Positions 1-64,000 of a stretch of 64,000 nucleotides of DNA are shown in pieces (the stretch's first letter is position 1; each line of letters starts with the position of its first letter). The notes under the pieces are model-generated. The model searched no databases and was not told the DNA's origin. It was given only the letters and a program-made list of their open reading frames with translations. This DNA comes from Candidatus Melainabacteria bacterium. GTDB taxonomy: Bacteria; Cyanobacteriota; Vampirovibrionia; Obscuribacterales; Obscuribacteraceae. The DNA is taken from NCBI GenBank assembly GCA_003963305.1, contig RXJR01000020.1, positions 108,256 to 172,255 on the forward strand, read 5' to 3'. A program made the translations under genes and the position numbers.

Positions 1-131
1 GCTCCTCCTGGAGAAATAGACCTGCAAAAATTACAATCGAGCATAAGTTACCATGTCACCTCTAACCGCATTGCTCAAAAATGGATGTTAAGAAATCAAG
101 TGTCATCAAAATTCACACTATTCACTTCTCT

Positions 132-1661
132 TCAGATACTTCCAACACAGAAGCCTTCAAATCGTTGAAGAAAGTCCTCTGTCGGCAGCGTGAAAAAGCC
201 ATTGTTCATCTGTACGCCCGCCTTATCATAGTATTGCGACGTTCCCCAGGGATTCCAGATCTGCATCTGATCTAACATCCGATCGTAGCGAATCAACGTT
301 AGACAATGTCCTGGCACATCAGTTGCAATCAGACATTTGGCCGATTCGGCATTGGCAATGATCTGGCGCGCATTCTGTCGATCGTCTTCTTTCTTGAAGC
401 TGTAGTATCGTCCCTCACGACCAGTAAGACCGAGCACAACAGGCATCATGTTTCCGCCATGAATTGTCACCGCATCTAGTGGCTCCACAAACCCGCCACC
501 TTTCGTGCTCAACTCTTCCTTGCGAATGCCGTAGGCTTTTTCTAAAACGGTGAGCCAATAACCATCACCACCCGAGTCAGCATACGTAGCGATCTCACCA
601 AGCGTGGGCACCCCGACCGTAACCGGCGAAACACCCTGAAGGTGTACAGTATAAGTTCCATCTGCATTGGTTGAAATCATCCGCTTTATCGCCTCGGGAT
701 CCACGGTGACGATTGCGCCGACGACAGCAAGGAAATAACAATCAGAAGTGTGTCCTTGCTTGATACCATTAATGTGAGGCAACCGGTGCGCGAATAATCG
801 CATCGTCTGATGTTCGACCTTGTTGATGCCTGTTCTGTAAAAGCGCACCAGCGATTTTGCATCTTTATCGCCAAAAGCCAACGAGTTCTGCAAGTTAGCC
901 AGCTCAGAAAGTGTGAACGGTGCGAAGCTCGAATCTTTTCTGTAGTCGAAGCGCTCCTGCGTTTTCAAAGCCGCGAGCGCGACCGCCTCTTCGGGTGTGT
1001 TGTTGGGATTTTGAAGCGCCCTGGAAATGTCATCGCCAGTCAAAATTCCATCATGTTGAGTATCCCACTTATCGAAGTAAAGTCGAACAACGGCGAAGAA
1101 ATCATTAGCCGATTCGTCACTTTTCAGTTGGTCTCGCTGAAAGGAATTGATGTTCTGAAGTACTGTTTTGTGAGCGTCTGTGCTCGGCTTACGTTGCTCC
1201 AGATCTCTTATATACGGCACGACGCTCTTGTGAATTTGGGCATCTTTGCCATAGTAGTAAAGCCACGCAAATTGTTTGAGCGCTAGTTTACTCTGGTTCA
1301 GGTGCGCGTAACAGACACCTCGGTAGTACGTGCACATCTCGGAAGACGGCGAATGTGAAAGGGCATCAAGCGCTCGAACGTAACTACCGTTAGCAATCAA
1401 GTCTCTGGCGGTTGCCTCTGCGTCGGATGGTTTTAGCACTCCGCCTGAGTTCGACACTCCGCCTCGGTTCGGCACTCCGTCTGGGTTCGCCATGCTCGCC
1501 AGAAACGACTTGCCAACGCCTGAATCCGAAAGATATTTGCTTGTACTGTTTTCGCATTTGTTTTCGCATTTAGCCCCTGCATCGAGGGAAGCAATAAAAC
1601 AAACCAGGCAGATTTGAAGAATAAAATTCGCAGTTAGCTTGGGAGGTGCAATATTCGCCAT
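132..1661 (-). CDS. Secreted calpain-like cysteine protease with EF-hand
   Basis: This 509-residue protein resembles the calpain (peptidase C2) catalytic domain, which cuts proteins with a Cys-His-Asn triad. The candidate triad is Cys308 in GHTSDCYFLA, His452 in PGHCLTL and Asn470 in IWNPWG, in the order and contexts of calpains. The N-terminus has a basic then hydrophobic segment (about residues 8-30) that looks like a signal peptide. A glycine-rich repeated linker follows (about 60-76), then a helical TPR-like stretch (about 85-155) and a canonical EF-hand loop (DTQHDGILTGDD, residues 200-211). The EF-hand may make activity calcium-dependent, but it precedes the protease, unlike the C-terminal penta-EF-hand of animal calpains. 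The gene diverges from the oxidase at 1781. The protease fold is well supported; the substrate and calcium role are inferred. Confidence 0.8.
   Translation of the reverse strand: MANIAPPKLTANFILQICLVCFIASLDAGAKCENKCENSTSKYLSDSGVGKSFLASMANPDGVPNRGGVSNSGGVLKPSDAEATARDLIANGSYVRALDALSHSPSSEMCTYYRGVCYAHLNQSKLALKQFAWLYYYGKDAQIHKSVVPYIRDLEQRKPSTDAHKTVLQNINSFQRDQLKSDESANDFFAVVRLYFDKWDTQHDGILTGDDISRALQNPNNTPEEAVALAALKTQERFDYRKDSSFAPFTLSELANLQNSLAFGDKDAKSLVRFYRTGINKVEHQTMRLFAHRLPHINGIKQGHTSDCYFLAVVGAIVTVDPEAIKRMISTNADGTYTVHLQGVSPVTVGVPTLGEIATYADSGGDGYWLTVLEKAYGIRKEELSTKGGGFVEPLDAVTIHGGNMMPVVLGLTGREGRYYSFKKEDDRQNARQIIANAESAKCLIATDVPGHCLTLIRYDRMLDQMQIWNPWGTSQYYDKAGVQMNNGFFTLPTEDFLQRFEGFCVGSI
1437..1490. 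repeat. Three tandem 18-bp repeats
   Basis: Three imperfect 18-base units start at 1437, 1455 and 1473, each beginning CACTCCG and ending GTTCG plus one base. They lie in frame in the calpain-like gene and encode six-residue units of the type GVxNxG in the linker after the signal peptide. The array could change length in 6-residue steps without breaking the frame. Confidence 0.85.
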
Positions 1662-1747
1662 GACATACCAGATCGGGAACTCATCATAAAGCTCTTTTCC
1701 CGAAAACCGGTGACTTGCAACGACTGCTGCGGAAAATCATCTTGAGA

Positions 1748-1753
1748 TATAAT
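1748..1753 (+). promoter_or_regulatory. Candidate -10 element
   Basis: A perfect TATAAT lies 28 bases before the GTG start at 1781. No convincing -35 box sits at the usual distance. Its place fits the GTG at 1781 as the true start and makes the alternative TTG at 1715, upstream of this box, unlikely. Confidence 0.35.
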
Positions 1754-1780
1754 TTACGGGTTTCCTATCGAGATACAGTC

Positions 1781-2959
1781 GTGCCCCAAAGCTACAACAC
1801 AATCGTTCTCGGGCTTGGCGCCATGGGCAGCGCAACCACCTACCAACTAGCCAAACGAGGCGACAAAGTACTCGGCATCGACAGACACAACCCTCCGCAC
1901 ACCTTGGGATCAAGTCACGGAGGCAGCCGCATCACCAGGCAAGCTATAGGCGAAGGCGTGGAATACACACCGCTCGCGCTGCGTTCGTACGAAATCGTTC
2001 AGGAACTGGAGTCGCTTACCGGCAATCAACTTTTACTCAGTTGCGGCGGATTGATGATTTCAAACAAAAATACTAAGGGTGTGCACCATGTGCAGAACTT
2101 TTTTGAAACTACAGTAGCTGCGGCAAAAATCCACAATATAAAATACGAAACACTTGAGCCCGCTGATATAAGAAAGAGATTTCCCGTTTTCAAAGTATCA
2201 GACAGCGAATACGCCTACTACGAGCCGGCAGCGGGAGTGCTTTTCCCAGAGACCTGCATAAAGACACAGCTCGATGTGGCAAGAAGCAACGGCGCCGCTA
2301 TTCACACCGGTGAAACCGTGTTGAACTTCGAAGAAACAAAGAATGGCGTGAAAGTAAAAACAGACCAAGCTGAATACACGGCCAACCAGCTCATAATCAC
2401 GGCTGGTCCATGGCTGCCCGAGCTTCTAAAAGAACATCCGGCACTGGCAGGTCACTTTAGCATTGCGCGCCAGGTGATGTACTGGTTCGACATCAAATCT
2501 CACTACGATAGTTTCAAGCCCGGCACTTTCCCCATCTTTATCTGGGAAGGTCACGATGACCTTGCCTCCAGCTACGGCATGCCGGCGTTGGATGGACCAG
2601 ACGGCGGATTCAAAACAGCCAGCCCACAATTCAATGAAATAGTGACACCAGATACGGTGAACAGAGAGATCACGCAAGCAGAAATTGATGCCATATACAA
2701 TCAACAGGTGCAGCGGTGTTTTGACGGAGTATCGAATAAATGCCTGCGCTCGGCAGTTTGCATGTACACAGACACTTCTGATTCACGCTTTGTGATAGAC
2801 AAATTGCCTGGATCTAAGGCAATAATCGTTGCTTCGCCCTGCTCAGGACATGGTTTCAAACACTCACCGGCTGTCGGCGAATGCCTCGCTGAGCTAGCAT
2901 TGTTCGGTAAGAGCAAACTCGATATCAGTGGATTCGAGATGGCGGCGGTTAAGAATTAG
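1781..2959 (+). CDS. FAD-dependent amine oxidase, sarcosine/N-methyltryptophan oxidase type
   Basis: This 392-residue flavoenzyme belongs to the monomeric sarcosine oxidase/N-methyltryptophan oxidase family, which oxidatively demethylates secondary amino acids and releases hydrogen peroxide. An N-terminal dinucleotide-binding motif (VLGLGAMGSATTYQLAKRG) is followed by the family signature SSHGGSRITR. Near the C-terminus, SAVCMYTDT contains the cysteine that covalently holds FAD in monomeric sarcosine oxidase, and CSGHGFKHSPAVGE closes the flavin site. The GTG start at 1781 gives the usual family length; an upstream TTG at 1715 would add 22 residues with no counterpart. The 3' end overlaps the convergent aminotransferase by 11 bases. 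The exact substrate cannot be told from sequence. Confidence 0.88.
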   Translation: MPQSYNTIVLGLGAMGSATTYQLAKRGDKVLGIDRHNPPHTLGSSHGGSRITRQAIGEGVEYTPLALRSYEIVQELESLTGNQLLLSCGGLMISNKNTKGVHHVQNFFETTVAAAKIHNIKYETLEPADIRKRFPVFKVSDSEYAYYEPAAGVLFPETCIKTQLDVARSNGAAIHTGETVLNFEETKNGVKVKTDQAEYTANQLIITAGPWLPELLKEHPALAGHFSIARQVMYWFDIKSHYDSFKPGTFPIFIWEGHDDLASSYGMPALDGPDGGFKTASPQFNEIVTPDTVNREITQAEIDAIYNQQVQRCFDGVSNKCLRSAVCMYTDTSDSRFVIDKLPGSKAIIVASPCSGHGFKHSPAVGECLAELALFGKSKLDISGFEMAAVKN

Positions 2960-3881
2960 CCGAAGAACTCGGTGGCGCGTGCTCACGAATAACCTGTTCA
3001 AAAGCCTTTTCCAGGCGCGTTAATACTGGACCGGGCCGACCCGTTCCTACGGCGCGATCGTCGATTGAAACGACCGCCAACACTTCACAGGTGGTGCCCG
3101 CTAGGAATACCTCATCGAGCCCAAACAATTCCTCGGCTGTGATAAACCTCCGCTCCACTTCGATGCCCATCGATTGAGCGAACTCTAATACCTGTATCTT
3201 GGTTATGCCGGGAAGAACTTTGGGTGACGGAGGCGGCACAATAAGCTTGCCGCTTTTAACACCAAATATGGTTGTATGACTGCCCTCAGTAACTAATCCC
3301 TGAGCATCGATCATGATCGCTTCTCTGCAATTTTTCTCAGCTGCGGCTTGCGCCACGATGCAGTTTGCAGTTAGACCTGTTTGCTTAATGTCGTTCCTTC
3401 CCCATCGAATATCCGGATGGGTAATTACTTTGACGCCTTCCGCTCTCACTTGCGGAGTAATAGTCTGAATCCTGTCTGCGTATATAAGGACGTTGGGTTG
3501 GCAATTTTCCGGGTAACGATGTTGGCGAGGCGCCTCACCTCTGGTGACCTGGATATAAACTATCCCGTCGAGAACGCCACTGTTGGCTAGAGTCAGACGA
3601 ACGTTTTTCTCAATTTCAGAAACATCAGCTTTAATCTTAAGGTCGTTCAATCCATTACGCATGCGGTCGAGATGATCGCTGAATCGAAATAATTGACCAC
3701 CGTAAATCCTCACGACTTCATATATCGAATCTCCAAATGTGAATGCGCGGTCGAGCACCGACACCTTCACGTCTGCCAGCGGCATCTGCTGCCCGTTCCA
3801 GTTGGCAACTATCTGGCGAGCATCGTGTGTGGGATTGGTTACTTGATCTGGATGACCTGAAGTCGCTGATGATGCTTTCAT
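2949..3881 (-). CDS. Class IV aminotransferase (D-amino acid/branched-chain type)
   Basis: This 310-residue PLP enzyme is of fold-type IV, the group of branched-chain aminotransferase, D-amino acid transaminase and aminodeoxychorismate lyase. Family marks in order are the N-terminal DRAFTFGDSIYEVVR, the PLP lysine in RNDIKQTGL, the glutamate region GLVTEGSHTTIF and the C-terminal phosphate-binding EVFLAGTTCEVLAV. The pattern is closest to D-amino acid transaminase, which would make D-glutamate or D-alanine for peptidoglycan, but IlvE activity cannot be excluded. It ends tail-to-tail with the amine oxidase, overlapping it by 11 bases. About 20 polar residues at the N-terminus precede the domain. 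Confidence 0.85.
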   Translation of the reverse strand: MKASSATSGHPDQVTNPTHDARQIVANWNGQQMPLADVKVSVLDRAFTFGDSIYEVVRIYGGQLFRFSDHLDRMRNGLNDLKIKADVSEIEKNVRLTLANSGVLDGIVYIQVTRGEAPRQHRYPENCQPNVLIYADRIQTITPQVRAEGVKVITHPDIRWGRNDIKQTGLTANCIVAQAAAEKNCREAIMIDAQGLVTEGSHTTIFGVKSGKLIVPPPSPKVLPGITKIQVLEFAQSMGIEVERRFITAEELFGLDEVFLAGTTCEVLAVVSIDDRAVGTGRPGPVLTRLEKAFEQVIREHAPPSSSANS

Positions 3882-4411
3882 TCAATTACTTTTCCTGACA
3901 ATGATTGATAAAAGACATTCTAAGGCAATTTGGGCAGCCCATTCGCCGTGATGCCGCAAATCTATTCGCTCACGAGCCAAAATTGACTGCTTACCGTGAG
4001 CAAATGCTAATGTCAAGAACGAACCTTTCGAGGGACCCGAGCGTCTTCCTGATCATCGACAACTTCGAAAACAGTACTAATGTGAGGATTTCCCGTGCTA
4101 AAGAAAAAAACAGTGCTTCTGGTGATATGGAGCATTGTCGGTAACTGTCTCGGCACTCTGAGCAGCGACATTCTACGTAGCGGATACAACTCCCTGGCGA
4201 GAAATATCAGACAAGTTCGTCTAGCAAAGCGAACTGGACTTACTAAACCAAATGATAATTGCTCTTCAGTGCATGCTGATCGAACGTGATCGCCTGCTCG
4301 CCTGCTCAACTTCATCGTAAAAAAACAGGACGCTATTCTCGGTACATCCAAGAATGGAGGTTCAGGCAAGCCAGACACGAATAAGTACGAAGGCATGTTA
4401 GGCTTTTCCAA
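3882..4411. other. 530-bp intergenic stretch
   Basis: This gap separates the aminotransferase start from the molybdopterin oxidoreductase. Apart from one doubtful short reading frame starting at 4095, I see no convincing gene, repeat or structured RNA. Open frames on the minus strand here have no ribosome-binding site or recognisable composition. Confidence 0.5.
4095..4289 (+). CDS. Possible small membrane protein
   Basis: A GTG at 4095 is preceded by GAGGAT with a 5-base gap and opens a 64-residue frame. It begins MLKKKTVLLVIWSIVGN, which looks like a short basic head followed by one hydrophobic helix, then a basic tail rich in arginine. No family is recognised. The ribosome-binding site and the N-terminus are the only support, so this could be a chance frame in a long intergenic region. 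Confidence 0.3.
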   Translation: MLKKKTVLLVIWSIVGNCLGTLSSDILRSGYNSLARNIRQVRLAKRTGLTKPNDNCSSVHADRT

Positions 4412-6559
4412 ATGACAGATGCGCAGAAGAATTTGGACTCAAAGACAATCGTGCGAGGCGCCTGCCCCCATGACTGTCCTGATAGTTGCGCGCTGGTGAT
4501 CACAGTTGAGAATGGCAAAGCTACAAGTGTAAAAGGCGCTCCTGATCATCCAACCACAGACGGATTTTTGTGTACAAAGGTGAATCGGTACCTTGAACGC
4601 ACATACAGCCCTGAACGAATCTTGCACCCAATGAGATCGGTAGGAGCTAAAGGCGAACGAAAATTTGAAAGAATCAGTTGGGAAGACGCAATAGCCACTA
4701 TCACAGACAAGTTCAAATCGATTGCGGAAGAGTTTGGACCAGAAGCAATTCTCCCATACAGCTATGCCGGCACCATGGGGCTCGTTCAGGGCTCATCGAT
4801 GGACCATCGCTTCTTTCACAAACTCGGCGCGTCTCTATTAGATCGCACCATATGCGCTAGCGCCGGTGGTGCTGGTTACCGTTATACGGTTGGTGCCACC
4901 ATTGGCACTGACATGGAGCGCTTTGTCGACTCCAAACTAATCATTATCTGGGGTTCCAATCCAATCACATCAAATGTCCATCTGTGGCCTAAGATTTTGG
5001 AAGCACAACGCAAAGGTGCAAAGTTAATAGCCATCGATCCTTATAAATCGCTGACGGCAGAAAAATGCAATCAGCATCTGGCGATCAAACCTGGCACCGA
5101 TGGCGCATTGGCTCTCGCAATGATGAATGTAATCATTGCGGAAAATCTGACAGACTCTGACTATGTAGAGAAGTATACGGTCGGATTCGAACAACTGAGA
5201 GACCGTGTCGCGGCATGGACACCAGCGCGAGCAGCAGAGATAGCAGGCATTTCGCAAGAATCCATTGTAAATCTAGCACGAGAATACGCAACGATAACAC
5301 CCTCAGTGATCCGATTGAACTATGGCATGCAACGTCATACGGGCGGTGGCATGGCAGTAAGAACAGTGGCATGCTTGCCGGCACTCATCGGCGCTTGGCG
5401 CCACCCATCAGGTGGAATATTACTTTCAGCTTCTGGCAATTTCGGCATCGATAACAATAAGCTTCTTCGCCCAGATCTGATCTGGAATAATCCGCGCACG
5501 ATTAATATGTCAGCGCTCGGCGACGCACTGTTGGGCTATAACCGAACCGTAAAAACTGCGACGTCACCAGATGGTCTAACGAATGTTGAACAAACACTCA
5601 CACCATTAGATCCTCCGATTAGAGCTATTTTTGTCTACAACTCAAATCCTGTAGCTATTGCACCAGACTCGAAAAAGGTAATAGAAGGATTCTCCAGACC
5701 GGATCTATTTACGGTTGTGCACGAGATTTTCCACACCGACACAGCCGACTATGCAGACATCATTTTGCCTGCGACAACTCAGCTCGAACAGTTCGATGTG
5801 CACAAGTCATACGGGCATTTGTACATGCTGGCAAATGCACCGGCAATTGCTCCAATCGGAGAAGCTAAACCGAATAGCGAAGTATTCCGACTTTTAGCTG
5901 AAAGCATGGGTTTCATAGACGAGTGCTTTGCAGATACTGATGAAGAAATTGCCGGGCAGGCGATTTTGACCAGTCATCCGAATATGCAAGGCATTGCACT
6001 GGAGCAGTTAAAGGAGAAGGGCTGGCAGCGCTTATCGGTTCCAGAAATTTACGCACCATTTGCGGAGGGTAACTTTCCAACCCCTTCAGGCAAGTGTGAG
6101 TTTTACAGTGAAACGCTTGCCAAACTCGGCATCGATCCATTGCCTTGTTTCATACCACCCACTGAGTCTGTGCGCACTGCACCGGAATTATCGAAAAAAT
6201 TTCCATTGGAGATGATCTCGCCACCGGCACATAACTTTCTAAACTCGAGTTTTGCCAACCTGCCCAGCTTTCTAAAATCAGAAAAAGAACCATTCCTGGA
6301 GATCCATCCGAACGATGCTGGTGTGCGCGGCATCAAAGACGGTGACCGCGTGCGCATTTTCAACGACCGGGGAGCTTTCGGTGCAAGAGCAAGAGTTTCC
6401 GAGCGCGCCAGAGAAGGTGTTGTTGTGGCATTTTCCATCTGGTGGAAAAAACTCACCGTCGACGGTACTAATGCAAATGACGTTACTTCACAACGATTGA
6501 CTGACATGGGTGCAGCAGCAACATTTTATGACACCCTTGTGGAAGTAGAGAAGGAATGA
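4412..6559 (+). CDS. Molybdopterin-dependent oxidoreductase
   Basis: This 715-residue protein belongs to the DMSO-reductase/formate-dehydrogenase superfamily, which carries bis-MGD molybdenum or tungsten and transfers electrons through an iron-sulfur cluster. The N-terminal cluster motif is CPHDCPDSC with a fourth cysteine in DGFLCTKV. The cofactor domains follow, with WGSNPITSN, AIDPYKS and YNSNPVAIAPDS, and a C-terminal molydopterin-binding domain (about 590-710, with VRIFNDRGAFGARARV). No twin-arginine signal is present, so it should be cytoplasmic. It stands alone with no electron-transfer subunit next to it. The substrate cannot be assigned; many homologues are annotated only as formate-dehydrogenase-like. 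A decayed second copy of its 3' end lies at 7013-7059. Confidence 0.88.
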   Translation: MTDAQKNLDSKTIVRGACPHDCPDSCALVITVENGKATSVKGAPDHPTTDGFLCTKVNRYLERTYSPERILHPMRSVGAKGERKFERISWEDAIATITDKFKSIAEEFGPEAILPYSYAGTMGLVQGSSMDHRFFHKLGASLLDRTICASAGGAGYRYTVGATIGTDMERFVDSKLIIIWGSNPITSNVHLWPKILEAQRKGAKLIAIDPYKSLTAEKCNQHLAIKPGTDGALALAMMNVIIAENLTDSDYVEKYTVGFEQLRDRVAAWTPARAAEIAGISQESIVNLAREYATITPSVIRLNYGMQRHTGGGMAVRTVACLPALIGAWRHPSGGILLSASGNFGIDNNKLLRPDLIWNNPRTINMSALGDALLGYNRTVKTATSPDGLTNVEQTLTPLDPPIRAIFVYNSNPVAIAPDSKKVIEGFSRPDLFTVVHEIFHTDTADYADIILPATTQLEQFDVHKSYGHLYMLANAPAIAPIGEAKPNSEVFRLLAESMGFIDECFADTDEEIAGQAILTSHPNMQGIALEQLKEKGWQRLSVPEIYAPFAEGNFPTPSGKCEFYSETLAKLGIDPLPCFIPPTESVRTAPELSKKFPLEMISPPAHNFLNSSFANLPSFLKSEKEPFLEIHPNDAGVRGIKDGDRVRIFNDRGAFGARARVSERAREGVVVAFSIWWKKLTVDGTNANDVTSQRLTDMGAAATFYDTLVEVEKE

Positions 6560-6653
6560 AGATAAAGCGCACTATGTGCTCGCGCCGTCCAACATTCGGT
6601 CTGCAATTGTCGGGATAGCCATTTTTCCGCGGCGCCCCGTCCCAGGTGACTGT

Positions 6654-6938
6654 CTAGACCTCGATCTGCACGCCTTTCCAAAAGGCTATATAACCGGCAA
6701 TTTCTTTAGCTTCTTCTTTGGGCTGACGATAAGTCCATGCCGCATCGTTATTGACGTCGTCTCCGACTTTGATGCTGTAATAGTTTGCTTGACCCTTCCA
6801 ACCACAAACGCTTGTTGTCGAGCTATCTTGCAAATACTCTTGCCGCACGGAATTCAGAGGAAAGTAGTAATTTCCTTCGACAGTCCTCGTCTGCTCACTC
6901 TCCGCGATGATTGTATTCTTCCAAATAGCACGAACCAC
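6654..6938 (-). CDS. DUF427 domain protein
   Basis: This protein of about 94 residues matches the DUF427 (NTP_transf_9) family of small cytoplasmic proteins of unknown function. Typical features are the N-terminal RAIWKNTIIAES, the central YYFPLNSV, the VCGWKGQANYY segment and the C-terminal DAAWTYRQP and AFWKGVQIEV. The GTG at 6938 is chosen because AAGGA precedes it and it gives the family length; a TTG at 6962 would add eight residues. The gene lies between the oxidoreductase and the remnant of its duplicated 3' end, so it may have arrived with, or split, a duplicated segment. Confidence 0.8.
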   Translation of the reverse strand: MVRAIWKNTIIAESEQTRTVEGNYYFPLNSVRQEYLQDSSTTSVCGWKGQANYYSIKVGDDVNNDAAWTYRQPKEEAKEIAGYIAFWKGVQIEV

Positions 6939-7012
6939 TGGCAAATGTCCTTTAGGTAACAAACACGATGGTACCAGGTAAGCACAACTTCTGGATCACT
7001 TATTAACTCCGC

Positions 7013-7059
7013 GCAGCAGCGACCTTTACGACACCCATGTGGAAGTCGAGAAAGAATGA
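7013..7059 (+). pseudogene. Remnant of a second oxidoreductase 3' end
   Basis: This stretch of about 47 bases repeats the last codons of the molybdopterin oxidoreductase (6512-6559). It reads LYDTHVEVEKE then stop, against FYDTLVEVEKE then stop in the intact gene. The GCAGCAGC at its left edge is also shared, with a one-base shift between the two parts. It is not part of any larger open frame. It looks like the tail of a lost tandem copy, or of a partial duplication, with the DUF427 gene now between the two ends. Confidence 0.75.
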
Positions 7060-7163
7060 TAAATGGGACTAAAGGCAGCCGCACCGGTTTTGGTGCCCTT
7101 CCCGGACAACGGACACAATTGCAATAGACTGACCAGCCTAGCTAATAAAAGTCGGAGAGACGC

Positions 7164-8285
7164 TCAATAGTTTGATCGGTGACTAATTCTCTTGAGGGTC
7201 ATGTCTGCACAGACACTTCCGGCAATTCCTGCTGCTATGCACAAAAATGGATTTGTTGTTGCTGTGTTTCTCAACAGAAGCTTCACGCCTGACTCCCAGC
7301 CTAACCAAGCAACACCGGTGTCTATTAACGCATTGATCCCCTCTTTCGGAGATTGTTTGAAGCCATGTTCAATCTCGTTGATAGTTGCAAGAGCGCCAAA
7401 CAAAGCTAGTTTTTTTAAGGGGCTTCCAAAAGTTCGTCTAGCGGAATTACCCAGATTTTCTGAAACAACAGACTCAAGGGAAGGAATTTTGCTGCCGCGG
7501 TTAAATTTCTGTAGGTCATTTAAAGAATAGTTCCCGAGAGATCCGTCTGTTTTAAGCAGACCAGGAAAAGCCTTTTTGATGTACGAAGCAGAGATAGCAT
7601 CGGCCTCAGAGTTTGTCAAAGATTTCAATTCGGGATAGGTCCATGTTTGTTTGATATAGCTTCCTAGCTTCCCGGCACGAAGTTGTTCGAATTGAATCGA
7701 AGAGTCTTGAATTGTCTTGCCCACTTCTTGCTGCCATTTCAGCGCGCTTACTATCGCGCTAGTCTCTTTTAAAATGCTCGACTTTGCAACCAGTTTCGGA
7801 TCTGCTCCTTTTGAAAAAAGTTGATAGCCATGAATACCATCGAAATGCCCTATCTCATGCGCAAGCGTAAAAGCAGATGAAGTTCTCGGGCCCACGTTAC
7901 CAGTGTGCGTAACAGCGTCAAAAAAACTATCAAACAGATTTCGCCTGTACGTAATCTTTCCTAAACCATTCGTGCCAAGTGTTCCGCTTCTACCGAAGAA
8001 TCCTTCTTGAGAATATCCACTAGCAGCTCTGTTGAAAATCGTGACCTTTTCTACAGGAACTCTCAGTCTGTCAAGCTCAGTTTGAAGTTGTTTTCCGTGC
8101 TCTCCGGTCGAGCCGAGACGTTTTATTACTGATCTGCTGTCAGTTTCAAGTTCGCCAATCAACGCCAAATATGCGCATCTCGAAATGAGACCTTTTGGTG
8201 CTGCAAGCAAGGATGTTTGATCGATTGAATCACTACAAAACTCGTCCACAGCAATACCAGGTTCAATTCCAGAGTTGTCGTCCAA
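7164..8285 (-). CDS. HEIGH-motif protein, putative zinc metallopeptidase
   Basis: This protein of up to 373 residues has the zincin-type motif FTLAHEIGHFDG near its middle (about residue 145), in which HExxH would bind zinc and supply the catalytic glutamate. The C-terminus has hydrophobic, alanine/glycine-rich segments (about 285-365) that could insert into membranes. No known peptidase family is recognised. The N-terminus is uncertain: the first usable start is TTG at 8285 without a good ribosome-binding site, and the open frame runs upstream a further 22 codons without a start. Either the start lies downstream or the 5' end is damaged. Protease function is inferred from the motif only. Confidence 0.6.
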   Translation of the reverse strand: MDDNSGIEPGIAVDEFCSDSIDQTSLLAAPKGLISRCAYLALIGELETDSRSVIKRLGSTGEHGKQLQTELDRLRVPVEKVTIFNRAASGYSQEGFFGRSGTLGTNGLGKITYRRNLFDSFFDAVTHTGNVGPRTSSAFTLAHEIGHFDGIHGYQLFSKGADPKLVAKSSILKETSAIVSALKWQQEVGKTIQDSSIQFEQLRAGKLGSYIKQTWTYPELKSLTNSEADAISASYIKKAFPGLLKTDGSLGNYSLNDLQKFNRGSKIPSLESVVSENLGNSARRTFGSPLKKLALFGALATINEIEHGFKQSPKEGINALIDTGVAWLGWESGVKLLLRNTATTNPFLCIAAGIAGSVCADMTLKRISHRSNY

Positions 8286-8426
8286 TCTAACTGGATAACT
8301 GTGACAATTCCATTGCGCAGATAGGGTGAACTTGGAAAAAATTTAGGTCTTGCAGGCTGCCACCAAACTTTGATTCGTCAGGTTCACCCAACTTCGATTC
8401 TCGCAGATAGCGCAAGACTGCGAGTT

Positions 8427-9377
8427 TCAGAGAGCCAAAACTTTCTTCAAGAACCTATGCATCAAATCTAAATGCCTGGTGTCAAAAAACTCCGGACTAA
8501 AATGTCCGACTCCGTTCAACCAATAAACTTCGGAATATATTCCATGCTTTTTCAGCGCGTCCTGCATTTCCGCGATCTGGTTTGACGGAACGACTTTATC
8601 GGCCGTACCAGCCTCGAAGAAAAATGGTGCTGTTTTATTCGACACCCAATTAACGGGACTAGCCTGGAGCGCGACGACACGATTCTCAAGTGTGGGTCCA
8701 CCAATTAGCTGAGATTGGTCGCTCTTCTTGTTTTGCACAATTTCATAACCTGGTGTTGATGCACGTGTAATCAAATTTGCTATTCCTGAGAACCAGAGTA
8801 CTGCTTGCACATCGCTTGACGATGCCAAATTGGCGCCCTTGTCGAAGTCTTTGATACCATTTGTGGCGGCAAGAAATGCCGCTAAATGCGCTCCGGAAGA
8901 ATGTCCTCCAGCTACAAATCGCTTTGAATCCAGATTGTATATATTTGCATTCGCTCGCAGCCAGCGCACTGCTGATTTGCAATCCAGTATTTGTGCGGGC
9001 CAAATATTCTCTTTGCTAAGTCGATAGTTTATTATCGCCACTGCGAATCCGCGTGACACAAACTCATGCGCTACTCCTGCAAAATCAGCTTTATCGCCAC
9101 CGAGCCATCCGCCACCATGGATAAGAATGACAACAGGCAAGGGCTGCTTCGAAGGTGCTTTTGGCAGGTACAGGTCAAGCGACTGACTTGGTCTAGCGTC
9201 GGGAGTATATGCAAGATCGTGATAAATCCGCATGCCTGACTCTTCAGTTTGCACTGGATTCAAAGCCGGTGCTGGCATAATGCCGGGAGCTATCATGCAA
9301 AACACCAGTATTGAAACGGTCAGAGCAATGCTAGCGGTCCAGTTCGCTCGAAACAAATTTGCCAACGAAGAATTCAT
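8427..9377 (-). CDS. Alpha/beta-hydrolase esterase
   Basis: This 316-residue enzyme is of the carboxylesterase/BD-FAE-like alpha/beta hydrolase type, hydrolysing ester bonds. It has the oxyanion motif LIHGGGWLGGDK, the nucleophile elbow GGHSSGAHLAAF, the acid in GTADKVVP and the catalytic histidine in GVGHFSPEF. The N-terminal segment SIALTVSILVFCMIAPGIM is hydrophobic, so the protein is probably exported or anchored. The ATG at 9377 is preferred over a GTG four codons upstream. The substrate is unknown. About 140 bases without a gene separate it from the HEIGH-motif gene; they hold only an 8-bp inverted repeat. Confidence 0.85.
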   Translation of the reverse strand: MNSSLANLFRANWTASIALTVSILVFCMIAPGIMPAPALNPVQTEESGMRIYHDLAYTPDARPSQSLDLYLPKAPSKQPLPVVILIHGGGWLGGDKADFAGVAHEFVSRGFAVAIINYRLSKENIWPAQILDCKSAVRWLRANANIYNLDSKRFVAGGHSSGAHLAAFLAATNGIKDFDKGANLASSSDVQAVLWFSGIANLITRASTPGYEIVQNKKSDQSQLIGGPTLENRVVALQASPVNWVSNKTAPFFFEAGTADKVVPSNQIAEMQDALKKHGIYSEVYWLNGVGHFSPEFFDTRHLDLMHRFLKKVLAL

Positions 9378-9590
9378 AAAACATGGCACCAGAAAACGAT
9401 TCTAATTCAAGAATGAAGGAGAAATTCGTCAAATCCTGCTTTCTGCACAAATTCATCGGCGCTTTACAGAGCAAAAAGCTTGCTAGCGATTCCTTTACAC
9501 GAAAGTAGTTTCATTAGGCAAACTCTTTCGAGGTAATAGTGAAACGTCAGAGTTCTTTGGTATCAAATTCTTCGCCATCTGAGGAGATGG

Positions 9591-10094
9591 ATGACTAAAG
9601 TCTACACGAGAATCTCCTATTTCCCAGACCCATTAACGTTTTCCAGCCGAAAGATATTTTGTGTACTCATCCGCATGAATGATGTCAGATTCCTATGCAG
9701 CTCAAATAATAGAAGTACAAATATGTTGCAGAGGCTCGACCCCGCCATGGACACAAACAAGATTGCTTCAGGTCATTTAAACTGCAAACGTTTTTTCGAA
9801 ACAATTGTTCGGATTTGCACATCCAAGAATTCTCCTGTCACTGCAGTCGAACATCCAGAGAAGCAATGTATATGCAAGTCTTGCCTTGACCCGCTCTCTC
9901 GTTCTCATTCGGAATCCGTAAGACAATTTCGACAGCACGATCGTGAACTGGTTCATAAGTGGTTAACTGAAAGTGGTTATCACGATACTGACAATCCTCC
10001 AATTCATGCTACGCGAGAAATCCAGCTTGAGGGATTCGCGGACGCATACCTGGAGAAACTGGAGGAAGGTTGGTGTCAGGCAGAGAAGCGATAA
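9591..10094 (+). CDS. Hypothetical protein
   Basis: This 167-residue frame is preceded by GAGGAGA just before its ATG, a good ribosome-binding site. The second half is charged and helical, with RQFRQHDRELVHKW and a tail FADAYLEKLEEGW; two CxxC-like cysteines (CICKSC) lie near residue 95. No family is recognised. The first 50 residues look less protein-like, and the methionine at 9747 is an alternative start. No overlapping gene competes for this interval, which is the main reason to keep it. Confidence 0.4.
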   Translation: MTKVYTRISYFPDPLTFSSRKIFCVLIRMNDVRFLCSSNNRSTNMLQRLDPAMDTNKIASGHLNCKRFFETIVRICTSKNSPVTAVEHPEKQCICKSCLDPLSRSHSESVRQFRQHDRELVHKWLTESGYHDTDNPPIHATREIQLEGFADAYLEKLEEGWCQAEKR

Positions 10095-10224
10095 TTCTGG
10101 CATTTGAACAAAAAACCAGTCTGTTTTTTTGATCGCTGTGGTACTACATAAAGTGCCTAAATTGGGATGTTTCTTATTCACCGAGGTGAAGAGTACAGAA
10201 CAACGCACACATGTTTAATGACAA

Positions 10225-10256
10225 AACACTCCCCGCTCATACGTAGGGGGAGTGTT
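10225..10256 (-). terminator. Intrinsic terminator after tRNA-Val
   Basis: A 10-bp perfect stem (10225-10234 with 10247-10256, AACACTCCCC) is followed on the minus strand by a short run of T. It lies about 30 bases past the 3' end of the tRNA gene, in the right direction to end its transcript. Confidence 0.75.
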
Positions 10257-10286
10257 GGGGGACGATTTGCCGACCCCGGAAAGAAT

Positions 10287-10358
10287 TGCGCGGTAAGAGA
10301 CTCGAACTCCTAACCCCCTCGGTGTAAACGAGGTGCTCCACCATTGAGCTAACCGCGC
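10287..10358 (-). tRNA. tRNA-Val(TAC)
   Basis: The reverse strand folds as a cloverleaf. The acceptor stem is GCGCGGT/ACCGCGC, followed by a D-arm with TAGCTCAATGGT. The anticodon arm is CCTCG-TTTACAC-CGAGG and the T-arm has GTTCGAGTC. The anticodon TAC reads GTA and, with wobble, other valine codons. The 3' CCA is not encoded. The gene stands alone with its own terminator. Confidence 0.95.
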
Positions 10359-10567
10359 AAAGCAGAATGACAGTGTAACATCTTTGCTTCCGCTGACTAG
10401 GTCTGTCTCTCCATTCGTTAATCCGTTTTACGAACGTTGCTCATCAGCCAGACAAGCGGCTAGATACCGTTTGATCCAAATCTAATCTTGGCAACGGTAA
10501 AAATGGAAACGACTGGAGCAGTTTCGGGTTAGAATGAAAACCGTTGTCAAAACCAAACGGGTCGGAT

Positions 10568-10966
10568 ATGCGGTCAGCGACAAAAAATCTATTTATTGTT
10601 GGCTTTGCGGCTCTAGGGTTCTCGGCGCAGTTTTTCCCGACCCAGTCCGCCTTTGGTGGTCCGTTGCTCAAAATCGGCACTGAAGAGTCTTCATATTATA
10701 AAGATGCCGAAATCGTTCATTGCCCGAAGCCCGAAATCCCCGCAGAGCTGCACGAACAGTGCTTCAAGTCCTGCTGCCTCGCCAAATTCACTATCAAGCA
10801 GGATGGCGCCAGTTCAGTCACCTTGCTTTCCTCAACCGGTAGCACCGAGGTTGACGAAATCGCCGTCAGCACGCTACAACGATGGAAGTTCAAGCCGGCC
10901 ACAGTAAACGGAAAACCGGTAGAATCTGCCAAGAAAATAAGGGTTGAGTTCGAAGTCGAAGAATGA
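10568..10966 (+). CDS. Secreted TonB C-terminal-domain protein
   Basis: This 132-residue protein has an N-terminal signal-like segment (FIVGFAALGFSAQ) and a TonB C-terminal domain of about 80 residues, seen in the typical TLLSSTGSTEVDEIAV then ALQRWKF-like STLQRWKFKPATVNGKPV. TonB proteins carry energy to outer-membrane receptors. This one lacks the usual proline-rich spacer and may act as a periplasmic TonB-like module rather than a true energiser. The ATG at 10568 is preferred; a TTG at 10544 would add eight residues. Its stop overlaps the start of the Fur-family gene (ATGA), so the two are translationally coupled, consistent with a link to metal uptake. Confidence 0.75.
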   Translation: MRSATKNLFIVGFAALGFSAQFFPTQSAFGGPLLKIGTEESSYYKDAEIVHCPKPEIPAELHEQCFKSCCLAKFTIKQDGASSVTLLSSTGSTEVDEIAVSTLQRWKFKPATVNGKPVESAKKIRVEFEVEE

Positions 10967-11355
10967 CGCACAGCGAACGGTTGACGAAGGGCGCGAAAAA
11001 AGTTTTAGAGATTCTGGGAAAGTCGCATGAGCTGACTAGCGCCCAGGATATACATAGCCGTCTACGCACCGACGACGAGCGAGCGCCCGGCTTGACGACC
11101 GTGTACAGGTCTCTGGAATCGCTGGTTGGGCAAGGGCTGGTACAGGCTGTCGACCTTGGCGACGGCGAACGGCGCTATGAAGTCGTAAAACCAGGCGAAC
11201 ATCATCATCACTTGATTTGCGAAAAATGCAACAGCAGCGTTCACCTGGATCAGTGCGTAGTCCACGATTTGGTAGACGCTATCAAAACCAAATACGGATT
11301 CACAACCCGCGCACACATACTGGAAATTTTCGGCACCTGCTCCAAGTGCAAGTAA
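10963..11355 (+). CDS. Fur-family metal-dependent repressor
   Basis: This 130-residue protein is a Fur/Zur/PerR-type regulator, a dimeric DNA-binding repressor that senses a metal or peroxide. The N-terminal winged helix (about 1-80) includes APGLTTVYRSLESL. The metal region has EHHHHLICEKC, and a second CxxC (CSKC) closes the protein, forming the structural zinc site with CEKC. Which metal it senses cannot be read with confidence. It overlaps the TonB-domain gene by four bases and probably shares its transcript. Confidence 0.9.
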   Translation: MTHSERLTKGAKKVLEILGKSHELTSAQDIHSRLRTDDERAPGLTTVYRSLESLVGQGLVQAVDLGDGERRYEVVKPGEHHHHLICEKCNSSVHLDQCVVHDLVDAIKTKYGFTTRAHILEIFGTCSKCK

Positions 11356-11369
11356 CGGCCGTCACCCGC

Positions 11370-12458
11370 TCAATCATGACTCTTTTGCGGCAAAGTAAGT
11401 TTGCGAGTAGAAGGCTCCAGGCGCTTCAGTCCAAGCCGGTCAGTCATAATCAGCAGCTTGTCTCCAACGGCAAGAATGTTGTTGGGTGAAGGATTCCAAT
11501 CCACTTCGCCACCAGCCTTCTCGTGCAGAAGCACAGTTACCTCATGCTGATGCCGCACATCATCAACAGTCTGCCCAACCAACGCTGTATTAGACTCAAC
11601 CACAATTTGAATAGCATTGATTGTGGTGCCACCAAACTCAAACGAGTCGATAATGTCTCCGCTGATAGCCGCCTGGGCAAACAATCTTGCCGATCGCGCA
11701 GATGAACTGTATGCGCCGTGAATACCGAGATTTTTCTCGATTTTCTTCGCCATTTTCTGGTCGAACATACGCACTACAACACGAATATTGGGATTCAACT
11801 CACGCGCAGTCAATACCGCTTCGAGGTTAACAAGGTCGTTGTCAGTCACGGCGATGATTGCTTTGGCTTTGTGTATATTTGCCACCATGAGCATTTGCGA
11901 GTCACGCGCATCGCCCATCAACACTGGTACGTCTATGCCGGCCACTTCATTGACGAATCGGCTTTCAGCATTCGACTCAATCACAGTCACGGTCTCGTCG
12001 AACTGGCGCAAGTGCTGCACAACGCGCACCCCCACGTTTCCCAGACCACACACGACGATGTGATTTTCAAATGTAGACGCGATCATTTTTTGCCACTCCC
12101 CGGAGTACCGCTGATGCTGAAACAAAAGATTGCCGAGATGCACGACACCCTCGGCAATTGTGACTAAACCCAATAGTGGTAACAAAAAGAAGAGAGGCGC
12201 GATTCTCCAGTCATCAACATATGTGAGCGGACTTTCGAAAAAGAGCATAAGCCAGACGTCGTAGACTGTCTGCATGAAGCCCAGACGTTCATGCGGCAAA
12301 TCAGCCCGTGGATAGAAGGAATAGATGAGAAGCGCTGAAGTCGTTACCGAACAAATGAAGATGATGAAAAAGCTCTGAAACTCTTTCAGCAGCACCTTAA
12401 TCAGCAGCATCAGCTGCTGGCTTTTTCTTTGAACGTAGAAGACTCTTCCAGATGCCAA
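11370..12458 (-). CDS. RCK (TrkA-N/TrkA-C) domain membrane protein
   Basis: This protein of up to 362 residues has two N-terminal hydrophobic segments (about 25-50 and 88-110), then an RCK/TrkA-N domain with the NAD-binding VVCGLGNVGVRVVQHLRQF, and a TrkA-C domain (about 270-350). The plan is that of a ligand-gated potassium channel. However, the loop between the hydrophobic segments (LMLFFESPLTYVDDW) has no TVGYG selectivity filter, so ion selectivity is open. Either the pore differs, as in CASTOR/Pollux-like channels, or this is a regulatory membrane protein. The start is uncertain: TTG at 12458 or ATG at 12410. It is convergent with the Fur gene. Confidence 0.8.
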   Translation of the reverse strand: MASGRVFYVQRKSQQLMLLIKVLLKEFQSFFIIFICSVTTSALLIYSFYPRADLPHERLGFMQTVYDVWLMLFFESPLTYVDDWRIAPLFFLLPLLGLVTIAEGVVHLGNLLFQHQRYSGEWQKMIASTFENHIVVCGLGNVGVRVVQHLRQFDETVTVIESNAESRFVNEVAGIDVPVLMGDARDSQMLMVANIHKAKAIIAVTDNDLVNLEAVLTARELNPNIRVVVRMFDQKMAKKIEKNLGIHGAYSSSARSARLFAQAAISGDIIDSFEFGGTTINAIQIVVESNTALVGQTVDDVRHQHEVTVLLHEKAGGEVDWNPSPNNILAVGDKLLIMTDRLGLKRLEPSTRKLTLPQKSHD

Positions 12459-12691
12459 GATCAGTTCTCACTTCAGGAAACACCAGTATATTCGCAATGG
12501 CATGATTTGCAGAAGCGACAACCTTTTGTACCTTTTGCAAGCCCTTGCAAAGTGGCGAAAAGACGAGGACCGGAAGAGACTGGCAAAAGTCAGCGACTCA
12601 GAAAGCGCCGAGAAAACCAACGACAAGCGCCTGCCAGTGCAGCGGAACAATGCGAGCGGCGCTGATTTGCTCAGTGATCGGACAAAAAGTA

Positions 12692-12716
12692 AGCCGGATG
12701 CGTGATGCATCCGGCT
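12692..12716 (-). terminator. Intrinsic terminator of the sigma factor gene
   Basis: A perfect 10-bp stem (AGCCGGATGC with GCATCCGGCT, 5-base loop) is followed on the minus strand by TAC and five T. It lies 30 bases past the sigma-factor stop codon. The rest of the 290-base gap up to 12458 holds no convincing gene. Confidence 0.85.
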
Positions 12717-12746
12717 CAACCATTTCATGCGGAACCTCGAATTTGA

Positions 12747-13715
12747 TTAGTTCAAGTATTCCTTCAACTGTCCAACTTTCGAATTGCCTCTCAATTTCTT
12801 GAGGGCTCTATTTTCCAATTGTCTTGCTCGTTCTCGTGTGACGCCTAACGCCATTGCGCATTCCGCCAGGCTCTTAGGTTTATCACCGTTGAATCCGTAG
12901 CGCATCAAAAGAACGCTGCGCTCGTGAGCGGTCAAATAACTGAGAGCTTCAATGACATCCTTATGCAAAAGCTTCTGAGCAACTGCTTCAGCGGGTGCCG
13001 AGTTTTCATTTTCATCACTCAGAGTTTCACCGAGAGTGGTGTCAAATCCAGCAGCGCTAGCAGCGTCGAGAGACAGCAGCCCTTTTGAAATATCGAGAAG
13101 TTTCCGCACCTTATCAGGCGTGGTCTTCATTGAAACTGCCAACTCCTCGGTTGTAGGCAGTCTTCCGGTTTGTTCACTTAACGCTCTAACTTGTTTCTTC
13201 AAACGGCTAAGCATTTCGTTCATGTGTCCAGGCAAACGAATAGTCCGAGATTTATCGGCAATCGCTCGCACAATTGCCTGGCGAATCCACCATGTAGCGT
13301 ACGTCGAGAATCTGTATCCCAGTTCGGGATCGAATTTATCGACAGCTTTCATCAGACCAAAGTTACCTTCCTGAATCAAATCAGGATAGCTTAGACCGCG
13401 ATTCAAGAAGTGGCGAGCCACACTAACGACCAAACGAAGATTCGACTGAATCAGCTTTTTTCGGGCGTCCGCATCGCCTGAGTGCGCAGCTCTCACGAGT
13501 TCGATCTCTTGAGCACCTGTAAGAAGGCTGTAACGGCCAATCTCTTTCAAGTACATAGTCATCGAGTCGTCATTGAACGAGCGCGCCTGCTCGATCGGTT
13601 CGACCTCCAATTCCACCGGCTCAGCAACGTTTTCGTCGAAGGAAGCTTCGAACTCGTTCCAAGGCTCGTCATTTATATGATGGGATTTTTTCTGAAGGTT
13701 CATTTTCATTGGCAT
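12747..13715 (-). CDS. Sigma-70 family RNA polymerase sigma factor
   Basis: This 322-residue group 1/2 sigma factor directs RNA polymerase to promoters. Region 1.2 is [18 protein letters not shown]. Region 2 contains [12 protein letters not shown], the core-binding [18 protein letters not shown] and the -10-reading [14 protein letters not shown]. Region 3 is [11 protein letters not shown] and following residues. Region 4 has the HTH with [19 protein letters not shown]. It lacks region 1.1 and is short, so a group 2 (non-essential, RpoD-like) factor as in cyanobacteria is likely. The ATG at 13715 has AGGAA at good distance; the open frame continues 83 codons upstream but that part is non-conserved leader. 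Confidence 0.92.
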
Positions 13716-13727
13716 GTTTCCTAAATG

Positions 13728-13779
13728 GGTTCCCAGGTGACCCGAGCAAGTCTCACTCGAACTCGGTGGTCTGGGAACC
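13728..13779 (-). promoter_or_regulatory. Long hairpin in the sigma factor 5' leader
   Basis: A 9-bp inverted repeat (GGTTCCCAG at 13728-13736 with CTGGGAACC at 13771-13779) encloses a second 5-bp inverted repeat (CCGAG at 13742-13746 with CTCGG at 13762-13766) around a 15-base loop. It lies 12 bases upstream of the sigma-factor start, next to the Shine-Dalgarno AGGAA, where it could affect translation or bind a protein. It has no T-run and is not a standard terminator. Confidence 0.6.
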
Positions 13780-13960
13780 ACTGAACAAATAGATGACCAA
13801 AGAGACCTTAAGGTTCCCCAAAAATCAGCCAAATTTGTTAAGAAAATACGAAAAGATGAAGCCCAAAACCCAAACCAGTTAACAGTTTCTCTATGGATAC
13901 TATTGGATTTTTGGGGGCTTCCAAACCCCGAAATGGACTTGTCGCCCGCTGGACGCCCCG

Positions 13961-13977
13961 TCAAATTAGTGTCAATT
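13961..13977 (+). promoter_or_regulatory. Candidate KdpE box upstream of the kdpDE-like operon
   Basis: TCAAAT-TAGTG-TCAATT is a direct repeat with an 11-base period, the spacing used by OmpR/PhoB-family regulators. It lies 75 bases before the kinase start. Closely related repeats precede kdpFABC and the APC permease. Autoregulation by KdpE is inferred. Confidence 0.45.
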
Positions 13978-14051
13978 TCTAAGCCCCTTCGTTAGCAGAA
14001 TGCTCTAAAAGTAGTAGAACTAGATCGGGCTCGCGTACGCGCCACACGGAA

Positions 14052-15593
14052 ATGACAAAATACTGGCGAAAATTCGGCATTCCATACTTAACGGCGACAG
14101 CCGCTGTTGCGCTGATGACTGTGCTAATCGCGGTTGTGCACGCAGACCGGCACGCCTCGAACATCTCGATGCTCTACCTGCTGATTGTGACGGTTGCCGC
14201 CCTCTTGCTGGGTCGCGGAGCCTCCATCTATTGCTCGATACTGGCATTTTTCGCCTTCGACTGGTTTTTCGTCGAACCGAGGCATCAGCTCACCGTCGCA
14301 TCGTTCAGCGAATGGTTAGCCCTATGTATGTTTCTGCTCACCGCGACAATAATCGGGCAGCTTACGGCGTTGCTGCGGAAACGCATGGAGGAAGCGCAAA
14401 AAAGTCGAAACGAGACGGCAGCTCTTGCAGAAGCAAGTTGGGCTGTTGCGTCTGACATTGACAGAGACCGCGTATTGAAGAAGCTGATGGAAACAATCAT
14501 GAAAGTTTCAGCCGCCGATGCCGTTTCAATGTGTCTTCAAAACGCAGAGTTCGACGACAGTCCGGTCTGGATTCACTCCAACGCACCAATTCAAGACGAC
14601 GAGCTTTCCAAAGAAGCAATGACGCATGCGCTCGTGCGAGGGCAATCGATTGGATGGGACAACAGCCCGCACTGGAAAAAAGCATTCGGAGATCTCAAAA
14701 AGTCTGAGCTGATATATCTTCCAATCACTCTGAACAACGAAACATTTGGCGTCATTTGTATGCGACTGAAACCTGCCGCGACCATTGAAGACAGTGAAAA
14801 GAACATCATCAACTCCGTGATGAATCATGCCGCCGTCGTATTACATCGAGACAAACTCTTGCAAATTCAAACGCAGGCAAAAGCACTGGCTGAAGTAGAT
14901 CGCTTGAAGACTGCGCTACTGTCCATGGTGTCACACGATTTCCGCAGCCCTCTCACTTCCATCAAAGCAAGCGTCGGCAGCATGCTTCAAACAAACTCCG
15001 GAGCGCTTGACGCAGAAACTCAGACGCAGCTTCTTCAAGGCGTCGATCAGGAAGCGGACAGACTGAACAAGATGGTCGGCAATATTCTCGACCTTTCTCG
15101 CCTGGAAGCTAACGCATGGACACCGAAGAAAGAGCTGACTACAATGACTGAGTTGGTTGGGTCAGTAGTCGATTCGTTCGGTGAACAAGAAAACAAACGG
15201 ATAAAAGTTGACATTGCAGACAGAGACAAAGAATTTTCATTTGATCTGGTGCAGATGACACAAGTGCTGCGAAACCTGATTGAGAATGCACTGAAATATT
15301 CGAGCGACGACGTTACGGTCAAGTTTTACAACGGCAACAACATGATGAATATTGATGTCATCGACCACGGTCCAGGACTGCCACGTGGGGAGGAAAAAGA
15401 TATATTCAAACCATTCCATCGCTCGAAATCACTGCAAGAATCGTCAACGCCTGGAATGGGAGTAGGTTTGGCTGTATGCAAAGGACTGATTGAAGCGCAT
15501 AAGGGCACGATAAGTGCTGCGAATCAAAGTGGTGGCGGTGCGGTCTTTCACATTGCCCTGCCACAAGAAAATGGAGATACAAAACAACAATGA
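14052..15593 (+). CDS. KdpD-like sensor kinase lacking the KdpD and USP domains
   Basis: This 513-residue histidine kinase corresponds to the C-terminal half of KdpD. Four hydrophobic segments of DUF4118 type (about 10-115) are followed by a GAF domain (about 140-270). Then comes a HisKA domain with the phospho-accepting histidine in MVSHDFRSPLTSIKAS and a HATPase domain with NLIENALKYS, DHGPGLPRG and GMGVGLAVCKGLIEAHKG. It lacks the Walker-motif KdpD domain and the universal-stress domain, which are found in a separate protein at 23648. It should phosphorylate the response regulator whose ATG overlaps its stop codon by four bases. Confidence 0.88.
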   Translation: MTKYWRKFGIPYLTATAAVALMTVLIAVVHADRHASNISMLYLLIVTVAALLLGRGASIYCSILAFFAFDWFFVEPRHQLTVASFSEWLALCMFLLTATIIGQLTALLRKRMEEAQKSRNETAALAEASWAVASDIDRDRVLKKLMETIMKVSAADAVSMCLQNAEFDDSPVWIHSNAPIQDDELSKEAMTHALVRGQSIGWDNSPHWKKAFGDLKKSELIYLPITLNNETFGVICMRLKPAATIEDSEKNIINSVMNHAAVVLHRDKLLQIQTQAKALAEVDRLKTALLSMVSHDFRSPLTSIKASVGSMLQTNSGALDAETQTQLLQGVDQEADRLNKMVGNILDLSRLEANAWTPKKELTTMTELVGSVVDSFGEQENKRIKVDIADRDKEFSFDLVQMTQVLRNLIENALKYSSDDVTVKFYNGNNMMNIDVIDHGPGLPRGEEKDIFKPFHRSKSLQESSTPGMGVGLAVCKGLIEAHKGTISAANQSGGGAVFHIALPQENGDTKQQ

Positions 15594-16309
15594 AAATTCT
15601 TGTTATTGACGATGAGCCGCAAATTCGTCGGGCATTGAGGGTCGGACTCGAACAGAATAACTACCAGGTGTTTCTGGCAGCAAACGGCGAAGAGGGGCTT
15701 GATATGGCAGCTTCGCGCCTGCCTGATTTGATCATTTTAGACCTGGCGATGCCCGGCAAGAATGGTTTCGATGTTTGCAAGGAACTGCGGGAGTGGACCA
15801 AGACTCCAATCATCGTTCTTTCTGTGCGCGATAGGGAAGAAGATAAAATCAAAGCTCTCGATCTCGGCGCCGATGATTACCTCACCAAACCATTCGGAAT
15901 CGGAGAGTTGCTCGCCAGAGCCAGAGCAGTTTTGCGCAGGCAAGCACCAGATGAAGAGCAGGAACAATCAACATTCACATGCGCAAATCTGAAAGTAGAT
16001 TTTGCGCACCGGCGCGTGTACATCTCCAACGAAGAGGTGCATCTGACACCGAAGGAATATGACTTGCTGCGGTATATGACTACGAATGCAGATCGAGTCT
16101 TGACTCACCGTCAGCTTCTGTCGAAGGTCTGGGGACCCGAGTACGAAAACGATTCGCACACGTTGCGCGTTCACATTGCCAATCTGAGAAACAAGATTGA
16201 GGAACATCCGGAGCGACCTTTTTATATCCACACTGAAACAAGAGTGGGATACCGCTTCCGTACGGATCAGCAGGCAACCGCAAACGATAAAGCAACCGTT
16301 GGAGTCTAA
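15590..16309 (+). CDS. kdpE: Response regulator KdpE, OmpR family
   Basis: This 239-residue protein has a receiver domain (1-120) with acidic residues IDDE, phospho-acceptor in LIILDLAMPGKNG and lysine in YLTKPFG, and an OmpR-type winged-helix domain (about 130-230, with LTPKEYDLLRYM and ENDSHTLRVHIANLRNKI). It is coupled to the KdpD-like kinase by an ATGA overlap. Its family usually activates kdpFABC under potassium limitation. The candidate binding motif shared in this window (TCAAGA-N5-TCAAGA) has the 11-base period expected for this family. Confidence 0.9.
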   Translation: MKILVIDDEPQIRRALRVGLEQNNYQVFLAANGEEGLDMAASRLPDLIILDLAMPGKNGFDVCKELREWTKTPIIVLSVRDREEDKIKALDLGADDYLTKPFGIGELLARARAVLRRQAPDEEQEQSTFTCANLKVDFAHRRVYISNEEVHLTPKEYDLLRYMTTNADRVLTHRQLLSKVWGPEYENDSHTLRVHIANLRNKIEEHPERPFYIHTETRVGYRFRTDQQATANDKATVGV

Positions 16310-16373
16310 TTCATCGGCAGGGAAGAGAATTACCGAGTAGCAGTCACATGGTCTTAACAGATCCTATTGACTG

Positions 16374-17528
16374 CTAAGGTACACCCATACCAGCAAAAGC
16401 TTGCTGGGTGAGAGTTGCGGCTAATTCTCCAGACTGAACATTTGCAGCAATTGGTCGCGCCGCTCCGAGCCCCTTAGGCGCACTGGCACCAGGTGCGTGC
16501 GAAACCGGAGTAGGTCGAAGCTGAGTCGCGGCAACAAATTGCTTGTCGCCCTGCACGACCATCGCTAGTTCGAGCAACAGGCGCTTCATCTTTTGCACTT
16601 CGGCACTGAGTTGCTCCAACATCACTTGCCGCGTATTCAATGTAGCAATGCTAAGGCCTTTTTTCTGTGCGACACTTGCCGTAATTGCATCAAGCGATTT
16701 CGAATCTCGGCTTGTAAATCCAGGAATGTTTGCGTCTGTAATCCATCGATCTATCATCTGGTCTTTGCGCGTTTTTGAACTGCTTCCATCCGCTGGTACT
16801 TCGTTCAAGAAAAGCCAAACTGATTTCGGATATTCAATTTCAGGGCTGGTTGGATAGTTAAAGATCTTCGCCAGCATGTTGGGCTCAACTTCAGAAGTCT
16901 TCCGCTTTCCGTTGACGGCCTTCAAGGTGTACATGGATGCAATCGACGGCACAAGACCAGCAGCGATACCAGTGATACCTGATGAAACAGCAAAAACTCC
17001 TCGAGTATGTGTCGGTATAGTCAACCCTTCACATACCGCCCATAACACGCCGTTACTGATAAAGCTACCAGCGTTTACTCGCGCAACAAGCTTGTCTCTA
17101 TCGTTAGTAAATGTCGACAGAATTTCATTGTAGACATTTTGTTCTGCAGTCATCTCAGCAATTGCGAAATCTACTTCAAGGCTGGTTCTAGTGATAATCT
17201 GAAGTGCCTCTGAGCGAGCATCCAGCAAATCTAATCTCGCCTCATTGCGCTCCGCTCCTGGCGCAAGGTTATCCAGCTTGGCGCGAAGAGTCTGCATCCT
17301 GTCGATCACAGGCGTCAGCTGGATATCGTTGGCTAACTGCAAAGTATTCGGAGAAACATCAGTTCTGTTTAGATTCACACCACTTTTCAAAATCTGTCGT
17401 GGAAATTCCTGACTGTTCACTACCGGTGCACCGGAACTGGCTGGCGCGGGCGCATCTGCATAGACAACAGACGCGTTGTGCAGAACGGCTCCAGCTGCCA
17501 CTACTACGCCGAGGATCTTCGAATTCAT
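16374..17528 (-). CDS. Secreted protein, paralogue of the gene at 17805
   Basis: This 384-residue protein has a signal-like N-terminus and is of unknown function. It shares long blocks with the divergent neighbour: NSQEFPRQILKSGVNLN, a helical segment ending AEMTAEQNVYNEIL, then NDRDK, SFISNGVLWAVCEGLTIPT, SGITGIAAGLVPSIAS, then PNMLAKIFNYP and IATLNTR. The two glycine/alanine-rich blocks (about 160-215) look like a helical hairpin in a membrane; the C-terminal half is helical and charged. A proline/alanine-rich tail distinguishes this copy. The ATG at 17528 is preferred, with GAGG five bases before it. The pair sits between kdpE and kdpFABC, so a link with potassium or osmotic state is possible but unproven. 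Confidence 0.7.
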   Translation of the reverse strand: MNSKILGVVVAAGAVLHNASVVYADAPAPASSGAPVVNSQEFPRQILKSGVNLNRTDVSPNTLQLANDIQLTPVIDRMQTLRAKLDNLAPGAERNEARLDLLDARSEALQIITRTSLEVDFAIAEMTAEQNVYNEILSTFTNDRDKLVARVNAGSFISNGVLWAVCEGLTIPTHTRGVFAVSSGITGIAAGLVPSIASMYTLKAVNGKRKTSEVEPNMLAKIFNYPTSPEIEYPKSVWLFLNEVPADGSSSKTRKDQMIDRWITDANIPGFTSRDSKSLDAITASVAQKKGLSIATLNTRQVMLEQLSAEVQKMKRLLLELAMVVQGDKQFVAATQLRPTPVSHAPGASAPKGLGAARPIAANVQSGELAATLTQQAFAGMGVP

Positions 17529-17804
17529 TGCCACCTCTTTTTCTAGTTTTCAGACCAAATCAGTTTAGTTTGATCTGCATCAAGATGGCATCAAGAATAT
17601 CAACTGCACCTACCATGGCCGACGCGCGCGCACCATATCCAGTGGCACCACAAAGCAGATAAGCGCAATTGACATCACGGCACAATCAGGCTCTATTCTG
17701 CATCGAAGTCGATTTCTGTCCTAAATATTATCTTCGCTCAGTAGCAGCCCTAGTATTATTAGAACCCAGTTCAGATGGTCCTTTTAACCCGTTCAGGAGA
17801 CCCA

Positions 17805-18785
17805 ATGCGATCGCGGCGCCCTGTGATAGCGTCAAGCCTGTCACTACTTTGCATCTTCAACAATTACACAAGCGCCTTAGCCGCTGCTCCGAACTCGCAA
17901 GAATTTCCAACCCAAATCCTGCGTACCGGAGTCGATCTCAATTCAACAACTGTTTCACCTAACACCAGGCAACTAGCTGACATCTTAAAGTTAACGCCAC
18001 TGATCGAGCGAAATCAACAACTGCGCACCAAAATCAACCCAACCAATTTTGACCCCACTCTGGAAAACGTGGCGATGGGGCAACAACTGATTGCCTGCGT
18101 TTCTGAGTCGACACAGATCATTCAAGAAGCGAATCTGGCAGTCGACTTTACTCTTGCGGAAATACAAGCCGAACAAAATATCTACAATGAAATTTTGAAC
18201 ACCTACGTCAACGACAGAGATAAAGCGACTTTAAGAACCAACGCATTGAGCTTTATCTCAAACGGCGCCCTGTGGTCTGTCTGCGAAGGCCTGGCTATTC
18301 CAACAAATACTCATCCGGAACTAACAGCTCCATCAGGAATAACGGGAATTTTGGCAGGAATTATTCCATCAATCGCATCGATTTATGCACTTAAACAACT
18401 AAGTGGAAAGAAACAGACGTCGGAAAAAGATCCAAACATGTTGGCAAAAATTTTCGACTATCCGGTCACTCCTGAAATCGATTATCCAAAATGCGTCTGG
18501 GATTTTCTGAACAGTACGCAAGTCGGTGAACCGTCTAATAAAACGCGCCGCACGCTGCTGATTGAAAGATGGGTAGCTGACAAGAACATTCCAGAGTTCA
18601 CGGAATCAACAGCCACCAAACAATTAGATGTCATAACTGCAAGCGTGCCCAGGAAAAAAGCGCTCAACATAGCCACCCTCAACACGCGCATATCAATGCT
18701 GCAACAACTTGGCGCTGAGCTTCTTAAGATGAAAAGAATGCTTTTGGAATTGTCCATGGTCATTCGCGGCGAAAAACAAATGTAG
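17805..18785 (+). CDS. Secreted protein, paralogue of the gene at 16374
   Basis: This 326-residue protein of unknown function has a signal peptide ending near ALAAAPNSQ and the same block order as its divergent paralogue. The blocks are NSQEFPTQILRTGVDLN, AEIQAEQNIYNEILNTY, NDRDK, SFISNGALWSVCEGLAIPT, SGITGILAGIIPSIAS, PNMLAKIFDYP and IATLNTR. Two hydrophobic segments (about 155-205) may form a membrane hairpin. The ATG at 17805 has AGGAG six bases upstream; a frame extending to 17775 has no such support. The divergent 276-base region with 16374 probably holds promoters for both. The 3' end lies about 100 bases before the kdp operon. Confidence 0.7.
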   Translation: MRSRRPVIASSLSLLCIFNNYTSALAAAPNSQEFPTQILRTGVDLNSTTVSPNTRQLADILKLTPLIERNQQLRTKINPTNFDPTLENVAMGQQLIACVSESTQIIQEANLAVDFTLAEIQAEQNIYNEILNTYVNDRDKATLRTNALSFISNGALWSVCEGLAIPTNTHPELTAPSGITGILAGIIPSIASIYALKQLSGKKQTSEKDPNMLAKIFDYPVTPEIDYPKCVWDFLNSTQVGEPSNKTRRTLLIERWVADKNIPEFTESTATKQLDVITASVPRKKALNIATLNTRISMLQQLGAELLKMKRMLLELSMVIRGEKQM

Positions 18786-18830
18786 CCGTTCATCCGAAAC
18801 TTGATGCTGCCTTAACTGCGTCTGACGAAG

Positions 18831-18847
18831 TCTTGACCCTTTCTTGA
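18831..18847 (+). promoter_or_regulatory. Candidate KdpE box upstream of kdpFABC
   Basis: TCTTGA-CCCTT-TCTTGA is a perfect 6-base direct repeat with an 11-base period. On the other strand it reads TCAAGA-AAGGG-TCAAGA, nearly the same as TCAAGA-AAGTG-TCAAGA before the APC permease. It lies 41 bases before the first small gene of the kdp operon, a place fitting an activator site. The KdpE assignment is inferred. Confidence 0.55.
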
Positions 18848-18887
18848 TACTCACAGCGGTACATTTACCTGTGGGAGCAAAAGACAC

Positions 18888-18968
18888 ATGGATTTCTTTT
18901 ACATAGGCGCTGCCATTTTATTCTTCGCACTCAGTGCAGCCTATGTCACAGGCTGCGATCGATTGTGA
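18888..18968 (+). CDS. 26-residue membrane peptide at the head of the kdp operon
   Basis: The frame begins MDFFYIGAAILFFALSAAYV and ends with CDRL: one transmembrane helix followed by a short polar tail with a cysteine. Short peptides of this style often precede kdpF in other genomes; that recollection is the only family evidence. GGGAG lies about 12 bases upstream. It precedes kdpF by 19 bases and is probably the first gene of the operon. A role as an additional small subunit or regulator of the pump is inferred. Confidence 0.6.
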   Translation: MDFFYIGAAILFFALSAAYVTGCDRL

Positions 18969-18987
18969 TCGTCTGCAGGCAAGCAAA

Positions 18988-19077
18988 ATGAATCTCGACA
19001 ACATACTGGCCGGCACCACCTCAATAGGGCTGCTTGTCTACCTATTCTTCGCACTCTTATATCCGGAGAAAGTTTAG
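18988..19077 (+). CDS. kdpF: KdpF, small subunit of the potassium pump
   Basis: This 29-residue single-helix peptide contains the KdpF signature LLVYLFFALLYPEKV. KdpF stabilises the KdpFABC complex in the inner membrane. It is two bases ahead of kdpA. The gene is small enough to be missed by routine calling. Confidence 0.92.
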   Translation: MNLDNILAGTTSIGLLVYLFFALLYPEKV

Positions 19078-19079
19078 CC

Positions 19080-20870
19080 ATGACCGGCATTGGTTGGTTA
19101 CAGATCCTGCTGTTTGTGGTGGCACTGATTGTCATCACGAAACCAGCCGGCACATACATCAAGCGGGTAATGGAGTGCGAGGCAACATGGCTGGACCCGC
19201 TTTTTAGGCCTGTCGAAAAGATCATTTATCGGATTGCTGGGGTCGACGAAACAATCGACATGCACTGGACACAGTACGCATTTTGCATGTTGGCATTCAG
19301 CATTGTGACTCTTCTGTTTTCTTACGCCATCCTCAGACTGCAGGGTGTCCTGCCCTTCAACCCGATGTCATTTTCGACAGCACAAGCACCCGCTTTCGCC
19401 ACTGCTATGACGCCTGACCTGGCTTTCAATACTGCCGTCTCATTCACCACGAACACAAACTGGCAGGCATACAGCGGCGAGAATACAATGTCGTACCTGT
19501 CTCAGATGCTAGCCCTGGCACTTCACAACTGGGTTTCCGCAGCTGCGGGAATCGCCGTCGCTGTAGCCATGATTCGCGGATTCTCCAGACAATCAGCGAC
19601 CGGCATAGGAAATTTCTGGAAAGATCTGGTTCGCTCCACCCTTTATGTTTTGCTGCCCGTGTGCCTGATTGCTGCGTTGTTCATGGTCTCGCAGGGAGTC
19701 GTACAGAACTTCAGTCCTTACGTCCAGGCAACAACACTAGAGGGAGCACAGCAAATCATTCCCCAGGGTCCTATCGCTTCGCAGGAATGCATAAAGATGT
19801 TCGGCACTAATGGTGGTGGCTTTTTGAATGCCAACAGTGCACATCCATTCGAAAATCCGACACCGCTATGCAATTTCGTGGAGATGCTCTTGATCTTCAT
19901 GATTCCAGCAGGGCTCGCATACACGTTCGGGCTCATGGTCAAAGACACACGCCAGGGCTGGGCGCTATTTATCACCATGATGATGCTGTTCGTAGTCGGA
20001 GTAATCACCTGCTACGGCTTCGAAGCATCTGGAAATCCGAACATTGCCAGGCTCAATGTCAACACTTCTACTTCGCAACTTGGTGACCTGGGCGGCAACC
20101 AGGAAGGCAAAGAAGTGCGCTTTGGTTTAGCGAATTCTGCGCTCTTCGCTGTGATCACGACAGATGCAAGTTGCGGTGCAGTAAATTCCATGCATGACAG
20201 CTTCACGCCACTGGGCGGGCTTGTTCCCCTCTTGAACATCCAACTGGGCGAGCTGATATTCGGCGGAGTGGGTGCAGGACTATATGGCATTCTGATTTTC
20301 GCCATTCTCACCGTCTTCATTGCCGGGCTGATGGTCGGCAGAACGCCTGAGTATGTCGGCAAGAAAATCGAAAAGAAAGAAGTTAAAATGGCAATGCTGT
20401 TTGTGCTTGTCGCGGCTTTTTCCATACTGGGCTTTACTGCCTGCGGTGCCATATTGGAGCTGCCCGCCGGCAGTTTCTGGAACGCCGCCGGTGCGACCTA
20501 CAATAACGTGAACAACAACGGCGCCCATGGTTTCTCGGAAATCATGTATGCCTTCACATCAGCAACAGGCAACAACGGTTCTGCATTTGCCGGAATTTCT
20601 GTAAATACACCCTTCTACAATCTGACTCTGGCAATGGCGATGCTCATGGGCAGATTCATGATGCAAATACCCGTGCTTGCTATTGCCGGTTCGCTCAGCG
20701 CAAAAAAATACATCCCCACCACAAGCGGAACATTTCCAACAGATGGTTTTGTATTCATCGTTTTGCTGATCAGCGTCATCATTATCGTCGGAGCATTGAC
20801 CTTCTTTCCAGGCTTGACACTGGGTCCAATTGTCGAACACTTTTTGATGCACTCAGGCAAGCTGTACTAG
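19080..20870 (+). CDS. kdpA: KdpA, potassium-translocating subunit
   Basis: This 596-residue polytopic membrane protein is the ion-conducting subunit of the high-affinity potassium P-type ATPase, related to Trk/Ktr transporters. About ten hydrophobic helices are visible. Selectivity-filter regions include FTTNTNWQAYSGE (about 120), GTNGGGFLNANSAHPFENP (about 240), TTDASCGAVNSMHDSFTPLGG and SATGNNGSAFAGI. Length and order match the family. It follows kdpF by two bases and precedes kdpB by 15 bases. Confidence 0.97.
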   Translation: MTGIGWLQILLFVVALIVITKPAGTYIKRVMECEATWLDPLFRPVEKIIYRIAGVDETIDMHWTQYAFCMLAFSIVTLLFSYAILRLQGVLPFNPMSFSTAQAPAFATAMTPDLAFNTAVSFTTNTNWQAYSGENTMSYLSQMLALALHNWVSAAAGIAVAVAMIRGFSRQSATGIGNFWKDLVRSTLYVLLPVCLIAALFMVSQGVVQNFSPYVQATTLEGAQQIIPQGPIASQECIKMFGTNGGGFLNANSAHPFENPTPLCNFVEMLLIFMIPAGLAYTFGLMVKDTRQGWALFITMMMLFVVGVITCYGFEASGNPNIARLNVNTSTSQLGDLGGNQEGKEVRFGLANSALFAVITTDASCGAVNSMHDSFTPLGGLVPLLNIQLGELIFGGVGAGLYGILIFAILTVFIAGLMVGRTPEYVGKKIEKKEVKMAMLFVLVAAFSILGFTACGAILELPAGSFWNAAGATYNNVNNNGAHGFSEIMYAFTSATGNNGSAFAGISVNTPFYNLTLAMAMLMGRFMMQIPVLAIAGSLSAKKYIPTTSGTFPTDGFVFIVLLISVIIIVGALTFFPGLTLGPIVEHFLMHSGKLY

Positions 20871-20885
20871 CCATCGGAGTATGAA

Positions 20886-23000
20886 GTGGAAACTGAAAAC
20901 ATAGTCACAAAGAAAAAATCGAGACCTCTTCTCGATCCGCAGATCGTGCGTGGTGCTCTGAAAGATTCTTTCATTAAGCTAAATCCAGCCAAGCTTGCCA
21001 AAAATCCAGTCATGTTCGTGGTCGGAGTTGGTTGTGTTTTGACGACGGTGCTGTGGTTGAGAAATCTGGCCTCAGGTGCGACGACTGGCGAAAAGCTCTT
21101 GTTCGAAGGTCAGATCACTCTCTGGCTATGGTTTACAGTTCTGTTTTCCAATTTCGCTGAAGCCATGGCGGAAGGGCGCGGCAAGGCACAAGCTGAAACA
21201 TTGAAACGCGGCCGCAAGGAAGCAATCGCTCGAAAACTTCTTGCCAACGGGCAAGAAGAAATGGTCGCAGCTACAAACTTGCGAAAAAATGACATCGTGC
21301 TGGTAAAAGCGGGCGAGCTAATTCCCAGTGACGGGGAAGTCATCGAAGGAATCGCGACCGTCAACGAAAGTGCGATTACCGGTGAATCCGCACCGGTAAT
21401 CAGAGAAAGCGGCGGCGACCGCAGCGCTGTCACAGGCGGCACAACAGTGCTGTCAGACTGGCTGAAAATCAAAATATCGGTTGACCCAGGTGAGACCTTC
21501 ATGGACCGCATGATCGCTCTGGTCGAGGGTGCGCAGCGGCAAAAAACGCCAAACGAGATTGCGCTCGACATTCTCCTGGCTGGTCTGACAATCGTTTTCG
21601 TCATCGCTGTTGTCACGCTACTCCCATTTGCCAACTATGCTGTGCGCGCAGGCGGCTCCGGTCAAGTGCCGGACATCTTCTCTCTGGCATCATTGCTCGT
21701 GTGCTTAATTCCCACGACCATTGGTGGTCTACTTTCTGCCATCGGTATTGCAGGCATGGACCGTGTGTTACAACACAATGTGCTGGCTATGAGCGGCAAA
21801 GCCGTCGAAGCGGCCGGCGACGTCGACACGCTCCTGCTCGATAAAACCGGAACAATTACGCTGGGAAACCGCCAGGCCGTCGAATTCATTCCCGCACCAA
21901 ACGTGACTGTGCAAGAGCTCGCCGATGCGGCTCAGCTATCTTCTCTGTCGGACGAAACTCCCGAAGGCCGATCGATCGTGGTGTTAGCCAAGAACTATGG
22001 TTTAAGAGAACGAGAACTTTCCAACAAAGAAGCTGAGTTCATTCCATTTTCCGCCAACACTCGAATGAGCGGCGTCAATATGAACGGCACCCAAATCAGA
22101 AAAGGCGCAGCCGACGCCGTATACAAATACGTCAAGGAAACTGGACTGACGATTCCTTCCGAAATTGAAAAGGAAGTGACGCGGGTGGCGCAGGCCGGCG
22201 GCACACCACTAGCGGTGGCGGATAACAAACGCGGTACGCTCGGGGTAATTTACCTGAAGGATGTGGTCAAAGGAGGAATGAAAGAACGCTTTCTGCAACT
22301 CCACGCCATGGGCATCCGCACGATCATGATCACCGGTGACAACCCACTCACTGCCGCAGCGATCGCCACCGAAGCAGGGGTCGATGACTTTCTTGCCGAA
22401 GCTACACCCGAGCTAAAAATGCAGCTTATTCAGAAAGAACAAGCGGGCGGCAGGTTGGTTGCTATGACCGGAGACGGGACCAACGATGCTCCGGCGCTGG
22501 CAGCAGCAGACGTGGGTGTGGCGATGAATTCCGGAACTCAAGCAGCCAAAGAAGCCGGCAATATGATCGACCTTGATTCCAACCCGACCAAATTGATCGA
22601 AGTCGTCGAAATCGGCAAACAACTTTTGATGACTCGCGGAGCACTGACTACGTTTTCGATTGCTAACGACGTGGCTAAGTATTTCGCCATTCTGCCCGCA
22701 GTTTTCGGCACCATGTATGCAGCATCTGGAACAATGCACGGACCATTGTGGACGCTAAACATCATGCAACTGCACTCCCCTGAGTCAGCAATCCTCAGTG
22801 CCGTCATATTCAACGCTCTGATCATAGTTTGTTTGATACCTCTAGCTCTGCGTGGCGTTCCTTATCGACCAATGACCGGTGCGGCTCTGCTGCAAAGGAA
22901 CTTCCTGGTCTACGGAATTGGCGGTATTGTCGTGCCGTTCCCTGGCATCTGGATCATCGACCGAATCATCGTTATGCTCCACCTCGCACCAATGAGCTAA
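20886..23000 (+). CDS. kdpB: KdpB, P-type ATPase catalytic subunit
   Basis: This 704-residue P-type ATPase hydrolyses ATP to power potassium uptake through KdpA. The phosphorylated aspartate is in [11 protein letters not shown], the actuator motif is [18 protein letters not shown] and the hinge is [20 protein letters not shown]. Membrane helices occupy about 35-85, 215-285 and 580-700. The start is GTG at 20886 with GGAG seven bases upstream. It is separated from kdpC by only two bases. Confidence 0.97.
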
Positions 23001-23002
23001 AA

Positions 23003-23623
23003 ATGCTGAAAGAATTGATACCTGCTCTCCGAATGACCTTTGTGCTGGCTCTTTTAACGGGACTGATTTTTCCGCTGTTTATCACTGCAGTATCGCAAGC
23101 GCTATTTCCTGAAAAGGCTAATGGTTCACTTGTCCGCAATAACAAAGGCGATGTTGTTGGCTCAGCTCTGCTGGCTCAAAAATTCGAGGCGCCAAAATAC
23201 TTTCATCCGCGTCCATCAGCAGCAGGATCAGGATATGCAGGAGAAGCTTCAGGCGGAACGAATCTGGGACCGACCTCGACCAAGTTGATCATGGGAATCG
23301 CAGACGACCCGAATACAAAAGCGGACGAATCATTTGCCGGAATCAAACAACTTGCAGAAAGCTATAGAAAAGAAAATGAGCTTGATCCAAATGCAGCCGT
23401 GCCTGTCGATGCAGTAACGCGATCAGCATCAGGTCTGGACCCTGATATCTCCGAAGCCAACGCCATGATGCAAGCACCAAGAGTTGCCAGAGCTCGCAAT
23501 CTAAAAGCCGATGACGTAAAGGCTATGATTCGCAAATACAGAACCGACCGCGACCTGCAAATTCTGGGCGAGCCGAGGTTGAACGTACTGACAATCAACA
23601 TGGCTTTGGATAATATCAAATGA
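23003..23623 (+). CDS. kdpC: KdpC subunit
   Basis: This 206-residue protein has a single N-terminal transmembrane helix (TFVLALLTGLIFPLFITAVS) and a soluble domain with family motifs ALLAQKFEAPKYFHPRPSAA, DAVTRSASGLDP and KADDVKAMI. KdpC joins KdpA and KdpB and raises ATP affinity. The ATG at 23003 lies two bases after the kdpB stop; longer versions of this frame overlap kdpB and are not credible. The kinase-less kdpD follows after 24 bases. Confidence 0.96.
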   Translation: MLKELIPALRMTFVLALLTGLIFPLFITAVSQALFPEKANGSLVRNNKGDVVGSALLAQKFEAPKYFHPRPSAAGSGYAGEASGGTNLGPTSTKLIMGIADDPNTKADESFAGIKQLAESYRKENELDPNAAVPVDAVTRSASGLDPDISEANAMMQAPRVARARNLKADDVKAMIRKYRTDRDLQILGEPRLNVLTINMALDNIK

Positions 23624-23647
23624 TAGCTTTCAGGCATTGAGCACAAA

Positions 23648-25630
23648 ATGAACGATGGGCGACCGACACCAGAAGAGTTTTTACAAAGACTCAAGGACGA
23701 AGAGACGAGCCGCCTGATCGGTAAACTCAAAATCTTTCTTGGCATGGCACCGGGCGTCGGCAAAACGTACACGATGCTGGAGTCGGCGCAGAAGCTACTT
23801 CGCGACGGCGTCGATGTGGTCGCAGGATGCATCGTCACGCATGGCAGAAAGGAAACGGAGCAGCTTCTGCACGGCATCGAAATAATTCCCTACAAACAGA
23901 TCACGTATAAGAACACCACGCTGGATGAGTTCGATCTGGATGCGGCACTGGCTCGAAAGCCTCAGGTAATTCTCGTAGACGAATTGGCGCATACTAATGT
24001 ACAGGGCTCAAGACACGAAAAGCGCTGGCAAGACGTAGAAGAGCTGCTCAATGCAGGTATAGATGTTTACACGACTCTCAATGTTCAGCACGTCGAAAGC
24101 GCGAACGACATCGTGGCGCAGATTACTCACGTACAGGTCAAAGAAACGGTACCGGATCTGGTGCTCGAACGAGCCAATGAAATCGAACTTGTTGATTTGA
24201 CACCCGACGAACTAATTCAACGACTGAAGGAAGGCAAAGTATATGTTCCCGAACATAGCGAACGGGCGCTGGAGAACTTTTTCCGCAAAGGCAACTTGAT
24301 CGCGCTGAGAGAATTAGCCCTGCGAGCAACAGCCGAACGCGTCGACGATCAGATGCAGAAATACAGGCGAGATGAATTCATCAAGGAGATCTGGCCGGCT
24401 CGAGAAAGACTGCTAGTTTGCATCGGTCCACACCCTCTTTCGGCCAGACTTGTACGAGCAACAAAACGAATGGCTAAAGGTCTGCACGCAGAATGGACCG
24501 CCGCTTACGTCGAGACTTCGCGCACGGCCAGATTCTCAAAGAGAGATCGCGACAGAATCATGCGCACGCTCAGATTGGCAGAGCGACTGGGCGCAGAAAC
24601 AACAATTTTGACGGGTGAAAAAACTAGCGAAGAACTTGTCTCGTATGCGCGTAAACTTAACATCACCAAAATAGTTATCGGTAAACCTGCCAAACCACGC
24701 TGGCGAGAATTGATCTTTGGATCGGTGGTGGATGACTTGATCAGGAAGAGCGGCAACATCGATGTCTACGTAATCACTGGCGACACCTCAAACACAGAAC
24801 CTCTGGCCAAAGACATGGTGCGTGAATCGGAAAATTTCATGCACTACATTTACGCCACGTCAGCCGTAGCAATCGCGGCGGCAGTAGCCAAATTCGGGTT
24901 TCACAAACTGGCTCAGGAGAACCTGATGATGTTCTTCTTACTGGCAGTCGTTGTGACAGCACTTAAACTCGGAAAAGGTCCTTCGATACTGTGCGCGGTG
25001 CTCGGAGTGGCTGTCTACGATTTCTTTTTTGTGCCTCCTTACCTCTCCTTTGCAGTATCTGACACGCAATACTTAATAACCTTCGGTGTCATGCTCCTGG
25101 TTGGTCTGACACTGAGCACACTTACTACCACAATAAAGAAACAAGCAGAGTTATCACGCAAACGAGAACGCCACACGGCGACACTGTATGCGATGACTCG
25201 AGAACTTGCCTCTGCGCGAGGAAAAGAAAAAGTTGCGCGCATTTCTGCACGTCACATCTGCGATGTGTTCGGGTGCCAGGCCGCAGTTATGCTACCTGAT
25301 GAAAGTGGTGAAACTGTAGTAGTTCCTGATATAGACAAAGCTTACGAACTCGACGCCAAAGAGACCGGAGTTGCCCAGTGGGTCTTTTTGAACAACCAGG
25401 TGGCGGGAGTCGGAACATCAACTCTACCGGGCGCAAAGGCACTGTATCTTCCTTTGACCGGCGCAAAGGGAATTATCGGCGTGATCGGAATTTTGCCATC
25501 AAATCGGGAACGTATGTTCGACCCTGATGAAATGCATCTGCTTGAAACATTCGTCAATCAAATGGCACTAGCGGTCGAACGTGCCTGGCTCGGTGAGCAA
25601 GCCGCACAACGAGTACAGTCGATTTCGTAA
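23648..25630 (+). CDS. kdpD: Kinase-less KdpD (KdpD, USP, DUF4118, GAF)
   Basis: This 660-residue protein is KdpD without its catalytic kinase core. The N-terminal KdpD domain has a Walker A motif (GMAPGVGKTYTM) and VDELAHTN. A universal-stress-type domain follows (about 255-375), then four membrane segments of DUF4118 (about 400-500) and a GAF domain (about 515-650). The sequence stops where HisKA would begin, with no H, N or G boxes. Truncated KdpD proteins are known from filamentous cyanobacteria. The missing kinase is supplied in trans by the protein at 14052, which has its own DUF4118 and GAF parts; that pairing is inferred. It is the last gene of the kdp operon. Confidence 0.92.
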   Translation: MNDGRPTPEEFLQRLKDEETSRLIGKLKIFLGMAPGVGKTYTMLESAQKLLRDGVDVVAGCIVTHGRKETEQLLHGIEIIPYKQITYKNTTLDEFDLDAALARKPQVILVDELAHTNVQGSRHEKRWQDVEELLNAGIDVYTTLNVQHVESANDIVAQITHVQVKETVPDLVLERANEIELVDLTPDELIQRLKEGKVYVPEHSERALENFFRKGNLIALRELALRATAERVDDQMQKYRRDEFIKEIWPARERLLVCIGPHPLSARLVRATKRMAKGLHAEWTAAYVETSRTARFSKRDRDRIMRTLRLAERLGAETTILTGEKTSEELVSYARKLNITKIVIGKPAKPRWRELIFGSVVDDLIRKSGNIDVYVITGDTSNTEPLAKDMVRESENFMHYIYATSAVAIAAAVAKFGFHKLAQENLMMFFLLAVVVTALKLGKGPSILCAVLGVAVYDFFFVPPYLSFAVSDTQYLITFGVMLLVGLTLSTLTTTIKKQAELSRKRERHTATLYAMTRELASARGKEKVARISARHICDVFGCQAAVMLPDESGETVVVPDIDKAYELDAKETGVAQWVFLNNQVAGVGTSTLPGAKALYLPLTGAKGIIGVIGILPSNRERMFDPDEMHLLETFVNQMALAVERAWLGEQAAQRVQSIS

Positions 25631-25669
25631 TTCACATCGACAGGAATCAAGATTGTGTGAATCACTCAC

Positions 25670-26473
25670 TCACCAGGGCAGCTTATCGAATCGATAAGAA
25701 TAACCACTGCCGATGAAAGCGGCGGGCGCGGTCTGGCTCAGACCGAAACCGAAGTGCAAGTCGACCTGATGATGAGGCTTTACTTTATAGACTCCACCGA
25801 AGTGGGCAATCTGTGATGCTGATGCATGCTGGGTGAAAAAGCCCACATATTCAACAAAAACGCTCGCCTTTGAACCGACGGAACGACTGAGCATAAAGTC
25901 TGGCTGATACTCGAGGCTTCGACCTGAATTTAGAAGCAGAATAGACTGCATGCCCATAATCGAAAGTTTTGGCGTCAACGGATACGACCACGGCGCCCGC
26001 AAAAGACCTTGTACGCCTTTTCCGAAATATGCATCCTGATTACCGGTAGGAATATTAACGGAGGGTATAACACTCAGTTGCAATTTCTTCACCGGTCCTA
26101 TCTGATACTTGATGCCGACCTCATTCAAGCCAGACACACCACTCTGAGTGTCATGTCTGTGCGCCCGATGCGTTGCACCATAGGATGGAACATACATTTG
26201 AAACTCGACTCGGTCCGTCAGACCGACCCGCACTTGGGTTTCACCGGCACCGAAAAAGTTGGTGCCATGTTGAGAATGCTGATACAATCCACCATTTTCT
26301 AACTGTAAGCTACCCTTGGGCACCACCAATGGTGAAAACATGAAGCTGGGACGATTCGTGTCTATATCCTCTGTCTTGTCCATAGCAAAAGCGGCAGAGG
26401 TACTGAAAAATGACAATAATATCGAAACAACCAGAGAGATGGTGCAACGATGGCTAATCGATGTAGTGAACAA
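25670..26473 (-). CDS. Outer-membrane beta-barrel protein, MetA/transporter-like
   Basis: This 267-residue protein has a signal peptide ending near SAAFA and a series of alternating beta-strand segments. Typical motifs are DTNRPSFMFSPLVVPKGSLQLENG, which is written here only in part as DTNRPSFMFSP, then TQVRVGLTDRVEFQ, GIKYQIG, and a terminal barrel strand. The pattern matches the family labelled phenol-degradation MetA-like outer-membrane transporters. It implies an outer membrane in this organism. The start is TTG at 26473, supported by the signal peptide that follows. It is convergent with kdpD, 39 bases apart; no functional link is evident. Confidence 0.7.
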   Translation of the reverse strand: MFTTSISHRCTISLVVSILLSFFSTSAAFAMDKTEDIDTNRPSFMFSPLVVPKGSLQLENGGLYQHSQHGTNFFGAGETQVRVGLTDRVEFQMYVPSYGATHRAHRHDTQSGVSGLNEVGIKYQIGPVKKLQLSVIPSVNIPTGNQDAYFGKGVQGLLRAPWSYPLTPKLSIMGMQSILLLNSGRSLEYQPDFMLSRSVGSKASVFVEYVGFFTQHASASQIAHFGGVYKVKPHHQVDLHFGFGLSQTAPAAFIGSGYSYRFDKLPW

Positions 26474-26593
26474 CCTCTTGTGTTCCGTGAAAGCAAACCC
26501 AACTCATCTATACGACTTGAACACTTTAGCAATAAAACACAGCCGATAAATGACAATACACATAAGAACGGCAAAGCTACTGCCTGTCGGACT

Positions 26594-26956
26594 TTATTCC
26601 AGCTCCAACCATGTTCGAACCAGACCAGGATAGTCTGCAGGCTTTATTACGCAATCATCCATTCCGCAAGATATCAACGACAAAGGATTTTCAATTGATG
26701 TAACTCCGACTATCGGCACTCGCTTTCCCGTTTTTTCTTCATCAACACGAATCCTGATGGTTGCTGTAATACCGTCCATAACCGGCATCTCCACATCCAT
26801 CAGCACAAGAGAATAGTTACGCAATCTGGTTGCCGCAACCGCCTCCGCTCCGTTGCTAGCCACATCTACAAAAAGATCGAAATTTCGTAAGCTGAGCTGC
26901 GCGGCACGTGCAATTACCCGGTTATCTTCAGCAACGAGCACAAATGGCTTATTCAT
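26594..26956 (-). CDS. Stand-alone receiver-domain protein
   Basis: This 120-residue protein is a single response-regulator receiver domain without an output domain. The acidic pocket is AEDN, the phospho-accepting aspartate is in VLMDVEMPVMDG, the threonine in VGVTS and the lysine in VIKPAD. Such proteins act as phosphate shuttles or bind partner kinases. The start ATG at 26956 is followed upstream by a 361-base region with three candidate KdpE boxes, one of them 49-65 bases from this start. It may therefore share control with the potassium genes. Confidence 0.88.
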   Translation of the reverse strand: MNKPFVLVAEDNRVIARAAQLSLRNFDLFVDVASNGAEAVAATRLRNYSLVLMDVEMPVMDGITATIRIRVDEEKTGKRVPIVGVTSIENPLSLISCGMDDCVIKPADYPGLVRTWLELE

Positions 26957-27317
26957 CTATGACACCTCGCTGAGCTCTTAGAACTCATTCAATCCAGCGA
27001 TTAGTCAAAACAGAGTCAAGAAAAACGCTATTTCAACAAGCTAGTGTCTAGATTCGGCTATCAAGATGTTGTCTAGATTTGCATGCGTTTCGGCCGCTGG
27101 CACGCACTTTCCAGGCTTTAATGCTTCTTTAACGCAATATCTCGTCATCTCGCATTTGGAAACTGACTGCAGGAAGGCTACTCCCTGGCACTTCAACGGT
27201 ATTACCCTTATCAGCATGAAAATCCGGGTATCAAGAAAGTGTCAAGATTCGGGCTGGCAGCGGATTTTGAGGAATTCTAGTGCTATGTTGATCTTTATAT
27301 TTACACTGTAATCAACC
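26957..27317. promoter_or_regulatory. Divergent control region with three 11-bp-period direct repeats
   Basis: This 361-base region lies between the receiver gene and the APC permease, which diverge. It holds three direct repeats with an 11-base period: TCAAAA-CAGAG-TCAAGA at 27005-27021, TCAAGA-TGTTG-TCTAGA at 27061-27077 and TCAAGA-AAGTG-TCAAGA at 27231-27247. The third matches the kdpFABC box on the opposite strand at all but one of 17 bases. A short open frame inside has no support. Confidence 0.5.
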
Positions 27318-29288
27318 TTGTCAAAGCCTATAAATCTTTACGAGATAGTGCATACCGGTCCCTCCACTAGAGAACGTCGATCGGCACACGTCACGAATCG
27401 CTTTCGTCGCTGGTTTTTCCAGGGCATAAGGGAAAGCAACAAACACACAGAGCATCAAGCGCCCTGGTACAAGGTCATGTGCTTGACTGGCGTGGATTAC
27501 TTTTCGACCCTGGGATATTCTCCAGGTATAGCTTTCCTGGCTGCTAATACCCTGTCTCCGCTAGCCACACTCATTCTGGTCGTGCTCACCCTCGCCGGTG
27601 CATTACCGGTCTACATGAAAGTGGCACAAGAAAGTCCTCACGGGCAAGGAAGTATCTCAATGCTCGCCCGGTTGTTGCAGGGTTGGAAGGGCAAAATTCT
27701 CATCCTCTGCCTGTTGGGATTCGCCGCCACAGACTTCATCATCACAATCACATTATCAGCAGCTGACGCAGCCGCGCACATAGCCCAGAATCCTTTTGCG
27801 CCGCTCTGGATGCATGATCGCATCTCAACAACGATGATTTTGCTCGCTCTTCTTGGAGGGGTATTTCTCGTTGGTTTTAGAGAAGCAATCAGCATATCTG
27901 TTGTCTTGGTCGGACTCTACTTAGTTCTGAACGCCGTTATCGTCTATGTCAGCGGCATGCATTTAGCGCAAGAGCCGATCAAAATCTCAGACTGGATGAC
28001 GGGTTTAACACAACACTACGATTCGCCATGGCGAATGATCGGATTGTCGGTATTACTGTTTCCCAAACTCGCACTGGGGATGTCGGGCTTCGAAACAGGT
28101 GTCGCCGTTTCTCCACTGGTTCAGGGCAAGGAAAGTGACAGCGCGGAAGCACCTCTGGGCAGAATCGCCAACACCAAGAAACTGCTGATCACTGCCGCCT
28201 TGATCATGTCGGTATTTTTGCTGTCGACATCATTTATTACAACTATGCTGATTCCTGCGCAGCACTTCGCGACAGGTGGTATCGCTAACGGACGCGCTCT
28301 GGCATACCTGGCTCATCTTTATCTGGGCGACTCGTTCGGCACCATATACGATATTAGTTCGATTCTCATTTTGTGGTTTGCTGGTGCCTCCGCGATGACC
28401 GGACTTCTCAACCTGGTGCCTCGCTACTTGCCAAAGTTCGGCATGGCGCCTGAATGGACTAGAGCATCAAGACCGCTGGTAACCTTTTTCACCATCGTCG
28501 CATTTCTGGTTACGGCCTGGTTCAAGGCAGACGTAGATGCGCAGGGTGGTGCGTACGCCACCGGCGTATTAGTGCTGATGACGTCCGCAGCATTCGCTTG
28601 CACCCTGACCGTCTGGCGTGTCAGCAAAATGATTCGTTTCTTCTTTCTCTCCGTGTTTCTCGTTTTCGTTTACACAACTGTTGTGAACTGCGTTGAGAGA
28701 CCTGAAGGAATTCAAATCGCCGGCCTATTCATTCTGACGATTTTCGCTGCCTCTCTTATCTCTAGAGCCATGCGCGCGACAGAGTTGAGAGTGCAAAAAG
28801 TCGAGCTGGACGCAACAGCAAAAGCGTTTATCGATGAAGCAACCCGCGGCGGAACAGGCGACGTGCGGCTACTTGCCCATCGTCCCGGCGGTACCGACTA
28901 TGGCTCAAAAGAATCAGAAGCTCGCGAGATTCATAGCTTATTGGGTCCGGACTGCAACTTCATTTTTCTGGAAGTGGAACGCACAGATGCATCGGAATTC
29001 GTCGAGAGCTGCTTGGAAGTTTCGGGTCACATCGTCGAAGGCGGATACAAGGTGTTGCGCTGCGATAGTCCGGCGGTGCCCAATGCCATCGCAGCCATTC
29101 TTATTCATATTCGAGACAAGACCAACACACTCCCGCATGCGTACTTCGGTTGGACCGAAGGTAATCCGGTGCTCTACATCTTCAAGTATCTATTCTTTGG
29201 AGAAGGTGAAACGGCTCCAGTGACAAGAGAAATTTTGAGAGAAATCGAACATAAGCCAGAACGCAGACCTGCGGTGCATGTTGCCTGA
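27318..29288 (+). CDS. APC-superfamily permease, possible potassium transporter
   Basis: This 656-residue protein has about twelve transmembrane helices (residues 50-490) and a cytoplasmic C-terminal region. Strong motifs are [35 protein letters not shown] and [18 protein letters not shown], characteristic of a group annotated as APC-family or amino-acid permeases and related to KUP/KimA-type potassium importers. Amino-acid or potassium transport are both possible. A candidate KdpE box 71 bases upstream and the nearby kdp operon favour potassium. The TTG at 27318 is the first possible start; the second residues [10 protein letters not shown] are hydrophilic and plausible. Tandem repeats begin at its stop codon. 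Confidence 0.8.
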
Positions 29289-29335
29289 GTGCTCGGGGCG
29301 ATCGAGTGTTCGGGGAAGGGTTCGTGAGTGCTCAG
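29287..29335. repeat. Decayed tandem repeats at the permease stop codon
   Basis: GAGTGCTCGGGG (29287-29298), GAGTGTTCGGGG (29304-29315) and GAGTGCTCAG (29326-29335) are three related units. The first starts inside the TGA stop codon of the permease. See the finding on stop-codon repeats. Confidence 0.6.
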
Positions 29336-29431
29336 ACAATGAAGACGCACTATAGTCAAGCGTCAAAATTGATAGAAACTTGACGAGCCAAGCGCCCATT
29401 TTGACGCGTTCTTGCCGCCTTCAGGAGTTTA

Positions 29432-29476
29432 ATGAAAGTGACAGAGCAACGGTCGCGATCAGCATGGATTACTTAG
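29432..29476 (+). CDS. Possible 14-residue leader peptide
   Basis: An ATG at 29432 follows AGGAG at five bases and encodes MKVTEQRSRSAWIT before a TAG. It overlaps the start of the next frame (29464), which has no Shine-Dalgarno of its own. The arrangement suggests translational coupling. The peptide itself may have no function. Confidence 0.35.
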   Translation: MKVTEQRSRSAWIT

Positions 29477-29682
29477 AAAATTCAGTATTCAAATCAAAGG
29501 TCGTTATATTCGACCAGCTTTCGTTCTGGCTCATCATCGGCGTTTTCGTAATTTTTATTGCAGGCACAGCATTCGGTCGACTAACTGATGCAGACACCAA
29601 CAAGAGCAGTTTGCCAAACGCCTCAAGCACTCGCCATCACAGTGTCTATGGACGATTCGGTTCTTTGCACTGGGATAGGTAG
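29464..29682 (+). CDS. Small single-pass membrane protein
   Basis: This 72-residue protein has one hydrophobic helix (SFWLIIGVFVIFIAGTAF, about 20-37) and a C-terminal tail ending in YGRFGSLHWDR. A second small protein at 30033 has the same plan and a related tail (HGRYGAPRWLQQ). No family is recognised. It has no ribosome-binding site and overlaps a short upstream frame that has one. Confidence 0.5.
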   Translation: MDYLENSVFKSKVVIFDQLSFWLIIGVFVIFIAGTAFGRLTDADTNKSSLPNASSTRHHSVYGRFGSLHWDR

Positions 29683-29727
29683 TTTCGACCACGCCTGAAC
29701 CCAATCTGGAAACGTACGACACCGGCG

Positions 29728-29955
29728 ATGGAATTCGACAAAACGACTCGCGACCAGCTTGCTCTCAGCGGTGGCATCATAGGCGGACTCTTCGCATTTA
29801 TTGCGATCTACAACGTCGGAGCTTTTATTGCTAACGACAAGTTGCTGGCTTACATAATCGCGCTGGTATCAAGTTTCTGCGTCATTTTAGTAGGCACTGG
29901 TATCTTCGCCCACATGCTGGAAACAAACAGCGAAACTTCTGGCACTAACGACTAG
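29728..29955 (+). CDS. Small two-pass membrane protein
   Basis: This 75-residue protein has two transmembrane helices (GGIIGGLFAFIAIYNVGAF and LAYIIALVSSFCVILVGTGI) separated by a short polar loop. It begins with a charged head and ends with ETNSETSGTND. No family is recognised. The 3' end enters a set of tandem repeats, so the tail residues may be recent. Confidence 0.55.
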   Translation: MEFDKTTRDQLALSGGIIGGLFAFIAIYNVGAFIANDKLLAYIIALVSSFCVILVGTGIFAHMLETNSETSGTND

Positions 29956-30030
29956 AAGCTGGGAACGGCGAAGTCTCTGCACTAACGGCTAAAAACCCAA
30001 AACATCGAAGTTTCTGCATTAGCGGCTAAC
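29931..30030. repeat. Three decayed 37-38-bp tandem repeats at a gene end
   Basis: Related units start at 29931 (CGAAACTTCTGGCACTAACG), 29969 (CGAAGTCTCTGCACTAACGG) and 30006 (CGAAGTTTCTGCATTAGCGG), with periods of 38 and 37 bases. The first unit codes the last residues and TAG stop of the 75-residue gene; the others contain TAA. They end three bases before the convergent stop at 30033. Confidence 0.75.
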
Positions 30031-30032
30031 AG

Positions 30033-30311
30033 CTACTCGTTTAAATCGGCTACAAGGGTCTGCGATGAATTAGACTTAGCTTGCTGCTGAAGCCAGCGGG
30101 GCGCTCCGTATCTACCGTGAGCTGTGATTTTTCCGACAGTTGATGACGCCTGTATTGTTGCACCTGAAATAGCGACTTTGGTTGGCACAGTCTTGCCCAC
30201 AGCGATTCCAGCGGCAAATAGAAACAACGCTGTCATGTATACGAAAAAATTGTCTGGCTTGCAGGGCGAAATCGAAATGTTATTCACGAACACGCGCGAG
30301 TCAAATTTCAT
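30033..30311 (-). CDS. Small single-pass membrane protein
   Basis: This 92-residue protein has one hydrophobic helix (FFVYMTALFLFAAGIAVGK, about 22-40) and a polar C-terminus with HGRYGAPRWLQQQ. The ATG at 30311 is preceded by GGAGG at good distance, so longer versions of this frame are unlikely. The tail resembles the YGRFGSLHWDR tail of the protein at 29464. Function unknown. The 310 bases upstream hold no convincing gene. Confidence 0.6.
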   Translation of the reverse strand: MKFDSRVFVNNISISPCKPDNFFVYMTALFLFAAGIAVGKTVPTKVAISGATIQASSTVGKITAHGRYGAPRWLQQQAKSNSSQTLVADLNE

Positions 30312-30621
30312 TGACCATCCTCCATTTTGTTGCCGGCCGAAGTGCGGCAAATCTAAGGAATGAGCTGATTCCATAGCGTGAAGAGAAAGAAAACTTTCGC
30401 TGTCACTAAAAATCGGGAGGTGTTCGCGACCTTGTTTAGGGCAGAATTCGCGGCGCACTGCGGTGAAGCGAAGCAAAAACAGGAGAAGAAGAACTCAGAA
30501 GAGGAACTCGTCCAACAACTTGACAAGCATCACCGTTGATAGAATACCTGACAACTTGTGACGATGACATGACAAAATAGCAAAAACAATCAAAATGGGT
30601 CAGGTTTTATGTTCTGCGGTG

Positions 30622-31164
30622 TTACCAGCCGTAGCCACGCATCCCGTAGCCACCCATGCCGTAACCGCCCATTCCATAGCCACCGCCACCCATGCCATAG
30701 CCGCTCATCATCCCGGCTTTGGTTGCGGCTCTAGTGACCATGTATAAAGCTCCGAGCCCGGCGACTGGCAGCGCGACATGCCCGAGAGTTCGGCCAATGC
30801 CGCCGACCGCTCCTTTGATCTTCTTGGTATTAATGCTCTTCTCAGGCTTTATGGGTTTATCTGAAAAAGTTGACTGAGCCGGCTGCTGCTGCTCCATCAT
30901 GGCGCGAGTTGCAGAATTTGATTCCGGCTGAATGGGCTGCTGATACTGATAATTGCCACCAGCAGTATTCTGTTGCGCCTGTCCTCTGTAAGCGTCGTAT
31001 TGGGGTGTTTCGTACCCCTGGGGCGCCTGTTGAGGCCAGGTCGGTGCGCTGCTCTGGTAATTTGCATAATTAGCGTTCTGGTAACCGGCATTTTGTGCAA
31101 AGACAGCCGTGTTTGCGGACGCGAAAAAGATCGCGACCAGAAGCCACGCTCTGGGCTTGGTCAT
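30622..31164 (-). CDS. Secreted glutamine- and glycine-rich protein
   Basis: This 180-residue protein has a clear signal peptide (WLLVAIFFASANTAVFAQ), a middle rich in Gln, Tyr, Asn and Pro, a short hydrophobic glycine/alanine stretch (about 120-150) and a C-terminal run of GYGMGG units ending GYGW. The low-complexity composition suggests a surface or envelope structural protein. No family is recognised. The repeated glycine codons at the 3' end could vary in number. The gene reads opposite to the stress protein region. Confidence 0.6.
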   Translation of the reverse strand: MTKPRAWLLVAIFFASANTAVFAQNAGYQNANYANYQSSAPTWPQQAPQGYETPQYDAYRGQAQQNTAGGNYQYQQPIQPESNSATRAMMEQQQPAQSTFSDKPIKPEKSINTKKIKGAVGGIGRTLGHVALPVAGLGALYMVTRAATKAGMMSGYGMGGGGYGMGGYGMGGYGMRGYGW

Positions 31165-31243
31165 AAGCTTACGCTCTCAGTATGGGTTGGCTAAATTAGG
31201 TATCTTCTAGGATACGCCACAAAGTCACGATGTCAAGCAGAAT

Positions 31244-31648
31244 TCATTTAGCAAACGGGCGTTGGAAGATGATTCCGCCATCAAAGGTTCGAGCCTTGAA
31301 ATAGCCGTTCTCCAGTACTACAAACTTCTTGCGCCGTCCGGTGACAGCCAGCTCCAAATTAAGAGCCGCAAGTAAAGGTTCAAGAATTTCCGCAGTCACA
31401 TTGAAAGAGACAACTATGCGTTCAATTGCTGATGCACGCTCACAATTAATAGCATCGGCAAGGGCGTGCACCAACTCCAGTTCGTTCAGACCCAGGCTAT
31501 GCACGTCCCTCTCGCCGCTGGCGACCTTACCTTCACTCAGCACAATTCCGGCAACAGGAACAAGGCGCGATTGCCAGTCGCTTGCTATAAAAGGAATTTC
31601 TGGGAGCACGGAAATCGGCGGGCTCTGAAGCATCACTACACTATTCAT
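31244..31648 (-). CDS. Hypothetical protein
   Basis: This 134-residue protein has no signal peptide or membrane helix. A central segment (ELELVHALADAINCERASAI) is helical, and the C-terminus is beta-rich with GRRKKFVVLENGYF and FDGGIIFQRPF. No family is recognised. It starts at ATG 31648, 154 bases upstream of the divergent universal stress protein gene. A half-matching repeat TTTAAA-AAGTG-TCAAAA lies between the two genes at 31687-31703. Confidence 0.55.
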   Translation of the reverse strand: MNSVVMLQSPPISVLPEIPFIASDWQSRLVPVAGIVLSEGKVASGERDVHSLGLNELELVHALADAINCERASAIERIVVSFNVTAEILEPLLAALNLELAVTGRRKKFVVLENGYFKARTFDGGIIFQRPFAK

Positions 31649-31802
31649 CAGGCAAGTCTCAGGAAGGGGAGTGAGGAGAGCATAGATTTAAAAAGTGTCA
31701 AAACAGTTTCCTTTTGAAAACACAGTTTCTTGGTTGCCAGAGTATTCAAAATGGAGTGGAAACGAGTAAGATTCTCCAACCAGACGCAGGAAGCGCCGCC
31801 AA

Positions 31803-32705
31803 ATGTTATTTGAAAGCATAATTGTCCCAATCGACGGCTCTGACTCAAGCCGAATTGCCGCCGACTACGGCTTCTGGTTAGCTTCGTCCTTAAAAGCAAG
31901 CCTGACTGCGCAAAATGTCATAGACGCACGCATGACAGATCTGCTGCTCGCTCCGGAATTTGCCGCCGAGTCTGGAATCAAGATCCCTTTGGACGCTTCA
32001 GAGAAGCTGTTGAGGGCACAAAAACGCATAGCGCTTCTAACATTGGACTTGTTCAAGAAACAATCTCAAGAACATTCAATTCACGGCGTTAAAACATGTC
32101 TTGATATTGGACCTGTGTCGACTTCTATTTTGAAACGTTCGGCAAAACACGATTTAACAATCATTGGGCACCACGGACGAAGCCAGCAAAACGAAGCCGA
32201 ACATTCAACCGGCTCCGTATCTCGACGAATTGCGCTGGACAGCAATCGCTCAGTCTTAGTGGCATCCCAGCCCATTCAGGAACTGGGGCATATACTGCTG
32301 GCGTATGACGGTAGTGCCACCGCAGACAGTGCACTGGTGATGGCAGAGCGCTTAGCTGTCTCGCTGAGGAAGGAGTTGAAAGTCGTTCACGTCGCACCGA
32401 GCAAGCAGCAATTTCCTAAAGCTAAAGTTCTGATGCAGCGGGCAGCCACACATCTTAATAAAGCAGCTACTGCATATTCTTCGGCATTCGATAACGGCAA
32501 ACAATTTCTCGATAAAGTGACATTTATAGTTCGAGAAGGACAGCCGGCCGATACGCTCATCGAATTCGCCCGGGTTACTAATGGATTGCTCGTAATCGGC
32601 TCCAATGGCTCGCGTCCGAGATCACACAAAGAGTTTGTAGGAAAGACGGCCGCTTATATCGTACGCATGATGCAGACGTCAGTGCTGGTTTTCAGAGCAG
32701 AATAA
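31803..32705 (+). CDS. Tandem universal stress protein
   Basis: This 300-residue protein has two universal-stress-protein (UspA) domains. The first (1-155) starts IIVPIDGSDSSRIAADYG and ends with the nucleotide-site motif IIGHHGRS followed by GSVSRRIALDSNRSVLV. The second (about 160-300) starts HILLAYDGSATADSAL and ends with VIGSNGSRPRS and TSVLVFRAE. Tandem USPs bind ATP or AMP and help cells survive stress or dormancy. It diverges from the gene at 31244. AGGAAG lies 12 bases before its ATG. Confidence 0.9.
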   Translation: MLFESIIVPIDGSDSSRIAADYGFWLASSLKASLTAQNVIDARMTDLLLAPEFAAESGIKIPLDASEKLLRAQKRIALLTLDLFKKQSQEHSIHGVKTCLDIGPVSTSILKRSAKHDLTIIGHHGRSQQNEAEHSTGSVSRRIALDSNRSVLVASQPIQELGHILLAYDGSATADSALVMAERLAVSLRKELKVVHVAPSKQQFPKAKVLMQRAATHLNKAATAYSSAFDNGKQFLDKVTFIVREGQPADTLIEFARVTNGLLVIGSNGSRPRSHKEFVGKTAAYIVRMMQTSVLVFRAE

Positions 32706-32733
32706 TTCACGATTTCTCCCCGAAATTTAAATG

Positions 32734-32760
32734 TTGACAAGCCACATTTCGTGCTAACAT
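32734..32760 (+). promoter_or_regulatory. Candidate sigma-70 promoter
   Basis: A perfect TTGACA (32734-32739) is followed after 15 bases by TAACAT (32755-32760). The spacing is short but usable. Transcription from about 32767 would give a 40-base leader for a start at 32809, and would make a GTG start at 32767 leaderless. Confidence 0.4.
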
Positions 32761-32808
32761 TTTTTTGTGCGTTTAATACTCTGTTTTGTTCAACAGGTCT
32801 ACAGTTAC

Positions 32809-33561
32809 TTGAAAATTTTATCGACGTTCCGCAAAGTCGGGCTTACGCTGGCCGCTGTCATCACCATAGCTGGTATCACCCCGACTGTTGTATTTGCTCA
32901 AGAGCACCTTGCAGCAGTATCACCAAACGTCTCGTCCATCTATTTATCAGATACGGCAATCAACAACTTCGGTCGTGTCGTACCCGGTATCACTCGCGGT
33001 GGACAACCGTCGAACAAAGCTCTGGAGTTAATGGCAAAAGATGGAGTAAAAACCATTATTGATCTGCGCATGACGGGCGTTGGAACGGTAAATGAAGAAG
33101 CTGAGACAAAGCACCTTGGTATGAACTACGTTCATATTCCGATGACGCTCCTGACACCGAATAAAGATCAGGTGGCGCAATTTTTGAATGTCGTAAACAA
33201 ACCCGCTAACCTGCCGGTATTTGTCCACTGCCGACAAGGAGCTGACAGAACGGGAACACTTGTAGCAATCTACCGCCGGAAAGTACAAGGTTGGGATTTC
33301 GATAAAACCTACGCGGAAATGCGCGAACACCACTTCAAACCATTCTTATTCGGAATGAAAGATCTGGTCAAAAATTGCCCAAATCAAAGTTTCGAAGTCA
33401 ACACGACGCAAGTGGCAAACAGCAATCAGGCACCACATACGGTAGCAAACAAGTCATCGGTACAAGAACCGGTGATTGCAAAACTGCATCCGGAAAAGGA
33501 CAAAATTATGGCTGGAGATTTGCCGCCTGCGGGAACCATGACAATGACAGTCGGCCAGTAA
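32809..33561 (+). CDS. Exported dual-specificity/tyrosine phosphatase-like protein
   Basis: This 250-residue protein has a signal peptide (VGLTLAAVITIAGITPTVVFAQ) and a phosphatase domain of the DSP/PTP superfamily. The active-site loop is VHCRQGADRTG, with the nucleophilic cysteine and arginine of the CX5R motif; upstream GGQPSNKALELMAKDGVKTII and DLR are typical of DUF442/DSP-like members. It would act outside the cytoplasmic membrane on phosphoproteins or other phosphoesters. A TTG at 32809 starting MKILSTFRK is chosen; a GTG at 32767 is the alternative. The C-terminal 50 residues are polar and disordered. Confidence 0.8.
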   Translation: MKILSTFRKVGLTLAAVITIAGITPTVVFAQEHLAAVSPNVSSIYLSDTAINNFGRVVPGITRGGQPSNKALELMAKDGVKTIIDLRMTGVGTVNEEAETKHLGMNYVHIPMTLLTPNKDQVAQFLNVVNKPANLPVFVHCRQGADRTGTLVAIYRRKVQGWDFDKTYAEMREHHFKPFLFGMKDLVKNCPNQSFEVNTTQVANSNQAPHTVANKSSVQEPVIAKLHPEKDKIMAGDLPPAGTMTMTVGQ

Positions 33562-33655
33562 TTTCAGGAACAAGTCTTTCTGCGGTCAAAAGCGAACCTG
33601 TGCAGTTGTTCAAGTCAATCATCTACTAGAGCAGAAGAGGGTCACGCATTTCTGT

Positions 33656-33703
33656 GATTCCAGCCTTGTTCAGACTGCGAGATTCCAGCATTGTTCAGGC
33701 TGG
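33656..33703. repeat. Two 25-bp-period repeats over a stop codon
   Basis: GATTCCAGCCTTGTTCAGAC (33656) and GATTCCAGCATTGTTCAGGC (33681) repeat with a 25-base period and few mismatches over 23 bases. The second copy contains the stop codon of the minus-strand gene at 33695. Confidence 0.75.
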
Positions 33704-34063
33704 CGGTTCGTCACGCTTGCCTTTCACATCGGCCCACAAAGCTTGTTCATCGTAGCTTTCTGTGCTGTCTTCTACTGTTCCATCATATTCTCGGATCACT
33801 GAGTTACGACGATTTTGATCCAATTTTTTCATGCCCGGGTCAAGCTCATAGAGCCGATATAGCGGCTCTAATGACGTCCTGACGATGCCCAGAATATTGC
33901 TTACTTCAGAGCCAATCAGATTGAAAGCAGCCTTCGCCTGTGGCGTGCTAGCGTGCGTATCGATGTCATCGGCGAGCCGAACCAGGCGATCAGTTTCCTT
34001 GACGAGCTTGGTTAAAAGCTGCAAAACAGAGATATCGCGGGTATTTCCGGGCTCAGACGGCAT
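33695..34063 (-). CDS. Hypothetical helical protein
   Basis: This 122-residue protein is predicted soluble and mostly helical: LQLLTKLVKETDRLVRLADDI and a second helix around residue 60. The C-terminal third is charged and disordered. The start ATG at 34063 has GGAG seven bases upstream. No family is recognised. The stop codon is inside a 25-bp repeat, so the last residues may be recent. Confidence 0.55.
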   Translation of the reverse strand: MPSEPGNTRDISVLQLLTKLVKETDRLVRLADDIDTHASTPQAKAAFNLIGSEVSNILGIVRTSLEPLYRLYELDPGMKKLDQNRRNSVIREYDGTVEDSTESYDEQALWADVKGKRDEPPA

Positions 34064-34232
34064 CAAGTGACTCCTCCATACACTATTAAAACACCTGTTT
34101 GGATATATTCATAACATTGCCGAGCTTCCTAGCTGAAACATTATCCGTTTGCCGCCGAGTGGATTCGAGAAGGATAGTGCTATAAACTGTTGTTTGCCTT
34201 ACCAGAGCGGCTATCTGGCCGTTGAGAACTTT

Positions 34233-35213
34233 ATGCCACTGCTTGAAATCCAAAATCTCGCCACTACTTTTCCAACTGAAGCTGGGCTGGCAAAAGCAGT
34301 TGACGACGTCACTTTCAAGATCGACAAAGGGAAAGTTCTTGGCATCGTCGGTGAATCGGGCTGTGGCAAGTCGATAACATCACTTTCCGTTCTCCGCCTC
34401 GTGCCACCTCCTGGTCGCATCGCGTCCGGCAGCATCAAACTGGACGGTCAAAACCTTCTAGAGCTCAAAGAGTCGCAAATGCAATCGATTCGTGGAAATC
34501 GAATTGCTCTCATTCCACAAGATCCGATGACCTCATTGAACCCGGTCTATACGGTGGGCGACCAGATCATGGAAGCAATCATGCTGCATCAGAAAGTGAG
34601 CAAACAAGAAGCTCGCAAGCGTGCAATAGACGTTCTGGAGCGGGTTCGTATTCCGGAAGCAAAGACCAGAATCGACGAATACCCGCACCAATTCTCGGGC
34701 GGCATGCGGCAAAGAGTGATGATTGCAATGGCGCTTTCGTGCGAGCCCGAACTTTTAATTGCCGACGAACCGACAACGGCGCTAGACGTCACAGTTCAGG
34801 CGCAGATACTGGATCTCATGCGTTCAATTCAGAAAGAACAGAACATGTCAATTCTGTTGATTACGCACGATCTGGGGGTGGTAGCAGAGATGTGCGATCA
34901 CGTCGCCGTCATGTACGCAGGCGCTGTGGTCGAATATGCAAACGTGCAAGAATTATTTGCTCATCCTAAGATGCCTTACACGGTAGGCTTGATTAACTCC
35001 TTGCCGAGACCGGGCGGCGAACGACTTACACCAATCGAGGGGCAGCCACCGAGTCTGGTGAATCTTCCGAAAGGCTGCCGATTTGCAGACCGATGCCCGC
35101 TTGTCGAGCCTCGATGCCGAGAGTCCGTGCCGCCTCTCGAAGAAAAACGTCCCGGACACTTCGCACGCTGCGTCGTGGTGCCAAGCGAAATGGAAACCCC
35201 AAGTCAAGCATAG
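34233..35213 (+). CDS. Oligopeptide/dipeptide ABC transporter ATPase
   Basis: This 326-residue ATPase is of the OppD/DppD type, which energises import of peptides or nickel. It has Walker A (GESGCGKS), Q-loop IPQDPMTSLNPV, signature (FSGGMRQRVMIAMAL), Walker B (LLIADEPTTALDV) and H-loop (LLITHDLGVVAEM). The C-terminal OppD extension carries the cysteines of GCRFADRCPLVEPRC. The ATG at 34233 is the likely start; the frame extends 28 codons further without conservation. No permease or binding protein is adjacent, so the partner subunits must be elsewhere. It precedes the NAD(P)HX repair gene by eight bases. Confidence 0.9.
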   Translation: MPLLEIQNLATTFPTEAGLAKAVDDVTFKIDKGKVLGIVGESGCGKSITSLSVLRLVPPPGRIASGSIKLDGQNLLELKESQMQSIRGNRIALIPQDPMTSLNPVYTVGDQIMEAIMLHQKVSKQEARKRAIDVLERVRIPEAKTRIDEYPHQFSGGMRQRVMIAMALSCEPELLIADEPTTALDVTVQAQILDLMRSIQKEQNMSILLITHDLGVVAEMCDHVAVMYAGAVVEYANVQELFAHPKMPYTVGLINSLPRPGGERLTPIEGQPPSLVNLPKGCRFADRCPLVEPRCRESVPPLEEKRPGHFARCVVVPSEMETPSQA

Positions 35214-35221
35214 GTAGTTAA

Positions 35222-36835
35222 ATGCGATCGACAAGAATATTGACCACCAGCCAGATTCGCAGGTTAGAAGCTGACTGGATCGAACAATGCGGAAGCAACT
35301 GGTCTCAAGTTTTGATGGAAGTTGCCGGTCGAGGCGCCGCAAAAATCGCTCTGAAGATGTGGGAGAACGACCCGGGAAACGTAATCGTCATATGTGGACG
35401 CGGTAACAATGGTGGCGACGGCATGGTCATCGCTCGCTACCTTCATATGTGGGGGCTTCCAGTCAGCGTGTGGCTGGTCAGCAAAGACAGCTCACCGAAA
35501 ATCGAGATGTCGACTGTCGAATCGAAAACAAATCGCACCATTTTGGAAAATCTTGGTGTGGATGTAACAGTCTCCAATGAATCTCCTCTGCATGCCTTGT
35601 CTGAAGTAACTCTGATTGTAGATGCATTGTTTGGTACAGGATTAGACCGCGATTTAGAAGGTGCTTTCCGCACTGCAGTCGACGCTATCAATCGCAGCGG
35701 CAAATCAGTACTTGCGGTCGACATGCCCTCCGGAGTCAATTCCGATACCGGAAAGGTGATGGGTTCAGCGGTTCGAGCTGATCACACCGTCACATTCGGA
35801 TATCTAAAACCTGGTCTCTTGTGCCATCCCGGCGCCAATTTAGCAGGCGACCTCAGCGTAATCGACATAGGCCTACCGGATGCCGACGAAGACGAGCAAC
35901 CGATCATCACGCTGATCACTTCGGACTACGTGCGGGGCTTGCTGCCTCCACGTCCCACCGATTCCAACAAGGGCACATTCGGTTCTGTCCTGACCATTGC
36001 CGGCAGTCTCGGCATGAGCGGCGCCACTTTGCTGGCAAGCCAGAGTGCACTCCGAACAGGGGCGGGATTGTCACTACTGGCGACACCAAAAACGCTGGTA
36101 CTAAATCTGCCACCAGGTGAAGTCATCTATCATGCCATTCCAGAAACAACTGATTATTCAATTGGAACAAGCGCCATCAAGAATGTCGAAAAGCTTGTTG
36201 AGCGAGTAACAGCAATCATTCTGGGTCCGGGTCTATCAACACACGATGAAACAGTCTCGTTCGTTCATACCTTCGTTAAAGACTGTCTCGCTGAAAACGA
36301 CAAACCATGCATTATCGACGCCGACGCACTCAACGCTATCGCTAAAGACACATCGGTTATACCTGCCTCGGCTGAACACATCGTGCTTACTCCGCATCCA
36401 AAAGAATTGTCTCGATTGATGGATTGCAGCGTGCAAGAGATTCAAGAAGACCGCGTTAAAGCCGCTTCCGATGCTGCGGCTAAGTTCGGTTGCGTGGTAG
36501 TTCTCAAAGGTGCTCACTCGATAGTAGCCAGCCCGGATGGCGAGCTATTTGTCAACCCTACGGGCAATGCGGGAATGGCTACGGCCGGAGCAGGAGACGT
36601 ACTTTCGGGCATTATTGGCGGACTGCTTGCGCAGGGACTGAAACCGACCGACGCTGCGGCAGTCGGCGTTTACCTGCATGGTGCCGCCGGAGATTACGCC
36701 GCCGCAGAAATTGGCGAAACCGGACTGATCGCGGGCGATATAATGAGTGCCATTCCATTTGCCATTAGCAATATCGAAAAAGGCGATGCCAGCGAACTGG
36801 AACAACAATTGACTGGTATCATCGCAGCTGAATAA
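35222..36835 (+). CDS. nnr: Bifunctional NAD(P)HX epimerase/dehydratase
   Basis: This 537-residue protein repairs hydrated NAD(P)H. The N-terminal half (about 1-220) is the YjeF_N epimerase, with CGRGNNGGDGMVIARYL and DALFGTGL. The C-terminal half (about 230-525) is the ADP-dependent dehydratase, with TFGSVLTIAGSLGMSGA, LTPHPKELSRL and the nucleotide loop GNAGMATAGAGDVLSGII. The fusion is the usual bacterial form. It is probably cotranscribed with the ABC ATPase eight bases upstream. Confidence 0.95.
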   Translation: MRSTRILTTSQIRRLEADWIEQCGSNWSQVLMEVAGRGAAKIALKMWENDPGNVIVICGRGNNGGDGMVIARYLHMWGLPVSVWLVSKDSSPKIEMSTVESKTNRTILENLGVDVTVSNESPLHALSEVTLIVDALFGTGLDRDLEGAFRTAVDAINRSGKSVLAVDMPSGVNSDTGKVMGSAVRADHTVTFGYLKPGLLCHPGANLAGDLSVIDIGLPDADEDEQPIITLITSDYVRGLLPPRPTDSNKGTFGSVLTIAGSLGMSGATLLASQSALRTGAGLSLLATPKTLVLNLPPGEVIYHAIPETTDYSIGTSAIKNVEKLVERVTAIILGPGLSTHDETVSFVHTFVKDCLAENDKPCIIDADALNAIAKDTSVIPASAEHIVLTPHPKELSRLMDCSVQEIQEDRVKAASDAAAKFGCVVVLKGAHSIVASPDGELFVNPTGNAGMATAGAGDVLSGIIGGLLAQGLKPTDAAAVGVYLHGAAGDYAAAEIGETGLIAGDIMSAIPFAISNIEKGDASELEQQLTGIIAAE

Positions 36836-36943
36836 TGGCAATACGCCAGTGAGGTCGCAGTCCGATGACCGAACCTGAACACTTACCGATAAATTCCAGA
36901 GAGAATGATAGTGATACTTGAAAGCGCGTTGGGTGTTAAGACA

Positions 36944-37903
36944 TCAAAGCAGCGCCGGTTGCAGAAACTCCAGCGTCTTGCGACGCGTGTCGAGAGCCAC
37001 AGTCAAGCCGATCGGAATGGTCGGGCACGCCCCGCCTGCAATCGGAAAATCGAAAATGCTCGGCAGATTCAATTCAACCAACCTCTCCGAGAACAAATCT
37101 TCGACAGACAAAATGTTGAACGAACCTTTATTGCCGCAGTTATCGAAATAACCGAGCGCAACCGCTTTTACTTTCTCGAGTTGTCCTGATACATATAGAG
37201 TGGTAAACCATCGGTCCAAAATATCGTTGCGTTCGTCGTGGTCAGTCAAAAACAATACTGCGTCAGTAAGATCGGGTTCGAATTCCGTACCGAAAAGCGA
37301 CGCCAATCCCGTCAAATTTCCACCGAGAAGCGGTCCCTGGCCAATGCCCTCAACAGCAACATGACTGTGACTGTCAGACCAAGCCGCACCATTACCAGTG
37401 CCAGCGAAAAGTGTAGTCAAAGCAGATGATGCTGTCAGTGTAGATTTCAGACGGAGAAAAGTAGACTCGCTTTTTATGTCTTCGAGATTCGGTCCGTGAA
37501 AGGTTATCAATCCGGTTCTCTTCTGAACGCCCATCAAAATGGTGGTGTTCTCACCGCCACCGACAATAATTTTTGGCTGGCGCTCGATGGCGGCATATTC
37601 CAGAAAAGGCAGCAGGGACAGTGCTCCAAAGCCACCACTAATACAAAAGATGGCGGACACGGAATCGTCATTTAGAAATCCATTGAAGTCACTGGTCCTA
37701 TCCGCGACACTACCTGCGGTGTGCCCTTTTACTTCCAAAACATGTTCGCCGATGACTGGACTGAATCCCATATCTTCGATCAGGCGCGCTGCACGTGAAA
37801 CAACAGATGGTCGATAAGGTCGCCCGCCGGGTGCGACCAACCCGACTCGATCGCCTGGTTTCAGGGCATTTGCTTTCAATGATGTTTTATTCGTCATCTT
37901 CAA
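36944..37903 (-). CDS. S66 peptidase paralogue lacking the catalytic triad
   Basis: This 319-residue protein has the LD-carboxypeptidase (S66) fold signature: GDRVGLVAPGGRPYRPSVV at the start, ISGGFGALSLLPFLEYA in the centre and PIGLTVALDTRRKTLEF at the end. All three catalytic positions are changed relative to its neighbour. The Ser of VGFSDIT is Gly in VGGGENT, the Glu of FFIEDV is Thr in LFLTDH, and the His of RLGHGV aligns with Ala in PIAGGA. It is thus probably inactive as a peptidase. Its ATG overlaps the stop codon of the intact S66 gene by four bases, so the two are cotranslated and could form a heterodimer. The alignment is by eye. Confidence 0.85.
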   Translation of the reverse strand: MKMTNKTSLKANALKPGDRVGLVAPGGRPYRPSVVSRAARLIEDMGFSPVIGEHVLEVKGHTAGSVADRTSDFNGFLNDDSVSAIFCISGGFGALSLLPFLEYAAIERQPKIIVGGGENTTILMGVQKRTGLITFHGPNLEDIKSESTFLRLKSTLTASSALTTLFAGTGNGAAWSDSHSHVAVEGIGQGPLLGGNLTGLASLFGTEFEPDLTDAVLFLTDHDERNDILDRWFTTLYVSGQLEKVKAVALGYFDNCGNKGSFNILSVEDLFSERLVELNLPSIFDFPIAGGACPTIPIGLTVALDTRRKTLEFLQPALL

Positions 37904-38880
37904 CTTGTTGCAACTTCGTCAATACTAAAGCGAACATTCTCCCTGTCTGTGGCATCAAGCGTAGCCATTACTCCTAGTGGCATTGTAAATTTTTCTACTC
38001 CATGTCCCAGTCTCAAACCATAGACAACAGGCACATCGAGATCGCCCAACTGCTCACGCAAAACCGATTCAAGACTGTCGTTCAGAGGCGATACTTTTCT
38101 ACCACTTTCACCAGGCTTGCATTCCACACTCTCGCCGACAATAATGCCTGCTGCTCCCTGAAATTTATTGGCCAACTTCAGTTGCACCAGCATCCTCTCG
38201 ATACTATGTGGCTCCTCGCCAACGTCTTCGATAAAAAATATCTTGCCGGTTGTTTCGATTTCGAACGGCGTTCCAAGCATCTGTTTAATCAAAGTCAACG
38301 AACCACCGATAATTTGACCAGTAGCGCGACCGGCTCGTAACACCATGCGTGGTGGCGGATATTTCGGCTTGAACTCAGGTTCCGGCGGGTCTTCGATTGC
38401 TCCAAGTGCTTGATCACCCATCACAGCCTCTTTGAAATGCCTGTATGTGTAATCAGCTTCGAAAAAATTCCCTAAGGTAGGTCCGTGAAAAGTAACCAGA
38501 CCGGTCTGTTGATGAATGGGAACCAACAGACCTGTTATATCGCTGAAACCGACCAAAATTTTGGGATTTCTTGCCAACAGCTCAAAGTCGATCTTCGGCA
38601 GCAAGCGCACCGAGCCCGTACCGCCACGGAGCGGCATCACCATCTTGACCTCGGGATCTGCCCAGATGGTGTGCAAATCTTCGACGCGAGCCTCATCTCG
38701 ACCAGCCAGGTCACCATAACGCGCAAAAACGTGCTTTCCGAGTTTGTATTTGAGTCCAAGTTTCTTCAAACGGCTGAAACTGTACTCAACATGACCTTGC
38801 TCGAAGGCTGGGCTCGACGGAGCGATAATGCCGACAGTGTCGCCTTCACGCAGTCTCTGGGGTTTCTTAAGCATAGGCAT
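37900..38880 (-). CDS. ldcA: LD-carboxypeptidase (S66), intact catalytic residues
   Basis: This 326-residue enzyme is of the muramoyltetrapeptide LD-carboxypeptidase family, which removes the terminal D-alanine of murein tetrapeptides during recycling. The catalytic serine is in VGFSDITGLL, the glutamate in FFIEDVGEE and the histidine in RLGHGVEKFTMPLG. There is no signal peptide, so it is cytoplasmic. The downstream gene is a catalytically changed copy that overlaps it by four bases. Other S66 members act on microcins or antibiotics, so the substrate is not certain. Confidence 0.88.
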   Translation of the reverse strand: MPMLKKPQRLREGDTVGIIAPSSPAFEQGHVEYSFSRLKKLGLKYKLGKHVFARYGDLAGRDEARVEDLHTIWADPEVKMVMPLRGGTGSVRLLPKIDFELLARNPKILVGFSDITGLLVPIHQQTGLVTFHGPTLGNFFEADYTYRHFKEAVMGDQALGAIEDPPEPEFKPKYPPPRMVLRAGRATGQIIGGSLTLIKQMLGTPFEIETTGKIFFIEDVGEEPHSIERMLVQLKLANKFQGAAGIIVGESVECKPGESGRKVSPLNDSLESVLREQLGDLDVPVVYGLRLGHGVEKFTMPLGVMATLDATDRENVRFSIDEVATS

Positions 38881-39008
38881 GTGTTAATTGTAGCCCATGA
38901 ATTATGCCGATTTTGCCCATAAGTAGCCACTGTCCTTGGTATAGTTATGCGTGCAAAGCCTACGCAGCCAAGCAGCTTGACGTACTCACCGACAGCGTGG
39001 ATTTATCG

Positions 39009-40166
39009 ATGCTCAAGACGGAAACATCGCCCCAGACGCGAAAGAACGAATTCTCACTCTATACGGCTGAGCAGCGGAAGTGGCTTGACAAAGCACGCGC
39101 ATTCGCCGATGCAGTGCCGCTCAGCGACGTAATCAAGTCAGACACGGAAAACACTTTCAGGCGCGACCTGTTCGAAGCAGCCTGCAAAGAGGGACTGGGC
39201 AGTCTGCCGTTCCCAACCACTTACGGCGGCTCCGGCGGTGATTATGTGAGTTTCTGCCTGGTCAATGAAGAATTCGGCAGGCGCTGCGTTCCCATTATGA
39301 GTTCGCTTGGCGTGCATGTGCTCTGCCAGGAGCCAGTCTTCAGGTTCGGCACAGAGGAACAAAAGCAGAAATATCTGGTTCCTTCATCGCAAGGCAAGTA
39401 CCTGGCGGCTTTCGGTCTGACTGAGCCTGCAGCAGGTTCGGACACTGCAGCCATAGAGACATCGGCCAAGCTGGTCGGTAACGAGTACATCCTCAACGGG
39501 ACCAAGACGTTCATAACCAGTGGCGGTTCAGCCGATTATTACATTGTGATGGCACGCTTGACTGATGTCGACGATGCGGGCATCACTTCTTTCATCGTTG
39601 AGAGAAATTTCCCCGGCTTTCAGATCGGTCAAAAGTTCGACATGCTGGGCATGCGTGGATACGCAACATGCGAAATCGTTTTCAACGACTGCAAAGTGCC
39701 GAAGGCAAATCTTCTTGGACCGCATGGTGCCGGGAGAAAAGTAGCGCTGTCGAGCCTTGGAAAAGGTCGCGTCACAATCGCGGCTCAATCGACAGGATGG
39801 GCGCAAGGGGCTCTTGAAGGGGCAATCGCAGCAGTCAAAGCCAAACCCGAAAGCGAGCGACAAGCACTTTATCATCTGATCGGTGAGCTGGCAGGCGAAG
39901 TTGAGGCTGGTCGCGTTTTGACTTATCAGGCCGCTGCGCGAATTGACCAGGGCGATCCTGACGTGACAGTTGCAGCGATGGCGAAAATTCGTGCGACTGA
40001 CGCTGCCATGCGAGTTTCAACTGAAGCGATATCAATTGCAGGCTTAGCTGGAATGGATCCAGAGAAGTTGTTGGAACGCATTTTCAGAGATGCTAAAGCC
40101 GGACAAATTTACGAAGGAACAAACCAGATTCAACGAATGTTGATTGCACGCTCACTGCTCAAGTAG
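39009..40166 (+). CDS. Acyl-CoA dehydrogenase
   Basis: This 385-residue flavoenzyme oxidises acyl-CoA thioesters to enoyl-CoA. It has the substrate/FAD motifs FGLTEPAAGSDTAA and TFITSGGSADYYIVMARL, the central MLGMRGYATCEIVFNDC, and the catalytic-base region QIYEGTNQIQRML at the C-terminus. The length with the ATG at 39009 matches short- and medium-chain family members; the frame continues 35 codons upstream without conservation. No other beta-oxidation gene is adjacent. It is followed after three bases by a membrane protein gene and is likely cotranscribed with it. Confidence 0.9.
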   Translation: MLKTETSPQTRKNEFSLYTAEQRKWLDKARAFADAVPLSDVIKSDTENTFRRDLFEAACKEGLGSLPFPTTYGGSGGDYVSFCLVNEEFGRRCVPIMSSLGVHVLCQEPVFRFGTEEQKQKYLVPSSQGKYLAAFGLTEPAAGSDTAAIETSAKLVGNEYILNGTKTFITSGGSADYYIVMARLTDVDDAGITSFIVERNFPGFQIGQKFDMLGMRGYATCEIVFNDCKVPKANLLGPHGAGRKVALSSLGKGRVTIAAQSTGWAQGALEGAIAAVKAKPESERQALYHLIGELAGEVEAGRVLTYQAAARIDQGDPDVTVAAMAKIRATDAAMRVSTEAISIAGLAGMDPEKLLERIFRDAKAGQIYEGTNQIQRMLIARSLLK

Positions 40167-40169
40167 GTT

Positions 40170-40718
40170 ATGACTCAGTCTGATTTAAACCAGGTGATTG
40201 CTGAACCGGCTGTTCCCATGCCGCTTGATCTGGCGCAGGAATTCAGCAGCAAACGTCAGGCTGCAGAGACAGCGATTAAGGGGCTTATCGCTGCAGCGAT
40301 AGTGAACGTGCTGGCCATCATCGCTTTGATCATATTCGTAGAACCGCTTTTCGCAGGGAAAGTCGTTTTGATTGAAGTCATGTTCGCGATCTCGGCAGTT
40401 TGTCTGGTTATCGTGATTGGACACAACAAAATCATGAGCCTCCTGACACAAGCAGAAGAAATAGCCTATTTTGCACGAGATCAGGCATTCATTGATTTGA
40501 ATACTTTGCGCGAAGAACTAGTGCGACTGCGACACAAAGTGCGTCGTGATGTTGATGCGGAAGGCTACGGTCATGTTAACGAGCTGCTCAAAATGGTCAG
40601 CCCGCTCGTCATGATGTTTATACAAAAAGAGAAAAACGTTCTTCGATGGGGAATGTTCGGTTGGAAAATTGCGCAAAACGCAATGGCAATCATCAAGCAG
40701 CGATCGAAACAACAGTGA
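40170..40718 (+). CDS. Two-pass membrane protein of unknown function
   Basis: This 182-residue protein has two adjacent transmembrane helices (about 40-60 and 65-85: IVNVLAIIALIIFVEPLF and VMFAISAVCLVIVI). The C-terminal half is cytoplasmic, helical and charged, with LREELVRLRHKVRRD. No family is recognised. It sits between an acyl-CoA dehydrogenase and a prenyl diphosphate synthase in a tight operon, with three- and five-base gaps. Confidence 0.7.
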   Translation: MTQSDLNQVIAEPAVPMPLDLAQEFSSKRQAAETAIKGLIAAAIVNVLAIIALIIFVEPLFAGKVVLIEVMFAISAVCLVIVIGHNKIMSLLTQAEEIAYFARDQAFIDLNTLREELVRLRHKVRRDVDAEGYGHVNELLKMVSPLVMMFIQKEKNVLRWGMFGWKIAQNAMAIIKQRSKQQ

Positions 40719-40723
40719 TTTAC

Positions 40724-41677
40724 ATGGGACAAATAGCTTCGAATTCTACCTTCAGCTTCAAAGCGTATGCCTCTGATCGACGAGTTTTGATCGAGAAGCG
40801 ACTTGAACAATATATGAGTGCAAACGAACCGGAAAAGCTCTGGGAATCGATGCGCTATTCGGTTCTGTCGGGCGGCAAAAGGCTTAGAGCGCTCTTATGT
40901 TTAGCCGCAGCTGAAGCAATTCTGCCCAACGAAGATGTAGCCGATCTCGTATTGCCGTGCGCGTGCGCAATTGAAATGGTGCACGCCATGAGTCTTATCC
41001 ATGACGATTTACCGTCTATGGACAACGATGATTTGAGACGAGGTAAGCCCACCAATCACAAAGTTTTTGGCGAAGCGATGGCATTGCTGGCAGGTGACGC
41101 ATTGCTAATGCTGGCCAACGAAATCCTTATAGAGGAAACTCCAGCAAAAGTTGACCGGAACATTCTGCTTTCTGTAGTCAAAGAACTATCGATCGCAACC
41201 GGCGCTCACGGCATGGTGGGCGGACAAGTTGAAGACATGAACTTCACAGGCGCTTTTGAGCAAGGACATACAAATAAAGAGTTTGTTGACGAAAAGATTT
41301 TGTCGTCCATCCATCGCCGCAAAACAGGTGCGCTAATCACATTTTCAATTTGGTCCGGAGCGCGTCTTGCCGGCGCAAATGAGAGACAACTCATAGATCT
41401 GAAACGATTCGGCGAGATACTCGGACTGGCATTTCAAATTACCGATGATCTATTAGATGTAACCGGTGATGCCAGCACACTTGGAAAGACACCAGGTAAA
41501 GACGAAGCCACGCAGAAGGCGACATGGGTGAGACTGTTCGGAATTGAAGGATCGAAGCAGCGCCTGCAAGAGTTGGAAAGCGAAGGTCTGGAAATTCTCA
41601 GAAGCAACAATATCGAGAGCGGCTCTGCACCTGCACTTACCGAGCTTCTCAAGTACGCAATACATCGAGTAAATTAA
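40724..41677 (+). CDS. Polyprenyl (farnesyl/geranylgeranyl) diphosphate synthase
   Basis: This 317-residue enzyme condenses isopentenyl diphosphate with allylic diphosphates. The first aspartate-rich motif is in LIHDDLPSMDNDDLRRGKPT and the second in QITDDLLDVTGD; GGKRLRALLCLAAAE is also typical. The DDxxxxD pattern with short chain-determining region fits a short-chain (C15-C20) synthase of IspA/CrtE type, which would feed quinone, carotenoid or undecaprenyl synthesis. Start ATG at 40724, five bases after the previous stop. The DUF212 gene follows. Confidence 0.92.
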   Translation: MGQIASNSTFSFKAYASDRRVLIEKRLEQYMSANEPEKLWESMRYSVLSGGKRLRALLCLAAAEAILPNEDVADLVLPCACAIEMVHAMSLIHDDLPSMDNDDLRRGKPTNHKVFGEAMALLAGDALLMLANEILIEETPAKVDRNILLSVVKELSIATGAHGMVGGQVEDMNFTGAFEQGHTNKEFVDEKILSSIHRRKTGALITFSIWSGARLAGANERQLIDLKRFGEILGLAFQITDDLLDVTGDASTLGKTPGKDEATQKATWVRLFGIEGSKQRLQELESEGLEILRSNNIESGSAPALTELLKYAIHRVN

Positions 41678-41696
41678 GGGGTTTTCAACTTAGCAA

Positions 41697-42254
41697 ATGC
41701 AGCATGATTGGTCATCACTAATTTCACTCGCCACTACTTTCGCCGATGCGACCACAGCGGTCACGGCTGCGTCAGCACCCCTTCCTCCCAGTCAAACGCG
41801 TGGCTGGCAAGTTATCTGCGTAACTGTTCTTTGCAGCACACTCGCTCAAGCAGTCAAAATTGTGACCAAGCTAATCAGGACCGGAAAGCTCGACCTGAGA
41901 ATGCTCGCCAAGACAGGTGGAATGCCGTCGAGCCACAGCTGCTGCACTATGGGAATGGCAGTTTCGGTCGGGCTGATTGAAGGATTCAACTCAGTTTCGT
42001 TTGCTATTGCATTGTGCCTTGCAATGATTGTCATGTACGACGCAGCCGGCGTCAGACGGCATGTTGGGCTGCAAGCCAAGGTCATGAACGAGATGATGAC
42101 GGAATTGTTTTCGGACCACCCGCGTCTATCTTCTGAGCGTATTAAAGAATTCCTAGGGCATACACCGAAGGAAGTTTTCGTCGGAGCGATACTGGGATCT
42201 GTGATCGCATGGTTGTTCAACATGTGGGCCGTGAGTCATTTTGCGCAAGTTTGA
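41697..42254 (+). CDS. Divergent PAP2-family (DUF212) membrane protein
   Basis: This 185-residue membrane protein has the DUF212 marks KLDLRMLAKTGGMPSSHSC, VMYDAAGVRRHVGLQAKVMN and LGHTPKEVFVGAILGS. The family is remotely related to PAP2 phosphatases and to vanadium haloperoxidases. About four helices are visible. In cyanobacteria and plants such proteins are often next to prenyl diphosphate synthases, as here, which suggests a role with isoprenoid diphosphates; that is inference. It starts 19 bases after the synthase. Confidence 0.88.
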   Translation: MQHDWSSLISLATTFADATTAVTAASAPLPPSQTRGWQVICVTVLCSTLAQAVKIVTKLIRTGKLDLRMLAKTGGMPSSHSCCTMGMAVSVGLIEGFNSVSFAIALCLAMIVMYDAAGVRRHVGLQAKVMNEMMTELFSDHPRLSSERIKEFLGHTPKEVFVGAILGSVIAWLFNMWAVSHFAQV

Positions 42255-42337
42255 CAAGCGATGTCACGCACCGCAAAACCCTGATTATGTGAAAAGAGTG
42301 TAATACATGACTTCCGCGCTTTCTTGTAACTTTGCTA

Positions 42338-42343
42338 TATAAT
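42338..42343 (+). promoter_or_regulatory. Candidate -10 element for the tandem-RHH transcript
   Basis: A perfect TATAAT lies about 325 bases before the gene at 42667. No good -35 hexamer is seen at 16-18 bases. Transcription from about 42350 would create a long leader. Confidence 0.45.
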
Positions 42344-42349
42344 CAAGGT

Positions 42350-42666
42350 CTTGGAAAGGGTTGCCAGGTTCACTCCCGAAGACTACTGACAAAGTTAGTG
42401 ATCGAGAGTTTTGATTGAAAGAAAACAAAATCTTTCAATTTGAATAACGGAACAAACGTTAGGAACATGTCACTTTTCAAGGGGAACCATTGATCTAAGC
42501 TATTAGTCAATGGATGTGCGTTGGAGGGTAGCGAAAGCTATCGTTTAAAAACAAGCAAGATATCACTTGCGATACCAGTCGGGTTCCGATCTTTAGAAAA
42601 GGAGGAAAGGCAGAGATTGACAAATAAGCTAATCGAAAAAAGCTTTGTTCTGCTGCCGCAAACTGA
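42350..42666 (+). ncRNA. Long structured 5' leader
   Basis: This leader of about 317 bases contains several separate hairpins. One is an 8-bp stem (ATTGAAAG/CTTTCAAT, 42414-42439). A second is an interrupted 11-bp stem (CCATTGA-T-CTAA/TTAG-TCAATGG, 42487-42513). A third is TAGC-GAAA-GCTA, closing a GNRA tetraloop (42529-42540), and the fourth is GCAAG/CTTGC (about 42555-42570). The leader ends with the strong ribosome-binding tract AAAGGAGGAA and a 17-codon frame. It resembles no riboswitch class I know. It could be an autoregulatory leader or an independent RNA. Confidence 0.55.
42598..42607 (+). promoter_or_regulatory. Shine-Dalgarno tract complementary to the 3' UTR
   Basis: AAAGGAGGAA is an unusually strong ribosome-binding tract. 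It is the exact reverse complement of TTCCTCCTTT at 43246-43255, in the 3' UTR of the same transcript. Ten base pairs could close the mRNA into a loop and block the site. Confidence 0.6.
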
Positions 42667-42670
42667 ATGA
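42617..42670 (+). CDS. Possible 17-residue leader peptide
   Basis: A TTG at 42617, following the AAAGGAGGAAAGG tract, opens the frame MTNKLIEKSFVLLPQTE, ending in a TGA that overlaps the ATG of the next gene (ATGA). The next gene has no Shine-Dalgarno of its own, so its translation may depend on ribosomes ending this frame. The start codon is rare and the reading is inferred. Confidence 0.45.
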   Translation: MTNKLIEKSFVLLPQTE

Positions 42671-43233
42671 ATACAACGGTTCAAACAAACACTTCCGTGA
42701 AGACTACTTCGCCACGACGTTCGCGTTTTCCTGGCAAAGAGTCTGGTTCGGTTTCGTTCAATTTGACCGCGCTCGGCCGCCAGTTGCTCAAAGAGCAAGC
42801 TGCAAGCGCAGGCGTATCCAATGGCGACTATGTCGAAATGCTCATTCGTGAGCGCGCCGGCATGCCTCCACTGAGATTGCCAGCATCTGCTAAGCAAACC
42901 GGTCCAAAGGGCGGCGCTAAATCGTTCTTCTTCGGCAAAAACCGTGGAACGACCACCGCTGTCTGCGTAACACCCATGGCACACCGTCTTTTGGACGAGC
43001 AAGTTGCAGCGTCTCGCATGAGCCGCGGTGACTATATAGAATATTTGCTCCGCGAAAAAGGTGGCGTGATCGAAGAAAGCATCACTGCAGCTATCGCCGC
43101 TCAAGCAGCACAGCCGCAGCCAGTTGCAGCTCCCCAACAATCGTTTGCTCCTCCAGTAGCCGAACAAGTTACTGAAGTTGCTTACATACAACCTACAGTT
43201 TCAACAACTACTGACTGGAACACCAGCAACTAG
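42667..43233 (+). CDS. Tandem ribbon-helix-helix-like protein
   Basis: This 188-residue protein has two copies of a 38-residue module of the form strand, helix, turn, helix. Copy one (about 31-68) has SVSFNLTALGRQLLKEQ and SNGDYVEMLIRERAG. Copy two (about 98-135) has TAVCVTPMAHRLLDEQ and SRGDYIEYLLREKGG. This resembles a ribbon-helix-helix DNA-binding domain, which normally works as a dimer; a tandem copy could fold as a one-chain dimer. The N-terminus is basic and the last 50 residues are Ala/Gln/Pro-rich. A regulatory or nucleoid role is likely but unproven. The gene has a long leader, a coupled short frame and a 3' UTR element. Confidence 0.7.
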   Translation: MNTTVQTNTSVKTTSPRRSRFPGKESGSVSFNLTALGRQLLKEQAASAGVSNGDYVEMLIRERAGMPPLRLPASAKQTGPKGGAKSFFFGKNRGTTTAVCVTPMAHRLLDEQVAASRMSRGDYIEYLLREKGGVIEESITAAIAAQAAQPQPVAAPQQSFAPPVAEQVTEVAYIQPTVSTTTDWNTSN

Positions 43234-43245
43234 TCTGAAACCTAG

Positions 43246-43255
43246 TTCCTCCTTT
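43246..43255 (+). promoter_or_regulatory. 3' UTR anti-Shine-Dalgarno element
   Basis: TTCCTCCTTT lies between the stop codon and the terminator. It pairs perfectly over ten bases with the ribosome-binding tract at 42598-42607. It also resembles the 3' tail of 16S rRNA. Confidence 0.55.
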
Positions 43256-43258
43256 AAG

Positions 43259-43293
43259 AGCCCTTGCAGAAATGCGAGGGCTTTTGATTTTTG
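43259..43293 (+). terminator. Intrinsic terminator of the tandem-RHH gene
   Basis: AGCCCTTGC pairs with GCGAGGGCT (one G-T pair, six-base loop), followed by TTTGATTTTTGATT. It lies 25 bases after the stop codon. Confidence 0.85.
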
Positions 43294-43477
43294 ATTCTTG
43301 CCACCGCTTTTAGTGACGGATCAACCTTCACATCAGGGATACCTTCTCATCAGGGCTACTTTCTCAACAGGCAAACTGCAATCCTTAGCAAGCCGTAACT
43401 CAGATGGAACCGTTACGCCTCGCATCCGTCATCGAGACGGTCGCACTCTCATGAAGGATTACCAGGAAGGATCACTG

Positions 43478-44458
43478 ATGTCATCGATTGGAACCAAGTC
43501 GCTGCTGCCCGTCCTGCTTATAGCAGGGACGCTGAGTTTGTATTCTTCGGCACTGGGCCAGGAAAACTCGCCTATAGGCACCAAAAGGAAACCAAGAGAG
43601 ACACAGACAAAAATAGATACACAGACAAGAAAAGCTACGCAGACCAAAGATACACACTCAACAAACGAGAAGCCAATCAGAGCGACCCAGGCAACTAAAG
43701 ACCTGGGTGGTACGGCCACATCGCCAAAGAACAACCGGGGCGTGCCGGTTAGGAAGGTCAGCGCTCACACAGACAAAATGAACAAGCAGACGGCTAAAGC
43801 CGTCAACAAAATACCCGGCGTCAATATTCAGGCGTCAGACTTGCAGCCTCCAGCCGAAGACCCGCCGATCAAAGGTTTTCACCCCATCAAAAAGCTATTG
43901 CGTCCTGTTATCAGACTCGGCAAAAGCTCTGTTCAGATTCAACAATCGATGATGCAGCTAGAGGGTCCGATCGCTGCACTGCACCCGAGCATGATAGCGC
44001 TCGATCGCAAGATGACGAACGTAGACCACCAGATGGAGCGAATGCAAAAGCAGCTTGTGGCGATGGGGGGCAACGTCGATCACATCAATGCCGGGCTGGA
44101 TAAAGTCGGCAACCGCGTTGATGAGGTACGCCAGGACATTAGCGGAATGACACAGCAGGTAAAGCATCTCATCATTCCAATCAAAGCCCTTCAAACACCA
44201 CTGCACGAGTTGATGGAACCACTTAGAGACGTAACCAAGCCAATGAGCCAGGTCCACGGTCAGCTGGCAGAACTGCACACAATGCTGCACTGGGTGCTAG
44301 TAGCAATTATTATCAGCGTTGTAGCAATTACAATCGGCACTCCGCTGGCTGCAATTTACGTCTACAGAAATCGGAAGAAGATTTTCCCGCATCTGCGCCA
44401 GCCTGGTGAGGACTTGCCACTCGAGCAATTACGCGAAAAACATTTGTCCGCAGCTTAA
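43478..44458 (+). CDS. Exported coiled-coil protein with C-terminal membrane helix
   Basis: This 326-residue protein has a signal peptide (LLPVLLIAGTLSLYSSALGQ), then a Thr/Gln/Lys-rich linker with repeats of the type TQTxx. Next is a long helical coiled region (about 130-270, many Met/Gln heptads such as MERMQKQLVAMG and LHPSMIALDRKM). A transmembrane helix follows near residue 275-300 (WVLVAIIISVVAITIGTPL) with a basic cytoplasmic tail. The ATG at 43478 follows AGGAAGG. It may be an envelope-spanning spacer or MCP-like structural protein; no family is recognised. Confidence 0.65.
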   Translation: MSSIGTKSLLPVLLIAGTLSLYSSALGQENSPIGTKRKPRETQTKIDTQTRKATQTKDTHSTNEKPIRATQATKDLGGTATSPKNNRGVPVRKVSAHTDKMNKQTAKAVNKIPGVNIQASDLQPPAEDPPIKGFHPIKKLLRPVIRLGKSSVQIQQSMMQLEGPIAALHPSMIALDRKMTNVDHQMERMQKQLVAMGGNVDHINAGLDKVGNRVDEVRQDISGMTQQVKHLIIPIKALQTPLHELMEPLRDVTKPMSQVHGQLAELHTMLHWVLVAIIISVVAITIGTPLAAIYVYRNRKKIFPHLRQPGEDLPLEQLREKHLSAA

Positions 44459-44539
44459 TGACGCAGCCGATTACGGTCGGTAAAATAGATCCTTCGTTTC
44501 GTTACGTGTACTCCACTCCACGAGGGGCTTGTTTTTCTT

Positions 44540-45763
44540 ATGGCCAAATCGAGCGCGACTCTAGAAGATCCAGTTCTGCACGCCAGCCAGGAATTCATAA
44601 ATAATCCGTACCCGACTTTTGAAAGATTTCGGAACGAAGCTCCTGTCTTCTGGAGCGATAAAGGCAAGTATTGGCTGGTTAGCAAATACGCAGACATACA
44701 GAACATCCTGCGTGACTTGCACTACGAAAAGGGCTTACAAAATTCAAACATGCTCAATCCAGTCGTGAAGATGCTTCCGCCTGTCAAAGAAGCAATCAAG
44801 TCGCGCTCCACCTGGATGCTCAATCAAAATCCACCAGACCACACGCGCCTGCGTTCACTCGTAAACCGTGCCTTTACGCCAACCATGGTCAATTCCATGC
44901 GTGGCCACATTGAAGACATCGCCAATAGATTGCTCGATGACGTCGCGCAAAAAGGCGAAATGGATATTGTTCAAGATTTCGCGTTTCCGTTACCTGTAAC
45001 CGTAATTGCAGAAATGCTTGGCGTTCCGCCTGAAGATAGACAAATCATCAAAGGTTTTTCGAAACGGCTGACCGACGGGCTTGAGCCGGGTTTCGATGTA
45101 GGTCGAATCACGCGAGCAAACAGCGCCGTGCAAGAATTTGAAGATTATCTGCGACCACTGGTTGAAGAGCGTCGCAAACATGCGCAAAACGATTTGATTT
45201 CTGCGCTTGTTGCCGCCGAAGAGCAGGGCGATAAGTTGACACTGGATGAATTGCTCGGAAATTGTGTGCTCATGCTCGTCGCCGGACATGAAACCACAGT
45301 CAATCTGATTGGCAACTCCGTTCTGGCACTTCTCAATCATCCAGATCAGATGGAATTGTTGAAGGCACAGCCGGAGCTGTGCGTAACAGCAGTGAATGAA
45401 TTTCTCCGTTATGAGAGCCCTGTGCAAACCGTCCGCAGAATGGCTGCGCAAGAGTTGGAATTGCACGGGCAAAAAATCAAAACGGGAGATACTCTTTTAC
45501 TGCTTTTGGGCTCGGCAAATCGCGACCCCGATCACTATCAAAACGCGGACAAGCTCGATATTACTCGCGCTGATAATCGGCACCTCGCATTCGGAACGGG
45601 CATCCATCATTGTCTCGGATCATCGCTTGCCGAAGTCGAGGGACAGATTGCAATAACAACGTTGCTAAAACGCTTTCCGAATTTGAAAATGAAATCGACA
45701 AATGTCGAATTCAAATTCCCATTCGCATTGCGTGGGCCCAAAGAACTATTAGTCAGTTTCTGA
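44540..45763 (+). CDS. Cytochrome P450
   Basis: This 407-residue soluble P450 oxygenates an unknown substrate using heme iron. Marks in order are the I-helix LVAGHETTVNLIG, the ExxR motif in VNEFLRYESPVQTVRR, and the heme-binding loop AFGTGIHHCLGSSLAEVE with the cysteine ligand. It has no membrane anchor, as in bacterial CYP107-like enzymes. No ferredoxin or reductase gene is adjacent. Decayed repeats begin at its stop codon. It is convergent with the esterase at 45837. Confidence 0.95.
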   Translation: MAKSSATLEDPVLHASQEFINNPYPTFERFRNEAPVFWSDKGKYWLVSKYADIQNILRDLHYEKGLQNSNMLNPVVKMLPPVKEAIKSRSTWMLNQNPPDHTRLRSLVNRAFTPTMVNSMRGHIEDIANRLLDDVAQKGEMDIVQDFAFPLPVTVIAEMLGVPPEDRQIIKGFSKRLTDGLEPGFDVGRITRANSAVQEFEDYLRPLVEERRKHAQNDLISALVAAEEQGDKLTLDELLGNCVLMLVAGHETTVNLIGNSVLALLNHPDQMELLKAQPELCVTAVNEFLRYESPVQTVRRMAAQELELHGQKIKTGDTLLLLLGSANRDPDHYQNADKLDITRADNRHLAFGTGIHHCLGSSLAEVEGQIAITTLLKRFPNLKMKSTNVEFKFPFALRGPKELLVSF

Positions 45764-45834
45764 CAGCAGACGTTTCCGACCCGGCAACACCTTAGTTTCT
45801 AACACGGCTGCACCTCAGTTCTGACGGCTGCACC
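45753..45834. repeat. Decayed tandem repeats filling the P450-esterase gap
   Basis: Related units TCAGTTTCTGACAGC (45753), TTAGTTTCTAACACGGCTGC (45792) and TCAGTTCTGACGGCTGC (45815) follow one another. The first contains the P450 stop codon, and the last ends three bases before the opposing stop at 45837. The whole intergenic space is therefore repeat-derived. Confidence 0.6.
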
Positions 45835-45836
45835 GA

Positions 45837-47459
45837 TCATTTATTATCGACCGGCTTAACCGGATCGAGCGGAAAGTTGTCGGTTCGAAATGGTGAGGCA
45901 GGCACGTCAGAAGTGCTATAGAAGTTAATCGGATTTTTCGGATTGTTCTCCCATGCATATCGCACCGCGATTGGATTTTTCACTTTCGCACTGGTGACGT
46001 TGACGTATTTACCGTCGATAGTTGCAGAATCAGCAGGAACAAAATTCAAACTGTCATCACATATGGTGAAGTTGTTCAAATTGGCGTTATCTTTGGGAAT
46101 CTTCAACTTGTCGTAGTTGCCCGGGTCAAAGAAGCATTTGACGGTGCTGCCGTCGACTCGCATGGACTTATAGATCGGTCCGAAATATGGGATTCCCTGC
46201 TTTTCATAAGCGCGGGCCAGCGCCACTCTTGCCAATCGCTTTCCAACAGTCGTTTTATCACGAGGGTGAATATCGGTGGGCTCGCCCTTATCGATAGTGA
46301 CTGCTATTCCTGAGTTGAGAAGATCTCGAGATAGACGCAGCTGAGCCTCGCGAATCTGCGGATAGTCCGCATTCGAATCAGCCATGTAGTTAGCCAGTTG
46401 CACAAAATAAAATGGAAAATCAAATGACGTCAGTGTTGATGTCTTGTCAGCTTTAGCCCAGTCGCTGCGCCATCCATCTACAAGAGCCTTCATCGTTCCA
46501 TAGTATTCTTTGGCCAGCCAGTGCGGCGTGTCTGACTCGCCCTGATACCAGAACACTCCTCGAATTGCATATGGTTCGAGCGGTGCAATCATCGCATTGT
46601 ACAATCCGCAAGGTCTCTTCAAATGCGTAGCACTCATCGGCTCATCGGGAACGCGCATGGAATCAGGCTGTTTCTGCGATCCCAGCGCTGCAACATCAGC
46701 CTTATACTTTGCTAGATTCGCTTCGTATTCAGCTTTGTGCTTCGGATACGCATCTAATTCCTTTTGATACCACTCCCGTGCATAAGCCAGCGCCGGATCA
46801 TTCTGGAAAACATTGTTCGGAACCCAACTGTAAGCATTAGTTCCGCCTACGGAAGAATTGATCAATCCAATCGGCACATCAGGATAAACATTCTGCAATT
46901 CTTCGCCTGCGTAAAACAGAACTGCACTGAACCTGTTGAGATTATCGCCTGATGCGAGTGTCCAGGGGTTGCTTACCGTCGACAATGGCTGATCGGCGGC
47001 ACGGGCAGCGACCTGAAACAGGCGAATGTTTTTGTACTTGCCAGTCTCGGCAGCAGCCTGCACTCGCTTAGCATCAGACGAATCCCGAAGATGCCAATTC
47101 ATATTCGACTGACCGGAGCCTAACCAGACATCGCCGACCAGAACATCGCCAACACGCAATTCATTAGTGCCTTTGACGATCAAGACTTCAGGTTTCGTGG
47201 AAGCGAATAGCTCTGGAATTTGGACTAACCATTTGCCATCCGGTCCTGCCACACCATCAACTCTGTTTTTGCCAAGTGTAACGCTGACCTTCTCACCGGG
47301 GTCCGCGGTTCCCCACACAGGAGTGTTGATGCCTCGCTGAATCACCATATGTTCGGTGAACAGCGGGTTCAATTTAACCGCTGCATGCGAGGGTGCGATG
47401 CTCGAAAACATCAGCAGGCTGGCAAATACAAATTTATTGATTATTCTTGAGTTGATCAT
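45837..47459 (-). CDS. Secreted sialate O-acetylesterase-like SGNH hydrolase
   Basis: This 540-residue protein has a signal peptide (FVFASLLMFSSIAPSHAA) and the family pattern of 9-O-acetylesterases acting on sialic acid or acetylated polysaccharide. Marks are LFTEHMVIQRG at the N-terminus, GDVWLGSGQSNMNW with the catalytic serine, VFWYQGESD, and DIHPRDK carrying the histidine. Beta-sandwich regions flank the SGNH domain. ATG at 47459 is the likely start; a longer frame to 47525 lacks support. The 325 bases upstream to 47784 hold no convincing gene. Confidence 0.88.
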   Translation of the reverse strand: MINSRIINKFVFASLLMFSSIAPSHAAVKLNPLFTEHMVIQRGINTPVWGTADPGEKVSVTLGKNRVDGVAGPDGKWLVQIPELFASTKPEVLIVKGTNELRVGDVLVGDVWLGSGQSNMNWHLRDSSDAKRVQAAAETGKYKNIRLFQVAARAADQPLSTVSNPWTLASGDNLNRFSAVLFYAGEELQNVYPDVPIGLINSSVGGTNAYSWVPNNVFQNDPALAYAREWYQKELDAYPKHKAEYEANLAKYKADVAALGSQKQPDSMRVPDEPMSATHLKRPCGLYNAMIAPLEPYAIRGVFWYQGESDTPHWLAKEYYGTMKALVDGWRSDWAKADKTSTLTSFDFPFYFVQLANYMADSNADYPQIREAQLRLSRDLLNSGIAVTIDKGEPTDIHPRDKTTVGKRLARVALARAYEKQGIPYFGPIYKSMRVDGSTVKCFFDPGNYDKLKIPKDNANLNNFTICDDSLNFVPADSATIDGKYVNVTSAKVKNPIAVRYAWENNPKNPINFYSTSDVPASPFRTDNFPLDPVKPVDNK

Positions 47460-47783
47460 ATCGATCTCACGGAGTCGAGTTCCTACGTCCATCCAATTGG
47501 TGCCCAATAGGTAGTTTAGCAACAATCAAAAGATTCATTCTTTCCTCTTGGCCACACTATCGTAGAGCTGACCAAGCCACTCAAAAAAATCTCTGCAAAA
47601 CTGCCATGAAATCATGTTATGAAACGACGTTCCGCATGACATCAGAATGACACTATATACGGTGCAAACAGAACCGAAAATTCCGCTCTGGAAACAGCTT
47701 TTTAAGATACGTATTTACACCCTTGGCGAGCTCAGCCGCCTCAGATATATTTCTCAAGTGGTTTAATCTCTGGCGAACTCTCT

Positions 47784-49772
47784 GTGGTAGTTAATCCAAC
47801 CGATCCAATGCTGGCTAACCCCGGTGGCATCAGTGCCGGGCAGCTCATCATGTCAGCCATCGGCAACAAACTGAAAGGATTTTTGGGGGCCTCTCCAGCG
47901 CCCAAAGCGGCAGCCCCCACCGAAGAACAACGCAAGAACCTGGCGCTCCAGTCCCAACGTGTGCACCTGAACATGCTGGCCAGGGAGGGACGCTTTAACG
48001 AAATCGTGCAAATCGCTGAAACGACCACAGAGCAAGACATTGCGGGCTGTGCGGTCAGTGTGCTTGGCAGATCGGAAACAGACCAGCTGACAGCCCTCGA
48101 GCACCTTGCCAGAAGCCATTCGCACGCCGCTGTTCTGGCGATGATTGCCCTCTTCAACAACACCCACCACGAAAACGGCAAACGTATCTTCGTCACCCGG
48201 CTCAAAAATGGAGAACTCGCCAGGCTGGTGAGCAGCGGGCACGCCAACCTCTTTTCCATCCTCGACATACTGGGCTGGCTCCAGAAATACGGTGATGGCA
48301 GCTTTGTCGCCCTGAACCACTTTCCCGAGCTGTGGCAGTGCCTGTCGGACAGAACCGAACAGGTCAAGGTTCTCGGACAAATGTACGGTGATCCCGACCC
48401 GCTCGGCATGCGCTACATTCACGAGCCAAACGTGATTCCTGGCACGATTAAACTGCACGCCATGTCGATGCTGCCAAATTTCACGCCAGCCGAACAAGAG
48501 CGTTTTCTGATTTATGCCTCCCGAGATGACGATGACAGAGTCGCCCATGCCGCAACCGTCAGCCTGGTTAATACATGGCGCAGTGAGGCAGGATTAGTCC
48601 CACCAGGTCTCGAGTATTTCCGCATGCTCGACTTGAACTTGCTCTTTCACCTGTGCCAGATCAGCTCGTCATTCCAGTGGGGCGAACCAGTCGAACATTT
48701 TTATGAGCGTTATAAAGCTCACTACGCAGAACTTGCCGAAACAGACCCATACAACGATACGACTCGCTACGAGCAACTCATGGCGATAGCTGAGGAGTTG
48801 GACAGAGAACTCGTCCGCATTACCGAACGCCGCATTAACAGCCTGCAGCCCGTAGCCAGTAAGATCAGCACACTGCTGAACCTGCCCGTGGCGCGCCTGG
48901 AATCTACGGAAGAAGACGTGAACGCAGCCTACCTGATAGGCAGCGGCAAAGTGCAAGTGAAGCGGCAAGTGCTAATGGAAGACAAACCGCTCTCAGAAGA
49001 TGTTATGTCTGCCTTGCTCCACGAAATCGGACACATGGAGCAAGACGTTCTCGTAATACGCATGATTGCAGACGAAATCGGACTCAAGTTTGGTCAACAT
49101 TCGCAGCAACTCGAGCAACTTTATGAGCGTTATGCCGCCGGAATAGGCTACGCGCCCGATAGCATGTTTTTGCTGGCAGTTTTGAGGCTCCGTAACGACA
49201 AGCCACTCACACCAGCTGAAAAAGTACGAGCAATGCGACTCTACGGGGCAGCACATCAGGCCAAGATCAATGCTAATCAAGGGCGCATGGTGCAAGGACG
49301 ACTCGATCAAATCAATGAGTCAATCGATGCTCTTTCGGGCGGCAATTATGACGTAGAGTTGCTCAATTGTCTGCGCAGTCAACATGGTCTGGATTCGCTC
49401 TTCCAACGTGGTCAGGTGCCGGCTGTTCTGGTCGCTGAAATGAATAGCTGCGCGCAAGATTTATATCGCATCGTCAATAATCATTATCAACTTAACGGCG
49501 CACCATATTTAGTGCGTAACGGCAAGAAACTGGACATCATCACACTGGCGCGCGAAATCTATATGTCTGAGGCAATCGACGCAGTGGCGCCGGTCATTAC
49601 CAAACTGCGCGCACTGCTGGTGCAAATCTTAAGGGAAGAATCAGCAGTTTTACACAAACGGCTTACGCAAATCTGGCGCACCGGATATCACGAAGCGGAA
49701 GCATACGTCATCTCTGATCGCGTCAGTGTCATCGTCAAAGCGATTCGAAAGAACTGGTTCCAAACATCCTGA
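47784..49772 (+). CDS. Large cytoplasmic HEIGH-motif protein, putative metallopeptidase
   Basis: This 662-residue protein has no signal peptide. The first half is helical, of HEAT/TPR-like character (about 40-300). A zinc-binding motif occurs at MSALLHEIGHMEQD (about 405-425), with HExxH and a following acidic region. Later helices (about 440-650) are charged. No known peptidase family is recognised. The start is uncertain between GTG at 47784 and ATG at 47808. The protein stops two bases before the convergent gene at 49775. A metallopeptidase role is inferred from the motif. Confidence 0.6.
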   Translation: MVVNPTDPMLANPGGISAGQLIMSAIGNKLKGFLGASPAPKAAAPTEEQRKNLALQSQRVHLNMLAREGRFNEIVQIAETTTEQDIAGCAVSVLGRSETDQLTALEHLARSHSHAAVLAMIALFNNTHHENGKRIFVTRLKNGELARLVSSGHANLFSILDILGWLQKYGDGSFVALNHFPELWQCLSDRTEQVKVLGQMYGDPDPLGMRYIHEPNVIPGTIKLHAMSMLPNFTPAEQERFLIYASRDDDDRVAHAATVSLVNTWRSEAGLVPPGLEYFRMLDLNLLFHLCQISSSFQWGEPVEHFYERYKAHYAELAETDPYNDTTRYEQLMAIAEELDRELVRITERRINSLQPVASKISTLLNLPVARLESTEEDVNAAYLIGSGKVQVKRQVLMEDKPLSEDVMSALLHEIGHMEQDVLVIRMIADEIGLKFGQHSQQLEQLYERYAAGIGYAPDSMFLLAVLRLRNDKPLTPAEKVRAMRLYGAAHQAKINANQGRMVQGRLDQINESIDALSGGNYDVELLNCLRSQHGLDSLFQRGQVPAVLVAEMNSCAQDLYRIVNNHYQLNGAPYLVRNGKKLDIITLAREIYMSEAIDAVAPVITKLRALLVQILREESAVLHKRLTQIWRTGYHEAEAYVISDRVSVIVKAIRKNWFQTS

Positions 49773-49774
49773 GT

Positions 49775-50509
49775 TCACGGCGACGGAGGCTCACCGAACA
49801 TTTCCTCCATTGCTTCCTGAGCCTTAGGGTCGATAAATACCTCTCGCTCAGACTTAGCTGCAGTAAATTTCGGCAGGTCGAAAAATGGATCGACAACGGA
49901 AATCTTCTTCACATCTTTCGTGGACAGCGCATAGAGAGTCTCACCGCGGTCTCCGTAGAAAGTACAACTTATAGGGACGTCGCCGAATAACGGCATTGAA
50001 TAGAGAGTGGCAAGGACGTTGCACGCTTTATCAGGCAACTTGAGACCTGGACAGACATAGTATTCAGCACTACGCACATCACCGCGCATCAAATCAAGAT
50101 GCGAATGTTTCATATCCAGACGAACGCCGAACTTGAGAATTTCCAGACCTTGCCGAGTTTCAACGCCCGTTTTCTTCCACTTAACCGGTGTCAGCGCCTC
50201 ACGATACAACTTAGTCAGAGTATTGAAGAACGATGCTTTGAAAGCTTCAGCTGCGCAATGGTAGCTGGTACGATTGCGCTTGTTGTAGATATCGAGTTCC
50301 CACTTGGGCGCCTTGCAAACCAGTGTGGTACCAGTTTTCTGATTGTCGATGCGCAAAGCTTTAGGCGTAATGTAGACGTTCTGTGGTCCTGTGATTCGAC
50401 TGTCTTGAATCAGCAATGTTGCGTCCGCTCCAAGCGCAGACGGAGCGGCACAGGCGACACAAAGCAGTATCAAGGGTGCGATGCAATTGGTGATAAATCT
50501 TCTAAACAA
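49775..50509 (-). CDS. Secreted protein of unknown function
   Basis: This 244-residue protein has a signal peptide (IAPLILLCVACAAPSALGA) with a cysteine that could suit lipoprotein processing but lacks a strict lipobox. The mature part is beta-rich, with paired cysteines (LVCKAPKWEL, YHCAAEAF, YYVCPGL, KACNVLA, ISCTFYG). No family is recognised. The start is TTG at 50509 with no strong ribosome-binding site. It is convergent with the HEIGH gene and diverges from the TPR-CHAT gene 278 bases away. Confidence 0.6.
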   Translation of the reverse strand: MFRRFITNCIAPLILLCVACAAPSALGADATLLIQDSRITGPQNVYITPKALRIDNQKTGTTLVCKAPKWELDIYNKRNRTSYHCAAEAFKASFFNTLTKLYREALTPVKWKKTGVETRQGLEILKFGVRLDMKHSHLDLMRGDVRSAEYYVCPGLKLPDKACNVLATLYSMPLFGDVPISCTFYGDRGETLYALSTKDVKKISVVDPFFDLPKFTAAKSEREVFIDPKAQEAMEEMFGEPPSP

Positions 50510-50787
50510 CTCGTTCTAATCCGGAATCAGGGAGATCTGCCCAACTCTATGCATTACCAGATCACGGACGCCACGGACCACTTTCCTGATCATAGCCGAT
50601 TGCCGGCAAAATAACGCACCAGAGGCAACTAATGGAAGGTCGCCCGCCCCGATTAATCCAGGCAAGCTAAAGTCAGCCTGACACGCCTGGAAGCAGCATA
50701 AAGGCTCCCCAACCGTCCCAAATAAATAAGCCGAATACATGAGTGCATGATATCCTCTGAGCAAGTTGAGCAAACACGGTCAGTGGA

Positions 50788-53700
50788 ATGCATGCACCCC
50801 GAAACCGGAAACTCTTTAGCTTATTAGCAACTCTCCTTTTCATATCGCCAACGGTCGGTATTAGCCAGGCGAGTATAGCGAGTGCTTCATCAAATTCATC
50901 TCACGCTACAAAGGGATCAAGAACTCCCAAAATCCCTGCCTGGCAGCAGGTGCTGGAGCAGGGGCAAGACGCGTTCGACGCCGGAAACTTCACCCAAGCG
51001 GCAAAATTGTTCGGTTCCGCAAGAGCACTGGCGCACGCCACTGCTCCTGAGGGTGTTAACGAAGCGAAGTGCCTGGGATGGCTTGGTAAAGCATATAAAC
51101 AGATGGGAAACACTAGCGAAGCGGAAATCAGCCTGAAACATAGCTTGAAGATCAGGCAGGCAAAACTCGGCGAGGACAGTGCAGAAACAGGTCAGGTGCT
51201 ACAAAACCTGTCGTGGCTACTATTTAGTTCAGACAAAAAGGATGAGGCGATCTCGGTTTGCCGTCGAGCCATAAAAAACATACGCCACAACTCCGGACCA
51301 CGCTCCGCAACCGAATCCGAATTCTTATTGCAGTTGGCGATATTGCTTGAAGACGATGACTCAAGAAAACAAGAAACAGATCATTTGTTTCACGACGCAT
51401 TATCCATCCAGGAAGAAAAGTATGGAAAGAACAGCAATCAGTTGATCACCGGACTGAATGCTTATTCGAGCTATCTCGTGTCGGAGAAGCGCTTTGCTGA
51501 AGCAGACGCTTTACTTGAACGCGCACTGAAAATTTCCAGACAGAAAGGCGAAAACAGCCCAGAAGTAGCCGACGAGCTAATCGAACTCGCCTACTGTGCA
51601 CAACAACAGGGCGACCACACCAAAGCCATCAAAGCACTGGAAAAGGCACTCGATATTAGGGCTCTTCATAAATCAAACGACACAGCGGAAATTCTCGAAG
51701 ATCTAGGGAAAAACTACACAGATCAAGACAAAAATCTAGAAGCAGAACCATTTTTACGCAACGCTTTGACTCACTATCGAAATCAAAAAGGCGTTTCCCC
51801 ACGCACTCTTATAAACGCAATCGAAGAGCTGGCACTGAATTTGCACGAACTGCAAAAATACAGCGAAGCCGAATCACTATTGCGCGAAACGCTTGAATTG
51901 ACGGAAAAACATTATCCACCTAACCACATCGAAATTGGCATTGCATTGCACAATTTATCGCGTTGTTTGCGCGCCGAAGGGAAGTATGCGGAAGCGGAAG
52001 AATTACTCAACAGATCACTTGCAATAAAGCGAGCACAAACAACACTAGACGAAACAGATTATGCAGCATCTCTGCGCAACATGGCACGCCTGAAGGCGTT
52101 GCAAAACAAATTCAGAGAGGCAATCCCCTTCTACGAACAATGCATAGAAATCTACAGTAAAACGAATCAGAAATACAATGTTTTCTTGAACAAGGTAACT
52201 CTCGCCAACGTGTATCTTGCCCTGGACGATTACAGAAGCGCGGAGAAAGTGCTGCTATCGCTCGCGCACGAAGACCTCAATACTTACAGCAAAACCAATC
52301 CGTTCATGCGGCTGGGAGAAGAGCTAGTTTCGCAGAAAGACTCAACCATGACGGTAATGAATAATGACTTCAGCAAGATGTTTAGCGAACAACAGAGCCA
52401 GGCTGAAGCAATGGAGAGCGCACAGACTCTAGTAAAATTTTCAATGCACTTCCAAAATCTCGGAGGAGACGGATCGATAGTTGCAACCAAATGCTTTCCC
52501 CTTCTAACACCTTACTTTGAAGGCAAAGCGGGCAACGATACGATAGGTAAGGGCATTTTCAATACCCCAGCACTGGCACAATCATTAATAGGCTTAACTT
52601 GTGTATTGGCCAGTCACAACAGAACCGACAGTGCTATAAAGGCACTGCGATGGGCTGGAGCCGTGATCAAATCTCTACCTGTTCAAAAGGACCGTGTCAA
52701 AATCAGACTGCAAGTCGCCTATTGCTGGCAACTTTTCTCTGATTACGCAGCAGCACAGCAACTGATTGACGAAGCCCTGGCAGAGTGCGCCGATGATAAG
52801 TCACTTCAGTTTGATGTACTGAATTCTCGCGCTCATCTTTTGTTTCAACTGGCTGAATTCACTTCAGCCAAAACTTGCAGCGAAACCGCACTCTCAATTG
52901 GACAAGCACTGTTCGGCGAAAACTCACCTCGATTATCTGATTGCTATCAAACCCTTTCGGAATGTTCGCTCGCCCTCGGTGACCCCAGTCAGGCCCTGGA
53001 ATATGCTACCAAAGCGGCGCAACAATCTACGCAAGATTCAGAAAGACACGCACAAGGATTACTGCTGGTCGGAGAATCATTGCTGGCGCTAAATCAGGTC
53101 GATCAAGCAGCCGATCAATTCATGGATGTGATCGAAATCTATCGAGAAAAACTTGGTAACGCTGACTTAAAGCCAGGAGCGATCGCCTCCAGTTGCCTTG
53201 GTCAGTGCCTTCTACGCAGCAATTTGTCCGACAAGTATAGACAAGCTCAAGTACGGTTTGCCTCAGCTCTAAGAGTAGAAGAGAGGGATTCGAGCAACAC
53301 AGACGTCCTCAGCAAAGCCAGAAATTTAAACGGATTAGCTCTGGTTTCGTATATGGTATCGAAGGAAAGTTCAAAAAATGCCGTAACGTCCTTTGAACAA
53401 AATTTTGGCGAATCAAAATTGGCAGACCGTTATGCACTTGATGCAGCAGCCTGCATCGACAAATATATCTATTCGGCATTTCCAAATCTATCTTTCGCGC
53501 AACAATGCGCTTTCATCAAAAACATCAATAAGCAAGAAAGTTCACTATTAACAGTTTGCAGCAATCCGACCTCCATTAAAGAAGCATACGGTTACATGAT
53601 GAAATGGAAAGGTCTTCTGCTTGAATCATTGAGGCAACGAGAACTCATCACACGCAGTTCAAACGACAATCCTCAAATCAAAATCGTACTCTCCGAACTC

Positions 53701-55164
53701 TATAAAGCCCGGCGCAGACTGGAGGCGCTCTCTTACAACAAAACCCGGAACGAATCCGACATTCCTACGGAAGCGCTGCTCAACGAAGCGGCAACAAAAA
53801 AAGAAAAACTGGAACGAGAGCTCCTGGCGCTTACAGCAAACGCTATAACTGATCCTATGTCAAATATGACGGCCGCAAAATTCTGCGACTTACTTCAACC
53901 AGATGAAGTGTTCATCGACATCGTCAGATTCCGACCGTTTGGTCAAAATGAGGACAGATACGCCGCAGTTGTCTGCCAAAAATCTGAAAGCGGAAAGGTC
54001 GATTACATCGACCTCGGCGGGGCAAAACAGATAGCTGCAGCCATTCAAGAATGGAGAACCGCGACGACAAACGGAGCAGCCGCAGCTGCCCCATCAAACA
54101 AACGCGATCTAAAGTTCGACAACGATCCGACATCATCGCCAGTGAGCAGACAAAACTACTCCGCGCAGACAGAAAAACTTGTGAGCATACTGGCACCAAT
54201 AATCGAGCAAATCGGTAAGGACAGCGACAAAAGGAAGTACTGGATTTGCCCTGAAGGTGATTTTTCTCGCGTGCCGTGGAATTCGCTTTCGCTCATCGGC
54301 AACTTTGAAAAGATGCCCAGCCAAATTTGCGAGATAGACAGTGCTCGCGAATTGGTATTGCTGCGTCAGAACAAAAATACCAAATTCGCGAATCTGGAGA
54401 ACGATCCCGCAAACAGTACATCCAATTCAAAACAGACAAGCTTGTTGCTGGCCGGTCTAAGTGATTTCGACAAATCCGACTTACCAGCGCTGCCTGGAGC
54501 TCTTGAGGAAGTCCAAGCATTGCAAGAAATTGCTCAAAAATATGACATGTCAGTGAAAGCGTGCACTCAGGAGTCTGCAACCAAAGAAGATGTCACAAAT
54601 GAGCTGGTGAAAGCCACCGTCGCGCACATCGCCACCCACGGCTTCGTGCGAACCGAGTCGTCAAAGGGAACGAACTCAAATGAAAATTTTGTTCTCGCAG
54701 ATCTCACCACTCGCGGTGGCGCGCCGTTGACAGGCGTTTCAAGAGATCCTCTTCTGGATTGCGGAATCTTCCTCGCCTATCCACATACAAAAGACGCAGA
54801 CAAAGCTGACGCGATTTTGACAGCAGAAGAAATTGCCGCTCTAGACCTATCCAAATGCCAGCTCGTCACGCTATCGGCATGCCAGACGGGACTGGGGCGC
54901 GGTTTGGACGGACAGGGAGTGATCGGGCTGCGATCTGCCATCATATCGGCTGGAGCCCGATGCATGCTCATGTCTCTCTGGAGCATCGATGATGAGTCTT
55001 CCAGGGAGCTGATGAAGAAGTTTTACTCACACCTGTGGAGCGATAAAAGCATATCCAAAACAGAAGCGTTGCGAATGGCTCAAAAGGAAATTCAAGCTAT
55101 TCCTGAATGGTCTGAACCGCGATATTGGGCAGGTTGGGTTCTTGCGGGCGACGGCTTCAACTGA
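50788..55164 (+). CDS. Exported TPR-CHAT protein
   Basis: This 1458-residue protein has a signal-like N-terminus (LFSLLATLLFISPTVGIS). About 900 residues of tetratricopeptide repeats follow, including Kinesin-light-chain-like units such as YAEAEELLNRSLAIKRA, then a helical region and a C-terminal CHAT domain (about 1080-1450). CHAT is a caspase-like cysteine peptidase fold. The dyad is His1284 in AHIATHGFV and Cys1365 in LSACQTGLGRGL. CHAT proteins cleave partner proteins after TPRs sense a target; a few serve in defence. Export would be unusual for that role, so the signal peptide needs checking. The next genes are a small inverse peptide and a CPBP protease. Confidence 0.88.
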   Translation: MHAPRNRKLFSLLATLLFISPTVGISQASIASASSNSSHATKGSRTPKIPAWQQVLEQGQDAFDAGNFTQAAKLFGSARALAHATAPEGVNEAKCLGWLGKAYKQMGNTSEAEISLKHSLKIRQAKLGEDSAETGQVLQNLSWLLFSSDKKDEAISVCRRAIKNIRHNSGPRSATESEFLLQLAILLEDDDSRKQETDHLFHDALSIQEEKYGKNSNQLITGLNAYSSYLVSEKRFAEADALLERALKISRQKGENSPEVADELIELAYCAQQQGDHTKAIKALEKALDIRALHKSNDTAEILEDLGKNYTDQDKNLEAEPFLRNALTHYRNQKGVSPRTLINAIEELALNLHELQKYSEAESLLRETLELTEKHYPPNHIEIGIALHNLSRCLRAEGKYAEAEELLNRSLAIKRAQTTLDETDYAASLRNMARLKALQNKFREAIPFYEQCIEIYSKTNQKYNVFLNKVTLANVYLALDDYRSAEKVLLSLAHEDLNTYSKTNPFMRLGEELVSQKDSTMTVMNNDFSKMFSEQQSQAEAMESAQTLVKFSMHFQNLGGDGSIVATKCFPLLTPYFEGKAGNDTIGKGIFNTPALAQSLIGLTCVLASHNRTDSAIKALRWAGAVIKSLPVQKDRVKIRLQVAYCWQLFSDYAAAQQLIDEALAECADDKSLQFDVLNSRAHLLFQLAEFTSAKTCSETALSIGQALFGENSPRLSDCYQTLSECSLALGDPSQALEYATKAAQQSTQDSERHAQGLLLVGESLLALNQVDQAADQFMDVIEIYREKLGNADLKPGAIASSCLGQCLLRSNLSDKYRQAQVRFASALRVEERDSSNTDVLSKARNLNGLALVSYMVSKESSKNAVTSFEQNFGESKLADRYALDAAACIDKYIYSAFPNLSFAQQCAFIKNINKQESSLLTVCSNPTSIKEAYGYMMKWKGLLLESLRQRELITRSSNDNPQIKIVLSELYKARRRLEALSYNKTRNESDIPTEALLNEAATKKEKLERELLALTANAITDPMSNMTAAKFCDLLQPDEVFIDIVRFRPFGQNEDRYAAVVCQKSESGKVDYIDLGGAKQIAAAIQEWRTATTNGAAAAAPSNKRDLKFDNDPTSSPVSRQNYSAQTEKLVSILAPIIEQIGKDSDKRKYWICPEGDFSRVPWNSLSLIGNFEKMPSQICEIDSARELVLLRQNKNTKFANLENDPANSTSNSKQTSLLLAGLSDFDKSDLPALPGALEEVQALQEIAQKYDMSVKACTQESATKEDVTNELVKATVAHIATHGFVRTESSKGTNSNENFVLADLTTRGGAPLTGVSRDPLLDCGIFLAYPHTKDADKADAILTAEEIAALDLSKCQLVTLSACQTGLGRGLDGQGVIGLRSAIISAGARCMLMSLWSIDDESSRELMKKFYSHLWSDKSISKTEALRMAQKEIQAIPEWSEPRYWAGWVLAGDGFN

Positions 55165-55365
55165 TCACAATCTTTCTTCGGGTGGAGCAGCCTGAACAAC
55201 CGGCTCCGGTTTTAAGTGGAGCGCTCGCGACACGTCACCCCAGGCGGCAGTGACTACCAGAACGATGAGAAATACGACGATGAATCCAGAGCCGGAATCG
55301 AGCGCCCCCATTCGGTCGGCAAAAGCACCGAGCATACCGGAACCGCCAAAACCACAACAGCGCAT
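55165..55365 (-). CDS. Small glycine-rich membrane peptide
   Basis: This 66-residue frame has a glycine-rich head (CCGFGGSGMLGAF), one hydrophobic helix (GFIVVFLIVLVVTAAWG) and a polar tail. The plan recalls YjcZ-type small proteins, but the match is loose. An ATG at 55365 follows GAGGT at good distance. It is convergent with the TPR-CHAT gene, with no base between the two stop codons. Confidence 0.5.
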   Translation of the reverse strand: MRCCGFGGSGMLGAFADRMGALDSGSGFIVVFLIVLVVTAAWGDVSRALHLKPEPVVQAAPPEERL

Positions 55366-55514
55366 ATAGACCTCGATAGAGGATATAACTTAAATGACAA
55401 ATCGGCTACATGGATGGTTACCGCAGTCAATATACCCAAAGTGTCCGGTTCATAAATCGTCTGTGTACGCCGTTCACCGGGCATATCATCTAAGCGTTGC
55501 CGACTCATCTATTC

Positions 55515-58500
55515 ATGCAAACAAACAGACCGAACTCTCCGATCAAAAGCATCTTTTCAAAAGACGTCATCTTTTTGACTGTTCTTGGTCTGGCGCTTCT
55601 GGTGTTCTCGGTCTGCCGTCGAGATGATGCATTTCCGGCCGCTTCGTTGGACCTGAAAGTAACAAAGAAAGAAGCGGTCGCGCTTGCTCAAGCGTACGCG
55701 GAAACAACCGGCTTCAGTGTACCGAATAAGATCATCAGCTCGAGCTATTTCAGCTCGGACAACGAAGCAGCGACCTTCCTGGAATATGAGTATCCGCTTT
55801 CCGCAGCGAATGAGCTGATGCGCAAAGAGGTGCCAATTTGGCATTGGAAAGTACACCTCCTTGACGGCAAAAACGACGAGGTGCAAGTCTGGATCGGCGT
55901 GAACGGAGGTCTGCATTCGTTCGAGCGCGACTTAAACAAAGACAGACCGGCGAAGTCTATCAGCCATGATGAGGCGAAACAAATTGTCGCCGGATATGCC
56001 GCCAGAGAAATGCAAGTAGATTTATCAGACTGGAAGCTGATCAGCGATGAGCAATCCAGACTGCCACGGCGCATCGATCATACCTTCACGTGGGAGAACA
56101 GCAAAAGAGATCTTCACGGTGGTCATCTGCAGCTCAACGCTGTCGTTTCAGGCGACCGCTTATCCAAATTCACTTATTACTTGCATGTGCCTGACACATT
56201 TCAGCAAAAATTTAAATGGTTGCGAGCGCAGAACCGAGCCCTGGCTAACATCTCCTTCATTTTCATGTTTCTGTTTGCACTCTGGCTGCCGGTAATCTTC
56301 CTGCGAAGATGGACAAAAGGACAGTTGAGAATGAAGTTCGCCGTCATTGGCGGACTGGTTGCAGCATCGGTAGCCTTTATAAGCAATCTGCATGATGCCG
56401 CCACCATAGTTGCCGGTACCTCGAATTGGTCGATGGAAACATTCCTCGCCAAGCACTTTTTAAATGGTTTATCAGCAGCATTACTTGCCGGTCTAATTTG
56501 CACCATTTTTGTTGGAGCCGTCGAGACAGTTTATCGAAAGGCTTTTCCGGCTCAGCCAGCCTTTGAACTGTTTTTCACTCAAACAACAAAAGTTTTCCGC
56601 TCGATTGCGGTTGCAAAATCTGCCATCCTTGGACTTGCTGTTTTTGGTATCACCACAGGATATCAGGTCATTTTCTTCCTCGTAGGAAAGCATTATGGGC
56701 TGTGGTTCCCACTGGCAGTTCACGATCGCGGCATTATTGACGATTTTCTGCCGGCCTGGCATGCGATTTCGATCGGCACGCAAGCATCAACGCTGGAAGA
56801 ACTCGGTTTCAGAATATTCATACTGGTAATCATTCAACGCACAACAAAATCATTTTGGATTGCCAATATTCTGCAAGCCACGATCTGGGCTTTCGCACAC
56901 TCCACCTATGCCGTGGAACCGCCCTATGCGCGCGGTATCGAGCTTGGGTTACTGGGAATATTCTACGGCTGGATGCTGCGACGCTACGGTGTGCTCTGTC
57001 TGCTTCTGGGACACTACGCATTCGATTCATACTTGACCATACAAACCTTGTTCGGCTCACATGATTTGATCGATTGGACCCAGGCATTTTTTGCATTGAC
57101 TCCCGTTGTTATTATTCCGCTCCTCGCGCTGCTCCTCATTCTAAGGCGCGGAAGCGTGCCGGACGAAGAGGTCAGCAACGAACATATAACTGCAAATTTG
57201 ATTGCAAATGCTCAAGTAACATCTAAACAAGAGATGTGGCCGCCCTACAGACCAATTGAAAAAAAACAAATTCTATGGGCTGTGGTATTTGCTCTCATCG
57301 CAGGCACGTCCATGATGCTGCCCAAGACGCGATTAGGCGACGACCCGATGTTGCGGGTAAATCACGAACAAGCAATTTCGATTGCCAGAGACTATTTTGC
57401 CAGGCGCGGCTTTCCCGTCACCGGGAGCCTTTCAGTCGCATGGCTGTCGGACGATACAGATCCCGAACAGATCCAGTACCTCGCTCAACACATAAGTTTC
57501 GAACGAGCCCAACAGCTAGAGCATTTGATCGAACCAAGACTGGTATGGAACGTTCGACTATTCAAACCAGCTGATTCCAAAGTGCTCTACTTGAAAATCG
57601 GTCCTGACGGCACGCCAGTCAGTGCCACCATTTCTGTCGATGAAATGACACCCGGAGCAAAACTAGAACAGAGCCAGGCAACAGAAATCGCCAACAATTA
57701 CTTCCAAAGCCTGGAAAAGTCTGACATCGGTCAATACAAAATATTCGATACACTCAAATTAGAGCATCCGAACCGAATCGACTATATATTCACCGCCCAA
57801 AATTCCAATGCGGATATCGGGCAAGCGCGTTTCCAAATTTCCTTCAAATTAATCGGCAACCAGATATCGGACGTAAAACGATACTGGGCCATGCCTGACG
57901 ACCATACCAAGAAAAAGCGCAGCTACGCTACCGCAAACGATGTGTGGATTCTAGTGGCGAAATTGGTGACTGGGCTTGTTGTCATTCCCAACCTTGCTTA
58001 CTGGATATTTTGCATTTGCAAAAGACAACCCCCTAACAGATATCTGGTATCGAGTGCGGTGATAATTGCCGCCACCCTTTCACTGCTTGAACAAGCTAAT
58101 TACATGGGTAGAGCCGCGCTCTGGTCGTACAACCCCACCGAACCAATGGACACTCACCTGCTAAGTGTGGCATTTGGCGGTTTAACAAGAACGGCTCTCG
58201 ATGTTTCTGTAGCTGCTGTTTTGGCAGCAATTGTAAGTTCGAGCTACCCGGGTCTATTTGTAAGCAATCGATTGCGTGAATTATTAAAGAGCGCCAAACC
58301 ACAAATATCCAACTACCGTATCTGGTCAGACGCAATCTTAATCGGTTTCACGGCAGCAATAGTATGCGGTGGACTAATGAGCACAAATGAATTCGTCGTC
58401 AATCAAGTCTCGCACTCGGTCTTGATTACAAAACTGCACCATATTCCATTGCTCGAACAAACAAGTCTGACCATGACCTCGCTCCTGGATGCTCTCAAAT

Positions 58501-59159
58501 ACGGATTGTTGTTTGTGTTAGCCGGTGCAGCCATCTTGCGGTGGTCGGATTTTTGCAGAAATCCAATACCAGCACAAGATTCGGAACAGCGACGCGCAGG
58601 ATCGCCGCTGGTTGTACCAGTGTGCATTGCCATGGTTATCTGCGTAGCCAATCTGAGCAGCAACGACCCTCAAAGATCGATTTGCAATATCGCAGCCAAC
58701 CTCGGCCTGGCTCTTTCACTGTATGTGGTGCTAAAAATTCTCGGAAACGGGAATCTACTTGCTTGCTTTTTCACTGCATTTTTCCTGACGATTGGAAAAG
58801 ACATTTACTATCTGCAGAAAAACGCGGCATTCATTCACCCTGTAGATTTGATGACGCTCTACGGCTTGCTGATTGCTCCCTTCCTGTGGTTGATACTTTG
58901 CCTGATTCTAGAATTCCGAAATAATAAGCCCACACCAGAACAATTGCCTACAGATAGTACAATCGTGGAGAGTCCCGCAGAAGAACAGCCAAATGCAAAC
59001 CATCCTAACTCGGAAGATCGAGCACCGGAACAGCCAATTGCAAATCATCCTGACTCGGCAGATCGAGCACCGGAGCAGCCAATTGCTGAGCACTCAGCCC
59101 CCACAGATACAGCACAAGAACAGACAAAACCAGACGAGCTAGCGTCCGGTCTTGAATAA
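55515..59159 (+). CDS. Duplicated CPBP-type membrane metalloprotease
   Basis: This 1214-residue membrane protein is made of two similar halves. Each half has an extracytoplasmic PepSY-like region (first KKEAVALAQAYAETTGF, second NHEQAISIARDYFARRGF) and a multi-helix membrane part. The first membrane part carries the CPBP/Abi protease motifs EELGFRIF, AFAHSTYA and LGHYAFDS, with glutamates and histidines for zinc-type catalysis. The second part has no such residues. CPBP proteases process prenylated proteins or act in bacteriocin immunity. The C-terminus ends in 15-residue repeats. ATG at 55515 is preferred over TTG at 55497. It lies beside the TPR-CHAT gene. The 3' end overlaps the next gene by 21 bases. 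Confidence 0.8.
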   Translation: MQTNRPNSPIKSIFSKDVIFLTVLGLALLVFSVCRRDDAFPAASLDLKVTKKEAVALAQAYAETTGFSVPNKIISSSYFSSDNEAATFLEYEYPLSAANELMRKEVPIWHWKVHLLDGKNDEVQVWIGVNGGLHSFERDLNKDRPAKSISHDEAKQIVAGYAAREMQVDLSDWKLISDEQSRLPRRIDHTFTWENSKRDLHGGHLQLNAVVSGDRLSKFTYYLHVPDTFQQKFKWLRAQNRALANISFIFMFLFALWLPVIFLRRWTKGQLRMKFAVIGGLVAASVAFISNLHDAATIVAGTSNWSMETFLAKHFLNGLSAALLAGLICTIFVGAVETVYRKAFPAQPAFELFFTQTTKVFRSIAVAKSAILGLAVFGITTGYQVIFFLVGKHYGLWFPLAVHDRGIIDDFLPAWHAISIGTQASTLEELGFRIFILVIIQRTTKSFWIANILQATIWAFAHSTYAVEPPYARGIELGLLGIFYGWMLRRYGVLCLLLGHYAFDSYLTIQTLFGSHDLIDWTQAFFALTPVVIIPLLALLLILRRGSVPDEEVSNEHITANLIANAQVTSKQEMWPPYRPIEKKQILWAVVFALIAGTSMMLPKTRLGDDPMLRVNHEQAISIARDYFARRGFPVTGSLSVAWLSDDTDPEQIQYLAQHISFERAQQLEHLIEPRLVWNVRLFKPADSKVLYLKIGPDGTPVSATISVDEMTPGAKLEQSQATEIANNYFQSLEKSDIGQYKIFDTLKLEHPNRIDYIFTAQNSNADIGQARFQISFKLIGNQISDVKRYWAMPDDHTKKKRSYATANDVWILVAKLVTGLVVIPNLAYWIFCICKRQPPNRYLVSSAVIIAATLSLLEQANYMGRAALWSYNPTEPMDTHLLSVAFGGLTRTALDVSVAAVLAAIVSSSYPGLFVSNRLRELLKSAKPQISNYRIWSDAILIGFTAAIVCGGLMSTNEFVVNQVSHSVLITKLHHIPLLEQTSLTMTSLLDALKYGLLFVLAGAAILRWSDFCRNPIPAQDSEQRRAGSPLVVPVCIAMVICVANLSSNDPQRSICNIAANLGLALSLYVVLKILGNGNLLACFFTAFFLTIGKDIYYLQKNAAFIHPVDLMTLYGLLIAPFLWLILCLILEFRNNKPTPEQLPTDSTIVESPAEEQPNANHPNSEDRAPEQPIANHPDSADRAPEQPIAEHSAPTDTAQEQTKPDELASGLE
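58982..59098. repeat. Tandem 45-bp repeats at the CPBP gene end
   Basis: Units begin GAACAGCC at 58982 and 59027 and GAGCAGCC at 59072, with an exact 45-base period. They encode EQPxANHPxSxDRAP units in the hydrophilic tail. The period keeps the frame, so copy number may vary. Confidence 0.85.
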
Positions 59160-60023
59160 TTTAGCTGTAAGAGCATCAACTGGTCGAGATGCAAATTGAC
59201 AGATCTGATTGGAAATTTGCTTGCCATGCAAATCAAAGTTGCTTACGTCGAATAAACGCGCCGAATCATACTGCTTAATTAAGAACACATGGTCCAGTTG
59301 AGCCTTTACCGGCAGAGGCAAAAAGTCCACTTTATCGAGTCCGGCTTGCATGAATGAATTCACGACGACACTAGTTGCAGCAGGCGCCATTGTCTCAGGA
59401 ATTGCATATTTACTAAAATTCGCTTTCACTTCCTGCGAACCAAAGAAGATTGTATTAATTCCATCTTGCTGCATGAGACCGCAGCGGCCCAATGAACCCT
59501 TTGGATCGTAAGCCACTTGCACAAGATCACCGGAGCGAAACACATAGATGACGTAAATCGCCTCGAGCTTGTGATTCGCCAGAGAAGTTTTGGCTACCAA
59601 TGCAGGTTTTTCGCCGTCAGCTTGCAACTGAATGCAATTAAAATCAATCCACGGATATCGCGTAGGAAATTTGACACTGTATTGTTGATGCGCCACAAGA
59701 TCCCCGAAAGTTGTCCGGTCCAGCAACTTATACGAATGCCATTCCATAAATTTATCGTTCAAGCTCATAACTTGATCGACTTTCCTATCGTAAACGAAAA
59801 TATCCCAAATTCTAGAGTGATTATCCGGCGTTCTGCTGCGCACTGAACTTGAAGGCTGGACGTGAATTTCATTGGTTTTGAAATTCACAACAACGCCATG
59901 ATAAGAACCAGCCAGGGGGGCTGCGGAAGCCATTAACACTAATGATGATATGCCTGCCAAAGGGAAAAGCGCGCATTTCAAAAAATACTGAATTTTGGCA
60001 ACACAAACTGAGTACTTGACCAT
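59139..60023 (-). CDS. Secreted protein of unknown function
   Basis: This 294-residue protein has an N-terminal hydrophobic segment (FLKCALFPLAGISSLVLMAS) that looks like a signal peptide. The mature part is of mixed strand and helix character with no recognised family. Segments such as PWIDFNCIQLQADGEKPALV and DLVQVAYDPKGSLGRCGLM may be strands of a beta-sandwich. It converges with the CPBP gene and overlaps its 3' end by 21 bases, which is unusual. Confidence 0.6.
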   Translation of the reverse strand: MVKYSVCVAKIQYFLKCALFPLAGISSLVLMASAAPLAGSYHGVVVNFKTNEIHVQPSSSVRSRTPDNHSRIWDIFVYDRKVDQVMSLNDKFMEWHSYKLLDRTTFGDLVAHQQYSVKFPTRYPWIDFNCIQLQADGEKPALVAKTSLANHKLEAIYVIYVFRSGDLVQVAYDPKGSLGRCGLMQQDGINTIFFGSQEVKANFSKYAIPETMAPAATSVVVNSFMQAGLDKVDFLPLPVKAQLDHVFLIKQYDSARLFDVSNFDLHGKQISNQICQFASRPVDALTAKLFKTGR

Positions 60024-60117
60024 CTGTATGTCCGCAGATTTGAGTGTGGAAGATAAATTATAACGACATCTGACTTTTCAAATTGCTATGATTCCATAAC
60101 TTCGAGGTCATCAAGCA

Positions 60118-61284
60118 ATGAAATTGAAAAACAGAATATTGAACCTGTCCCTGTTGCTTCTTCTTTCCGCACCTCAAACCGTTGAGGCGAAGTTTGCCTA
60201 TCCTGAGTTGGTCAAAGTTCCTATTCCAAGGCTACTAACAAACCTGCAGAAGAGGCTCAATGACCCGAAATCAAACCTATCTCAGCAAGAGAGAGCAGAG
60301 CTCGATTTCCGCATTGGGCGGTTAAATTCAATGGCCTACGCGTACAACGCAAACGAAGTGCAAGTAAGAAAAGCAGAAAGTGATCTCGTAGCAGAAGGAA
60401 AAGCCACCCCATTTTATGGAGTTGGAATGAGAGAGTTCCAGCAGTTTGAGGTTAGCGATACAAAGCACGATGCCACTGCAAAAGCCTACCTGAAGGAAGC
60501 AGTCAAATATTTGAGAGAAGCTCTGAAATTAGATCCATCGATGTCTCAAGCGAGATTAGGACTGGCGTGGTGCCTCGATCAAAGTGGAGATAAAGCCAAC
60601 GCGATCCCACTTTACCGACAGGTATACAAAGAATCATACGAGAAAGAGAAAAACCAAAAGGGAATGCGAGGAACCTCGATATGTATGGAAACAGCGGGTT
60701 ACCTTGAAAAACTCTTGAATCCCGTTAAAGATGCCGCAGAAATCGCAAAGATGAAAGAGCAGACAGAAAATATCAATCTCTCTTTCAGAACCGTTACCCC
60801 GATTATGATTCCGCTGGTCGCGAATCTTTCACTGCGAGATTTTACGCAACCAGCCTCGTTAGTTTTTGATCTGGACGGCAATGGACCAAAACACTATGGG
60901 CAATGGACGGGCCCCAAAGCAGGCTGGCTGGTTTATGACGCAGCGAATTCCAAAAAGATAACATCGGGGCTTCAACTTTTCGGTCCCAGTTCCTTTTGGA
61001 TATTTTGGAATGACGGCTACGAGGCGATGAAAGCTCTCGACGACAACAATGATGGAAAGCTCTCGGGCACGGAATTGAATGGATTGGCAGTTTGGTGCGA
61101 TAGCAATCGAAACGGACAAAGCGAATCTGACGAAGTCAAAAGCTTGGCTGAACTGGGAATAAAAGCACTCTCCTGCCAGGGGCATTTAAACGCAGAGGGC
61201 ACCATGCTCAGTATCAACGGTGTAACGTTTGCCGATGGAAGCACGGCAGATTCTTATGACATAGTTCTCGACCAGATACCATGA
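60118..61284 (+). CDS. Exported TPR protein with EF-hand repeats
   Basis: This 388-residue protein has a signal peptide (ILNLSLLLLLSAPQTVEA), TPR units (about 110-190, with YLKEAVKYLREALKLDPS), and a C-terminal region with FDLDGNGPKHYG and two EF-hand-like loops (DDNNDGKLSGTEL and CDSNRNGQSESDE). Calcium binding is probable. The architecture recalls secreted proteins that use calcium to organise an envelope structure. No enzymatic domain is visible. It lies between a secreted unknown protein and another small secreted protein. Confidence 0.72.
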   Translation: MKLKNRILNLSLLLLLSAPQTVEAKFAYPELVKVPIPRLLTNLQKRLNDPKSNLSQQERAELDFRIGRLNSMAYAYNANEVQVRKAESDLVAEGKATPFYGVGMREFQQFEVSDTKHDATAKAYLKEAVKYLREALKLDPSMSQARLGLAWCLDQSGDKANAIPLYRQVYKESYEKEKNQKGMRGTSICMETAGYLEKLLNPVKDAAEIAKMKEQTENINLSFRTVTPIMIPLVANLSLRDFTQPASLVFDLDGNGPKHYGQWTGPKAGWLVYDAANSKKITSGLQLFGPSSFWIFWNDGYEAMKALDDNNDGKLSGTELNGLAVWCDSNRNGQSESDEVKSLAELGIKALSCQGHLNAEGTMLSINGVTFADGSTADSYDIVLDQIP

Positions 61285-61330
61285 TTGCAAACCTGAAATA
61301 GCAATCGTGTAGAATCTGTTCCCATGACTT

Positions 61331-61370
61331 ACAGACCAATCCAATCCAATCCAGACCAATCCAGACCAAC
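61331..61370. repeat. Short CCAATC/CCAGACCAAT tandem repeat
   Basis: A run of overlapping CAGACCAAT, CCAATCCAAT and CCAGACCAAC units lies 39 bases before the gene at 61409. It could vary in number and alter leader length or structure. Confidence 0.6.
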
Positions 61371-61408
61371 CGAACTAAATCCAATCCCCATTCAACACAG
61401 GAAAGACA

Positions 61409-61894
61409 ATGAAGAACGCAGCAAAGCCACTAATTGCACTCGGGTTGATGTTAGCTTGCTGGAACGGCGCCACAGCTGAAGAGGCGAAAGACGTCCCGGC
61501 AACTGAAGCACAGAAAAAGCTATTGCATGGTTTGACCTCGCTCAAATACAGAGTTGTCTTCGATCCCACGAACTCAGTCGCCGACGTCGCAAAAAAATCG
61601 TTTGCCCAGTCAAATCTGACCATGTCGGAATTTGCTAAAGGCGCGGAAAGCCAACCACTCAAGGCTTCAGAAGGACGACTAACTCTCGTTGTCGACTACA
61701 GAGACGGTAATAAAAGTTGGGTCGGTCTCACCGTCAATCAACTTTGCCGTCTGGAGCGCAGCGCTGAACCAACGTGGACAGGCAAGACTTACGACGCCGG
61801 GAAGCTAGTTGCCAGAACCAAAGAAAAAGACGCAGCAAAGTCACTATGTGATGAATTCGTCGCGGCTTTCAACAAAGAAAATCCGAAGAAATAG
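61409..61894 (+). CDS. Small secreted protein of unknown function
   Basis: This 161-residue protein has a signal peptide (PLIALGLMLACWNGATAE) and a mature part of alternating strands and helices, with LTLVVDYRDGNKSWVGLTV and KDAAKSLCDEFVAAF. No family is recognised. ATG at 61409 follows AGGAAAG. The stop codon lies in the first of three imperfect repeats of AATCCGAAGAAAT. Confidence 0.6.
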   Translation: MKNAAKPLIALGLMLACWNGATAEEAKDVPATEAQKKLLHGLTSLKYRVVFDPTNSVADVAKKSFAQSNLTMSEFAKGAESQPLKASEGRLTLVVDYRDGNKSWVGLTVNQLCRLERSAEPTWTGKTYDAGKLVARTKEKDAAKSLCDEFVAAFNKENPKK

Positions 61895-61940
61895 CTACTC
61901 AAATAGAATCCGAAGAAATCTCACGAGAATCCGAAGAGAT
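61880..61940. repeat. Decayed AATCCGAAGAAAT repeats over a stop codon
   Basis: Copies start at 61880, 61907 and 61928, the last with one change. The first includes the final codons and TAG of the gene at 61409. The spacings are 27 and 21 bases. Confidence 0.7.
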
Positions 61941-61945
61941 GGCGG

Positions 61946-64000
61946 CTACTGCTGAGCAGCGGTAGGGACAATGGCTGAAGTTTCAGGTGGCGTAGCTCGT
62001 GGCTTGCGCACCGGCGCAGCGCGCAACTCAGTCGCCGTAGTCTCATCCAAAGTATGGTTGAGAGACTTGGCTTTGTGCGATGCGTAAGAAAGAATCGCTT
62101 CAACCTGTCCCAGATAGCTGACAATATATTGAGCTCGATAACCGCGCTGAATAAATGCCTCCAGGCGCAACCAATTCTTGATTGTGTTGTGCAGTGTAGT
62201 CACATCTTTCAGCACCGCTTCAATTGATTCAGGCGAAGATTTGCTGTTGAGCGAATGCATCGATTTCTGAATCGCGTCGATTTGCTGGAGCACATCGTTG
62301 GTGCTGGCCTGGTCTGACATGATGTGTTTTTGCGGATCCTGCAAATAACGATTGACCATCGCCGCAAAGTCATCGACCAGCAATCGGCTGGCGCGCAACG
62401 GCTCAGATTGCGGAGTCAAAAGAGGCTGACGTCGGTATGGACCAACTTTCAACACATTGGACTTCTTATCGTCGAGATGGGCAGCCGCGAACATCGTAGT
62501 GCCGAGCGTTCCCATCTCGCGAGCAGAATCGAGTTGCTCCACCAGACCTGCTGTGTCCAGTTGCCTGATCGAAAGACCGGGATAGACAAGCACGCGGTCA
62601 GCAGTTGACTCTCTCACGTAGCCAGCGGCCGTGGTGAGTTCCTTTGCCGTCGGCACATAAGTCATCGGATTGAGAGTGTCGATCCAACCGTTGGCGACCC
62701 ACGTTTCCCATTCTTGCTGGATCAAATTGGTGCGCATTCTGCGAGGCATCGCATAGACAGCGCAAGAAATGCGCATCTTCGGTCGAGCGGCGCGCAATGT
62801 AGTTGAAACGTCTTTGACAAAGTTATTGACGTTTTGAATCTTCCAGGCTTGCCAAACTTGTCTGGTTTCTTCATCAAGGTGGTCCAGGCTCAGCCCAGTG
62901 TCTTGCTCGAAGCGCTGACGACCGAGCCAGTTGAAGCCCATTTCGCCGCCCTTGCCGTTGAACGGATAACGAATGTAGTCGAGCTGAATGCCATCGACAG
63001 CGTAGTTTTGCGCCACTTCCATGATCAAGTCCTTGATGTATCTCTTAGCATCAGGATTGGATGGATCAAGCCAGAACTCGCTTTGTTTGGGCGGAATCAG
63101 AGAACCTGTTTGCGAAGCAAGTGCCCAGGAAAAATCATGGGTAGACAACACAGGTCCCGGATAATCAGCAGGTTTTCCAACAATCGGATTATGTTTGGTA
63201 TTGCCAACGTTGAACACCCACATCCAGGCATGCAATTCCATGTTGTGGCGACGGGCTTCGAGCAACGCCGCGCCGAGGGGGTCCCAACCGAGTGTGTCGG
63301 GATTCTGAGTAGCCATTTTGCTCGGATACATTACGAATCCGGCGTTGTTGGTTTCAAAATAGACTACGTTGATACCAGCTGCTTTCAATTTGTCGAATAC
63401 AGCCGTCATTCCTTTTGGATTTTTGCAGTTGACGATGGTGCCACGATCCAACCAGACGGAACGAGCTTCTACTGGTCGAACCGGCATCGCCTGTGCGAAT
63501 GCCCGCGAGAAATCAGCACGCGCCTTCTGCAGATATTCATCAGCTTCATAGTAGCGACGCTCGTGATAGGCATCTTTGAATTTCTGAACATGGTCGGTAG
63601 CAGCATCGAGATCTTGCTGAATCACCTTAAAAGGAACTGCCAGATCAGCCTGTTTAGCAGTTTTGATAGTTTCCTCGGTGCGTTTAGTCAGATACTCGAG
63701 CTCTTGCTGGATCGTCTGAAACTCAGCGAAACTGATTTGAACTGCACTTTGCTGGGTGATACCAGGTGACAATTCTTCCAGCGCCAGCTGAAGCAATCGC
63801 GAATTGGCACTGATGTCGCCTTGCAGTCCAGGTGCCCAGGAAAGATAGAGTGCGTTATTCTTCCGCGCCGCGCCGGATCCTAATTTGTTACCTGACGCGT
63901 CAGACCATGTTGCAACCGGCGTCGCACCTTCTTGCAGGGTGATGTCTGCGGAGACACTGCCGATCGGAAACTCTTCGGCATTAACGCCGCTCTTGGACCA
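61946..64000 (-). CDS. GHL10-type glycoside hydrolase, 5' end outside window
   Basis: This frame is open to the window edge, so at least 684 residues are present and the N-terminus is missing. An internal TTG at 63796 should not be taken as the start. The visible beginning has a beta-rich part (SADITLQEGATPVATW), then a coiled helical region. Next is a TIM-barrel of the glycosyl-hydrolase-like 10 (DUF187/YddW) family, with ARSVWLDRGTIVN, HAWMWVFNVG, DGIQLDYIRYPFN and LNPMTYVPT. Such enzymes cleave glycans, probably peptidoglycan or exopolysaccharide, outside the cell. The C-terminus is helical with an Ala/Pro/Thr tail. It is convergent with the gene at 61409. Confidence 0.85.
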   Translation of the reverse strand, partial: WSKSGVNAEEFPIGSVSADITLQEGATPVATWSDASGNKLGSGAARKNNALYLSWAPGLQGDISANSRLLQLALEELSPGITQQSAVQISFAEFQTIQQELEYLTKRTEETIKTAKQADLAVPFKVIQQDLDAATDHVQKFKDAYHERRYYEADEYLQKARADFSRAFAQAMPVRPVEARSVWLDRGTIVNCKNPKGMTAVFDKLKAAGINVVYFETNNAGFVMYPSKMATQNPDTLGWDPLGAALLEARRHNMELHAWMWVFNVGNTKHNPIVGKPADYPGPVLSTHDFSWALASQTGSLIPPKQSEFWLDPSNPDAKRYIKDLIMEVAQNYAVDGIQLDYIRYPFNGKGGEMGFNWLGRQRFEQDTGLSLDHLDEETRQVWQAWKIQNVNNFVKDVSTTLRAARPKMRISCAVYAMPRRMRTNLIQQEWETWVANGWIDTLNPMTYVPTAKELTTAAGYVRESTADRVLVYPGLSIRQLDTAGLVEQLDSAREMGTLGTTMFAAAHLDDKKSNVLKVGPYRRQPLLTPQSEPLRASRLLVDDFAAMVNRYLQDPQKHIMSDQASTNDVLQQIDAIQKSMHSLNSKSSPESIEAVLKDVTTLHNTIKNWLRLEAFIQRGYRAQYIVSYLGQVEAILSYASHKAKSLNHTLDETTATELRAAPVRKPRATPPETSAIVPTAAQQ

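Follow-up and report, generated by a model that had tools for sequence, protein, structure and literature searches.

A conserved 3' UTR complement of a hairpin-bridged ribosome-binding site suggests a self-limiting switch in Obscuribacterales

Introduction

Bacterial 3' untranslated regions (UTRs) that close the Shine–Dalgarno (SD) sequence of their own mRNA are, to our knowledge, known in very few cases. The question raised by the locus described here is whether it adds another. The locus lies in a 64,000-nt stretch of the forward strand of Candidatus Melainabacteria bacterium (assembly GCA_003963305.1, contig RXJR01000020.1, positions 108,256–172,255), which we call the window and to which all coordinates refer. 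An earlier note on this DNA had proposed that perfectly complementary elements in the leader and short 3' UTR of one gene could hide its ribosome-binding site, much as in icaR of Staphylococcus aureus. We have compared 45 orthologous loci, reduced to 32 lineage representatives (labelled L0xx) for counts in the 3' UTR; the features are collected in Table 1. Taken together, the comparison suggests an old self-limiting switch on the amount of a ribbon-helix-helix (RHH) protein in an order that is related to the cyanobacteria but non-photosynthetic.

Table 1. Layout of the locus, in window coordinates.
Feature	Position	Strand	Basis or remark
Conserved promoter region: block GTAATACATGACTTCC; -10 TATAAT	42300-42315; 42338-42343	+	Similar place in nearly all orthologous loci
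Leader, long and structured; blocks CAAGGTCTTGGAAAGGGTTGCCAGG, GCGTTGG and TACCAGTCGGGTTCC	42344-42597; blocks 42344-42368, 42518-42524 and 42573-42587	+	Alignments
SD AAAGGAGGAAA, 5' arm of the proposed long-range duplex; core GGAGG	42598-42608; core 42601-42605	+	Core invariant in 45 loci
Bridging hairpin; 5' arm GGCAG, 3' arm CTGCC	42609-42657; arms 42609-42613 and 42653-42657	+	Fixed geometry, covarying arms
Nine-nt pre-AUG segment GCAAACTGA, possible second target of the 3' UTR	42658-42666	+	Suggestive complementarity in several relatives
Gene for 188-aa predicted tandem RHH protein with variable C-terminal tail	42667-43233	+	AlphaFold2, Foldseek, weak NikA-like Pfam match
3' UTR anti-SD element TTCCTCCTTT, 3' arm of the proposed duplex	43246-43255	+	CCTCC(TTT) in 24/32 lineage representatives
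Intrinsic terminator hairpin and T-rich tail	43254-43290	+	Extended stem overlaps the anti-SD element by 1-2 bases

The protein and its upstream region

The 188-residue product is, according to its predicted structure, a tandem RHH protein specific to Obscuribacterales. The AlphaFold2 model has the beta-alpha-alpha fold in two copies within one chain (E28-32 H35-48 H52-64; E96-100 H103-116 H120-132), with a mean pLDDT of 64.7 overall and around 90 within both domains. The nearest solved structures found by Foldseek, with weak E-values, are chains of the F-plasmid relaxosome (E 0.02, probability 0.99), which we take to be TraY, and AvtR; the sole Pfam match, NikA-like, falls below threshold. 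Residues 1 to ~135 are nearly invariant across the orthologues, which occur in 48 of the 53 genomes of the order and in all 22 of those of good quality, the named loci belonging mostly to Obscuribacterales or Melainabacteria metagenome-assembled genomes. In a sample of 292 genomes from the phylum, the single match was the window's own genome.

The neighbouring gene on the upstream side (41697–42254) belongs to DUF212 (divergent PAP2). Next comes a very conserved promoter region (42300–42368), consisting of GTAATACATGACT, then TATAAT more than 20 nt downstream, then CAAGGTCTTGGAAAGGGTTGCCAGG; the spacing from block to TATAAT is not that expected of a usual -35 element, and an activator or other factor may therefore bind there. 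The leader has a fold z-score of -3.65 (42350–42700), and many lineages show hardly any variation in its blocks GCGTTGG and TACCAGT-GGGTTCC. No consensus helix found support in these blocks, and RNAalifold, applied to the whole leader, returned the bridging hairpin described below, one two-pair helix and nothing else. A known leader RNA or riboswitch was rejected, since the best Rfam score, 14.6 bits, lies below the cut-off of 40, is at chance level and concerns the opposite strand.

A split ribosome-binding site

The SD does not stand at normal spacing, and the earlier note overlooked what lies downstream of it. In the window, GGAGG and the ATG (42667) are 61 nt apart, and the gap, which measures 38–83 nt across all 45 loci, is spanned by a conserved hairpin. 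In 41 of the 45, the 5' arm of this hairpin starts 3 nt past GGAGG and the 3' arm stops 9 nt before the ATG, so that the layout reads GGAGG-3 nt-[GGCAG...CTGCC]-9 nt-AUG with a variable loop. The arms covary among the loci (GGCAG/CTGCC, GGTAG/CTGCC, GGCGG/CTGCC, GGCAG/TTGCC, GGCGA/TCGCC and GGTT/AACC). An SD too distant from its AUG is accompanied by an intervening hairpin that would shorten the gap. That the geometry stays constant while the loop varies argues strongly that the hairpin carries the SD up to the start codon, in the manner of phage T4 genes 25 and 38. It is in this sense that we regard the ribosome-binding site, as read from the alignments, as 'split'.

The ATG does not appear to be misplaced, since an in-frame stop codon stands immediately 5' of it in 34 of 45 loci (TGAATG in the window, 42664–42669) and no other start codon lies downstream of the SD in 43 of 45. 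No conserved upstream open reading frame ends at the pre-ATG stop. A leader peptide or translational coupling was considered and rejected: in the window a frame of 17 codons with a TTG start does overlap the ATG, but those same 43 loci have no start with which to begin one. The SD core matches the expected 16S rRNA tail GGATCACCTCCTT, which was found, exactly or as a one-base variant, in 31 of the 53 genomes of the order; it was not found in the window's own genome, from whose assembly it is perhaps absent. With an SD bridged over such a distance, the start of this gene would be misjudged both by gene finders and by calculators of ribosome-binding sites.

An anti-SD element in front of the terminator

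The ten-base complementarity on which the earlier note was built is exact: AAAGGAGGAA (42598–42607, + strand) and TTCCTCCTTT match at 10/10 positions. The 3' element was also correctly placed between stop codon and terminator, as it lies 12 nt past the TAG (43231–43233) and abuts the terminator hairpin; a terminator-like hairpin follows the gene in all relatives examined. This 10-mer is expected 0.13 times on both strands of the whole window, so that a match within the ~20-nt 3' UTR would be of the order of 1e-5 by chance.

Among the lineage representatives, CCTCC occurs in the 3' UTR in 24 of 32, compared with a mean of 2.8 and a maximum of 8 over 2000 dinucleotide-shuffled sets. No other of the 1024 5-mers is as common in these 3' UTRs, where CCTCCTT is the top 7-mer, and the density of CCTCC per kb is 10.2 in the 3' UTR, 1.4 in the coding sequence and 0.1 in the leader. 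The element mostly takes the form T-CCTCC-TTT, complementary to AAAGGAGGA, and stands shortly 5' of the terminator. Both families of the order carry it; between genera, the identity of the 3' UTRs is near the shuffled level outside the element, whereas CCTCCTTT is mostly kept. As in icaR, a motif in the 3' UTR complements the mRNA's own SD; in the window it does so over ten bases, and the motif is conserved in three-quarters of the lineages. Across the genome of the window, TTCCTCCTTT is not clearly enriched (14 occurrences against 10 for the control). On the tree of the gene the element looks ancestral: it is assigned to the root, and some four subsequent losses or shifts account for its absences (L060/L064; L058; the clade L059/L070/L076/L082; and L073).

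Evidence that the two arms pair

If the arms pair, compensatory changes might be found in relatives, and two candidate cases were seen. In L073, the leader reads AAAGGGAG and the 3' UTR CTCCCTTT, which is a matched change in both arms and not plain loss, and in the sister lineages L074 and L075 the flank has changed on both sides, from AGAC...GTCT to AGAT...ATCT. In the flanks as a whole, a fixed-register comparison of SD and 3' arm gave no cognate excess (p = 0.42). Because the SD hardly varies, covariation between the arms is nearly without power.

Relatives keep the arms together only in part: both are conserved across the order, but 7 of the 32 representatives have the SD without a clearly free 3' arm (L058, L060, L064 and L059/L070/L076/L082). 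In L064, the terminator stem, about 27–65 nt past the stop, is made of AAGGAGGAAT and ATTCCTCCTT; it contains the anti-SD, which is thus locked in the terminator. In L059/L070/L076/L082, from which CCTCC has been lost, the leader has TCGGAAG just 5' of the SD and the 3' UTRs have GTTC(C/T)GA; the latter could possibly pair with TCGGAA as a relocated contact.

When 3' UTRs were swapped among lineages, in permutation tests uncorrected for relatedness, the cognate 3' UTR was not significantly better for the SD arm alone (p = 0.09–0.14) and was better for a composite target of SD and pre-AUG segment (p = 0.048 overall, 0.013 among element-bearing lineages). Complementarity of the 3' UTR to the pre-AUG segment by itself (mean z -0.52, n = 31; Stouffer -2.9, uncorrected for relatedness; swap test not significant) is suggestive only. 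Folding of the full transcript of the window, with inferred ends, predicts SD–3' UTR pairing of 0.77. Such pairing is predicted at 0.5 or above in about half of the element-bearing lineages; in the remaining half or so there is little of it, and the SD is predicted to pair with the leader or the coding sequence.

Conservation is thus strong, specificity for the gene's own SD plausible and proof from covariation thin. Given arms that are conserved order-wide and the matched change in L073, the reading that fits best is that the two UTRs pair and so conceal the ribosome-binding site, as the earlier note had proposed, although the swap with the SD alone did not reach significance and seven lineages are without a clearly free arm.

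Other explanations of the element

The end of the mRNA might instead be cleaved off to give a small RNA with a CCUCCUUU seed that would pair in trans with the strong SDs of other mRNAs as well as with its own. Some small RNAs typically have CU-rich anti-SD seeds; the UCCCC motif of icaR, according to its description, is common to S. aureus small RNAs (PMC3868564); and in this genome AAAGGAGG is found at normal spacing from an ATG in 25 places against 5 for the control, about 20 extra. We nevertheless consider action in trans unlikely, because strong SDs of this type are rare in the genome, the 3' change in L073 tracks its own leader and no sequence is conserved past the SD complement; moreover, Hfq was not detected in the genome, which lowers the odds of a small RNA acting in trans. 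A little less probable again is that the two UTRs pair so as to stabilise the mRNA or shield it from a nuclease, with no limit on translation. The precedent here is Bacillus subtilis hbs, which also encodes a DNA-binding protein and whose 14-nt 5'/3' UTR interaction is reported to protect against RNase Y (PMC7821165, PMC7509114). At the present locus, however, the 5' arm is the SD itself, and the pairing must therefore compete with ribosomes.

It is also improbable, and slightly more so, that CCTCCTTT is kept for some other local job, be it as the site of an RNA-binding protein, as part of the terminator or as an antiterminator, with an incidental match to the SD. The element does abut the terminator in nearly every lineage, and for a few of them pairing with a GAGG or GGAG at the foot of the terminator would be possible, but no such alternative is apparent in the window, L062, L069 or L080, and an accidental match to an invariant SD is unlikely. 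An antiterminator role of CCTCC, judged by eye, was inconsistent among lineages and was rejected. Chance similarity in one genome might be entertained for a motif so short, SD complements not being rare; it is scarcely credible for one present in 24 of 32 lineages, where 2.8 are expected, in two families, and kept between genera whose remaining 3' UTRs are unalignable.

A proposed mechanism

The reading that we prefer, and hold to be rather probable, is that the 3' UTR folds back, closes the split ribosome-binding site and limits translation, as in icaR. The mRNA would carry both the split site and a pre-terminator anti-SD resembling the 16S rRNA tail. Ribosomes would load until the 3' end is made, whereupon the tail would close the site: once the 3' UTR has been transcribed, UUCCUCCUUU would pair with AAAGGAGGAA of the same mRNA, and in some lineages neighbouring 3' bases may also pair with the pre-AUG segment. 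Closure would leave fewer further rounds of initiation and may create a substrate for RNase III; the genome encodes RNase III, so that cleavage as in icaR is possible. Before the 3' end exists, the SD could be held by local pairing in the leader, which is predicted in many lineages; local structure holds the SD early in aapA3 (PMC6733600), and early holding by local pairing is suggested for icaR. The outcome would be a ceiling on the output of the conserved tandem RHH protein.

More tentatively, and with the balance of our opinion leaning slightly against it, these features may form one ancient, order-wide architecture, not described before as a unit, in which a hairpin-bridged ribosome-binding site is shut by a copy of the 16S anti-SD at the 3' terminus, and most translation of the RHH mRNA takes place before its 3' end has been made or once that end has been removed. 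The variants, losses and shifts of the arms among the lineages provide a natural series for testing.

Comparison with known systems

We found no description in the literature of the gene or of a hairpin-bridged SD combined with a 3' anti-SD; hbs is compared here through a review alone. For icaR, pairing of the 5' and 3' UTRs is experimental, and its 3' UTR motif complements its own SD (PMC3868564). The present locus shares with it, as described there, the 3' motif directed at the gene's own SD, a product of the DNA-binding regulator type and the presence of RNase III. However, the icaR 3' UTR is long, with UCCCCUG 260 nt past the stop (PMC3868564), whereas the element here is 12 nt past the stop and next to the terminator; the passages on icaR that we consulted do not mention a hairpin-bridged SD, which is present here. 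According to a review, the icaR motif is missing even in S. epidermidis (PMC7821165), whereas the element here spans two families. An order-wide case would demonstrate that control of this kind can be ancient and under selection, in contrast to icaR, which is not conserved between sister species. The same review includes RNAIII/hld as a further 5'/3' case and hbs, in which, as is proposed for our locus, the two UTRs pair in an mRNA for a protein of the DNA-binding type; hbs differs in that its 14-nt pairing protects from RNase Y (Braun 2017, via PMC7821165).

In the type I toxin mRNAs hok and aapA, a 3'-end anti-SD closes the SD of the full-length mRNA, and local structures hold it earlier (PMC6733600). 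The 3'-end anti-SD is common to these and to the mRNA described here, which, unlike those of the small toxins, encodes a conserved 188-aa RHH protein; a type I toxin–antitoxin mRNA was accordingly rejected, the product being no short hydrophobic toxin. Finally, in phage T4 genes 25 and 38 a hairpin between SD and AUG shortens their effective spacing (PMC3014915), as we believe it does here, but the distances are 27 and 22 nt in the phage and 38–83 nt in these bacterial chromosomes, where a 3' UTR anti-SD is found in addition.
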